The notes under the pieces: model-generated
Told to the model about the DNA's origin: nothing
The model's input: the letters and a program-made list of their open reading frames with translations, nothing else
Database searches by the model: none
Program-made: the position numbers and the translations under genes
Source: Tetrahymena elliotti 4EA
Taxonomy: Eukaryota; Ciliophora; Oligohymenophorea; Hymenostomatida; Tetrahymenidae
Direction: 5' to 3'
Length of the DNA stretch: 64,000 bases
Assembly (NCBI GenBank): GCA_000231825.2
Contig: JH720320.1
Span: forward strand, 22,482 to 86,481
Shown here: one piece after another, positions 1 to 64,000 of the stretch
How positions within the stretch are numbered: the stretch's first letter is position 1
Layout of the letters: each line of letters opens with the position of its first letter

Positions 1-586
1 ATCCTATTGAAGTTCTCTTTTTCTCTCCACCAGAAATACCTTTGACAAATAATCCCCCTATAAATGTATTCTAGCATCTTTCTAGCTTCAAACTTTTAAT
101 CATTTCTTCAACTCTTTAATTTTTCATTTCAGCAGTTCCTTTTGTTTTTAAATTAGCAGCAAACTAAAGACATTCTTTGACTGTCATAGTTTCTAGGAGA
201 ATGTCATCTTGCATAACATATGCTGCAAAGTTAGAGAATGAGCGACTATTATAAATTTAAGAATTAGCTAATATTTATCCTTCTAGTTTTTGATTTTTTG
301 TATTGACTATTCTTTTGCATAAAAGATTCAACAGAGTAGTCTTACCTGCTCCTGAGGAACCTGTAAGATTATATATAAACTTTAAAGTTGATTTTAACCA
401 TAATCAAATACCTAATATAGCATTTATTTTTCCACTTTTGCAGATTCCTGAGACTCCTTTTAGAAGCTATCTAGATCCCTTAGATGTTTTGATAGTAAAT
501 TTTATATCTTTGAAAGTTATATCAACTTTTTTAAATTTTGGTTCTTACATTTCAGGAAGAATGATTGGACTTTAATTCTTATTCAT
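1..586 (-). CDS. ABCG/White-family half transporter, N-terminal part (cut by left window edge)
   Basis: This is the start of an ATP-binding cassette subfamily G half transporter, which would use ATP to move lipids or xenobiotics across a membrane. With TAA/TAG read as Gln, the first exon starts at 586 (MNKNQSPIILPEM...) and runs to a splice donor at 411. The intron is 361-411 (51 nt) and splits the Gly codon just before the Walker A motif, giving [14 protein letters not shown] on splicing. Further in, [18 protein letters not shown] (Q-loop region) and the ABC signature [12 protein letters not shown] are visible. The window edge cuts the gene just after the signature, so Walker B and the membrane half are not seen. 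Unlike the genes at 18.3 and 21.5 kb, there is no intron between FVKG and the signature. It is the last member on this side of the ABCG cluster, with all members on the same strand. An in-frame Met at 550 is an alternative start. Confidence 0.9.
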
Positions 587-1826
587 TTACTTTATTTTTA
601 TAATTTATTTCTTAAATATTATTGATTAAATTTCCAAAATGTTAATAGGCTTTAAAGAAAAAATCTTAATTAACTTATTGGCTTATTTAATCTTAATTTA
701 ATATTTAAAAAGAAAAAAGTGTTGACTGAGTAGAAATTTTTGTCTTTTTAATTCAGAAAATTTAAAAAAAGATAAAGATCATAACTGTAAATTTTTGAAG
801 TTGAAAGAAAGATTCTTAGCTTTTGAGGCTGTAAAATCAATTATTTAACAGAATTCTGACTTAAGTCTTTAATATAGCTAAAATACTCAATCTTTATAGA
901 AAAGAGATCAGTAAGTATTAGATAGCAGCTTTGTATCAATTGTTTTCATTTATAGAAAGAATTTAATAAAAAAGATAATTTCATTTTGATGTGTTGTATA
1001 CCTTACTAAAAATTTCGTTCAATATAAAATATAAGCATAAAGTAATTTCATTTAAAATTGTTAATACAAGTATATAATAATTAAGAATCTATAAAAAAAT
1101 TAAACTTACAACAAACTTTCCTTTTTAAGCTAAAATATTCATAATTGCAGTAAAATTTTTATTAGTTTACTAAATTAACTTTTTCATCAAATTTTATCAG
1201 TACTTTACAACCCCTATCAAAAGGTTATTTGATTTCTTCATAATTTGATGTAAATTTAGTTAATCAAAAGTAATCAATCTATTCTTATATTAAAAGTACT
1301 CTGGATTTTAAAATATTCATCTGTTCTATAATTCAAGTAAAAAAATTTATTTTAAAAATGAATTCTTCTCTACTTTTGAATCAAAATAGACTGTATATCT
1401 CCCCTTTTAGATCCAAATTAATTCATGTTCAATAAAACTTAATCATCTTTAAAGCATACTAAAAAATGGATTAGCTAGCATTTTTTTCTAATTTTCCAAT
1501 TGTAATATCTATCAACTATTTACTTCATCTTAAATTAAATTTTATTAAAAATCTCTTTTGTTCATAAATAAATACTACATACATTTCCACTTTTCTAAAA
1601 TAATAAAATTTCTGTAACTTAGATTATTTAGGAATAGCAATATTACTTCATTTATACTAAATTAACTAATATAAAATAAGATTACAATTTATATGATTTT
1701 TCATTTTGAATAAGAAAATCTTTTACAAAATGTAATCTACTAAATTCTTTTTTAAAAGTATTAGTTTTTAATTTTTCTTCTCAAGTATACAAATTTTTAA
1801 TTTAAACAGATAAAAACATATTTAAA
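587..1826. other. AT-rich intergenic spacer
   Basis: This spacer lies between the start of the truncated ABCG gene and the TGA of the giant membrane protein gene. It must hold the ABCG promoter. I see no sustained ciliate-code reading frame, RNA gene or clear repeat. Confidence 0.5.
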
Positions 1827-4800
1827 TCAATTTTATGACTTATTTTACTAATATTATTCTAATTCGTTGCCTTCTATTTGAGTTTCTTTTATTTTAGAGA
1901 ATGAAGAAAGTTTGTGGCGAGGAATAATTTAATCAGATACAAGTTATTATGGGAAACTTATTTTTCTCATTTATTTAGGGTTAATTATAGATTGTTGTTA
2001 TGATTTATTTATTAATATACCAGTTTTTCGAGGTGATTATTTCAATCTTTTTTAATCGTTACTTTTTTAATTACTATCTGAACTTCCATTTGACTAATTA
2101 TTTGAATTGTAAGATAATTTTACTAATTGATTAGAATAGCTTTATGTATCTGATTTTCTGCTTGAGGTGTTTGTGACAATATTAGACAGTTAAATTTAAT
2201 GTAGAAGCTTAGATTTCTCTTATTATTTATTTAGTAACGTTGGACTTTCTAAATTTTTATCTAAATAATTATAAAAATTAAAATAAATTGAATAGAAGAA
2301 ATAAAAAATTACAGCTGAAAATTTAAACAGTGTTCTATAAGTTATTTTTATCATATTCTTTTGATGTAAAATCACTTTATTCTAAAAATGCAAGAGATTT
2401 AATGTGGTTTTAAGTAGCTGCTTCTATGATATGACTATCTTTAAGTTTCTATTAGTCTTTGAAGCTTACAAATTTGTTTATCCAGACTTTCAATTTTTTC
2501 CAGTTTCTAAACACTCTATATGGATCAGAAGGTTTATATTTAACAGAAGAAAAAAGATTCGGAAAGTAAAATTTTAGTTTATAGATGAATTTTTAGAAAA
2601 AGTTCATCTTATGATAAGAATATGGCAAGGGCTAAAGGAATATTAATTTAAGCATATAAAATAAGAAACTAATATTAGTTAGCAGGATAAAAAATTTAAT
2701 GATTATTATGTAAATTTCATTGGTATTTGTTTCATCGTTGATAGGGAGAATAAGAAAACCAGTAAATATTAATGTAATTGTTGAATATTTTTCAGCTTGG
2801 TTAAGTATTTTAGAAACAAATGGCTAGACAAAGTAAATAAGTTAATTATATACTAAAGCAAGAGTAGCTACTATAATTATTCTTATTGTTTGCTATTCAT
2901 AAAAGATCATTAATGTAGAAATGATAGTAAATTTTAGAAATATTTTGACAAACTCCCAATAGTAGCAGCTTCTTTTATATTCTTAATAGATAAAACCAAA
3001 TTAAAATTTCATTCTAATTTAATCTAAGTATTCCCTATTTGATTTTAATTTCAAAAAAAAATAAGCTGGTATAATTAAAGCCCATAGCAGACATAGAGGG
3101 AGAAGAAATGAGAATAAATACACTTTGTGTTCTTTATCGAAGCATCTTAAGTTGCTCATACCAACAATATAACTTAAATCGTCTATTTGAGCACACACCA
3201 TGTAAGAAAGAATCCTATTTAATATTGATGGTGCATAAAAAAAGTAGAGGAATATTAGGCAAGTAATCATTTTTATTTTTAAAGATCTAACCTTTTTTAC
3301 AATTTTAGATTTAGGCTGTAAGAATTAGATTTTTCCTTTTAAAAATCTTATAAAAATGAAAAAAATTCTAAACACAGTAATTAAGCCAAATAGAACTAAT
3401 GGGTTAAGTATTGAGAGGAGACTGATATTTACGTATGTTGGAAGATTTGAAAATTCAGAAGATAAGCAATCTATGTTAGCTGATACTAAACTGTTGGGAT
3501 CTCCTCCAAAAAAATCTGCTGATTATGAAAAAAATTTTGGTATTGGTATATTTAACTATCTGAATAAAGCCAAGATTTGTAAATGGTTTATCAGTAGTTT
3601 AGTATATACAGCATTTAAATTTGTAAATTCACTGATACCCATAGGAATTATCTTAGATTTTCTTAAATAGTATGCTATGCAACTTTTTTTAGCATATTTT
3701 CTTTGTATAGAAAGTTGATAAGTTATGTAAAACATTAAAATCATGACTAGTATTGCTAATATAATTTGATTTAACACTTCATAAGATTCTTTACAGCTCC
3801 TACAACTCCCTGTATTAAATCGTCCAAACTTTTATCCCCAAATAGATCCTGCATAATCGCATTCTTTGCAAAACACCCCTACATAACCTTCTGCACATAT
3901 TTAATTTGGATCTTAATATAGTTCTGCTTAACAATTGTTAGTATTATAGTTGCATTCATATATTTTATCAGAATCATTATTTTTCCAATAAGAATTTTTC
4001 AATTTAATAATATCCTTTTCACAAAACTCTGCACTTTCAGGACAGAGATTGCATGTAAAAATCTTTTTGTTGTATATGTCTTAGAAGCTAATTTTTTCTA
4101 AACTATATTTACCTATCATTTATTAAAAATTATATAGATGTAAAAAATATTGAAAAGAAGAAAAATAATTTCAATAAACAAATATTATTTAATTAATACC
4201 ACTTGGACATGGTGAACAGATAGTAAAATTTGATTCATCTTAATATACAGGAACTTCTCCTCGCTAGCAATTTTTAAAATTAACCTAAAATGAGATCTTT
4301 AGAGGACTGTATGGTATCTGGGAAATGTTTTACATTACTTACGGATACTTGTTTATTGTTTCTATACTTATATTTTGAGAATTTTAGATAATTCCAATTA
4401 GGGTTATATTTAATAGAAAGATAGGTTTGTCATCCTCAAAGTAATAAGTACTCTTTCCTATTATCTTAAACTTGTTCTTGTTTGTTTGGATATTAAAGAA
4501 AACTTAATAGTTTTTAAATTCTTATTCTATACTTTTACTAAATTATAAGTTGTTCTAATTCTTAATTACTTAAGTTGGATGATTGATAATTTGGTTATCT
4601 TCGTCTAATAATGCAATATAAAAGGGTTCTTCTAAATTATATCCACTTGTGTGCTGAAAAGAGAGGATATCTTTAGTTTATAATTTTTAATCTACAAATA
4701 TCATCTTTTGAGGATAAGATGTAACAGTAGATCCGTATAAAATAGATGTATTATTTAAGAATATATTATTCTAAATTAAAAGTGGAATTTTAAATGTGCT

Positions 4801-7800
4801 ATATTAATTTGTAATTCTTACTGCTGCTCCAATAGCTGCTTAATTCTTAATAAATGTATTATTACTAATGCTTTACAATAAATCAGATGTACTAATATAA
4901 ATAGCTCCTCCAGAATCAGAATTTGCACTATTTTTTACAAATTCACAATTTGTTATAAAATCGATTGTAGATTAAATAATTAATATTGCTCCTCCAGTTC
5001 CTTATAAGGATTTATTTTAAAGAAAAATACAATTCATCATTTGAATAATTTTGATTTGAAAGAACAATAGACCTCCTGCATTAATAGTAGCAGTGTTAGC
5101 TTCAAATTTACTGTTTTTAATAACAGAAATATTTCCATTAGAAAGGCATATGCCTGCTATATTTCTTGATTTGCACTAAAAGAACGTTAATTTGTCTGCT
5201 TAAAAATTATTATAATTAAACAAGTTCAATATCCCAAAAGGAAGAGCAGCATAATCATTAAATTGAATGCTTAGGGAATAATCAATAAATTAAATTCCAT
5301 TTTATTAGTTATTCAGATTAAAAAAAATAGAATTTGTAATACAAATAAAAAAAGAATCTATAGATAAGAAGGACTTTTAATTGAAGCTACTTTTTAGTGT
5401 TATTTTATCAATATTCACAATATTATTTTTTAGAGATGTTGTCCGACTAATTTTTAACTCTTATTAATCAAGATAAATGACATTATAGTTATTTTAAAAA
5501 AATGAGTTTGTTATTTTAAAATTGTAAATGTTTTGTGCCTTTATCAAAACAGACAATCTCTAGGGAGTTTGAAAAATCTTATTAAAGTTAGTGTTATTAA
5601 GTTAAAAATATTTAGTTTATAAAACACTTAAAAAAATCAAAAAATTCTAATAAATCTGAGCATTCTAAATTGAAAAATCATCTACTAATACTCTATCTAT
5701 TTTATGAAAGCATATTAAAGATCTAACGATGAAGGGCTATAAGTTGTATAATTCAAAGCTATCAGCTTCATAGTCTTCATACATTTTTTCATTTTCATCT
5801 ATTGGATAGTTTACTAATTCATCAAATTAGTTTTAACTTTAAACAAATTTATTTTTAGCTTCTTAATCTATTTCAAACACAAATTCGATGGAACTTAATT
5901 AAACTTAGCTAAAAAAAAGATCTTAACAATTTTGAACAAGTAAAATTCTAGCTAAGTTTTAAAAATTATTCTATTGAATTGTAAAATTTGATATTGAAAT
6001 GTTCTGAGTATTGTAAAATGAAAATATGTAGCTAGCTATTCCTTCATCTACAATTTCAAGATTGTAGGTAACTCCTTTCTCATGGAAATTTCTTTTATTT
6101 TTAGATGAATTAATTATTTAAGTTGCATAATCAACTACTTAGAATTTATCTGAGTTGAATGATAAATCTTATCTGAATTAAAAAAAAGATATAAATTTAT
6201 ATGTTGGATAATTAGCACTATTTGTCTTTGTGATATTTTAAGTATTTTTAATAAAAAAGTAATCATTTTTTGTCTAGGAATAGTTATTTAGTTATTCAAA
6301 TTGTTCATTTACAGGTGTAGAAATAAAACAATTGTTTATGGTAAAGTTGATTATTTTAACTTAAGAAATATTTTGAAAGCTAAAGAGAGTAGTATAATCT
6401 ATTAATGAAATGTTGCTAACTCTTACACTTGCCAAAATAACTTTACTCACATTTTGAAATAAAAATAAAGGAACTTGCATGGAGTTATTTATCAATTCGG
6501 TGTCTTTTATTACCAAATCTTTAATTGAAACAAAATTCAAATTAGCAAACACAAAAGAATTATCAACTAGTTCTTATTGACTAAGATTTATTTTTTCTAA
6601 GAAAACTGTCGAAAGGTAGCTATTTTTCAATCCATCTAAAATAAATCTCATATTTGAAAGGAATGAGATATTTAAATTATAAATTTAAAGTGTTGAAATA
6701 GGATCATAATTAACTTATAATGGAAGAAAAACAGTATCATTAGCTTTGAATCTAGTCCCTTAAGTAAAAGAAACATAAAGTCCATACTAGCTGACATATT
6801 TCTAGTTTAGCTCTGGGATATTTAGGATAGTATTTGGGTTTACTCTAAGAACGAGGTCTTCAATACTCTTTAAAGATTATTTATTTATTTACTCTATTTA
6901 ATTACTCCAGTAAGCTGTGTAAGAAGAAATAAGAGCTTCTTTAAACTCGAAAACACAAGTCTATTCACCTTCAGAAACTTACTAAACCATGTATTGTAGG
7001 TTGAAGAAATCGTAACTCATATTAATAGATATTCTTTCACCATATTTTATCATATCAAAAGAGAAATATTAAATATCATCAAAATTAAATGTTTCCATAT
7101 AAGTAACTTAAAAATTTTTTAGCAACAACGTTTAAATGGTGATTAAAGGGGCCATAATATTTTTAGGATCTAAAGCTAAAATTTTGATTTAGTTTGTTAA
7201 AATTACAATAAAAAAATTATTTTAATAAATGCTGTCTTCTTAGATCATGATAATCTCTTTAATAATTGTTTCTTTAGGAAATTCATTGTAATTAGATATT
7301 ACCATTTGATAGGTTTGATCTTACAGCTTTAAATAAATATTTATGGAGCTTTTAGAATATATAAACAAATAATTCTAACACTCTAAAATACCAGCACTTG
7401 CATATGAAGGCTTATGCAAATTAGAATATATCATTTCACGATTATCAATAGAAAACTATTAAATGATTACATCATTAGTAGTATATATTAAGATTAAGTT
7501 TTATTTGCTATCTATAAAAAGCTACTCAATAGGATCTCTAGTTTCAAAGACCTGTATTTCTTATGTTAAAAATTAATTACTGTCATCCTCAAAAATATGT
7601 TCTAAGTTTAACATCAAAAATGATTAGTAGCATTAAATAATTATTTAATTCGTTTTTTCCAATATTTAAGCATCTATGATAAACATACTAAATATTGGCA
7701 TACTTAATTAGCTTATATTACTTAGTTAGTCTAATGAAAAGATTAGCTTTTAAGAAGAAAAAATATCAGCTATTATGCACTTATTATTTTTATCGACTGC

Positions 7801-10800
7801 AATAAAATATTAAGATGGGTTAGATAAGTAGAATTTCATCAAAAAGCTATCAGCTGTGACTAAAAGTCTAGAACTATTTTAATTTGCATCAAAAATTTTT
7901 ACTTTAAAGCTGTTGTGGCAAAAAATTATTAATTAACTTGGGTTTTTGTCATTTATAATTACCCAATCAGACTAGAAAACATCATTATCTGGATCTATGT
8001 ATTAACTAATTAAATATAGCTAAGAGCTTTTTTCGTTAAATTTAACCTTTGCTATGAAGTTATTCATAATTACTAAAAGATTTATACTGTCTTATTAAGA
8101 ATTTAGGATTGAGTACTATATGTTTTGAATAAAAGAAAAATTTGAAATTTTAGAAAAATCAATAAAAGATTTAACTAATGGAATCCTTCTCTCATCATAT
8201 GCTATCAACAGTTATTATTGAATATCCATCTAAAAGTATATGAAACCTATTAGTAAGGAATAGCTTTTAACGTTACTGGGAAAAGGATAGATTATTTTTT
8301 ATTGATACACTGAATCTAAGTTGATTTATTCATAGTAATATTCTTCAAAACACTTAATTAAATTAGTACTCTTCTCATACTTAATTTTGCTCAGTCTATT
8401 TTACAAGATAATTCTGTACACTAATTTACTTTTAATTGTGTCTACAATAAATAGCTAATTTTACAAACCAATAATTAAAATGCTTCTTTTTTTATCAAAC
8501 TGGAATACAGAATTAAGATACTGATTATTATCATTTAAAGAAAGAAGAATAGCATAGTGTAAAGTCTATATAATAGTAAGAATAAAACTAAATTAGAAAA
8601 TTAATAGAAAAATGTAAAATACTTAAATTTCACTAATACTTGAAGAATATTTCATCATTTTATGTGCCTAAATATTAAGCTAATCATCGAGATATATTAA
8701 AGTTTCCTATTTATCATCAAAATCAATAATCTTTGTCAATATTTACTTGAGCATAAACTCTCTTTTAAGTTAAAATTTTCCATACTCGATACAGTAAACA
8801 AATAAAATATTTGTGTCTACTACTGGTATATGAATACATCCATGAATTTCATCAAATATCGCCTAATAAATAAATATTTAAAAAATTAAATAGTAATAAA
8901 AATAATTTTATCTACATCAAACTATAAATTTATGTATGGATGTTTCAGCCTAGTTATCTCAATCTCGTTCATATTAATATATCTTATAAATATTAAGAAG
9001 CTATTTGAATCCTATATGACACAAGTTAGAGTTTTTTCAAAACATTTTATCCTTAGAAAAATAGAATCAAATGTTTACTTAAACATTACTGATCCTTATC
9101 CATAAATACTATAAGCTTCAATAGTATTATAGCAAATGTTTAGGATTCCATTAAAATTACTCATGACAAATAGAAGATTAACATAATAAGTACCATTATC
9201 ATATGTAGAATATGGTTTAATACACCATAAATCAGAGAGTTTCTTTTTATAAAAAATTAATATTTTGTTAGAATAAATGAATTAACCTTACTGCTATATC
9301 AAAAAGACAAATCTAGAATTTTAAATCTTCATAAGCAATATAATTTTATAGATCTCCTTCTTCACTGATGTCACACTTATTAGAGTAAAGTATTAGCTTC
9401 ACATTCTTTTATATTAAAAAAGGAGTTTATAAAGATTTAATAATTTTTTTAAAATACTTTGTATTATTAAGCTTAGTCTAATATGAAAATTTCACCAGAG
9501 AGAACTGTAATAATCTTTTTATTTTATGTATTATAAACTATTTTTTATATTTCTTTCGAACCTCCATAATCTTTAATGTTTATCTATTAAAAAATTTACA
9601 AACTTTTGTTTGAAATTACTACTAATTTATTTTAGTTCACAAACACAAATATATTTAACTCATTTATATATTCGATTAAAGTGGAATTCGAAACATAATA
9701 GTCAAGTTAATACATACAAGGATATGCTTGAGAATTCTAAATACTACTATGAGGATTGAATAAGAAAGCTATTTATCCTTATTAGTTCTGAAATTAAAAG
9801 TATCTTTAAGACTAGAGAGAAAAAGATCTTACTATTTCTTCAGTAGTGTATTTGGTCTTAAACTAAAAAATATTTTAATTTGATAATAAAAGGTAAAATT
9901 GTATTACATTAGTTGAAACATCCCAGCTTATAACTAATTTAGATGTAAAAATTGAATATAGTTGGAGCCCTATATTTTAGTATATCACAAGACCTTGTTC
10001 TTGATTAACTAAAAAGAAATTCACTACTTGTCCTGAAATAACTATTTCACTTTAACTAAAATTAGAACAATCAAATACTTTTATATTAACATCATCTTCG
10101 ATGTATCCAAATATACTCCCATTAATCCAACTAAAATTAGATAAATTCAGTTTCCTTTATTTTTTGATTTTCTTTTTTTAAATTAACAAGACTTGAAAAG
10201 AAATATTAATAAATAATAGATTTAAATTAAATTCTATTGTTACTATTGAATAAAAAAATTATTTACATAGAGTTATTAATATCTACTGGTGTCATAAATC
10301 ATAGCCTCTTTTTGTCCTTATACAAATACACAGACAGGAAAAATATCTGCACTTATTTATAATATGGAGAATTAAGTTTCTATTTTGAGTTTTGTTTCAC
10401 AGTCTTCTGTGTTTAACTCATACAAATAATTATCCTCAAAGAAAATAATTTTGTTACTTTAATTTTTAAAGTAATAGTTATTGCTGGATGATATATTTGA
10501 AGAATGATTATAACTGCACACCTTTTAAAAATTTACATGTTTAAAATAGATTAGTATTTCAAAAATTTTACTTTTTGCAATTAATAATTTTTGAGAATTA
10601 AAACTTGCTACTGCCTTAATATAACAATTTCAGCTGATAGATAAACTTTAAGAAAATCATATTCTAAAGCAAGTTAATTAAAATCAGTTTCTTAATAAAC
10701 CTACATTTGATCTATTTCTGTAAAAAATATGAATTAAATAAAATTTATGGAAATCCAAATCAAAAATACCTGTAGCATTAATTACATAACTTTAGAGACG

Positions 10801-13080
10801 AAATTGTGAAAGTGATCTTTAAAAAATCAAAACTCTTTATTCCATTATGTCAAATTATACTTCTATTGAATCGCTATTCATTATAGCAATAATTTATTTT
10901 TCTAATTTAGGTAAAAAGGTTTACGAATCAACTACTATTAAATACACACACTTTTAATCAACAAGAATTATAAAAATATCGCTAGTTTGTTCAAATATAA
11001 TATGCTTTATTAGTTTAACTTTTGAAGGTTAGTATGAAAGTTAAATACTATTAACAAAAAAGTTTGTTTCTAATTCAAATATCATGAAATATCCTAGCTA
11101 ACGAAACTACAAAAGTAAACTCCTATCCTAATTATATATAATTGAATTTGAAATAAACTTGCCATCTTATTCATCTATTGAATCACCACTAAAGGATCCA
11201 ATTTATTTTAAATTTAATTCGTCTTGCTCAATTTTCACAATACAATACTAGTACAATCTTTATATATTAGGAGTCATCACAGATATTTAATATCTGTTGT
11301 AGGGTATTAAAATAAATTAGAATTAACCAATATCTGATTAAAATGGGCCAACTAAAATATTTTGCACATAAATTTCATCATTTTCTTATAATTTAACACT
11401 AAAAATTTTCTAGTTTTCACTTAGTTTCATATCATATATTTCTAGAACTCTTTAATCTGTAATAACCATCATAAATCTATTATCAATTATCTTTAGGTCA
11501 CTGCTAGCAATATCTAATTTATAGATTACCTGACCAGATAAATCAAGTAAAAACAAAAGAATATTGTTTGCATCTATTACATAAATCTATTTTAATAATA
11601 AATTTTGAAATGTTTAGAATTAGTTTTCAAAAAAAATTACCCAATTAGATATTTATAAAGAAACATATTTAGAATTATATTTTTTTAATGTATCAATGGT
11701 ATTATTTGTTAATAGATTAAAAGAAATATCAGTAATTTAATCCTCTTCTAACTTAAAATCTAATTTGTAAATAACAACTCTTCCAAGCTTATCAGAAGCA
11801 ACAATAAAGTTTTCAGTTACTTAAAATCTATAAAATGAAAATTCTTCATTTTTTGATTATATTTAGATAATTTAGTCATTCATTACAAAAAAAATTAAGT
11901 TTTTATTTAATAAAATAAACACTCCAAGATGATAACAATGCCACACTCCAATTATTTAAGTATATTGATAATCTATGAAATTAAAATAAGTTAAAACCTA
12001 TTAATAATAACAAATTTACCAAAAGGCTAGATTGTAGCTTTCTTGATAAAAAAATCATACACTTCAATATTTTTTTCTTTGATCTAGTAGAAGTAGCGAT
12101 TTTACCAAAAGTTTTTTTCTTAAATTGCAAAATTCTTATCTAAAACCTAATTCATCAGTTTTTCTAAGTAGAATAAATCATAATATATAATTTAAGATTG
12201 AGTAAGACACCCTATAATGTAATTTTTTTCATCTAAAATGAACCACTAAAGAATCTAATTTCATTCAAATATTTATTAAAAATTAATGGATTATTTTTAA
12301 TATTACTTTTGAATCAACCTAAATCTAAGCTTAAGATTTAAATAGTAGAGAAGGATATTCAAAAATAGTAATATTTCCATCATCATAAAAAGTATACATT
12401 TAAGTTTCTTTATTTTAAAAAGAAATTTTATATTTCATATTAAATTATAAAATCATATTCTGTTTTATTAATTAATACCTACTAGAAGGGCAAATTAAAT
12501 TTGCTTACTGGTGCAAAAATCTCTAAGATTGTCATAACTAGGGCAATAATATTTAGTTTAGCAAGTATTTTAGTCAAAATCTTTGAATACTGTATTTGAG
12601 CAAGTACTTTCACATTTGTCTTCATCAAAGTAAAACCCATAACTGCACTAATTCACACACTATTTGTCATTTTAGAATTAAATCTTAAATAAATTAATTA
12701 TTTTAATTCTTAAATATTACTTCACCAGATTTGTTAAAGCTAAAGCCTTCTACACATTCATCGCAACTCCATATATCTCTACATTTTTTACAAAAAGGCT
12801 TTGAGCATTAAAAGCATATTTTGGCTCCCTTTCCATTATCTAATTCAGCAAATTCGCATTAGTTTGTACAACTTTTATTATGTATATTATAAAATTAATC
12901 AATCTAACACTAATAACAATCAGAATTAGTTGGCCCAAAACACCCTAAGCAACTCTGGTCGCATTATAAGCATTGTTCTTAAATCAAATCAAAGTAAAAA
13001 TTTGATTCACAAATTTACTTACCTTTGATAAACTCTATAAAGAAATAAATTAAAAATAAACTGTATATCAAAACTGGCAT
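1827..13080 (-). CDS. Giant multidomain transmembrane surface protein (Cys-rich / propeller-like / beta-helix / polytopic C-terminus)
   Basis: This is a very large membrane protein, up to about 3,700 residues before unresolved introns are removed. It starts at 13080 with a signal peptide (MPVLIYSLFLIYFFIEFIKG). A furin-like Cys-rich block follows (CDQSCLGCFGPTNSDCYQC). From about 12.4 to 7.6 kb there are propeller-like strands such as FIVASDKLGRVVIYKLDF. From about 7.2 to 4.3 kb there is a beta-helix-like region with GGAIYISTS. A Cys/aromatic module (CSPCPSGKYSLEKI, KNSYW, GVFCKEC, GRFNTGSCRSC) precedes the membrane part. Several hydrophobic helices lie between 3.8 and 2.6 kb. The tail begins with SDPYRVFRNWK and ends at a TGA at 1827-1829. 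An intron at 4113-4199 is clear; others are likely between 10.3 and 12.5 kb. The order suggests a large outer ectodomain on a multi-pass anchor. Its function is unknown to me. It is paralogous to the neighbour at 13.8-18.0 kb. The overall call is firm; the exact exon set is not. Confidence 0.78.
4113..4199 (-). other. Intron in the giant membrane protein gene
   Basis: The donor GTATTAATT starts at 4199 and the acceptor ...GATAG ends at 4113. Splicing joins CSPCPS to GKYSLEKI in frame. The same CPSG-like sequence is continuous in the paralogue near 15.83 kb, which supports the intron. Confidence 0.75.
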
Positions 13081-13818
13081 TAGTTTTTTAGTATTTTCTA
13101 CTTAGATAGTTAGTTAATTTGAATCTATTGAATATTAAATTACGTTTACTTGTCTTTTATCTTTAAAAAATAGAAAATCAGTTTTTTATCGATTTTGCTT
13201 TCAAACAAAACATAAAAATTCATAAAGTCCAATTATTGGCAACAAAATTTATTTTATAATCTGTGATCTAAAAAGAGATTTCTTCTTCTTAGTAAAAGTA
13301 TCTCAAATTAATACAAATGCATTTTAACAATTTTATTTAACATTTTTAGATGAAATTATTTTTTAAAAATTATTTCATTTAAAATAATATTTTTTTCAAA
13401 AGTTTGGGTTTGGGAAAAATTTAAACTGTTTTGTTTTTTGTTATTGATTATTTTAAATATATTTTTTATTAACCTTTTTAATTCTTTTTTTTTAAAAACT
13501 ATTGGAAATTTTGAATTTGCCAATTTTAAAAACATATTTGGTATAATTTGAAAGTAAATATCTGATCATTTAGCTTAATGAATAAAAAATAACTTAAATG
13601 TACAAATCTATTTATTTAGTTTTTCAAAATTCATGATTACTATGCTTATAAGTTCTAATTTTTAAAGTAACTAATAAACTAATTATCTTTTGAAATTATA
13701 AAAAATATTTATCAAAGGCTAATGAATCAACATTTGAGTTAAATACTATTAACTTAATAAAGTAAACAAATAAGGTCTACAATATTCAATAACTTATTTA
13801 ATAAAATATATTTATTTA
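13081..13818. other. AT-rich intergenic spacer
   Basis: This is the region between the start of the giant gene and the TGA of its paralogue. It has long A/T runs and no supported gene. Confidence 0.5.
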
Positions 13819-16800
13819 TCAAGACTAATTTTAATTGGAAAAAATAGATTTTTTTCTTTCAATTAAAGTCAAATATTCTTTATTAGCCTTTTATTTAAAG
13901 AGTGCTACATCTGAATTATTATTTTAAGATTAAAAAGATATAGATTATAGCTTAGTTTAAGTAAATGATTAGGATGAAAATATTTTTTAATTATTGCAGT
14001 TTGAAGATTGGTTTTCTAAACTTTCAATAGAATTATCTGCAAATTTTATGGTATATTTTTTAGTATTTTGCTTTCTTTTAATCTTATGATAAGTGCTTTT
14101 GCTTATTGAACTTAAAGAGCAAATTAGAATGGTATAATTTGGTCTTTTTTATTATTTTTGTATGGATGATTTTCCAACAGACATTAATTAATTATGTGTG
14201 GTAATTTATGCTTAAGTCTTATAAAGCTTGTACATTTATTCATTTAAAAAATTACTTTACTTTTTCAAACGATAGAACATTTAAAGAACTTACCTTAACC
14301 TTTTCCAATTTCTAAACACTCTATAAGGATCTTATGGCTAGAATTTAATATAACTATAAAGTTTTGGAAACTAGATGCATAATCTAAAAATTATTTTATA
14401 TAGAAAGTTCATGTTTACATAGCTGTAAAGAAATTTGGTAAGAAAAGTATGCTTTGCAATAAAGAATATAATGTAGATATTCACTATTAAAAGAACTGTT
14501 TGAATGATATATTTAATTGAAATTTGACTGTTAATTTATTCAGATAGGCAAAATATTAAAATATTAAATATCAAAACTATCATAAAATTGTAATCACATT
14601 AATTCATATCTGTGGATGAGTAAGGTCTTACTTTTTTTGTTCCTAGCAAGCATTTATTAAAGATGTATATCTTGATTAAAAACTATTTAAGAACTCATGA
14701 TTATATATATAGTACCCTAGGGTACTGCCTATTAAGGCTACATACAGTTTTAACAAGTATTATTAATTTTTTATTTTTACTTATATTGAGATTTTTTATA
14801 TTTTACTTTTTTTTTTCACCTGGTTTTTGGTGTTTATTTATTTTTTTTTTGAACTCATGATTAATATTTTAAAATATATCTTAATGAATTCCCAATAATA
14901 TAGAAGGTCTATATTCTTAGTAAATGTATCCATATGCTCTTTTCATGTAGATCCAATTTAAAAAGTGTCTGTTTAAGAAAAGAATCAGTAGAAATCCTAA
15001 AGGTATTAAGAATATCCATATTGCAAAAACTGGTACAATATATGCTACTAAATAAAATGAATGATTATTTATGTAACATAGTTATGATTAGTCTCCAATG
15101 AATACAGATATTGCATCAATATTTTAACATACAATATAAGATAGTAATGTTATTATTATCATTGGAGCATAAAAAAAATATAGAAATATGAAGTTAGATT
15201 TTAGATCTGGCAGATAACTAACTATAGAATACTTTATTTTCTTCAATTTATATTTTTATATTTCTACTTAAGATGATGTATCTTTCATATTTATTAAGTA
15301 ATTTGGTTATTTTAAACTCATAATCAAACCTTAAGGAGAGCTGAAAAGCATCCTTAAATTTGCATTTATCATAAAAAATACTATTGGGTAAATTTAAGTG
15401 GATATAAATACTTCTATTATTAATATTGATAAATATGACCAGCTACTAGCCTGTTAGCAATCTTAGCACTCACTAGTATTTAATCTTCCATAAGTTTTTT
15501 ACCAAACTACACCTCTTAAATCCCATTCACTACATTAAACACCAATAGTACCTGTTTAACAGCCAAATTTGTTATGAGATTCTTCAGGAACACAATTCTA
15601 TGGATATTTATAGCAATAAAATATATTATCTGTATGATTTCCCCATCTCCAATATCCATTTTTAAACTATATTTAATCTCCTTCACAATATTCGGCTTAT
15701 TGAGGACAAATTTTACATGAATTTTGAAATTATGATTCTTCATAAAAGTTTAGATTATATTTAATTTCTGCTATACTATACTTTCCTAAATTATTTTTAA
15801 AGTAAAATTAAAATATTTTTACTGTAAATAACAAATTACCACTAGGAAATTTGTCACAAGATATAAATTTTTCATTATGTTTTGTTAATATTTCTCCAAC
15901 AATACAATTTCTAAATTCAACTGTGACTGTAAAAGAGAGAGTCTTTTACAAAATCTTTCTAAGATTGAAATCAATAACATCAATTGGTATAGTTGTTTAT
16001 ATTGTTAATTAACACTTTATTAAAGGTTTTGCTAAGGGTGTAACATTAAAAACATATACATTTTATTCATAATCGAAGTTTGATACATAGGCCCCATCAA
16101 GCTGAAGAACACTGTTATCATTAGATTAAATACTTAACTAATAAGAAGAATATTAGTTAATCGCATTAATACTCTCTTTTATTTATTTTTTAATAGATAT
16201 GGAGTTGGCTTAAGGGTTTAAAGAAGAAAGGAAATTTATAGGCTAAAGATCTTCATCAAATCAATAGTCTATTGCTATTCATTTCTTTATAAGTTATTAT
16301 CAAAGTTTTTAAAAATATTGTCTTAAATTTTGACACTATTTAATAAGAGCTTAATCTCCAAAATCAGAGATATATTTTATTTAAAAATTAGATATTTTAA
16401 TATTTACTTTTCTAAAAAGAATATTTTACTACATTGTATATGTCATTTTAGAGCATAATATTATTTTGCTTAAAACCATAAAAGACAAATCTTTTTTAAT
16501 AAAATGTGACAGCAAGAAATGAGTCAAAAATATTCTTAATAGATATTATTTTTGAGTTAAAAACTTTATTTGTAATTTTTAAACTATTGCAATCTAACAA
16601 AACTAGTTTAATACCTTCAAAGATAATAATAACAATATGTGTATTTACAAATCTTAAAGAACTGAAGACTTAACCATTTTTCAAAATTAATTGTCTTTAA
16701 TATTATTAAAAATAATTAAAATTAAATTGGTAATATTTTCTTTTACATGAACTCGTTTATTTAGATCTTTGTTATATAATAATAGAGCATTTGAAATAGT

Positions 16801-17975
16801 AATTATCAAAAAAGGTGAATTATTTTAAGTTATAGTATTTAGAGCATAAACAGAGTCAAATTTAAGTTAATCAATAATTGTTTAGGTTTGTATTTTGTAT
16901 TCAGTAGGTTCTATAATTAAAATAAATTTTTTTGCTGAATTTATACTATAACAAATTATATTTTATATGTAATCACTATTAAACACACCTAGCTTTTTAA
17001 AACAAAAAAATATTAATTTATTTGATTCAAAATAAATTTATTATCTAATTATTCTAAATTTACTTCATTTAAATTTGTATCAAGAATAAAAATTTTAAGG
17101 AAAGAATCAGATGCAACTATTAGTTTATCTTTTTCATAGAGACTCTACTAAAAAAATATTGTATGGTATAGGCATGTAGTGATAGCTTTCTTTTCATTAG
17201 CTAAATTAGATAATTTGAAAATTATTTTTATTAATTTTTATTTTAAAGTTACTTATTAGTAGAATTGAAAATAGACCTAATGATAGATCATTATAATTAA
17301 CTAAAATAACATAAGTGTCTTCAGATTCAATTAAATTCTAAGATATATTAATGTGATCAATTGATGAGCTTACAAAAAATGATTATTTAAATTTTGTACA
17401 GAATAAAATTAGTACTACCTTTTACTCTGTTAAAATCTATATTGTAGAGCTTTTTTGTGTTAAAGCAAATTACTTCTAAATAAAAACAATACATTTCACT
17501 TAATTTACCTGTAGCACTTTCTTAATCTAATTCAAATTCATACAAGCAGATATCACAAGATAAAAATATATGAAGTTCTATTCTATTTTGATAAAAACTA
17601 AATCCTTATTGTTTTGAAAATCGAAAAAGCCATAAAAATGTTCATTCCATATTATTAAAGCCTATTTAGCTCCATCTATAAAAATGATTTAATCTTTCAA
17701 AAAGTATTCAAAAAATATTACTTAATTCTAGAAACTCAATTTATGTGTATTTTAATGTAAAAACAAATTTCCAAGAATAATTAGACAAGTTAATGAAAGT
17801 TGACATTATTAATTATTCAATAGCCAAATTAGCAGGTAATTAGCTTACCGAATTGCGCCAATACCCTATAAAAAAAATTTCATAAAATTGAATTATTCTG
17901 AAATTTGAATATGAAAATTTGCAAATATTATGATCAATACGAAATTAAAAAGCATAAGTAGAATAGAGAGAGCAT
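13819..17975 (-). CDS. Shorter paralogue of the giant transmembrane protein (possibly decaying)
   Basis: This is a paralogue of the giant gene downstream of it. A likely first exon at 17975 encodes a signal peptide (MLSLFYLCFLIS) followed by an intron. Propeller-like segments follow (IIFIDGAKQALIIWNEHFYG; KDKLIVASDSFLKIFILD). One 52-nt intron restores frame across LLI-TNEKKAITTC. The shared pre-membrane module is clear: FRNCIVGEI, CPQYCEGDQ, NGYWRWGN, GVQCSEWD, GRLNTSECQDC. So are helices homologous to the larger protein (FLYFFYAPMIIITLLSYIVC). The tail has DPYRVFRNWK and ends at a TGA at 13819-13821. The front Cys block and the GGAIY helix of the larger gene are not seen here. I could not resolve the frame cleanly near 17.59 kb or at 14.7-14.91 kb, where the paralogue suggests an extra base and a 160-nt insertion. 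It may therefore be a pseudogene or have unrecognised introns. The exact 5' exon structure is uncertain. Confidence 0.6.
14691..14863. repeat. 13-bp direct repeat bracketing a 147-bp insert-like segment with a 16-bp palindrome
   Basis: GAACTCATGATTA occurs at 14691-14703 and again at 14851-14863. The intervening segment has a perfect palindrome, AGTACCCTAGGGTACT, at 14711-14726, and is otherwise T-rich. It lies where the membrane-region coding frame of the shorter giant-protein paralogue is interrupted relative to the larger gene. It looks like an insertion flanked by target-site-type repeats, but an unrecognised intron is possible. Confidence 0.6.
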
Positions 17976-18293
17976 AAATTTAATAATAAAAGAAAAATTA
18001 AGTTCATTCACCAAATATATTTTAGCTAAAAATTAAAAATTTTAATGTAAAAGCTATTAAAAATCGAGGCTTAAATATTAGAAAATTTTAAAAATGCCTT
18101 TTTTTTGTTTATGAACTAAATTTTATCATAATGCTTTAGAAAATTTTATTTAATAAGGAAAATTTTTAAAAATTGTTTTAATTTTAAAGTAATTTAAAAA
18201 GATTAAAACTGTCAATAATAATTTTTACAATAATATAAAGCTACTGAATCATATAAAATTATAAACTTTTTGTATTTATATTGATTCTTTTAC
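17976..18293. other. Short AT-rich intergenic spacer
   Basis: This is the gap between the presumed start of the shorter surface-protein gene and the TGA of the next ABCG gene. I see nothing in it except presumed promoter and 3' processing sequence. Confidence 0.45.
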
Positions 18294-20407
18294 TCATTAT
18301 ACTCTCTTCTTAAGAGAGGCAAGGAAAAAATAGGCACATATAGTATAGAAGGCAAATAAACCTGCCATACAACCAAAAGATTCCCATCTACTTAGGTTTA
18401 TGTCTAATTATTTTATTGGATCTTATGGATATCCTACTCCATCTGAATAAGTATATTCACTTTCAATCAAAGCAATAAATGAATACTTAAAAGGACAAAT
18501 ATATTGAATCCAGCCTATCCAAGATGCTAAATCTGAAGCATTTTTGTAATAACCAGCAAATAGCATAAAAGGCATGATAAGTAATGGTGTAACAGCTGAA
18601 GCTGTTTATGCATTACTAAAAGCAGATCCTCCAAAGTAACCTACTGAAAGGCCAGTTAAACCACAAAGACAAGATATAAGTATAAAGAAAAATACTTTAC
18701 CAGCATTATCATCATTGAATCCAACCATCCAATACATAATTATAGCTGAAATAAGAGGAAATACAACAGAAGGAAAGATGTCTACAATAAATTTTCCAAA
18801 AAAATATGGGGTAACAGAATACAATTTAGCATTTTCTTCTCTCAAATAAACAGCTCTTTCAGCTGGAAATGCGAGAATACATGGCTTCAAACTCATCATA
18901 AAGCAAGTAACAATCCAAAAGAACAAAAGACCATTCTTATCATTTACATCTCTCTAAGATGGATTATCATGAGGGCCAGGTAATTACCAATATACAGCTC
19001 CATAAAAAAGAGCAACAAATATAGCTTAAAAAAAACGAGCTTTGAACAAGATAGGACTTCTTTTCAAAAATGTAATTTATCTTAAAGCAATTTAACCAGT
19101 TTAATAAAGCAAGGATGTGTGAATTATTTTATATTGAATATCACCTGAATTAGATGATTCAATCTCACTTTAAACTCCTGATTTGAGTTGAAGATCATAT
19201 CCTTAAAAGTAAACTTAGTTATTTTATCTGTTTGTTTCGCTCTCTTAATGCATGATTGACATCAAATAATCTAAATTTATTTATTAAAATCATAATTATA
19301 AATTAGTTTTATCTTGATTATTTTTTGCAATAATATGCAAACAGATAATCATAATTAATTGAATATTTCTTTTAGATTTAAAAATCATCGGTTTCAAATT
19401 AATCAAAATTTTTTTAATACCTGCAGGATTTGATAATTAAGGGCACTTAAAACCAATGCTGGAAAAGTGATTAATTACATCTTAACCACCATGGCCTTGA
19501 TATATAAATCTTCCTTCCACCAAGAGCATAATCCTATCAAACATATTCCAAATATCAGAGGAAGGTTGATGAATGGTAAAGATAATTGCTTTATTTTTAG
19601 TTTAAGCATACTATCTCATTAAATCTATAATACTGAAAGCAGTAAAGCTATCTAAACCAGAAGTAGGTTCATCTAAGAATATACAAGAGGGATCACTTAT
19701 CATTTCATAGCCAATAGAGGTTCTCTTTTTTTCTCCTCCAGATACACCTATTTAAAATATTAAAATTTCTTATTAATTAAAATAAATTATATTTGTTTTA
19801 AATTTAATTTTCATTTTATCTTTTGAAAATATATTTTAATTCAATTATTAATAATTATTATGAACTACCTTTCACAAAATGTCCTCCAATTAATGTGTTT
19901 TAGCATCTTTCCAGTCTGAGATTTTTTATAACTTCATTTACTTTTTAAGATTTTTATTCATAATCTCCTTTAATCTTTAAATTTGCAGCAAATTACAGGC
20001 ATTCTTTAACTGTCAATGTTTCTGTCAAAATATCATCTTGCATAACATATGAAGCAAATTCAGTAAATTCTTCAGAGGAGTAAGGTTTATTGTTTGCAAG
20101 GATCTATCCATTGAGAGTCACATTTGAATTGGTTTTAACTCTTTTACACAAGATATTTAGCAAACTAGTCTTACCAGCACCAGATGAACCTAATAAACAA
20201 ATAAAAATATTAGAATTAGTCAATTATATTTATAATACCTAAAATAGCAGTTATCTCACCACTTTTGCATATTCCACTTAATCCTTTAAGTATTTATTTT
20301 TGGCCTTTTTTTGCTTTGACAGAGTATTCGATATTTTAGAAGGTGATATCAATAGAGTTTTATTTATTCATTGTGTTATCTTAATAAACTTTTGTTAAGT
20401 CACTCAT
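18294..20407 (-). CDS. ABCG/White-family half transporter (597 aa, complete)
   Basis: This is a half-size ABC transporter with the ATPase domain first and the membrane domain second, which must dimerise to work. It starts at 20407 ([12 protein letters not shown]...). Introns at 20190-20238, 19748-19868 and 19271-19420 leave 598 codons including the TGA at 18294-18296. Walker A is [12 protein letters not shown], followed by the Q-loop [16 protein letters not shown]. The signature is [12 protein letters not shown], Walker B is [13 protein letters not shown], and the H-loop is [11 protein letters not shown]. The membrane half begins around KARFFQAIF and has about six hydrophobic helices, with LREENAKLY and [10 protein letters not shown] on the intracellular linker. 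It ends LASLKKRVQ. All catalytic motifs are intact, so it should be functional. It shares intron positions (Walker A Gly, FVKG-GVSGG, NPA-DY) with the gene at 21.5-23.5 kb, and the two form one subfamily. The substrate cannot be told from sequence. Confidence 0.95.
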
Positions 20408-21499
20408 TTTATTTTATTTTTTGTATTTTTTATTGTTTTATTTAAAATTATACTATTTTAACTACTCCGCCTTTTAAAAAGAGAGAAAACTATCAAAATC
20501 CATAATTTCGCTGTAAATTTTTTGAAGTGCCTTGTAACTTTCTGATTAAATTTATTCAAATTAAAATTTTTAACAAAAATATATTAATCAAATTAACTAG
20601 ATTGAATAATTCACACGATCTTATACAAATTAACCATAATCTTATAAATATAATCTGTTATAAAATAACAATTTTCGTTTTTTATTTAGAATTTCTTGTA
20701 AATTATGCTGCGCTTTTTCATTTTTTGATATTTTTTTCAAAAAAAGATAAAATGTTTATTATTTTTTTAACATTTTACATTTTATGTTTATGTAAATAAT
20801 TTGATTTGACTTGTATAATCCTGTTAATTTCTGATGATTTATTTTGTGACTCTTAACTTATTAATTAAAGAATTTGAAATAACAATGGAGGAATTAAATT
20901 TACCTAAAATTTTCCATTTTTAGTGTAATTAGTTATATGATAACAGAAATCTAGAAAATCTGTAGAAATTTAAAATTAATTATTTCGATCATATTCTAAA
21001 TGTTCTATGAGAAATCTCTTGAATTTACCATTTGATATTAAATATAGATTTTAGTGAGTATCTCAAATAAAAAACAGAGTAAAGTAATGATTTACATTTT
21101 CTTATTTTCTTTTGAAATAAAATTTTACAAAAATAAATCTATTAGATTCTAACTTTCTTCACATTTTTTAGTCAAATATAATTTTAAATTAAGAATGTAT
21201 TATAGAATAAGATTTAAGATGAAATTACAATTTTATATTTGAAAAATACACTTACTTTTTCTAACAGACAATTATCAATAAAAATGTACTTTAAGCTATG
21301 ATGATTAAAGCGAAAAAACTTAATTAAATTTGACAGATAAAAATATAAAGAGGAAAAATAATAATTACATACACTTCTTTAGCTTTCAATTTAGAAAAAA
21401 GCTATTTAATAAATAAAGTGTAAATTTGAATTTAATTATAAATTATATTAATTATATTTAATGTATGATGAAAGAAATTGATTAATTTCAATATTTCAT
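20408..21499. other. AT-rich intergenic spacer
   Basis: This spacer of about 1.1 kb separates two ABCG genes. A short plus-strand frame (20527-20799) and a 40-odd codon ciliate-code frame from 20884 are open, but neither has a recognisable motif or conserved context. I see no RNA gene or repeat. Confidence 0.5.
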
Positions 21500-23515
21500 T
21501 CATTACAATTTTTTCTTGAGAGATGATAACATCATATAAGCAAAAATCATGAATCCAAAAAATAGGCCAGCCAAGATTATTATAGATTCCCATTTAGTTA
21601 AGTTAAATGAAAGCTAACCAATAGGATCATGTGGATATTGAATTCCATCATATGAGTATTCATTTTAAGCAAAAGCGCTAAAGCAATATTTATAAGGAGA
21701 TAAATATTAGATCCATCCTATCCAAGAAGCGAAATCGGATTAGTTTTTATAGAAACCCGAGAATAAATTCAAAGGCATCATAAGCAAAGGTGTTAATGCT
21801 GAAGCTGTTTTAGGATTTGAAAAAGCACTACCTCCTAAAAACCCAAATGCTAAACCAGTTAAAGCCTATATACAGCAAGTAAGTAAGAAGAAAAAAACAG
21901 TACCAGCATCTTGGTGATTTAAATTAACCATCCAATAAACAATCAAAGTGCAAATAATTGGAAAAACAATTGATGGAATCATATCAACCAAAGTTTTTGC
22001 CAAAAAGTAAGGTCCGACAGTATAGAGTTTAGAATTTTCTTCTCTTAAAAATACAGCTCTTTAAGTAGGGAAAGTCATAACTGCTGGTTTTAAATTCATC
22101 ATAAACATAGCAGTTGACCAGAAGAACAATAAACCATTTCTATTATTAATATCTCTTTGAGAAGGATTATCTGTAGGTCCAGGAATTTACCAATAAATAG
22201 CTCCAAATAGAAGGCCAATGAAAATACTTTGAAAGAATCTAGCTTTGAAAACTAAAGGGTTTCTAGAAAGTATTTTAAATTATCTATTTGCAATTTCTTT
22301 AGTTTAAAACCAAAATGATGTCAAAACATAAGTATCTGGTATTTAAATTCCATGATTAGAGTTTTCAATTTACTCATTTATTATAGGCTTTAATTTGTTA
22401 TTATAATTATCAATTAAGAATTCGTTATTCTGAATTTTGTTATCAGCAGTTTAGTTCATTATTTTCATGAAGTAATCTTTTTTAATAAAAGAAATATTTA
22501 AATAAAAAATGTCAAAAATAATTTTAATTATTAAAATTTAATCTTTTCTTCTAATAATTTATTTTAATTAATTACCTGCAGGATTAGATTTTAAAGGACA
22601 TTTAAAGCCTATAGAAGAAAAATATTCAATAATTTTTTCTTTTCCAGGGCCTTAATATATAAAAGAACCTTCATACATCAGAGAAATATTGTCAAACAAA
22701 TTCCATATATCAAAAGAGGGTTGGTGGATTGTAAATATTACAGTTTTATTTTGATTTATAGCATAATTTTTAAGTAAGTATATTAAACTGTAAGCAGTAA
22801 AACTATCTAAACCTGAAGTTGGTTCATCCAAGAAGATACAAGATGGATTGCTTATTAGCTCAAATCCTATAGAAGTTCTTTTTCTTTCACCTCCAGATAT
22901 ACCTTTTAATTTTAAATATAATTCCATAAGTTTAAATAGCAAAAGAGTATTATTTACCTTTAACAAAAAGGCCTCCTATGTAATTGTCTTGGCACTTTTC
23001 AAGTTTTAGATTTCTGATTACATCATTCACTGTAGCATGTTTTTATTCATAAGTGCCAACAGTTTTAAGATTAGCTGCAAACTATAAGCATTCTCTAACA
23101 GTCATTGTTTCCATTAGTATGTCATCCTACATTACATATGATGCAAATTTGGAAAAATCATCTGAATGGTATTAAATTTTGTTAGCAAATATCTCTCCAG
23201 AGTAATGAACTTTTTTATTATTTTGAACTCTTTTACAGAGTAAATTTAACAGTGAAGTCTTTCCTGATCCAGATGGGCCTTTTTATATTAAAAATTATTT
23301 AAATTTTTTGTTAAAGAAAATATTTTAAATCAAAATTTACCTAAAATAGCATTTACTTAACCACTTTTAAATATTCCGCTAACTCCTTTCAGAATAATTT
23401 TTTTTCCGTTCTTAGTATTAGCATAATAATCTAAATTTTAAAAGCTTATATCAATTAATTAAGCATTTTGCTAATGAGAAAGGTTTAAGTCTTTAACTTT
23501 ATTAATTTGTGACAT
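21500..23515 (-). CDS. ABCG/White-family half transporter (599 aa, complete)
   Basis: This is a half transporter closely related to the gene at 18.3-20.4 kb. It starts at 23515 (MSQINKVKDLNLS...). Introns at 23279-23340, 22903-22957 and 22477-22575 leave exactly 600 codons including the TGA at 21500-21502. Walker A is GPSGSGKTSLLN, a mild variant of the GSSGAGK found in its neighbours. The rest is [16 protein letters not shown], signature [12 protein letters not shown], Walker [14 protein letters not shown] and H-loop FTIHQPSFDIW. The membrane half includes KARFFQSIFIGLLFGAIYWQ, the LREENSKLY linker and [16 protein letters not shown], and ends LSSLKKKLQ. All three introns sit at the same codon positions as in the gene at 18.3 kb. 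This points to a duplication after those introns were established. It should be an active ATPase half. The substrate and dimer partner are unknown, and pairing with a neighbouring product is possible. Confidence 0.95.
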
Positions 23516-24782
23516 TTTTATGATTTTTTGGTATTATTTAATCTTTGTAAATTTAATTTAAATAACATTTAATTTTTCTCTTTAGTTTTTTAGTTAAAAA
23601 GTACAACTTTAGTTTATAGTCAATGTAAAATTTGCTCTGTTCTGATAAATATTGATCAAATCAATTATTAACTATTAAAGGTTTATTTAAGAAGTTTCAA
23701 TGAAATTTTTTACTTCAAAGAATATTAAAACTTTAAAAATAGATATATTAAAATACTTGAATACTTTTTTGCTCTCTAAAACATTTTATTTTTACCTTTT
23801 TTTTTGAAAATTTAAGGTTGAAGTGAATTCATTCTCTTTTGTTATTAGTCATCTCCAGTTTTTATCAGTAGTGTTTTGGGTTATATTTAATGTAAATTAG
23901 AATAGACAAAAGTAATTCACAAGATTATTAATTAATCAAATTGAAATTTGTTAATTTTATAAATTTGCTTCCATAAATTATTTCTAGATTATTCCTTCTT
24001 CGCTTAAGGAATAAAATATTTTTAAAATAGTACAATCAAATTATTTAAGAACCAATATTTTTTTTGATATTGTCTAAGCTGAGAAAAGACAATCAAAACA
24101 GTATAAATAATTAAAAATAAATTCCTTTACATTCATTTACAACAAATGTTAGAATCAGATTGTTACAGTACTTCTAAGGGTTATACCATATGTAAATGAT
24201 GTTAATTAAAATAGACAATATTTTCTTTTTTTCTATTAACTATTCACTATTTCTTTCTAAAATAATTACATACCAAAAATAGATTTTTGAAAATAATAAA
24301 ATTTTTTAGGCATTATAAAAAAATCTACAGTTATTTTATTATTTTAAATCATCTTTATCAAATTAAGAGTAAAATTTTAATTTATTAAAACCATGTTTTG
24401 AAATTAATAGATAGCCAAAACTGGATTAATTAAGAAAGAAAGAAGTTAATATCAATAATTTAAACGCTTGAACCAAAAATAAATGAATTAAAAATGTTTG
24501 GTTAAGTACTTTTTTAAATATTAAATTTATCTTTAATTTAAAATATATTCTTTTTTCAAATTAAAAATATATAATCTTTTATTTATGAATTAAAACTCTA
24601 AAAATAAAATACAAATAAATAATGAATATATATATAAATAAATATTCAGTAGAATTACAGAGATTTTGCATTTTGATAAAAATAGGATTAGTTAATATTT
24701 TTTCTTAAAAGAAACTTAGCTTTTAGATATCTGATTACAAATTAAGAATATTTATTATATAGTTTTAAATTATTTAATATAA
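23516..24782. other. AT-rich intergenic spacer
   Basis: This spacer of about 1.3 kb lies between ABCG genes of two subfamilies. I looked for degenerate transporter motifs and saw none. It has no RNA gene or clear tandem repeat. Confidence 0.5.
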
Positions 24783-26912
24783 TCATTGCAAAGTCTTTTT
24801 AGATCTATATAAAAAAAATAAAGCTAATGTAAGAAATCCTAAAAACATAAGGGCTAAGTATCCAACTGCTTCCCACTTATGAAACTCTATATTTTCTGAT
24901 TGTATTGGATTAGGAATAAAATAGGTTTCTTCATACTCATTCCTTACAAATGCTTAATAAGCATATGTGTAAGGAGAGAGATATTAAAACCAAGAAATCC
25001 ATGAAGCTAAATCAGCACTGTTTATATGTAAAAAATAAAGATTAAAATAATTTTATTAATTAAAAATCAAAATTATAATAATAACTTATTTATGGATTTA
25101 CCTGTTTTTGTAAAAACCAGAAAAGGGTAAAAACGGAACAGTGACTAATTGTGCAACAGCAAAAGCTGTATCTGGGTCTTTGAAAAGACAGCCTTCAAAA
25201 TATCCAGCTGCTATTCCATTAAATTATAGCATAATTAGAACTAAAGTAAAAAACAAAAATGCTTCAAAACTTTCTCTCAATCCAACCATCCAGTAAACTA
25301 TTAATGCAAAATAGATAAATATTAAAGTAAATTATAGCGAAAATAATACCTATTGCTGAGAATATAATAGGGATAATAAAATCAGAAACAAGATCAACAA
25401 ACAGTTTTCCAAAAAAATAAGGTATAATTTTATATAATTTTGAATTTTCTTCTCTTAAAAACACCTATCTCTCAAGAGGGATTGATAATGCACAAGGATT
25501 CATTGCCTCCATAAAAGCGCCTGAGGCTAAAAAGAATAAAAATCCATTTTTATTTCTAACATCATTAATATTATATGGATCGTTTTTGCCATCTATTTTA
25601 AAAATGTAAAATTACATTTTTTAGAGTGAATAATTTTTTTTACCTGGCATTTATAAATAAATAAGGCCCAAAAATACACTCAAACTCAGTACCTGGGCTA
25701 GTTTAGCCTTAAATAGAATAGGGCTTCTTAGTTGTATTAAGACAGTTCTCTTAACAATATAATAGAATTGTGTAAATATAGAAGTATACTGCACTTTAGA
25801 TTTCACAGATGATTTATTTGCATTAGATACTTCGATTTCTACTTATTTTTATAGCACTACATCATAATTTTAAAAGTAAAGTGGTGCATTTCTCACATTT
25901 TATTCGTTTTCTTAATGCATAATAGACATATAATAATCTTTTTTTATTTAACAAATAAAATTATTTCAATAAAAATAATTAATATCTCAAACTAAGCAAT
26001 CAAATACCTGCTGGATTGCAGAGGTGGGGGCATACAAACCCTAGTTTTCCAAAATAGTTAGATATTTCAGAATTACCAGGTCCTTGGTAGATAAATCTAC
26101 CATTTACCATAAGCATAATTCTATCAAGCATCTGCCAAATATCTGAAGAAGGTTAGTGAATAGTTAAAACAACAGTTCTATTTTTATTATGAGCAAATTA
26201 TCTAAGTCTATTTACAACTATGTATGCAGTAAAGCTTTTAAAAAATAACATTAGTTTTATTTTAGTGTTATTTTAAGTTACCTGTCAAGTCCAGATGTTG
26301 GCTCATCTAGGAATATAGCTTAGGGATCACAAACCAATTCATATCCGATAGATGTTCTTTTCCTTTCTCCTCCAGAAATACCCTTAACAAAATGACCACC
26401 AATTAAAGTATTTTAACACTTTTCAAGCATCAATAACTTAATAACTTCATTTACTATCTACTCTCTTTTTTATGAAGAACCCTTTACCTTCAAGCAAGCA
26501 GCAAATTCGAGGCATTCTCTAACAGTCATAGTTTCCATTAAAATATCATTTTACATCACATAATTGGCAAAATTTGAAAATTAATCTGCTGTATAATCAG
26601 CCCCATTAACCTAAACCTGTCCTTCTAATTTTTAATTACTTGAATTCTGGATTCTCTTAGTGAGGATATTTAGTAAACTTGTTTTTCCTGCTCCAGAAGA
26701 ACCTTTATATAATAAAAACTAATAAAAAATAATCAAACAATTAATGAATTACCCAAAATGGCTGTAACTTATGAATTAGGGCATATACCATCTACGCCTT
26801 TAATTATTTCTTTAAATCCTTTATTAGATTTAACAGAATATTTTAAGTTTGAAAATGTAAAGTCAAGTAGACTTGAACTCTTAATGCTTTCTTATGTATT
26901 GATTTTGTTCAT
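24783..26912 (-). CDS. ABCG/White-family half transporter (591 aa, complete, second subfamily)
   Basis: This is a complete ABCG half transporter starting at 26912 (MNKINTQESIKSS...). Six introns (26703-26752, 26235-26281, 25938-26007, 25593-25643, 25298-25349, 25018-25101) leave 592 codons with the TGA at 24783-24785. Motifs are [53 protein letters not shown] and [11 protein letters not shown]. The membrane half has [39 protein letters not shown] and [14 protein letters not shown], and ends YRSKKTLQ. Four introns (in GLD-S, after MP, before VYWM, after FYKN) are absent from the genes at 18.3 and 21.5 kb but present in those at 29.0 and 33.4 kb. The intron at FVKG is missing. These differences define a second subfamily. 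All ATPase residues are present. It lies immediately 3' of a decayed copy of the same subfamily. Confidence 0.95.
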
Positions 26913-28440
26913 TTTAATATTTTTTTTATATTTAATTATTTTGGCATATTCAATTAAGAAATATGCTTTTTAATGATGAAATTGATCACTAAGATTTTTG
27001 AAGCACTACCCAAATTTATTTAACATCTAATTAATTCTTACTTCAAATAACAATAAATATGGCTTTCTTGATTAATAATCCCTTTAATAAATTGATTATT
27101 TATTTATTGAGTGTAAACAAATAAAAAAACTAATTATTTTTGTGGTTTTTAGAACAAATAAAATTTGGACTTCTATAAAGGAGAAAAAAGTTAATAAAAT
27201 TTTAACTTTAGTAATCCTCCTCTTAATTTTTGCAATTTCTTAATGATTTCTGATGAGTAAAAACATTAATTTACATCACAAAAATTTTAAAAATTTTATA
27301 ACTAAAATAATTACACTTTCCTACTTTCCTGTTCCAAATTCATGAAATATTTTAGTTATGTTAAACATTAATTTTACCATTTAAAATTTTTAAATTGGTA
27401 AATATCAAATCAGTATTATGAATAAATTTTTATTAAAAAATATATTAGTTCTTATTTTTTTATTTAAGATTTAAAGATAAGGCTTTTTGCATTTCTAATT
27501 GTATGAAAATTGTTTATTATTTCAAAATTTTATTTAAAGCTTTACTTTGAAAAATATTTATGTTAATTTAGGTTTTTAAAGTATTATTCTTTCAAATTAT
27601 CTCACTAAAATATTTTTAATTTAATCAAATTATGAAAATATTATTTTGCCATTTTCAATCCTTTTTTCAAGAAGTAAATCCTACTATGATATTTTTCAAT
27701 AATATCACTTTTTAAATAAAAATGTTGTACTCAAATATTTTTAGAAGAGTTTAATATAAAATTCTCTTCACCTTAGAAGTCTTGTTTGAAATCAATTTGT
27801 AATTAAGAATAAATTTTAATAAGAATATTTTAGATATCATTAAAAAATTTGATTGTTGTGTTGCTGAAGTATATTTTTGGTTTCTGTTTTTTGCCTAATT
27901 TTAAATAAATTATGGCTAAAAACAATCGAAATAATTAAAAAAAATTCTTTAAAGTATAAACACCAATGAAATCTATAAGTCCATTGATATTTTGAATAGA
28001 AAATATTGCAATTTACATTAACCCAAAAAATGTATGAATATTACTTTAAATAGTTCACAAAAATAGGAAATATTTTGTAACATTTTTAGAAATATTTAAG
28101 TAAAATATTAATATAAAAATAATTTATTGATATATTTTTTATAACATTTTTTTATTCCATTAGTCAACTTATTAAATAAAAGGGCTATTTGGTAGAAGAA
28201 GTAAATTCTAATTAAATACTAAAAAAATTTATAACAACATGAATGAATCAACTAAATTTTTTTTCCTCCAGCAAAAAATTATTAAATTAAAAGTAATCTT
28301 TTCAAAAATTAGTATTTATTTATTTGCAAACTTTTTAAATGAAATAAATTATTTTAAAAAATAGAAATACACAAATGAAAAAAGAAATGAAAAAATACAG
28401 AAGCTAATATATTATTCATATTCACCACAAATAAAAGAAA
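26913..28440. other. AT-rich intergenic spacer
   Basis: This is about 1.5 kb of very AT-rich sequence between the start of an ABCG gene and the decayed ABCG fragment. I see no sustained frame, RNA gene or array in it. The missing 3' part of the decayed copy is not recognisable here by eye. Confidence 0.5.
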
Positions 28441-28770
28441 CTCACTGATATTCATAGTTTCTGTTAGTAAATCATCGCGCATAACATAATTACTAATTCT
28501 GAGAATGTAAAGCTGTATAGAGTTAAATATTAACTAAAATTTCTCCTTCTAATATTGACTTATTTGAACATATAATCTTTTTAATAAGAAAATTTAAGAG
28601 TTTGGTTTTTCCAGCATCAGAAGACCCTTCATACAATAATTTAAAAATAAAATATTAGCTTGTAATAAACCTACTAAGATACCAGTAACTTAAGAGCTAG
28701 AAAATATGTTATCAACTCCTTTAATTATTTTTTTGAGTAGCTTTGCTGGTTTTCATTGAATCAGGTGTGA
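28441..28770 (-). pseudogene. Decayed ABCG ATPase-domain fragment
   Basis: This is a broken 5' piece of a second-subfamily ABCG gene. Reading leftwards, KKIIKGVDNIFSSSQVTGIL corresponds to EIIKGIDGIFPNSQVTAILG of the intact neighbours. An intron-like gap and GSSDAGKTKLLN follow, in which the third Gly of Walker A has become Asp. Next come ILEGEILVN and, after a frame break, YVMRDDLLTETMN. No start codon reads through: a TGA precedes the first conserved block, and a second arises at the frame break before the Q-loop. Signature, Walker B, H-loop and membrane half are all absent. It lies 195 bp past the stop of the gene at 29.0 kb, on the same strand. This fits a partial duplication left over from expansion of the array. 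It may still be carried on read-through transcripts, but it should not encode a working ATPase. Confidence 0.85.
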
Positions 28771-28964
28771 TTATTATGAAACAAACTTTGCTAAACTTAC
28801 AAATTAAGTAAACCAAATAATTAATTTTTTGTTTCTTTGCTTTATGATTCAAATAACGAGCTTAGTAATAAAATAAATAAACAAAGTGATTGAAGTAAAT
28901 ACAGAATAATTTTATTTTTATTATTTGATATTTAGAATTATTTTTAGAATTTTAATTTCTTTTT

Positions 28965-31352
28965 TCATTATAATGTTTTAAGGGATCTTTTTAAAAAGAA
29001 TAATGCTAGTAAAAGATAGGCTAAGAACATTAGACATAAATATCCTGCTGCTTCCCATTTACCAAATTCAATATTTTCTGAAACTATAGGATTTGGTATA
29101 AAATTAGTTTGGACATACTCATTTTAAACAAAAGCTTAATATGCATAATTGAAAGGAGAGATATACTAAACCCAAGATATCCAACTTGCTAGATCTCCTC
29201 TAATTTGATTAAAAGAATTATGTTTTAAAACTAAATTACTTTATTTTTAATTTACCTATTCTTAAAAAACCCTGAGAAAGGGAGTAATGGCAAGGTTATT
29301 AATTAAGCAACACCAAATGCAATATTTGGGTCTTTAAAAAGGCATCCTTCAAAATAGCCAGCTGCAATACCAGTAAATTGTAAAATAATTGTAACAAAAG
29401 TAAAGAATAAAAATGCTTCTGTATCATCTCTTAAACCAGCCATCCAATAAACTATATTTAGAACAATAATTTATATATTACGAATAGAAATAAAATAATT
29501 ACCTATTGAACAAAATATTATTGGTAATATAAAATCAAATACAAGGTCAACAAAAAGCTTTCCAAAAAAATAAGGCAATAATTTATATAGCTTGGAGTTT
29601 TCTTCTCTTAAAAAAACTTATCTTTCAATAGGGATAGACAATGTGGCTGCATTCATTGATTCCATAAAGGCGCCTACTGCAAGAAAAAATAAAAGACCAT
29701 TTTTATTTCTAACTTCTATCACATCATAAGGGTCATTTTCACCATCTAAATATTATGACTTCAATTTAGCATTTTTTTATTTCTTAAAAAATAGAAAAAT
29801 TACTTGGTAATTTATAGTAGACTAGTCCTAAGAATAGAGCCATTATTATAGATTAAACTAATTTAGCTTTAAAAAGAATAGGATTTCTCAATTAAATAAG
29901 AATAGTTCTCTTAACAATATAATAAAATTGCATATAAAGTGGTAAATATTTTTAGATTGGGACAAGATCCTATTTATTAGAAATGTTTATATCTTTTTCA
30001 ATATCACCTTAAAGTATTGCTTCATAATTTTAGAAAAAAAGATCAGTGTTTACAGTGTCTGTTTCATTATCCTGGCTCATAATTTACATGTAATAATCTA
30101 TTAAATAATTTAAATCTTTTGAAATATTGTTTTTAAAAAACTTGGTTACCTGCTGGGTTAGAGTGAATAGGGCAATCAAAACCTTATTTTGAGAAATAGT
30201 TCTATATTTCATCTCTTCCAGCTCCTTAATAAATAAACTTGCCATGAACCATTAGCATAACTTTGTCAAACATATTCCATATTTCAGAGGAGGGTTAATG
30301 GATAGTAAAAACGACAGTTCTTTTCTTTTCATGAGCAAACATTCTTAATCTGTCTATTAGAATGTATGCATTAAAGCTATTATTTTACAAAAGAAAATCA
30401 GAAACAATTTAGAGTAATTGGTTGTTAAAAATATTTATTTCATTTACAAAATAAAAACTTTAATTTGATTTAGATAGAGATTAATAGAAGAAATTAGCTA
30501 AACAAATAATTTATTAAATTTTTAAGTAATTTAACATTTAAAGTAATCTTCATCATAATTTAAATAAAAACTGTGGTTTCATCTTAATAATTGATATTTT
30601 GTTAATTAAAAATGTAAATTTTTTATTTAGTTTGTTTCTATTTTTAACTATATTGATGAAGAAATTAAAGTTTTCAAAAAAGTGTTCATCAATTATATTT
30701 ACCTATCTAAACCAGAAGTAGGTTCATCCAAAAATATAGATTAGGGATCACAAACTAGTTCAAATCCAATAGAAGTTCTTTTTCTCTCACCACCTGATAT
30801 ACCCTTGACAAATTAACCACCTATCTAAGTGTTTTGACATTTTTCAAGTTTTAATTGCTTGATGATATCATCCACTATTTAATTTTTATTTTAATAACTT
30901 CCTTTAGCTTTCATATTTGCAGCGAAAGTAAGACATTCTCTAACAGTCATAGACCCAGTAAGAATATCATCTTACATTACATAGTTAGCGAAGGTAGAAA
31001 AAGATTTGCTTGAGTAAGGTTATCCATTTACTAAAACTTCTCCTTCTAACTAATTTGTGTTTGATTAAGCTATTCTCTTAGTAATTATATTAAGAAGAGT
31101 TGTCTTACCAGCACCTGAAGATCCTTTTAATTTATATAAAAAATTACAAAAGAATCAACAAAAAAAATATTATTAACCTAAAATAGCTGTGACTTATGAA
31201 TTAGGAAATATTCCATCAATACCTTTAATGATCTCCTAAGTACCATTTTTGGTCTTTATAGAATATTTGAGATTTTTAAAAGTAAAATCAAGTTAATTTT
31301 GAAAGATGCTTTCTTCTGAGTAGTTTTGAAGTAATTTTTACTATAGCTTCAT
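28965..31352 (-). CDS. ABCG/White-family half transporter (596 aa, complete, second subfamily)
   Basis: This is a complete half transporter starting at 31352 (MKLQQKLLQNYSEES...). Introns at 31124-31177, 30377-30702, 30098-30149, 29746-29803, 29452-29502 and 29200-29255 leave exactly 597 codons with the TGA at 28965-28967. Motifs are [53 protein letters not shown] and [11 protein letters not shown]. The membrane half has [39 protein letters not shown] and [14 protein letters not shown], and ends LKRSLKTLQ. It is the closest relative of the gene at 33.4 kb: all six intron positions match, and both flanks are similar. Two oddities are the first donor, which reads GTTAAT rather than GTAA/GTAT, and the second intron, which is 326 nt against 56 nt in the sister gene. 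All catalytic residues are intact. Confidence 0.95.
30377..30702 (-). other. Expanded intron 2 of an ABCG gene
   Basis: This intron splits the Ser codon after Walker B (SGLD-S). Its outer parts match the 56-nt intron of the sister gene (34847-34902): both carry TTCATCAATTATATTTAC at the donor end, and both join the same codons. About 270 nt of extra AT-rich sequence sits in the middle with no coding potential that I can see. Confidence 0.8.
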
Positions 31353-33428
31353 CGTCTTCTTCTTTTTTAATTACAAAAACTAATTTTATTTTAGTTTATT
31401 TCAATTTTATTAATTTAATTTTCATTAAGGAGGGTTGTTGTAAGAACACTTTTTTCAAAAAGCTATCTTTAAAGCAAGGAAAAAGGTGTCACTTTATATC
31501 CGTAAGCTCTAAAAAAATATTAATTCATCCCACCTACAACCTATATTTGTTAATTTTATTAAGCTCGAATAAAATCATATTAAAGGTTGAAAGTTTAGAT
31601 AACTCATAAAAATATTTTAAATAAATTTAAGTTATTTTCTCATTCTACATTATTTAATTTCTAAAATTCACTTCACATTTTTCTTTTGAATAACAAAAAT
31701 TTTTAGTTTTCTTTAACCTTCTTCTAAATTTTGTTAACTCCTGATTAATTCTAAAGAAATCAATTACTCTCAATTTTCTTTGTTCCTTCTATTTTTGTTA
31801 ATTACAAAAGGAAACATGAATACCAATATAAGCAAAAACACAAATCATTTATTTTAATTTTCTTTTATAAATTAAAATATACAAAGGACATTACTTATTA
31901 AAGCTTATACTTACACAAGTCCACAATATTCTATTTTTCATTCATATAAAATTTCTGAATCATTGAAATATTTCTTTAGCTTAACTTGTTATTTATGAAC
32001 ATAATTTCAATTAAATAAACAAAAAAGTTATTTTAAATAATTTATCTGCTATTGCTCAATTAATTTATTTCAAATAGCTAAAAGACCTCGAATCAAAATT
32101 TGAAGAATTGTGTAATGAACCTTAAAATAGATTTTGATAATAAATTAATTACCATAATTTTTGGAAAGAAAAAAAAATCGCTATGTAAAACTAATCTTGT
32201 TTACTTTTTCTTTATCTATAAATTATTAAATATTTTAAGAGGCATAATAAAATTTTCAATCATTTTAATAAATATTGTTTTTAAATAAAAAATGGATTTC
32301 ATTTGCTGATTCTAAAGAGAATATTGATACTACTTTAAGCAAAATCAAATCAATCAATATGATGTTTAATCATAATAAACCACTAATGTTTAATACTTGC
32401 TAACATAAATAAATTATTATGTTTATTCTAAAATCTAATTTTATATTTTTATTTATCATTCAAATTATAATAATATAATATTTTTACGTAAGTATTTTTG
32501 TTTTTTCTATGTCAAAAAATTATTTTAAGGAGCTGCTATCAAATTCAAAAAGATATCATAAATGAAATGATTTAGCCTTTTATTTTTAAGATAAAATGAT
32601 AAGATAATTAAAAATTTTGAAAATAGAAATTTCGTTTATGTTAACTTCAAAAATTTATAACATTTTCCTGTATTAATTTTTAAGTTTAGTTTATTTTTGC
32701 AAAGCAGGATAACTAAAATACAGATATCTGATATTTTTTCTGCCTGTATTGAGTAAGAATTTATAAAATTGTTGAAGAAAAAATGAACAAACTAAAGATT
32801 AATTCTGATGTGGATGAATGTTTTGTTAAAAATAAGATTTATCTAATAAAATTTAAAAGAAATATTTTACAAAAGAGGTTTAAAATTAAAACTTGAAATA
32901 AAAAACTATAAAATAAATTAAAATTTAAAAAATTATTAAATTATTAATCGAAAATCTTATTTATAAGGATTATGTCCATAAACTTAAAGTAACCCAATCA
33001 AAAAAAAATAGATGATCTCAAATTACTATTCTTTTTGAATAGTGTTTGGATATTTTTACTTTATTTTCATAGAGACTACATAGTATTCTAAACAAGCCTT
33101 GTTAATTCTATTAATTATTTAATAGGATTAGAGTTAAAACTTTACTGATCTAAGATTTGCTTTAATTGTTCAATCTTTATTTTGAAAACTTAATATTCCT
33201 CTTTTTTTCTCTAAAAATGCAAATTAGGTTGATCAATTAATAATTTGATTATTTTTTTCTAAAAAAAAAGAAAACAAACTTAAAAAAAATTGATTTTATT
33301 CTTATATTTTATTGATAAGATTAGTTGAATAATATGAGATAAAAACCAAAATGAATGAAGTAAATACATAATAATTATTTTATTAAATTAGATAATTTAG
33401 ATTTATTTTTAGGTTTTAATTTATTTTT
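31353..33428. other. AT-rich intergenic spacer with duplicated flanks
   Basis: This spacer of about 2.1 kb lies between the two sister ABCG genes. The part next to 31352 (to about 31.8 kb) resembles the region upstream of the sister gene. The part next to 33428 resembles the region downstream of 28965. So the ancestral duplication included flanks. The short plus-strand frame 32100-32288 has no motif and is probably chance. Confidence 0.6.
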
Positions 33429-35532
33429 TCATTATAATGTTTTTAGAGATCTTTTTAAAAAGAAAAATGCTAGTAAAAGATAGCCTACAAGCATTAGGCA
33501 CAAATAACCAACTGCTTCCCATTTACCGAATTCAATATTTTCTGCATCAATAGGATTTGGTATGAAATAGGTTTACTCATATTCGTTTTAAACATATGCC
33601 TAATATGCATAATTGAAAGGAGAGATATACTATACCCAAGAAATCCAGCTTGCAAGATCACCTCTAATTTGATGAAAATAATTATATTTAAAAATAAATT
33701 GTTTGTTAAAAAAAGCTTACCTATTCTTATAAAATCCCGAGAAAGGGAATAACGGCAAGGTTATTAATTAAGCTACACCATAAGCAAGATTTGGGTCTTT
33801 AAAAAGGCATCCTTCAAAATAACCAGCTGCAATACCAGTAAATTATAAAATAACTGTAATAAAACAAAAGAATAAAAATGCTTAAGCATCTTCTCTTAAA
33901 CCAACCATCCAATAAACTATATTAAAAACAAAAATTTAAAAATTGTAAATAAAAATAAAATAATTACTTATGCAACAAAATATTATAGGTATGATAAAAT
34001 CAAACACAAGATCAACAAAAAGCTTTCCAAAGAAGTAAGGGAATATTTTGTAAAGTTTAGAGTTTTCTTCTCTCAAAAAAATTTATCTTTCAGTAGGGAT
34101 AGACAATGTAGCTGCATTCATTGATTCCATAAAAGCTCCTGTTGCAAGGAAGAATAAAAAACCATTTTTATTTTTAACATCAATTACATTATAAGGATCA
34201 TTTTCACCATCTAAATATTATAAATATTATGAAATCAATTTAGTTTTTTTTATTTCTTAAAATAAAAATTACTAGGTAATTTATAGTATATTATTCCTAA
34301 GAATAGAGCCAAGCCTACAATTTATCCTAATTTAGCTTTGAAAAGGATAGGACTCCTCACTTAAATAAGAATAGTTCTCTTAACAATATAATAAAATTGC
34401 ATATAAAGTGGTAAATATTTTTAACTTGGTACAAATTCTTATTTATTAGAAATGCTTATATCGTTTTCAACATTGTCTTTAAGTATTACTTCATAATTTT
34501 AGAAATAAAGAGCAGTGTTTCCAACATTTGCTTAATTATTCTGGTCCATAATTGACATGTAATAATCTATTAAATAATTTTAATGGTTTTTAACTAATAT
34601 TTTTAAAAAACTTAGTTACCTGCTGGGTTAGAGTGAATAGGGCAATCAAAACCTTAATTTGAGAAATAGCTCTATATTTAATTTTTTCCCGATCCTTAAT
34701 AGATAAACTTACCATTTACCATTAACATAATTCTGTCAAACATGTTCCATATTTCAGAGGAGGGTTAATGGATAGTAAAGACGACGGTTCTTTTCTTTTC
34801 ATGAGCGAACATTCTTAATCTGTCAATTAGAATGTATGCATTAAAGCTTTTATTTTATTAATGGAGTTAGTATTCAAAAAGGTTTTCATCAATTATATTT
34901 ACCTATCTAAACCAGATGTAGGTTCATCCAAAAATATAGATTAAGGATCGCAAACTAGTTCAAATCCAATAGAAGTTCTTTTTCTCTCTCCACCTGAAAT
35001 ACCCTTCACAAATTAGCCACCTATCTAAGTGTTTTGACATTTTTCAAGTTTTAATTGCTTGATAATATCATTCACTATTTAATTTTTATTTTCATAACTT
35101 CCTTTAGCTTTCATATTCGCAGCAAAAGTAAGACATTCTCTAACAGTCATAGTCTCAGTAAGGATATCATCTTACATTACATAGTTTGCAAAAGTAGAAA
35201 AAGATTCGCTTGTATAAGGTTATCCATTTACTAAAACTTCTCCTTCTAACGAATTTGTGCCTGATTATGCTATTCTCTTAGTTATTATATTAAGAAGAGT
35301 TGTCTTACCAGCACCTGAAGACCCTTTTTATTTATATAAAAATTAGAAAAAAATAATAGCAAAAAAATTATGAACCTAAAATAGCTGTGACTTATGAATT
35401 AGGAAATATTCCATCAATACCTTTAATGATCTCCTAAGTACCTTTTTTGGTCTTTATAGAATACTTGAGATTTTTAAAAGTAAAATCAAGTTAATTTTTA
35501 TCTGTGTATTCTTCTGAGTGAGTTTTATTCAT
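33429..35532 (-). CDS. ABCG/White-family half transporter (590 aa, complete, second subfamily)
   Basis: This is a complete half transporter starting at 35532 (MNKTHSEEYTDK...), the first gene of the minus-strand array in transcription order. Introns at 35324-35375, 34847-34902, 34567-34619, 34211-34272, 33917-33967 and 33664-33720 leave 591 codons with the TGA at 33429-33431. The ATPase half has [32 protein letters not shown] and [11 protein letters not shown]. The membrane half has [21 protein letters not shown] and [14 protein letters not shown], and ends LKRSLKTLQ. It is nearly colinear with the gene at 29.0-31.4 kb. The first donor is GTTCAT, again unusual at the third position. Both genes keep every residue needed for ATP hydrolysis. 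The substrate is unknown. High copy number and strong similarity suggest dosage or fine specialisation rather than different basic roles. Confidence 0.95.
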
Positions 35533-35699
35533 TTTTAATACAATTTTTTTTATTTAATTATCTTTCTAATTCATGACTTTAGAGATATATTTAAAACATT
35601 AAATTCTATATATTTCATTTTATTTTTTTAATTTTCATTACCTTATCTGTTAATTTTGTTAGCATCTGATAAAATCTTATTTCAGGTTCAAGCATACTT

Positions 35700-35910
35700 A
35701 TTTACTTAAACACCATTTATAATTGCTTTTAGCTATTTTTTCATTCTGGTTTATTTAATTTAAAAAATTCCTATTACATTTTTACTTTAGAATTTACAAA
35801 AAGTTTTCATTTTCTTTAACCTTATTTAATTTAATTTAACAAATTCTTTACATTTTTACTTTTGAAATTACAAAAAGTGTTTAATTTTGTTTAACCTTTT
35901 TCAAAAATTT
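35700..35910. repeat. Degenerate local duplication upstream of an ABCG gene
   Basis: A block like ACATTTTTACTTTAGAA followed by TTACAAAAAG and a TTTAACC-type end occurs twice, at about 35.77-35.82 and 35.84-35.91 kb. One related copy lies upstream of the sister ABCG gene near 31.67-31.72 kb. The block could be a shared promoter element or simply duplicated flank. The boundaries are approximate. Confidence 0.5.
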
Positions 35911-36570
35911 ACTAACTTCTGATTAAATCTAATTAAAAATAATAAATTCTATTAATCGATTCCTAATTAAAACTGGTTACACCCAATTTTCTTTATTTTT
36001 TCTATTTTTCTAAATTCTAAAAGAAGTTTTCTTGAATAATTTAAATAAAAACCTATACAAAATGATATTTTTTAATTTTCTTTTTGGAAATGAGAAAGAA
36101 CATTCTAAAAATAATTACTTCATAATTTTTTTGTTACACAAATCAATTTATTCCAGATAATTATCTATCTAAAAATTTTCTGTAATAATTTATTTTTCAT
36201 TTAAATAAAATCTCTCAAGTATTTATTTAAATTATCATACCAGTTACAATCAATTAATAAATGAAATAATTACTACCAAATAAAAATGAGAAATCATAAA
36301 AATTCTATTTATTTTTTCTGTAAATATTTAATAAAATATAAAAAATAAAATATTATTAGAACAATTAATAGAATCAATAAATTGAAAACATCAAATTTTT
36401 ACAAATTGTTTATTTTGTAATCTGAAATCTAAATTTTTAATCTAAAATAATAATAAAATCTAATAAATATTCTCTTTATTAAATAGTAAACCTGAATAAT
36501 TTTTTGTAAAACAAAAAGATTGATTATTGATAGTATACTATTTTTAGGCTAAAAAAAAAAATAATCCAAT

Positions 36571-36655
36571 TTTTACTTTTTCTTCATAAAATTTTTACTT
36601 TTTCTTCATAAAATTTACTTTTTCTTCATAAAATTTTTACTTTTTCTTCATAAAA
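36571..36655. repeat. Four-copy tandem repeat, unit about 22 bp
   Basis: The units TTTTACTTTTTCTTCATAAA(A) lie at 36571-36591, 36592-36613, 36614-36633 and 36634-36655. They differ only in the length of the leading T run. The repeat lies in the intergenic region upstream of both divergent genes and looks like a young minisatellite. Confidence 0.95.
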
Positions 36656-37174
36656 TAAGCATTAAAAATATTAAAAATCATAATAAAATTATTTTTAATT
36701 TATTTGAACAAGAACAGTCTGAAAAAACATTTATTAGAATACAAATTTTCCATTCATAATCAAATTCTTAATAAAAATAATTTCACAATTAATTCATTTA
36801 TTATTGTTTTATTTTTTTTAGTAAAATAAAAATAAGTTAAAAGAAAATGTTGATATCATTTCCAAAAAAAATGATTTTCAAAAATTAATTAATTAAAGTT
36901 ATTATCATATCACTACTGATGATAGTATTTTTGGCTAAAATAATAATTAATAACTTCTTATATATTCAACCAATTACAACATAGATAACAAATTGTTTTT
37001 ATTTATTGACAAATCAATGATTTATTGCGAATAATCAATTTTCATTTTCAGATTTTTTTATTTGCTATTAATAATTATCAATCTTGATAAATATCTTTTT
37101 CTAGATTTTGATAAATAGTAGCATTGATAAAAAAATTTAATATTCTACTTAATATATTTTTAGTGTAGTGCAAG

Positions 37175-37954
37175 ATGTAAAAACCTATATTGTATGGATG
37201 TATTGTTTGTCCTTACACAAACAAAGTAAGATTTGCACTAGAACTTTTAAAAATTGACTATAAATATGAAGAAATAGATATTTTAACAGGCAAAAACAGG
37301 GAAAAAGCATATTTAAAAATAAATCCTTAAGGTAGAGTACCTTCTCTGACAACAATAAACAACTAAAACTTATACGACAGTTAAATTCTTTTACAATACA
37401 TAGAAGATGAATATAAGGGACTATTACCATTAGATAATTATGCAAAAGGTCTTCAAAGAATATGGATTTAGTATTTTGATAATAATATATTCTCAAAATA
37501 CCATCCTGCATTAGCTGCATTTTAAGATAATAAACAAGATGTATTACAAAAATTATAAGAAGAGCTTTTTGAAAATATGAAGTATTTTTCAAAAAACTCT
37601 GGAATATCAGAAAAGATAAAATAAAGATAAACTTGCTTTTATGAAGGAGATGTAATTCCAACTTATGCTGATATAGCAATAGCTCCTCATCTAAGAATTA
37701 TGAATATTTTTTGGAAAAATTTCCTAAATAAAGATCTATTCTAATCAGAAAAAAGTGATGAAGGAGTTTAATCTTTAAAGTAATTATATGAAAATATTCA
37801 CACACTTTAAAGCTGTTAAAATATTTCCTTTTAGCTGAAGTAGATACCAGAAAAAGGCAAAAATCAGTTGATTGATGATTTGGTCAACTCTAATTCTTTC
37901 AACTTTGAAAACTACATTGTTACTTTCCTAAAAATCAAACTAAACTAAAAATGA
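37175..37954 (+). CDS. Glutathione S-transferase-like protein (259 aa)
   Basis: This is a single-exon cytosolic GST-like enzyme, read with TAA/TAG as Gln and ending at a TGA at 37952-37954. The N-terminal thioredoxin-like domain begins LYGCIVCPYTNKVRFALELL. It carries the glutathione-site motif INPQGRVPSL with its cis-Pro, then LYDSQILLQYIEDEY, where DS stands in for the usual ES pair. The C-terminal half is helical, with GDVIPTYADIAIAPHL matching the conserved (T)xADI element of the GST C-domain. A Cys in the CPYT motif occupies the catalytic position, as in omega/DHAR/CLIC-like classes that act as thiol transferases, rather than the Ser or Tyr of classical GSTs. The length is slightly above the usual 200-240 residues. 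The long minus-strand frame at 37185-37679 is its shadow. It converges with the next gene. Confidence 0.88.
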
Positions 37955-38541
37955 ATTGAATCATTCATTCAATAATAAATAAATAAATTAAATAAAACTA
38001 AATTTACAATACATTCATGAATTAAAATGAACCATTAAATTTATTTTTTTATTATTTAAGAGTAAAATCTATTTTAATATTTCTTAATTGTTGCGAAGTT
38101 TGAGAAAAAGCTCTAATTAAAACATTTATATTTGCTCTTAAAAATATAAAGTATTATTTTCATGAGTTAAACTAGATATTAAACTATAATTTATACTAAA
38201 ATACAAGAAAAATAAAAAATAGTTTGAGAAACTACCAAAATCTTTCTTAAAAATGAGTAAATTAACATACCAGAATTAAATTGTTAGTTTAATAAAATTA
38301 CATGAGTTGAAGTTTTCATAAAAAGAAGCATATTAAAATTTTTTAATTCTTTTCCTTTAAATACATTTAGTCATTTAAAAAAATAGAAATAAAGAATATT
38401 TGTAGTAAAATTTGTATGTACAAGAATATTGAAAGCATATTTCATACTATATACACTAAATATACTTAGATTAATATTTTAAAGATATATTTTTAATTAT
38501 TTTCAATTTTGTTGATATATTTTGATAAAATTTTTAGATTT
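37955..38541. other. AT-rich convergent intergenic spacer
   Basis: This is the region between two convergent stop codons. No gene, RNA or repeat is visible. It presumably contains both polyadenylation regions. Confidence 0.5.
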
Positions 38542-41500
38542 TCAATATTTACAATGTTCTTACTCAGTAAATGAAAAATCATTTATCTTTTCAGCATAAA
38601 TTTTATCTATTTACTGGTCTTCAAAACTGTTGAGTTTGTTTGCATTTTAATTATTTGTTAATTGCTCTTATTACTAATCATCATCTTCTTCTATGATTGG
38701 AATTCCAGAAAGAATAAATTATGAGTTGCTATTCAAGAAGCTGCCATTATCTATTTCAGTTTATTAAGGACTAAATACTTTAGATGGGTTCATAAACTGA
38801 TTGTATAGTTGTTTTTTCTAGCTTTAAAGTTAATAGTGATAGCTATCCATTGCAAAATCACCACTATCATATTTTTTTCCATTTTAATTATTGCCACTAC
38901 TTTCAGGATAATATGCTGTAACATTAAAACTAGAGCTTTATGTTTTAATAGATCTGTTTCTATCATTTTCTTTAAAAGAAGAGTTTAATTTAATATTAGA
39001 ATTTACTAAATTTGTTTCTTTTTTAGAGCTAGATAAACCTTTATAACTATTTTTTTTATCACTCTCATGTAAGGGCATTTTAAATCTATTTAATAAAATA
39101 AATCATGTTAAAACATTTTTTTACACAAAATGATTATTACGCAGTATTTTAAATTTTTTTGAGTTCACTATCAATAGCTATTTCAAAACTTTTTCTCTGG
39201 TTTAAGAATGACATAACCTCAAAGTAAAGATCGTTATTCACTGATTCTTACTCAAGAGATTTTCTCATATTATATTCCTTTGTCATTTTTCTCCATAAAC
39301 TTTTTATGTAAAATAATAATTATTAATGATGTTAATAAATTAAAAAATTAACAATTTACAAGAAAGATGAGAAAAGATGCTTTTGCCTTTGCTTTGTAAG
39401 TATCTTCAACAAAGCATTCTTTTTAATTTCTTTGTAATTAGATTTTTCTAAAACATTTGCACTGTATTCTTAGATAGAGAATAGCCCTTCATATTTCTAT
39501 TATAAAACTTTTTTCGAGGTAATTAGCTACAATTTCAGGCAGAAAATAGTAAGTGCTTTTGATTTATATTAAATATTTCCTACTTATTTGATTTAGTTAA
39601 ATGAACGAGATAAGTGATATTGCTTATACTATTATTCAAACTTAATTAATATTTTATGACATTTTTATAGTTTATCTGAGTAGGCAAGCAATTTAAGTTA
39701 CTAAAATGCATTTTTTTTAGTGTTTAAAGTTGCTTTCTCTACTAAGTAAACTACACGAGTATATAATTACTTTTACTTATTGTTAAGCTCATTCATAGAT
39801 TGTAAAACTTCATTCATTATTTATATCTCTCCTTGCTTTTAAGAAGCTTAAATTGCTCTCTTTTTAGCTTAACTTATTTCTAAATTTTAATATGTCTCAA
39901 CATAGATCTTACTCATTTAATTTTCTTTCAAGATATTCAGGAAGTGTAGGTAATTTGGAAAGAGAACACCATTTTTTATAATTTTAGCTACTTTTGATAC
40001 AAATTATTAGCCTTTTCTTTTATTAGAACTGAAAACTTTTATTTAATTGAAGGCATGGCTTAAATGTTCATATTATTACCTTAAACCTATATTAGAAACG
40101 ATTTCCTCTAATGATTTACTTTGCTAAAAGACCACATTAATCTAATCAAAAGCATTCTAAATTTATCTTTTTATTGCTACCTTAGACTTACGATTTAATA
40201 TGTTAGCCAAATATGAATATCTTTATCTAACCTTTTAAGCCATTTCTTCTTGAGATATCAAAATAGGTTACTATATTTTAATTGTACTTAATCTAAAAGG
40301 AGTAGCACAATTAAGCTTAATAGTGCGATCTGTTGAAGGAGAAACTATCTATTACTAAATTCCCTATTGTAACATGTTTTAACTTTTACTAAATGATGAT
40401 CTGTTTCCTCCTTAAATAGATTACTCAATTTAATCTTATTCATATTGCTATTAAATAATCTACCTCCTACTTAAAGGAGATACATATCTATTATCTTCTT
40501 CAATAATTGTTTATATTTGCTATGCTACAAACTAGTTTGATTGTTTTATTTCTTGATAAGTTTCTATATCAAATTGACGAATAATTTCAAAAGACTACTT
40601 TATCAAGTTGTAGTAGGGAACTCTTAGAATAGAGACAAATCTTTTAATGAGCTTAGCTTTTACTTCATTATATTACTTAATTTAATTAAATGAACTAGCA
40701 ATCTATCTCTTTTCAAGTAAAAACAACCTCTATCCCAATTTTCTAGAAGCCTTCTCTTTAATTTCTACATTTTTGCTAAATTTTAAAATATCATTTAGAG
40801 TGTTTCTTTTTTACTTCCTAAATATGCTCTGCAAAGTCTTAAAAACGACTAACATTTTACTATTATTTTGTTTATTAGCCATTTTTGCTCTTAATAATTT
40901 ATCAAAAAAGAAACTTTAGTTGTCACTTTAAATAAAATTAGCCATTTTTTAGAGATTTTAAACAGCCTTCTAAATACTCTTTTGTTCATTGTTATTTTAT
41001 TTTAGTTTTTAAATGCTGATTCTTAATTACATTTTATTTAATATTCTAAACATATTTTACAGTAAATTTTATTTTTTAATTTCATTTTTGATTTGAACAA
41101 ATCCATAACTCAAATTTTATTTTTTGCGATTATCAAATACTGATTTTAGCTTTACACTGAGCATCAAGTAAAAACTTTTAGAATACATTTTTCTTTGCTT
41201 ACTCTAGTAAGCATCAACTAGTCTATTACTTTTTAAGTTTATTATTGCAGAATTCATATTTTCTTTCATTTTTTTTTGCAAGAAATTACTTAAAACTGAA
41301 GCTGCGATTCTTCTTTTCATAAAATTATTTTAGCAAGTCCACTTGATTTAATTAAAGGCGTCGCTTTAAAGTTTTTATTAACGACTATTTAATATTCTAA
41401 CAAAAATATCACTTAACTTAGCTAATCTTCTATTTTAAAACTCATTTTTCTTTTATTTAGTTTAAAGTAATTTTCTAAAGGCATCTTACTTTCGATTTTC

Positions 41501-44500
41501 AAATAATTTTGAAAGGACACCCTAAATATGATAAGCTATAGCTTTGTTTTAGAGCGATTTTGTATACTCAATTTTTTTTGCATTTTAAAAGCTCACTTTC
41601 TTTATTGCCTCTCTACTTGCTTGCATTTATTATTCCTATTTTAATTAAAGAAAAGCACTCTTTAAGTAAATCTTTTATTTATTTTTGATTAGTGAGTTAA
41701 TTGTACGAATAGCAGCTCTATTTCTAACATTAAGTATGTGTAACTATTAAGACTAAATCTAAATTTAAGAAAAAGCCTGCTAAATTCTAGTTTTAATCAA
41801 GTTAGTAAAAACTTTCTTTAAAAGAAAATTCTTTTTCTTTTCACTATTGTCTAACTAAATATTAAGCTTGTAAAGAGTATTTAGGCATTCTCTCTTCTTT
41901 TTCTCAGCACATTTTCTAAATATATCTTGCAATTTCATTGCTAAAAAGTGATACTAACTAAATCTACCCTTAACAAAATTTCTTGAAACTGTGTATAAGG
42001 ATCTTAAATTTGAGAAAGCAGCCTTTTTGTTTTAGTATTCTTTGTTTTATATTAAAGTTTAAAAAGATTTCATTTAAGTTAGAATAGCTTTGTTGTCTAT
42101 AGCTGCTCTCTGAATCTAAAAGAAGGCTGATCTCTTTTTTTAATAAATCTAGCAATCAATATTATAGAACATTCTATCAATCTTTTCCTTTTTATTTTAT
42201 TTGTTATACCCATAACTACTGATTTTCATGAATGCTCCAACCAGATTACGAGTTTTGACAGTATTTACAACCCGGCTGCTCATATAGCAAACCATTTCAT
42301 ATTTGATATAAATATCTATATATTTTATCATATTTAATTCCTTTTTTTTCACCAAAGTCTCAATTAATTTCTCCATTCCTTTTGAAATTCTCCTGTTTCT
42401 TAACTCTTCTTAAGCTTCATTTCTTACTTAGTTTTTCTCTGCATAAATCAATGGTCTCTTTTCTTATTTTTTATCTTACTACTTAATTTGAAATGATTCT
42501 TACTCATCTTCTTGAGATTGTTAAACTTAAATTATTTAATTCTTTATTTCATTTAAGTTACTCATTTTTGGTGAATAAACTGACACCATTTGCTACTCAA
42601 CTAAACTATCCTATTCCTTTTTATGATAAATTGTATAAACATAAATATAAAATATAAAAACGCTATTTACCTTTTAATTTGGTCTCCATACTTCTTAATT
42701 CATGCTAAATTATTTATTTAAATCAATAGACTCAAATAGCTAATTTCTATAATTATTATTGGTGTTATTATTGTTGTAATTGTTGCTATTATTTTCTAAG
42801 TAGCTTAAAGTTTATTTGATCCCTGCTTCTTCAGCTTACTTTATAAAGTTTACTGGATTTAAGGTGGTTCGATTGAAATATACAGTATCATAATAATTAT
42901 CATTATTATTTTTATAGCTACTATTACAATTTTTGAAAGAAGGGCTATGTGATTATCTCCTTTACTCAAAACTTTTTTGTAGTTAACCAGATTAATTAAA
43001 AGGACTTAAATTACTATTTTTAGTTATAGATTTATTTGAATTTTTAAAGTTTGATTTTCTTTATGGAGAGCTAAAAATGTCTTCATAATATTTTATAGCA
43101 TCAAAATGCTGTTTCATTTTTTTGTTAAAAAGTTCATAAAGAATAGATAATTTTGAATAGTTTTTCTCATAACTGCTCTCTTGTCTAAATGTTTCTTACA
43201 TTACCTATTAAGAAGAACCTTGATTGAACTAAAATTTGAAATTATTTTTGTCAAAAATTTTATTAGATTTTTGCAAATTATCTTAATTAGACTATTACAA
43301 GATTCTAGTACTTGATAAACTAAGAGGAGTTGATGGTTAATCTGTATTTTCTGATTTGGAAGATAGCTCACTTGTTTATGACTTGCTTTGCTAAATTTAC
43401 TTTCTTTAAGGATCAAAAAGTATTGATACTTTTTTACTTAATAAGGCACTACCTCCTAAAAAGCTTTGATTCATACGAGCTAAAACTTATGTAGAAGGTC
43501 TCCAGTTTTATGTGTTAACTACCCCTAGTATTTATTTATTAGCAAAACTTTTTTATGGGGTTGTTTTTTCAACTATCCTTGAAATAATTATAGGAGATTT
43601 AGATTGAGTTTTTCTTGCCGAATACCCATTTTATTCAATATGAGGAATTCTAGTATGAGAAGAATACTAAGAAGCTAGCTTAATAAAAAATAAAGCCTTC
43701 AATTTAAATTATTTATCTTCAATTAACTATTATATGCTAGCTATTTTCATACATGCAAAAGCTTTGTTAAACTATTTGTTTGATATCCTTTACTAAGGTG
43801 TTTCATAAAGGTTTAAGTACTCTTGCAGGTCTTCTTTACAGCGATTTGCTTGTCTTCCTTTTTCTTCTTCATATTAAGTAACTGTTATTTATATTTTATC
43901 TACCTATTATTTCTTTTTTTAAAATTTTTGTAAGCCTTAATGAGTTTATGGATCATAAACTTTGATTTGCTTTATTGCAAAGGACATCATCTCAAGTGGA
44001 TGTATTCTAAAAACTCTATGCAATTTATTGAAAGCGATAGTATAAATTTAATACTTATTTTAATTTTTTTTTAGTTATCTAAAAGCTTATTTCAAAGTAG
44101 CCATCCTAACTAATTCATAATTTTTAGATACAACTAAGTCAAGTATACGATTTCGGCGCGTTTGTGAAATAGGAATAGATTTCTTTTTTGTAGATTATTA
44201 ATCATCAAAATCAGATAAACTTCTTAGTCCTCTTTTAGTTGTCTTCAGTTAATCTGGAGTTTTTTGTAGTCTATTTTTGTCAAATTAACCAGGCAAATTT
44301 TAAGATTTAAATAGGATGCTTTGAGATTGAAACATTGAATTATTCTAGCTGTTGTTATTTGATATCTAATTTATCTGACTTAAATTTATTGACTAAGGAA
44401 TGGTGAAATCTTGATTGAAATTCTGGGCACTGTGAATACTGCTTGATAATATTTCACTTGCATTAGAGTTTTGTATTAGGTTTACATTACTCTCATAGAC

Positions 44501-44668
44501 ATGACTATTTTCCTTGCTTACTCTTATTGGACTAATCTAGAAAGTTATTAAACATATTATACTTTTACTAAATTGACAAAAAAATTTTACAGAATAATTT
44601 GTTAAAACTGTTTAAGGCTTTCCCCTTTCATATGAAGTGATTTTCCTTTACCAAGGAGTTGAATTCAT
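38542..44668 (-). CDS. Large helical-repeat protein, unrecognised (about 1,900-2,000 aa)
   Basis: This is a long minus-strand gene starting at 44668 (MNSTPWQRKITSYERG...) and ending at a TGA at 38542-38544. One clear intron is 42617-42670. Others lie near 44.54-44.61, 39.5-39.8, 39.3-39.36 and 39.09-39.15 kb. The N-terminal third is Ser/Asn/Gln-rich and probably disordered. The rest is strongly helical and basic, with irregular repeats built on an (A/S)F-x-Q-(I/L)-K core: QAFRQLKKNQ, DAFRKLL, DAFNQIKW, SSFNQIKQY, HAFNQIKVF. These are spaced by tens of residues and separated by K/R/Q-rich coiled segments. An acidic patch (EEDDDQQQEQ) lies near the C-terminus. The pattern recalls long centrin- or calmodulin-binding helical scaffolds such as Sfi1, but I cannot assign it. 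A cytoskeletal or basal-body role is only an inference. The frame is open upstream to about 44.84 kb without another Met. Confidence 0.7.
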
Positions 44669-46451
44669 TTAATTTTACTATTCCTGCTTTAAATCGTGTT
44701 CTTCTTGGGTATACTATTTTCTATTTGCTAAAAAACTTGAAAATAAAAGCTATTTACTTTCTTTTTGATAACCTATCTATTGCTATTTACTTTCTAAACG
44801 TTTAATTTATTTGTTGTTAAATTTTGTCAGCAAAAGCTGATTTCACTTATTTGTTAAATAATTCTTTATCTAAATTTCTTTTAAAAATGTTAAGTATTGT
44901 CTGGTAACGTTAAAATTTTTTTCATTATACTTACTTTTAACATTTGGCTTGTAATTTTATAGCCAATTAGAAATTTTTCATTGAAAAAGCAAATTCTATT
45001 AATTTATTATCCTTAAATTTTATTTTCACCATTTATTTTATTTTATTTTTATTAGGATCCAAATTATAAAACCTTGGAAAAAACTAAATTGGCACAAAAT
45101 AAATAAAATTATTCCTTACAATTAATTCTAATTTAAAACCAAGTGATTTTAAATATTTTTTAATTACTCATTTTTATACTGCCTTTTTAATATTATTTAA
45201 AGTGGTACCACATTAATTTAATACTATACTTTTTAGTTTAAAAGTTTGATTTATATTTTCAAAGCAGTTCATTTATTATAGAATTAAATCCCACCCTCTT
45301 AGCTCATTAGTATTTCAAGCTAAAAATTAATTTAAAACGATTTTTTATCTTAAATAAAGAAATATAATTTTGATTAGAATATCTTGATATTATTAAATTG
45401 ATTTTACCAAATAGAAAAAAATGTAGATTTGCTAGAGCAAGTAGATCTGAATTAATTTAAATGGTGAATTACTCTTTCATATTGACAATTATCTTTGAGA
45501 AATAAAATTATTGTAAAATAATAAAAGTAAAGAATATTCAAAGAGGATTCTATTATCTATATTAAATTACATTTTAACAATGTAAGAATAGGTTTAATTG
45601 ATTTAGATTTTTAAGCTGGAGCTAAATCATTATAGCATTATATTATCCTAAAAAGGGAAATTTTTGGAAGATACCTTTTCTTTGTATATTTACAACCCAT
45701 GCAAATTCTTTGTTATACAGAAAGGAGCTTTTAGATTTGAGTTTTTCTTAGGCTCCTGTGATAGATAGATATTTTTGTTAACATTAATTATTGTATAGGC
45801 TTTTGACTGTATTTTAGTATGAATATGATTAATTTATTTATTTAAACAGAAAAGAAAACTACAATTTTGATAAATTGAAAAAAGTAGTCAAAAACAAAGC
45901 AAAAAATAAATAAGAAACACTTTGTCAGTCAGCAAATAATCAAAAAAGAATAAGAAAAACCAAATCATCCTAAGGCAGCAAAGATATTGATTGAATATTG
46001 TGTAAATTTTTGAAGCTTTAGATAGATCAGTGCAAAAAAGTTTAATTGATAGAGTAGGTTAAAAAGAAGAATAGCAGCGTGTGTGTGTTTTTTGAAGATA
46101 ATAAGGCAGAAGTTATACAAAGAGAAAAAGATAGAAGACATTAAAGTTATTATTTGCTTATTAAAAGTAGACTTGTAAAGATTGTATTAATAAAGGAATA
46201 AAAGCTTATATAGTCTAGCAAGAGTTCAAGAAGAATAATTTTTTAAATAAAAAATAAAGTCAAATCAAGAAGTGAAGTAAAAGAGATAGATAATTTACAA
46301 TTATTGAATCCTTCTTTTCAAAATATTATTTCTTCTTGATATTAGATTAGTTTGAAGGTGTATTAATTTAGTAGCTCTCTTTGTGAAATATAATCTTAAA
46401 AGCCACATTAAGTATTGAGCTCAATCTAAAAAACATAAATTTATATAATTA
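44669..46451. other. Divergent intergenic region with purine-rich leader
   Basis: This is about 1.8 kb between divergent genes. From about 45.84 kb to 46.45 kb the plus strand turns markedly purine-rich and less AT-extreme. It contains TGAs in the frames checked, which suggests a long 5' leader (or upstream non-coding exon) of the pseudokinase gene. The rest is ordinary AT-rich spacer. Confidence 0.45.
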
Positions 46452-49400
46452 ATGAGTAATAAATTTGAATATCACCTATAAAATCGATTAAATTTAGATC
46501 CTCTTAGAGCTACATGTCTACGATATGCAAAAACCTTTTCGAAAGTTGAACATTAATTTTAAAATAAGGTCTTCTTTCAATTCGATTCTGAGGGAGTTTT
46601 GTTGAAAGCTTTAGATAGGAATTCGCTTAATATTGCTTAAAAGCAATTCATGCAATTGAGTAAAGTAAATTAGATAGAGATATTGACATATAATATAGAT
46701 GAAGAAGAGTATAAATAAGTCATCTAAAGGGATATTAAAAATTCTAATAAATATAGTAAATGCTTCATGCAATTAATCACATATGAAGCCTTCAAAAGTA
46801 TTGCATAATAGTTAAAAAATTTTGGGTATGAGGAACCTATGAAGTTATATGAAAAATATATGAAATCTCATCCAAAATTCTCATTTTTATTATGTAATGA
46901 ATAATAATTTTAAAGTGTAAAGGCAGATCTGCTGAAGCTGTTCAAAGGCAGAAGCCATTCATCGTCTTCAACTGTCACATAAAATTAATTGTCTTCATCA
47001 AGCCATTTATCTACTTAAAGTTTAGGAGGAAGTTCTCAGCAGGCTGTAAACTACGGCAATAATAAAGATTCCTTCAATCAATCATAAATTTAATAAAGGA
47101 TTTTATAATGTGGGTTCAATGGTAGTATTGGAAACAATAACAACAGCTCAATATAAAAGTCAAAAAGTGATAATACTTATTTAGTTGGCAATAAAGGTAA
47201 ATGTTTTTAAATATAGAGAAATTAAAATATACTCTCTTTTCTTAGTTTTAACATTGTTAATTTAGTTTCAAAACTCATATAATATAATTAAAGTTAAATC
47301 TAAAATATAACTTGAATCATACCAAAATACTTTTTTGTAGTCTTTCTTTTCCCAATTCTTTTTAGCAACCCAAAAAAAATTGTAGGAAACATTTTAAGAA
47401 CATTATCAGCAAGCAACATAGTTATTTAATTAGTTGAAAATACACCTCGAATAAATTAAAAAGTTAGTAGAAATATCAAAAATCGACTGGTAATCAGATT
47501 GATTGATAGATTAAAATTTACAAAAACATTTATTTGTATTTGATTTAAAATTAACTTGGGATAGTACATTATTTTTCAAATAGATTAAATAATTTAAGAT
47601 AAATTTAGAGACAGCTTTCAATTGATAACTCGATTTTTTACTTAATTTCAAAATTTGGCAAGCTAATATATAATTCATTAATTAACAAAAGAATTTTTAT
47701 TTTTATTGAAATTTTAAATAAATTTTGAAATAAAAAGAAAATTATTATCAAAAAAACAAAAGCTATTTAATAATTCAAAACAAGATTCATGAAGATAATA
47801 TTTTTGTTTTTTTATCAAGTAGTAATAATATTATTTTAAATATTAGGTGCTTTGCTAAATTAGAATAAGAATATGAATGCGCATCAATAATAATAGATTA
47901 ATACCAGACAGACTGATTCTAAATAGCAAAAAATCAATAAGATTAATTTTAATAACTAGTAAAACCAGCAGGATTAATATACCAAAGTAGAGTATGTAAA
48001 AAAAGAAAAAAGTAATAAATCATAGTCAGAATTATGCTAAAATAATAATTATAAAATCAATAATAACAGCATTAATAATAATAACAATAAGAATAATAAT
48101 TTTGATAGTAATGATTCTATAAATAATGAAGTTTATACTTCTGATGAAGAACGCAGTAATAGTTGTAATAGGCAGAATAGCAAAAACAACTAAAGATATA
48201 GAAATATTTATCAAAGTAATGATAGAAATAATAGAGGATATCCAATATAATCATAGTCTCTTAATCATTAACACAATTATAATAATTAAAAATCTTATTT
48301 CATTAAGAGGGATCTTCAAAGCTATAGCAAAACAGGTACTGATACCACTACTACAGGAAGTCACCACGAATTAGATGGAAATGTAAAAAAGCAAGAATAA
48401 AATGACTATGACTATGATGATTAGGATGAATATTATGAGAATACCTATGATGATTAGAATGAATTTAACAAAATTAATGATTCAGCAGATCTAATAGATA
48501 CCTAAGCAGAAGAAAGTAATACTAATTATAATTTTTAGAATGAATTCTAAAAAGTTTACTAGAATGGGAGAGGAAATCATCATAAAAAAAATATTTAAAA
48601 CTCCTCAAATTCTTCAGGAGTTTCTTCAAGAACTCCATCACTTTCAAGATCTGCTTAAAACGAATCTCATATTTCAGTAGAATCAGAAGATTCAAACTAT
48701 TCTTATAAAGAATACATGTATCCTGAAGAGGAATAAGACATACAAAAGTATTAATAAATGAATGATTAGGAAAAGAGTTAAAATTTTTATAATCTTTTTT
48801 AGTTATAAAGTAAACTGTTATAAGAAGAAGATGAGAATAAAACTTAAAATTAGAGTAATTAGTATATTGATAGAATTAATAATGAGAGCACAGCCTCTTC
48901 TTCTTCATCTTCTTCCTCATCTTCCTCTCCTGCAACATCCTCTCTTTAATATCCATAATAGTAATAGTTATCACCTAACACAAATTAAATAGTAATATTG
49001 GTATCTAAAACTGTTCTTTAAGAAGTGGGTTAATCCACTGCTAAGTAGAATAAAAATGTTAGCAAAATTTCAAAATAATAAATAATTGATTCAAGTAGTT
49101 GTAACGATTTAGATGGAAGTATTGGTAAAATGCAAGAAGTTTAGGAACTTATAAATAAAGGAAATTAAGTTATCTTACTGGACCCATTAGTATATATGTG
49201 GCTTTTTGTTTCAGGAAGAATAAAATTAGAGAAAGAGATTAAATTTAAAATCTTTGAAGAAAATAAAAAGATCATTGCAATTGAAGGAATAGATTAAGAT
49301 TTAATTAAGATAGCTTCATGTTTATCATATGAAAATTTATAGAGAATAGCAACAAACAACATAGATTAACTCAAGTAAAACGAAAGGTTTATAGATTTAA

Positions 49401-50818
49401 AAAATAAATTTGAAATAAGTAGCAACTAGGAAGGAAATGATCAAGCATAAAATCTTTCTAAGCAAACAAATTAAGAAGAGGAGCAAGATGAATCTAAGAA
49501 AATTCTTAACAAATTAAAGAGCAAGAGCAAAGGATTGATAATGACAAATAAAATATTAGAATTGGTTACATTTGAATAATTCAAAGAGTATTTTAAGAAA
49601 TTCAAAGTTAAACCTATTATCAAAATGTGTGCTGAATAGTTTAAACTAATCAATCCAAAAGATAAGTAAAAGGGATGTGTATTATTTTTGACTCCATTCT
49701 CTTAATAGTAGTAGAAGCTTACAAATGAAGACATCATCAAAGAAATAAGCTGCAAAATAGAATCAATATTTTGTTCCATAGTTAAGTTATAGATGTCTAA
49801 ACAAATAGTTGATCAAACTAAACCATACTACCAATACAGATAATTTGACATAAAAGATGTTAGAAAAGTATCTTCATTGAATGATGCTGAAACGGCCTTC
49901 ATTGCTGAATACAAATATCAAACTTACTGTCTAAAGTAATATCTTAAGTTGAATGATAAAAAGTTAAATAAAATAATAGCAAATTATCATGAATAAGCAG
50001 TTGCTGATAACCCTTAATTCACTCAAATTTATGCAATATCTGTTGTTACAAAAGGTTAAGATCAAAAGGAAAAAGAGCTTTATGTACTCTCTGAATTGAT
50101 GTATATGAACCTAAAGAACGCACTTGATGATAAAGTTCTTAAAGCAGAGATTCAATAGGTAGAAGCTTGCATTTAGTTAGTAAATGCTCTATTTAATTTG
50201 CATTCTAAGAACATAGATGATTTCAAATTATTTCATGGTAATCTGAAACCAACTAATGTCCTATTTGACGAAAATCTCTCTCTCTATTTGTCTGATGTTA
50301 ACTTAGACCCTATTGGTTGTCCTAACACTTAAAACTATAAATCAAGCTAATCTTCTTCAACTTCTCTAACATTCCCCATTTAAAATATCTCTCAGAATTT
50401 AAATGAAAAGATGATGGGAATGCCTTAAAGTTCTTCAAGTAATTTAATAAGTAGTCTGAATAACAGCTTTAACAATTCTAATAATTCCTCAAGCCAAATT
50501 AGTGTAAACTAAAACTTTTATTGTGCGCCGGAATTATTCAAAAGTGATCAAAAGCTAAATAAGCCATCTACCTATTCTGATATTTGGAGTTTAGGTCTTT
50601 TGCTTTATGAGATTCTGTAAGGAGCATCATTAAAAATTGACAATAAGAAAAAAATTAAAAAATTACAATATGAACACTTCTCAAAGAACTTAATAGGAAT
50701 GAAGAATATTATCTAAAAATGTCTTTCCAAAGAGCCTCAACAACGTCCTTCTTGTGAAGAAATCCTCTCAGAACTGATAGATATCCAAAAAGCACTCAAT
50801 AACTAAAAAGAAAAGTGA
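46452..50818 (+). CDS. Pseudokinase with novel N-terminal domain and Asn/Ser-rich centre (1,238 aa)
   Basis: Two exons, 46452-47196 and 47847-50818, give 1,239 codons with the TGA at 50816-50818. The intron joins NK-G-ALLN in phase 1. Residues about 1-165 form a compact domain (LRATCLRYAKTF, KVFFQFDSEGVLLKALDRNS, IEILTYNIDEEEYKQVI, NFGYEEPMKLYEKY, FSFLLCNEQQF). The same domain recurs at the start of the gene at 58.6 kb. I do not recognise it. A long Asn/Ser/Asp/Gln-rich region follows. The C-terminal part is a protein-kinase fold: hinge YVLSELMYMNLK, catalytic loop HGNLKPTNVLFD (about residue 1045), SDVNLDP in place of DFG, a Ser/Asn-rich activation segment, CAPELF and SDIWSLGLLLYEIL. The HRD Asp and DFG Gly are lost and no glycine loop is visible. 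A scaffold or allosteric pseudokinase is therefore likelier than an active enzyme. Confidence 0.85.
47197..47846 (+). other. 650-nt intron of the first pseudokinase gene
   Basis: The donor GTAAATG follows NTYLVGNK and the acceptor AATATTAG precedes GTGCTTTG. Joining them keeps frame (GGT Gly). The length is unusual for this window, and a small internal exon cannot be excluded. Confidence 0.75.
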
Positions 50819-51538
50819 GATTAATTTAGAATAAATTTTTTTAAAATATTATATTCATAAATAAATAAATAAAATCAATACCCTTGATTTTTAAAATTAT
50901 TCTCTCTCATTTGCTAAAATTATTAATCCTCAGATAAAAATTAAAATTACTATCTAACATAAAATTACAAATAAATCTATATAATTCATGAGTAAGGAAA
51001 AGAAACTTTAAGAATTCAAGTAATCCCATTTATTATGCTCTCATAATCCCAAAAATTATAGAATTCTTTTACCAAAATAAAATTATTCTAAATTGGCATA
51101 TACTTGGTTTACTGCTTATTCTTTTGTTCAACCCTACTCTTTTTATGATCCAAATATAATATTTGTTCATTTGTTTATTTGTTTGCATTCATTTGCTACA
51201 AGTAAGAATTTAAAAAACATCAAAAAAGCAGAAATAACAAAATATTCTGCTTAATAAATACCATAACTACTCTTTTTTATTTCAAATCTACATTTTTAAC
51301 CAATAAAAGAAATTAAATACCCAAAATTTTGTCTAATTTCTATTGATAAATTAAAGAAAAATAAATAATTAAATTGAAATTACAGTTCATAATAATCATA
51401 TTTTTTTCACTCCAAGTTTTAGTTTACAAACATTATTGCAAAATATTTAAAAATGAAGTATTATTATTGCAAAACAAATATTTAGTAAATAATTATAAAA
51501 TAAATTATAATATTTAACAAAATATTTAAATATATTAT
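50819..51538. other. AT-rich convergent intergenic spacer
   Basis: This is the region between the stop codons of the pseudokinase and the enoyl-CoA hydratase. I see nothing in it beyond A/T runs. Confidence 0.5.
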
Positions 51539-52394
51539 TCATAATTTTGGTAGAGGTTTGCCACCTCTCCCTGCTTTGTTTTTCACAAAATTTTAAGCTC
51601 CTTGTGAAGTTTCTCCTTTTAAGATAGCTAAAGAACCTCTATGAAATTCTGTTTCAATTTATTTCTCAAAATTAATGAATGTATTTTCATAAAGATTTTA
51701 TCTATCTAACTGCATACAATATTAAGGATTTTTTATTATTTCTTGACAAAGTTCTATTGACTTATCCAAAACATTTTCATCATTTTTACAAAGCCTGTTG
51801 ACTAGACCCCATTCATATGCTTCTTATCCTTTGACTTCTCTACCTGTAAGGACCATATCTTTTGCTCTATTGAAACCAATTACCTTTGAAAAATAAATTT
51901 TATATTTTAAAAGCAAATAAATTTACTCTTTATAGCCTGATGGTCCCTCCATCTATCAAGGGTACTCCAAATCTTCTACAAAATACTCCAAAAACACATT
52001 CTTTATTTGAAACTATCATATCACACCATAAACTTAATTCAAGTCCTCCTGCAACAGCAAATCCCTCTACAGCTCCAACTACTGGCTTCTTAGTTAGATA
52101 TCTAGATACTCCCATAGGAGCCTTACTCTAAAAATGTAAAGGAAACATCTATTATATCTTGTTTGGATGCATCATTTCAGAGGCTTCCATTAAATCAAAT
52201 CCTGCACAAAATATTCCATTTTTAGAGGCAAATATGGCAATAAGAGCTTCAGAATCCTCATCAAATTCTTTGAAAGCCTTAAGTAATTCTGAGGCAGTTT
52301 CTGAGTTAACACAATTTCTTTTACTAGGTCTATTAATATTAATAATAACAATTCTGTTATTATCAATTTTTTTTACTTCAATATTCTGATACAT
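51539..52394 (-). CDS. Enoyl-CoA hydratase/isomerase family (crotonase) protein (270 aa)
   Basis: This is a crotonase-fold enzyme, which normally hydrates or isomerises acyl-CoA intermediates in fatty-acid or amino-acid breakdown. It starts at 52394 (MYQNIEVKKIDNNRIVIINI). One 43-nt intron (51884-51926) leaves 271 codons with the TGA at 51539-51541. Signature elements are ININRPSKRN, then IFASKNGIFCAGFDL (acyl-CoA oxyanion strand). KPVVGAVEGFAVAGGLELSL gives the second oxyanion Gly and the helix carrying the catalytic-position Glu. CRRFGVPLIDGGTIRL-QRVIGFNRAKD, VLTGREVKGQEAYEWGLVN and ETSQGAQNF follow. The length is normal for the family. The protein ends LPKL, which resembles a weak peroxisomal PTS1 tail, but this is only suggestive. 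The plus-strand frames at 51886 and 52159 are shadows. The exact acyl-CoA substrate cannot be told. Confidence 0.93.
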
Positions 52395-53097
52395 TTCAAT
52401 AATTTTTGGTGTATTTTTAATTAAATTTTTTAATTCTTTTGAATATCAAAAAAAAGACAGTTGTCAAAATATGTGCCAGATGAAGTCTTACATGATGTAT
52501 TAAAAATTTATTATATCTAATGTCTGATACATTTTAAAATTAAAAAACAAGTTTTTGCAATTCTAAATTTTATATTTAGAATTTAGACAATTGATTTCAT
52601 TCTTAAAACTTAAGTTTTCAAAATTCTAAAATATTAAATATTTTGTGATAGAAATTACTTTTTATTTTTTAAGCATTTAATTTCATTAAAGATTAGAGTA
52701 TTGACAAATGTTTTATTTTCTTTTAGGATTGTTTTACTGGGTTATTTTAATTAAAATAAAAAATTAATTTATAAATCTCTATTAATTTAAAATTATTAGG
52801 TTTCTTGATGGAAATCAATGATTAGAAAAATAACTTCATATTTTTTTACTCAATTGATTTTTATTTTTATTCAATAAAAGAATTAAAAAATTATCTTGTT
52901 ATTAACCAATTTTAGAATTTTAACTGTTTTCTAAATATTTATTAACAAAAGATATAAATAAAATTACATCTCTCATTATTTTTTACTTAGAGACATAAAT
53001 ATCTATCTTTACATAACTTTATTAATGTATTTTGTAAATTTTTGTTTTACTATCTAAAATAGAATAAGTGATTTAGAAAGAATAAAATTTTAGTAAA
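52395..53097. other. AT-rich intergenic spacer
   Basis: This lies upstream of the hydratase and downstream of the LRR-like gene. I see no gene, RNA or repeat. Confidence 0.5.
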
Positions 53098-56000
53098 TCA
53101 AATTTCTTAGAATTAAACAGGTATTTTTTAATACATTTTCTAAAAACTGAAAAAATTATCAAAATAGAAATAATAGAACACCATCATATTTTTAAATAAA
53201 TTAATTATGAATTTTTATCGCTCAAATATCAAATACTCAGTATAATATTAAACCAATCTTTTAGCTTTCACCATACTTTTTTAAATAATTTCAGCAATAT
53301 CTTCTAACTCTAAATATTATTCTGTAAGGTTACCTCTTAATGATAGAAAAATATATGATTGAACTTAAAAAATAAATGGATTTAAAAGTAAGTAATTAAA
53401 TAAGTAGATATTTAAAATATTATATCAAAGATGGAGAAATTTATTTATTATAAAAAATTTTATTTTATAAACTATATGAGAAAAATATCTTTACATATCT
53501 CTAAGTTCTGTTTTTAAAATTAAGAGACTATTAGACTTTGCTAAAAAAGAAAAGAACCTAAAGATACTACTTAAGCTTATTTTCCTTTTTAATTTAAAAA
53601 TACTTTTATTCAAATCTAAAATATTTTTAATAATTAAAAATAAAATATCTGATTTAAAATTAAGTCAAGATTAATAAATAATATTTAAATAATATTTAAC
53701 TAAAAATTAATAAGCAACATCCAAAAAATTATTTTTACATCAGATTTAGTGATAAATTTTAAAGTTAAGTATACTGAATCAAAGATTTTCCCAATGTTAT
53801 TGTTCTACTCTCAAATTTTTCATAAAATCTTTTTATTCAAAAAATTATTTAAAAACAAAAGAGATGCCTTGAAAAAAATATTTACTTTAATAAATACTTT
53901 AAATAAAAAGAATTAATAATATTATAAATTTAAAATTATATTTACTGATAATCTATCTAGGCTTAAAGTTATAAGATTGGTGAAGTTACTTAAATTATTG
54001 CATAAGATTTAATTATAAATACCAAGAGGTTTTTAATAATTATCATAATCTATAATGAAGCTTATTAAAATAAAAAATAGAATTGGTCATAAATAACAAA
54101 GAAGCATTTTAATACTTCTAATTTTATTTTTGAAACTTTAAAAAATATATTGATGTTAGTTTGATAATTAATAGAAATAAACTATTATTACTTTTTTTAA
54201 TTGATAAATTTGTAAGTTTTGGAAATTTTATTAAGCCATCAAATAAATAGGCTATTGCTAATTAGCCAGCTTCAAGTTCTTCTATTTCTGTAATAAAATT
54301 ATTAAATTTTATGAAAAACTGAAAAGAAATAATATTTAATTAATATTATCTAGTAGTCAATTCTTACTTCACTCTCTCTCAAAATGAATTTTTATTTAAA
54401 ATAGAGAGTTTAAGGTATATTAAACAATAATATTCTTAGGATAAATATAAGCTAAAAAAAATTGATTGTGTTTTTATTTGTATTTGAAGTTTAATAAATA
54501 ATTTTTTTTGAAAATACTTTAGAAAGAAAGAATAAAAAATGGACTTACAAAATTGTAAAAGTTGATAGATTATTATATTTCGATAAATCAAAAGCTAAGT
54601 TAGAGTAGCCCCATAAAGAGATCTAATTATTTCTTTATTAAAATTAGGAAAATGTATTCTTAGAATGATAACCAATTGTAATTTTTGGAAAATATGTTTA
54701 CAAAACTGGAATACAAATTTTTCTCTTTTTTAATTTAAATAAATTTAGATTTAAATTTTAGAGTTTAGAACACTTTGCTAAACCAGAGCCTAAATCTGAT
54801 AAATCCCATGCCCTAATTTTACTTTTTCTTTTTTTATTAAAAAAACCATAATTTTATAAAACTGAAAATTGAGAAAAAAAGTAAAAGGAATTCAAAAATA
54901 TCAATTGGCAGACTGAGAAAAATAAAATAAATTTAACTTACGAAAAGTCAAGAGTTAACTTTAAAAGATTAGCACATTTTGATATGCCATCCCCTAAATC
55001 ATAAAAACCTTAATCTGTTATTAAATCTTACCTAAAATATTTTATTTAAATATTAATAATGAAAAATTTGAAACAATTTAAATTTTTTAAAATTTATCAT
55101 ACAAAACAAGTGCAGAAAAAATTAAATAAATTCCCATTCTTTTCTAATAAACAAAGTTAAAGTGGTGAGATTAGCAATATTTGATAGTATAGAACCTAAA
55201 AATGATAAGTCTTCATCAAAGATTTAGTTTTTTCTTTTTTATAAATTAAATTATAGATATGTTTACATTAAAAGTAAAGTGAATGATCAAAAAATCGAGT
55301 TTAATTTTTATTCTAGGATAGTTTTTATTCAAGCGATTCAATAAAAATTTATTAAATTTAGCAAAATTTTGGCAATTAAATTTAAAAATTCTATTTCCTA
55401 AAAAAAAAACTCTAATATTTTAATCTTAACATTAGTTTTAGAAATATCATGAAAAGATTTGCCTCTTTACTGTTTTATGATTGTAATAAGTGCCATTAAA
55501 TTTACACTCAAAAAATTAATTCTTACTGCAGGTTAAGTATCAAAATTTAAAATTTAGAGCAATTAACTAAACTAGAACCTAATTTTTAAAAACCTTCTGA
55601 CCTGAAATTATTTTATCTAATAAAATATTTAATGTAAATAAGAGTTTTGTAAAATTTAAATGATAAATATATTTTTAATATATCCATATTAAATAATGAT
55701 AAAAGGTGATATTTAATTTAGAATAATAATAGAAACTTTACTTTTTTATCTTATATAAATAAATAAAAGAAATTTTTTACTTTAAATTCAATTCCAAAGA
55801 ATTCAGATTGTTCAATTATTTTATACATTAGCATATGCTTGTCAAGCCTATATCACTAATTTCATTTTATCTTTTTATTTTAGTAAAAATAATTATTATA
55901 CTGTAATGTCTATCATTTCGGACTCATAAAGCTATTTCTAAAAAATCTAACTCTTATTTTATTTTGAGTTATTGATTACTATTAAAAAAATTCCTTAATT

Positions 56001-57677
56001 CATATTTAGAATGAGTTTAAATAAAAGTTTAATTTCTCGAATAGAAAAAAAAGAAAAGAAATCTTATAAAAATATTTTGAAGTGAAAATATTATATACTT
56101 GAGATTTAGCTTTAAGGATTATAGATTTAAATACTTTTCAAGGTATTTACTTAAGATTTAAGCACCATCATCATTAATAACAAATATATTAGTTTGATAA
56201 CAAGAATAGGAATACCTAAAAAAAAATTGTAGTGTAGAATAAAAGTGAAGGTATTAATATTTATATTTTTACTTAAAATCAAGTGTCAAATTTTAAAGAT
56301 TAGTACACTTTATTAGATTTTAACCTAATTCTGATAGATTATTTTCTACTTTTATTTAGTTTTCATAGATAAATAATTTATTTGAAAAGAGCTAGATAAC
56401 AAAATCAAGATTTATTTAAAATTAAAAAAAGATGAGTTTTTATTTTTAAATTATCAAATTAAGATGTTCAAAATAAATAATCTTTACATAAATTCAATTT
56501 TTATTGTAGAGGTATTAAGCAAATTGTCTTGATAAATCCCTAAATTGAAAAACATCTAATCTTATATTTTATTTAACCTTTTTAAATATTTTTAATTAAA
56601 GAAAATTAAGAATGAAAAATAGGTTCAATTAATGTTTACTCAAGTGAAAAACTATTTAGATCAGAACATTTTTAAATGCATTTTTCTATTTTGATGTAGC
56701 TTTTATATCTTTAAGAAGTTTTAAAAAATGAATTTTAAAAATTAATCAAAATTAAAGGAGCTTCAAGAAGAAAATAATTAAATCATTTTACAAAATTTTA
56801 ATTTCTAACATCTCAAGGTTAGGACAATTTACTAAATATGTGCTCAATTCTTTAACTTCATTAAGATTATCTTTGCTAAAGCTTTCAATAAATCTGAAAA
56901 AGATTGTTTATTAATTGTTAAAAAGTAGTTTAATTAAAAATTTAAAATTAAATTTATTTTAAAAAAATAATATTTTTACTTTATTGTCAAATAAATAAAA
57001 GCTTGATAGACGGACAGACTTTTCAAAGCCTACGTGTATTAATGATGAAATCTTTAAATTTATATTAGCAAAACTGTTTATATTATTTTTAATAGTTAGA
57101 GATTAATTTAAAAGCTTATCTGAATAAATATGAAGAGAGAATATTTAAAATGAGTATTAATAATCAGTTTAATATTAAATTTTAAATTAATTTAAAATTA
57201 AAGTTGTAAGACAACTTGGTTTACTTCAAATTAAATTTCAAGGTTAATAAATTAGGAAATTTTTTTAAGTTTTATCCTATTTCTTTATGTCTTTGATAAT
57301 CTCTTCATAAAGTTATTATTTACTTTTTATTTAAAATTTATATGTTTTTAAAAAATAGAATTAAAAAATTTTAAAATAAAAAATAATCAATAATCAAATC
57401 AACAAAAATTTACAAAATTCTTTCCTTTTAGAATCATGTTTTAAAATTAAATATTAATTCAATAAAAAAATTTTGTTTGAGTAATAATTTTAAACTAATT
57501 AACTTTGAATAAAGTTTAAATTTAGTTACTTTTTTAGATGAACTGCAAAGATGTGTAGTGAAGACTTGCAATCTAAAAACTTTTATTTTCATAAAACGCA
57601 TGTTTAATCGTTTTTGTTACAAAATTGCTATTTACTTCTTAAATAGTGTCAAAAGAAATTGATTACTATCGTTTCAT
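53098..57677 (-). CDS. Leucine-rich-repeat-like protein with many small exons
   Basis: Short minus-strand coding segments separated by AT-rich introns carry variants of one repeat, LG-x-x-L-x-x-C-x-x-L-x-x-L-x-L. Examples are FYDLGDGISKCANLLKLTLD (near 54.97 kb), LSDLGSGLAKCSKLQNLNLN (54.77), LSFLGSILSNIANLTTLTL (55.19), FQKLGSSLVNCSKFQILIL (55.57), LSELGQNLIKCTNLQNLTLD (56.31) and VKELSTYLVNCPNLEMLEI (56.84). This is the ciliate style of LRR, usually a protein-interaction solenoid. The last exon appears to encode EDIAEIIQKSMVKAKRL and to end at a TGA at 53098-53100. A possible first exon starts at 57677 (MKRQQSISFDTIQEVN). No TM segment or catalytic domain is visible. Exon boundaries were not all resolved, so the ends and the count as a single gene are provisional, and decay of some units is possible. 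Confidence 0.55.
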
Positions 57678-58578
57678 TTTTTGGTATTTTTGTTATTTCT
57701 AAATTTTTGGGTTTGAAATTTTATGTTGTTAATAATTAATTATCAAATTTATTGAAATTGAGTTAGTATTTCAGATTTTTTTTTCTTCTTAGAATAAAAT
57801 AGGCTATCGAATAGCAGAGTGGTTTTTTAAAGTAGTTTAGAGTTAATAATTAGTTTTGAAAAATATTTCAATTTTATTAATTAGACAGAAAAACAGATTC
57901 AGATTTGCTTTAGTTAATATTCAGGACTAAAGATTTATGGAAAATCAACTCAATTAATTATTTAAAATTATAATAAAGTTTATATGTTTAAATAGTAAAA
58001 AACACATTGATTAGAAGAAAAAATCTAAAAGAATATTTATTAGTCTATTAATAATAATTAACTAATTGTCTTGGTATATTGAATTTTTGAGCACAAAATT
58101 TTCATAGTAATTTTTAGTTAATTAAATCAATATTTGTTTAGCTTGCAAGCAAATAATCAAAGAGAATAATAGCATTCAACTAAATTACAGCATATTAGTT
58201 AATTAGTAAGTGGTTACTTATAATAGAAATTGTAAAGGATTTACACAAATAATTGAATATAGGTAGCAAAAGATAAAACATAGAGTAAAAAAAAGAGTTT
58301 TAAGAATTGACCGAGTTGCATAGTGGAGATTACATAAAGTTCAAACATAGTAAAATATCCATACATTTGTATCAAATCAGATTATCATCGAAAAAGTGTA
58401 ATACAGATACTGAAAAGAAGGCGGAAAATATATTTATTAATCTCTAAAAGGAGAAAAGTAAAGAAAAGCAAGAAAAAATAGAATTTTCATTTAGAAAGAA
58501 AAGTAAAAAAATCAGAAAAGGCAAATATAGGATAAAGAAAACCATCTTTAAGGTGATTATAATATAAATAACTACTGT
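57678..58578. other. Divergent intergenic region with purine-rich leader
   Basis: This separates the LRR-like gene and the second pseudokinase gene. From about 58.14 kb to 58.58 kb the plus strand is purine-rich, like the segment before the paralogous gene at 46.45 kb, and has stops in the frames checked. It is probably the 5' leader. No other feature is seen. Confidence 0.45.
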
Positions 58579-61500
58579 ATGATTACAGAAAATATTGATA
58601 AAAAATATCCACAAAAAAAGCAGTACTCAGACCTTTCAGCAGTTCGTGCAGCATGCTTATTTGTGGTAAAAGCTTTAAATAAGCTTGTAGAAGAGATGAA
58701 TAATTAGGTCTACTTTGACTTTGATTAAAATGGTTTGATTTTAAGAGCCACAGATAAAGATTCCTTGTAAAGAGCTAGTAATAAATTAGAGCACTGGAAA
58801 GAATAAACATCAATAGGTATATTGACTGATAGCATTTCTAAAGAAGATTATAAAAAATTCATAGACTCAGATTTGTAATCTTTACTCCGTTAAGAAAGAG
58901 CATTTATAAATGTAATATCGTTTGATAAATTCTTAGCAGCCTGTGAGTTTTTAGAGAAAAAAGGCTATAAAGAGCCTCGTTAAATGTATGAAGAAATATA
59001 GGCAGAAAATAAGAATTTTGCACTCTTAATGTGTACAAAGCATAGGTTTAAAGAAATAAAAGAAAGAATAGAAGCAATGCTTGAACCACTTAGAAAAATA
59101 AAAAAGAAAAAGAAGATTACATCTTCAATAAAGTTAGCATCTACCTGGGATGATGTTGATGACAGTAACTTCATCAGTTTTATTTTCTGAAATAATCATC
59201 TCTCATTTTCAAATTGTGATTTTCTTAAATAAAACTTTATTTTTTAAATTTCTACTTTGCAAAGCTTAGCCCATTCTAGCAAATAAGTTATTAGAAAATA
59301 TTTTATTAATAAATGCAATTAAGCTCTAATAATTTAGAAATGGAAAGATGAAAATTTTTTGCAAAATTAAACTATTTTTAAGGAGATTTTATTTTTTATT
59401 TTGAAAATAGTTTCAATAGGTACTCAATCATAAAAGCAGGAAAAAGAAAATGTAGTTTAGCCATTAGATACAATAGGATTTCTTTAAGTAAAGAAGAACT
59501 AATAAGATAGTGAGGAGTAAATATCACAATTCAAATTTAATTAAAATATTTTAAGCATAGGCAAATATAAAGTTAATATTAAGAAACATTTCAAATTTTT
59601 TGTTGAAAATTTTGAAAATGAAAGTAGCTAATTTCTAGATTGTTTTAATAAATCAACCAATCAAGCAATAATAAGCTAAAATGTTCTTTTTTTAAATGAA
59701 TTTTAGTGAAGTAAACCTTTTATTTTTATTTAAAAATTATTCAATACTTAAGATTTATGAGTAAAAGGCAATAATAAATAGAATAAAAGCAGCATTTTTT
59801 TTATTTTCCAATAAAGTTTTAAATGACATAATTTCTAATAGAAAATAAAAGTTTTTTGATTTAAAAAGATACATAACTTATTGAATCATATTTGAAAGAT
59901 TTTGATTGAATTATTTTATTTATTAAATTAGAAAATAAAAATAATTAAATTTTTGATTTATTGTTTTATGCTTAAAATTTTATAATAATTTAGTTATTTT
60001 AAATATTTTATGGAAATCAATTAGATTAGCTAAGGAAGAATATAAAAAAGAGTAATAATAAAAAGCAAAAGAATCTGCTATTTATGAAGTTGTTTTATTG
60101 GAAATAGAATAATGGTTAAATTATTTTACTGAAATATTGTAGATTATAGAGGAGAGTGAGAAGATAAAAAAATAAGATGATGAAAATAATTTTAATATTT
60201 AGTTAATAAACTAGTAATTTTAAGTAGACTACCCTCATCAAAATAATTATAATAGTAATCCAAGCTTGTAAATAGAAGTAGGATTTTTGCAGTTAAAAAT
60301 TTTAAAAGAAACTCTCTCTAATGAATAATTAAAGTTAATTGAAAAGATTAAATTAAAATGTGGACCATACTTAGATCATATATTATAAAATAAACCAAGA
60401 GAATTTATAAATTATTTATTTAATGAAATGGAACCAGAAGAAAAAGAGTATTTTTAAGTCTTCACTTTGAGGGAATTATTAGATATATCTTATAAGCAAA
60501 TAGATAATTATCAACGTAAACCTTAAACTGCTTAAATGAGTACTAGAAAAAGAAACATAATATCTAATCTAAAAGAATATATAGACAAATTTAGATAAGA
60601 CTAGCTCATAACTATTGAAAATGATGGGAACATATATAATCAGTACTTCCTTAATGGAGTTTAAAATATTCATAAATTATTTGCTGAAACTGTAGATAGA
60701 ACAGAAATGATGTATGTAAAAGCATGTGCAACAAATTATAGTAGCTTAAACCATAATAACAGATTAAGTGAATCAGATAGTGAGCATATAGATCACTACG
60801 AAGGCAGGAAATACAGTTATAATGGAAATGATTTAATTTAGAATAGTGAACCGAATTATGAAGAATTAAATTAAGTAAATCAACATTAATATAATAATTA
60901 TGGAAATAACTAAAACCACTCAACTCAATTAAATAACTAAAATTACAATTAAAATCATCACCACCATTATAAAAATTCAAATAATTAAAGTAGCTCATTT
61001 TAATAAGAGATAGAAATGTAAGTTTTAAAGGCAGCACAGCTATTTTTGTAGACTAATACAAATTAAACAAATAATAGTAATGATGATAGTAATTAATAGC
61101 AAATAGATGAAATTATATTGACATAAGTTGAACCTTCGTAACTAATTCCTCATAAAAATAAACTAAACTACGTTGAATATTTAAATACTCCATATTATTT
61201 AAAGAAATTTCAAGAGCAATCATTAGAAGATGTTATTGAGATTACTAAAAAGAATAAAGCATTCTAAAGTAATAACTGTATTAAATACCATAAAATAATA
61301 TAAATAAATACTCAGCAACAATAGAATCAACAAGACACAGATTAATCCTTATAAAATATCAAAAAAGAGTATGGTATTCTTATGGAGAGAAAGGAGTTTA
61401 CATTAAAATATTTAATTGAAGAAGGTTTTTTGTTTTCAATTTATTAGTAACTAGATATCTCTTTGAAAATAATAAAATGCTTACATGAAATACACAATTA

Positions 61501-62077
61501 AAAAGAAAAAAGAGGAGCACACTGCAATCTAAAACCTAATAACATTATGCTAGACATGCTTTACAATGTGTATCTTAGCGATATGGGACTTGATCCTAAA
61601 AAGAATCGCACTTACTATTATTAATTTGAGAATAACTATTAAAACTCACTGATAATCCTAAAAAATAAACTAAAATTATAGTTTTTAAAATCAACAGATT
61701 AAATTATTTAAACAGCCACAGAGAGCTTTAAAAACTAAAATTCAGCTTAAAATAATTCTAATTTTAGCTTATAAAATTATACGCCTGATGGGTAATTTAA
61801 ATAGGCCTTTTAATAAAATTAGACCCTTTTTCTTAATCAACTTGCTGATCTATAATCTTTAGGTCTGATATTGTATGAAATTTTTACAGGATAATAGATT
61901 TCTGCAGAAAGTTACTTTCTTAAAAACCATAGATAATATATAAAAAGAATATCATAAGAAAGTCCAACTTCCACTTTACAAAAGATTTTCTCAGTAATAT
62001 TTAATTTGCTTGAACTTTAAATAACTTCAATTGAAGAATTATTGCCTCAATTTTAAGAGATACTTAACAAATTCTGA
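58579..62077 (+). CDS. Pseudokinase paralogue with the same novel N-terminal domain (974 aa)
   Basis: Exons 58579-59164, 59420-59705 and 60025-62077 give exactly 975 codons with the TGA at 62075-62077. The introns (255 and 319 nt) keep frame across DDVDD-STQSQKQ and NEF-QLAKEEYKK. Residues about 12-165 match the N-terminal domain of the gene at 46.5 kb: VRAACLFVVKALNKL, QVYFDFDQNGLILRATDKDS, IGILTDSISKEDYKKFI, EKKGYKEPRQMYEEI, FALLMCTKHRFKEI. The middle is Asn/His/Gln-rich. The C-terminal kinase-like fold shows ILMERKEFTLKYLIEEG (hinge), HCNLKPNNIMLD (about residue 789) and SDMGLDP. TPDGQF replaces the APE motif, and DLQSLGLILYEIF replaces D-x-W-S-x-G. The HRD Asp is lost, so catalysis is unlikely. 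Without the second intron, the first exon could be read as a separate 203-residue protein ending at 59190. Exact phase agreement favours one gene. Confidence 0.8.
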
Positions 62078-63046
62078 ACAAAGTCTATTCATACATACAC
62101 TAACTACAAACCAAAATATTTAAAAAGTATTCTACTTTATCTTAGTCTAACACAATTATCTTATAAATTTATTTAAAATAATCTTAATCAATCTTTCTAG
62201 TGATGTAAATAATTATAAGTAAGTCGTTGAATAAGTTAGTAATAGACGAAAATGGGTCAGTGAGTGAGTTGTTAGTTAGTTCGTAATTTGTAAATTCAGC
62301 ATAGAACAAAATAGTATTTAAATTGAATGAATATTTTGAATCATTATTATTATGTATTCATATAATATATTCAAACTAATTCATCCATAATTTATTCAAA
62401 TCTATTCAAATTGTTTAAAGTTAAAATTTATTTTTTTTCGTTGAATATTTTTAATAAAATTATGAAGTTAATAATTTCATTAGCAATCCAATCATTTTTT
62501 AAACTTTATTTTTAATTAAATATGTTCCAAATAATATTTCATTTTCTATATTTTTTATTCTTAAATTAATCTTAAAAATGTTTAAATCAATTCAAAAAAA
62601 TGTATGATGTCTCTCCAAAATTTCAAATTTATTAAAATTTGAAATCTCTTTTAATTGATGAGAGAAATTTATTTTTAGTTAAATTTAAAAGATACCAAGT
62701 TCTAAACAAAATTTTTATGAAATAGTTTATTTTTTTCAGAAGAAATGTTATTTTAAAAATGAGAAATATTTTAATCATCAAGAAGGTAAACAGATATATA
62801 TTTATATAGATAGATACACATTAGTTACATTTTTAATTATTTATCTAAACTAAATTTTATTTATTAACCTTCATTTAATAATATTTTTTATGGTGTAAAA
62901 TTTAAATTGATTTATATTTATTTTTAAAGTTTTGGAAAAATCATATTTTATCAAAATTTTGTTTTCATGAGGGTTTCTTTAAAAAAAATAATTTTAATTC
63001 TTAACTTAAATATATATATTATATTCAAAAATTATTTTCAAAAAAT
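62078..63046. other. AT-rich convergent intergenic spacer
   Basis: This lies between convergent stops. It contains short GTTAGT/GTGAGT-like runs at about 62.21-62.29 kb and A/T tracts. No gene is supported. Confidence 0.5.
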
Positions 63047-64000
63047 TCAACATTCTAAAGTGTGGAAACGTTGTTTGGAAGAATAGCCATACTCTTTTTA
63101 TAAGGAAGTAGGGTTTTATGCATTCTGTTGTTAATTATTCTGATTATTTATCTGCTTTCTTGAACTTGGACTAAGTATCATTCCTACATTGCTTGAAGTA
63201 GAAAGACTGGTATTTATTAAATTAATGTTTTCAGAGTTATTCATAGTTGCAGTTGCTGTATTGTAGTTATTTGACTATGTTTGCTTTTTACCTTGAATGA
63301 GTTTGTTAACTTTGTCATTTAAAATTTTTTTATTTAGATTATTAAACTATCCATATTATTAAAGTTAGTTTGACTATAGATTTTTATTATTGCTATTGTA
63401 TGCTCCATTAGAGTCTATTTAGCTAGATAGATTTAGAGTTTATTATTATGAAGTTAGAAGGTTTTTAGATTTGACTGAGTTACTATTAGTAGGACTTAAA
63501 TAATTTGCTTCATATGAGGTCTTTATCTGATACTATGAGATTGATGACATAGCATTTTGTAAATTTTATATTTTAGATTAGTTGAATTAATAAGAGTTAC
63601 TTGGTTGTTGCTTAGAATTATTATTCATAGTGATTCCATTTGAACCAATGCTAGAAATTTAACCTTCTTATTTTTTTTATCCTGTATGGATTTATGATTG
63701 AGATATTAGTTTAGAATTTGAACCTTGCTTTTGGAAATTATTGTTTGTGTTGTTAAAACTTTAATTGTAGCTTTAAATATTTGAGCCTAATAAATTTTTA
63801 TTATTTTGAGTATTTCTTTCTGTTAGATTAAAGTTATGAGAGAAATCAGTTGAGTTATTTGTGTAATTATTCTTATTTTAACATTAACCAGAGCTGTTTT
63901 ATCTTTAAGAAAGTTATTTTGCAATTAATTTTTCTGTAGATTCGCTTGGTTCTGTTACCATTTTTTCTTTTTTTAAAAAATTATTCACTACACTACCTTC
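63047..64000 (-). CDS. Asn/Ser/Gln-rich low-complexity protein, 3' part (runs off right edge)
   Basis: This minus-strand frame is open in the ciliate code from the right edge to a TGA at 63047-63049, at least 317 codons, with no intron needed. It reads as Asn, Ser, Gln and Thr-rich sequence (for example NNYTNNSTDFSHNFNLTERN) with scattered LSPS and SSS clusters, ending YSSKQRFHTLEC. There is no domain, membrane segment or catalytic motif in this part. Such tracts are common in large ciliate regulatory and cytoskeletal proteins, including kinases, but no function can be assigned. An in-frame Met lies close to the edge (MVTEPSEST, near 63961), so the whole protein could start there. The frame stays open upstream to the edge, so the gene may also continue. 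Confidence 0.65.

What the first reader, a model, noticed from the sequence alone, without database searches (positions are those of the whole stretch)
46452..62077. Two paralogous pseudokinases sharing an unrecognised N-terminal domain
Both genes (46452-50818 and 58579-62077) pair a conserved domain of about 150 residues with a C-terminal kinase fold whose catalytic Asp is replaced (HGN and HCN for HRD). The DFG region reads SDVNLDP / SDMGLDP. The N-terminal domain keeps blocks such as F-x-F-D-x-x-G-x-x-L-x-A-x-D, ILT-x-x-I-x-x-x-x-Y and GY-x-EP-x-x-x-YE. I know of no named family matching it. The domain architecture looks new and may define a ciliate signalling or scaffold family.
Basis: partly seen in the sequence, partly recalled or inferred. 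Interest (0 to 1): 0.85.

Follow-up and report, generated by a model that had tools for sequence, protein, structure and literature searches.

The report
Tetrahymena dead kinases with new domain
Two genes in this window belong to a small family in the ciliate Tetrahymena that joins an apparently switched-off protein kinase to a conserved front domain matching no known protein family, so they probably work as connectors in the cell and not as enzymes.

Summary
Both genes pair a ~155-residue N-terminal domain with a kinase fold whose catalytic Asp is Asn (HGN, HCN). A third gene of the same build (HGN) lies on contig C11; all three N-domain loci found carry such a kinase. Annotated orthologues in T. 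thermophila, T. malaccensis and T. utriculariae have both domains in one protein for two of the three genes. For gene 1 (46452-50818) the fusion is probable but unconfirmed: no annotated orthologue was found. The N-domain has no credible match in Pfam, NCBIfam or the PDB; AlphaFold gave only low-confidence models (pLDDT 48-49), so its fold is open. Word-based protein searches found only Tetrahymena relatives, so a wider ciliate family is not shown. All three kinases keep the beta3 Lys, catalytic-loop Asn and DFG Asp, as HER3 does. In the gene 2 family the N-domain is ~99% identical between species against ~77-80% for the pseudokinase; in the C11 family both are about equally conserved. Best reading: a three-member, so far Tetrahymena-only family of non-catalytic adaptors with a conserved N-terminal binding module. 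New variant of a known kind; partner and pathway unknown.

The parts
46452..47196 (+). Gene 1 exon 1; N-domain at about 46490-46946 (LNLDPLRATCL...VKADLLKLF)
   Evidence: Open frame under code 6, GC 0.279; paralogy to gene 2 N-domain E 8.3e-23
47197..47846 (+). Gene 1 putative intron (650 nt, donor GTAAAT, GC 0.186), possibly holding an internal exon or other coding-like segment at 47364-47510
   Evidence: In-frame splice to 47847; four direct acceptors would be in frame, so phase alone is weak evidence
47847..50818 (+). Gene 1 second exon: long Q/N/S-rich linker, then pseudokinase
   Evidence: About 989 codons of the 1029-aa stop-to-stop frame; PF00069 E 4.1e-19 for its last 306 residues
49832..50815 (+). 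Gene 1 pseudokinase region: CLKQY (beta3 Lys kept), HGN at 50234-50242, SDVNLDP at 50291-50311
58579..59164 (+). Gene 2 exon 1; N-domain at about 58624-59094
   Evidence: 155-156 of 157 residues identical to three Tetrahymena orthologues
59411..59516 (+). Gene 2 exon 2, short linker exon bridging N-domain and kinase exons
   Evidence: Reads ISIGTQSQKQEKENVVQPLDTIGFLQVKK, close to the same stretch of the three annotated orthologues
60025..62077 (+). Gene 2 exon 3: linker and pseudokinase, stop at 62075-62077
   Evidence: Spliced model 914 aa
61109..62074 (+). Gene 2 pseudokinase region: YLKKF (beta3 Lys kept), HCN at 61520-61528, SDMGLDP at 61577-61597, no APE by eye
   Evidence: PF07714 24.5 bits (cut-off 23.1); PF00069 26.7 bits (cut-off 31.7); alignment with gene 1 and C11-family kinases

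Best explanation
These are two of three members of a family of non-catalytic adaptor proteins, seen so far only in Tetrahymena. Each has a conserved ~155-residue N-terminal domain of unknown fold, a long low-complexity linker and a C-terminal pseudokinase. Shown: the three-member family, the domain pairing (annotated as one protein in two of the three orthologue families), loss of the HRD Asp, and strong constraint on the N-domain. Inferred: the N-domain is a binding module for a conserved partner; the kinase fold cannot transfer phosphate efficiently but may hold a nucleotide in a HER3-like way (beta3 Lys, catalytic-loop Asn and DFG Asp kept); it acts as a docking or allosteric surface, so that the protein tethers the N-domain's partner to a signalling complex.
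For: The same three N-domain loci with each of three queries in the own genome, each followed by an HxN kinase. Annotated fused orthologues in three species for two families; the window-species models of 914 and 1025 aa splice in frame. The kinase parts are related too: gene 1's piece finds only C11 besides itself at E<=1e-5 (18 candidates), gene 2's finds only gene 1 at E<=0.001 (6 candidates); pairwise z 13.5, 9.4 and 6.0 against 300 shuffles each (low-complexity inserts in two of them may inflate z). Asp-to-Asn is present in 3 of 3 annotated gene 2 orthologues and 3 of 3 C11 orthologues. In the gene 2 family the N-domain is identical at 155-156 of 157 positions against 110-115 of 143 and 126-131 of 163 for two kinase segments. 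The HER3 residue pattern and its ATP binding are from passages of PMC4718504.
Against: No expression, binding or localisation data. The Gly-rich loop is unrecognisable, so nucleotide binding may be absent. The gene 1 fusion lacks an annotated orthologue. The best match of the C11 kinase outside itself is a C27 HGN kinase without a detected N-domain (E 2.8e-7), ahead of gene 1 (1.6e-6), and gene 2 is not in that list at all, so the kinase parts are not shown to form an exclusive clade. In the C11 family the kinase is about as constrained as the N-domain: 249/270 against 154/159 (window species and T. thermophila), 257/270 against 156/159, and 257/270 against 151/159, so the N-domain is not always the most constrained part.
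Confidence: 0.6

Rival explanations
1. The N-domain is a very divergent member of a known fold (KH-like or ferredoxin-like alpha-beta-beta-alpha core) and binds RNA or a peptide; the proteins are then RNA- or peptide-binding pseudokinases, not carriers of a new domain.
Confidence: 0.3
2. In gene 1 the N-domain and the pseudokinase are two separate genes, so only gene 2 and C11 carry the fused architecture.
For: A 650-nt AT-rich gap separates them, with a protein-like segment in another frame at 47364-47510. Gene 1's N-domain found no protein of 681-2167 aa and none beyond the gene 2 and C11 families at about 324-1031 aa, which fits a short separate model or a missing one.
Against: Same order and strand as two fused paralogues; a GTAAAT donor at the end of exon 1 and an in-frame join.
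Confidence: 0.25
3. The kinase domains keep weak or unusual catalytic activity and are atypical kinases, not dead ones.
For: Beta3 Lys, catalytic-loop Asn and DFG Asp are kept in all three. HER3, with the same Asp-to-Asn change, shows trans-autophosphorylation in vitro on vesicles (PMC4718504 passages).
Against: Catalytic Asp and, by eye, the Gly-rich loop are lost in all three and APE in two; the gene 2 kinase drifts between species.
Confidence: 0.1

Closest known systems
HER3/ERBB3-type pseudokinases (HRD Asp to Asn, beta3 Lys, Asn171 and DFG Asp kept)
   Same: Same loss and same three retained residues; HER3 signals by allosteric activation of partners (PMC4718504 passages)
   Different: HER3 is a receptor tyrosine kinase that heterodimerises with EGFR and HER2; these proteins have a different N-terminal domain. 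No kinship beyond the kinase superfamily was tested
MLKL (helical N-terminal domain plus pseudokinase)
   Same: General layout (recalled): small N-terminal domain, linker, C-terminal pseudokinase
   Different: MLKL_N matched only gene 2's exon-1 piece, at 17.3 bits, below the 27-bit cut-off, over residues 150-187; the low-confidence models include a two-stranded hairpin
Other HxN kinases of the same Tetrahymena genome (C27 HGN, C45 HLN and five more)
   Same: Catalytic Asp replaced by Asn in H-x-N-L-K-P-x-N; the C27 kinase is close to the C11 kinase
   Different: No N-domain detected by profile within about 8 kb upstream in 7 of 7

Membership tests
Eukaryotic protein kinase fold (Pfam PF00069 / PF07714) | Profile match above the curated cut-off | tested here: met
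   gene 1 PF00069 69.4 bits and C11 53.2 bits (cut-off 31.7); gene 2 only PF07714 24.5 bits (cut-off 23.1), with PF00069 26.7 bits below its cut-off. As whole proteins, the gene 2 orthologues P0001-P0003 show no kinase hit
Pseudokinases | Lack of at least one of beta3 Lys, HRD Asp, DFG Asp | tested here: met
   HRD Asp is Asn in gene 1 (HGN), gene 2 (HCN) and C11 (HGN), and in the six annotated orthologues found
Pseudokinases | Absence of phosphotransfer activity | not testable with these tools
   Needs purified protein
HER3-like one-cation nucleotide binders | Beta3 Lys, catalytic-loop Asn and DFG Asp present | tested here: met
   CLKQY / YLKKF / CLKKF; KPTN / KPNN / KPEN; SDV / SDM / QDF
HER3-like one-cation nucleotide binders | Measured ATP binding | not testable with these tools
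   None
MLKL | N-terminal four-helix bundle (MLKL_N) | tested here: inconclusive
   One sub-threshold match, 17.3 bits against a cut-off of 27; models of low confidence
KH-domain proteins | beta-alpha-alpha-beta-beta-alpha fold with GXXG loop | tested here: inconclusive

The most novel reading that the evidence does not exclude
The N-domain is a genuinely new protein domain, possibly a new fold, that arose or became unrecognisable in the Tetrahymena lineage and is the working part of a three-member family of dead kinases. It binds a highly conserved partner, and the pseudokinase serves as its tether or nucleotide-sensing switch. Gene 1 may even carry a second, decayed copy of the domain just before its kinase.
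Probability: 0.4. Interest if true: 0.55.

Novelty: new variant of a known kind. Interest (0 to 1): 0.42.

Why it matters
[quoted passage not shown] A family of only three genes in the genetically tractable T. thermophila (tractability recalled), with an almost frozen N-terminal domain in one branch, is a clean target for knockout, tagging and pull-down, and the N-domain is a candidate new domain family.

Tried and rejected
Known family for the N-domain: Pfam, NCBIfam, PDB by sequence and by a profile of 8 sequences gave only sub-threshold, mutually inconsistent matches (EF-hand_13, MLKL_N, a solute-binding protein, a designed protein, TRAPPC3), treated as chance. PHROGs and PADLOC were not searched.

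Kinase subfamily: the C11 kinase against PDB sequences matched generic kinases (290 at E<=0.01, best 2.6e-7, MAPK1-like and NEK2), which does not place it. The gene 1 kinase was not searched there (one search failed).

Second copy of the N-domain in gene 1 before the kinase (ILLDPLVYMWLFV...): against gene 1's N-domain z 1.63, 78 of 1000 shuffles as good; z 3.58 with 3 of 1000 only after I removed a Q/E-rich stretch by hand; against the other two N-domains z 0.28-1.48; an N-domain profile did not rank it above shuffles; hhalign probability 0.4%; no other relative in the genome at E<=1. A like test of the gene 2 stretch also gave nothing. Not established.

Conserved intron phases as proof of common fusion: gene 2 phases 1 and 2, C11 phases 2 and 0, gene 1 first intron phase 1. 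Not conserved, so not used.

Rfam on the window: no match.

Literature: 'Tetrahymena'+'pseudokinase' 32 papers, 20 listings seen; 'TTHERM_00034990' 0 papers; 'Tetrahymena'+'kinome'+'protein kinase' 65 papers, 20 listings seen; 'pseudokinase'+'ciliate'+'Paramecium' 8 listings; four pseudokinase-motif terms 24 papers, 8 listings seen; 'Tetrahymena'+'catalytically inactive kinase' 2 listings. No listed title or abstract start describes this domain pair. Passages only were read in PMC3341644 and PMC4718504. Supplements and subscription papers were not searched. The T. thermophila genome paper was not held.

In the C11 family one comparison has it equal to the kinase.
Full report
Setting. The window is from a Tetrahymena genome (G000, 89,954,799 bases in 134 contigs; window = C28:22482-86481), GC 18-26% in 2-kb steps, read with TAA/TAG=Q. 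Its gene 2 N-domain is 98.7-99.4% identical to those of T. malaccensis, T. thermophila and T. utriculariae, but other parts of the protein differ by 10-39%, so I take it for another Tetrahymena species or strain; I did not name it.

Observation. Both genes are as described. Gene 2 resolves into three exons (58579-59164, 59411-59516, 60025-62077), giving 914 aa, the length of T. thermophila TTHERM_00034990 (P0002, 914 aa). The short middle exon reads in frame with both neighbours and resembles the orthologues' linker, which argues that N-domain and kinase are one gene. Gene 1 is modelled as 46452-47196 plus 47847-50818 (1238 aa). The 650-nt intron is AT-rich (GC 0.186 against 0.267-0.279 in the exons), but it contains a coding-like stretch in frame 0 (47364-47510) that my model does not explain, and four acceptors would give an in-frame join.

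A third paralogue. Each of the three N-domains, searched against the own genome, found the same three loci and no more (E<=0.001; E<=1). The third, on C11, is modelled with three exons (969424-968838, 968779-968206, 968068-966152, minus strand), 1025 aa, and ends in a kinase with HGN and QDFY. Its orthologues are annotated as one protein in T. malaccensis (1021 aa), T. thermophila (1014 aa, 'kinase domain protein') and T. utriculariae (1012 aa). So 3 of 3 N-domain loci found in this genome are followed by an HxN kinase, and 6 of 6 annotated orthologues found carry both domains.

How special is the kinase? Ten sites in the genome encode H-x-N-L-K-P-x-N-[I/M/V]; the pattern read backwards gives none. 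Three are this family. In the other seven, an N-domain profile run on stop-to-stop frames of 40 aa or more found nothing within about 8 kb upstream; the best hit outside the three genes had E 0.11. The kinase parts are related: gene 1's kinase piece finds only C11 besides itself at E<=1e-5 (18 candidates scored), and gene 2's finds only gene 1 at E<=0.001 (6 candidates). Against this, the C11 piece finds a C27 HGN kinase (E 2.8e-7) before gene 1 (1.6e-6), then five weaker kinases, and not gene 2 (26 candidates). Of these, the C27 and C45:702k kinases also have Asn for the catalytic Asp. A wider group of HxN kinases may therefore exist, within which the N-domain was found in three genes only. 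The kinase family itself is huge here (1450 first-look candidates for PF00069, 121 of them scored).

Residues. All three keep the beta3 Lys, the catalytic-loop Asn and the DFG Asp, lack the catalytic Asp and show no Gly-rich loop. Gene 1 keeps APE; gene 2 and C11 do not. Genes 1 and 2 carry a long low-complexity insert after the DFG region, whereas C11 has a very short segment there. These are readings by eye (where the C11 family is represented by T. thermophila). The retained set equals that described for HER3, which binds ATP with one cation despite Asp-to-Asn (PMC4718504, passages).

Constraint. In the gene 2 family the N-domain is identical at 155-156 of 157 positions between the window species and three others, against 110-115 of 143 and 126-131 of 163 in two kinase segments and 67-71 of 110 in linker segment 471-580. 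In the C11 family the two domains are about equal: window species against T. thermophila, N-domain 154/159, kinase 249/270, linker 383/531; T. thermophila against T. malaccensis 156/159 and 257/270, against T. utriculariae 151/159 and 257/270. So the N-domain is nearly frozen in both, but only in the gene 2 family does it stand far above the kinase.

What is the N-domain? No match above cut-off in Pfam or NCBIfam, none credible in the PDB. Both AlphaFold models agree on helix, two-stranded hairpin, helix, then helices, but at pLDDT 48-49; the conserved hydrophobic blocks in the second half (such as FINVI, FALLMC) look like further strands to me, which is my reading and not the model's. Structure comparison gave no standout. 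The fold is open.

Distribution. The three database searches returned only Tetrahymena or nothing: 3 proteins among 725 candidates, none among 233 and 6 among 7994, the candidates capped to those sharing most words. They depend on shared five-residue words and length windows, so distant ciliate relatives may be missed. Gene 1's orthologues were not found in either length range searched with its words (681-2167 and about 324-1031 aa), which may mean a split, missing or oversized annotation.

Mechanism. Most likely these are non-catalytic adaptors: N-domain as partner-binding module, flexible linker, pseudokinase as docking or nucleotide-sensing surface. That the catalytic Asp is lost and the N-domain is constrained rests on the sequence; the rest is inference. 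HER3, with the same residue pattern, works by allosteric activation of partner kinases according to the passages read.

Verdict. A real three-gene family in Tetrahymena, with an N-terminal domain that the libraries searched here do not recognise and that I found described in no listed paper. Modest to medium interest: lineage-specific kinases and probable pseudokinases are expected in ciliates (PMC3341644 passages), but the almost frozen unknown domain is worth a structure and a pull-down.

Noticed in passing
window 47364-47510 (+, frame 0): Protein-like stretch (SNPKKIVGNILRTLSASNIVIQLVENTPRIN...) inside the putative gene 1 intron; coding-usage score 9.1, best of the three + frames. Internal exon, minus-strand gene or chance.
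   Followed up: partly
window, gene 1 residues about 700-910, before the kinase: Stretch starting ILLDPLVYMWLFV that resembles the N-domain by eye (LDPL start, later LVTFEQFK) but not significantly.
   Followed up: partly
L035, L036, L037, L038, L039, L040, L041: Seven further kinases with Asn for the catalytic Asp in the same genome (HGN, HLN, HGN, HFN, HSN, HRN, HRN), one looking MAPK-like (L039) and one with a PX-like N-terminal part (L040; both by eye).
   Followed up: partly
window 39065-44842 (-): 1925-aa open frame of repeated short helical units rich in F-x-x-I/L-K; looks Sfi1-like by eye, no Pfam match at E<=0.01.
   Followed up: partly
window 51816-52445 (-): Enoyl-CoA hydratase/isomerase exon between the two genes (PF00378 E 1.3e-23).
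   Followed up: no
window about 53000-57700 (-): Many short minus-strand frames with leucine-rich-repeat-like units by eye (LQSLKLNLK, LNSLELNLK), perhaps an intron-rich or decayed LRR gene between the two paralogues.
   Followed up: no
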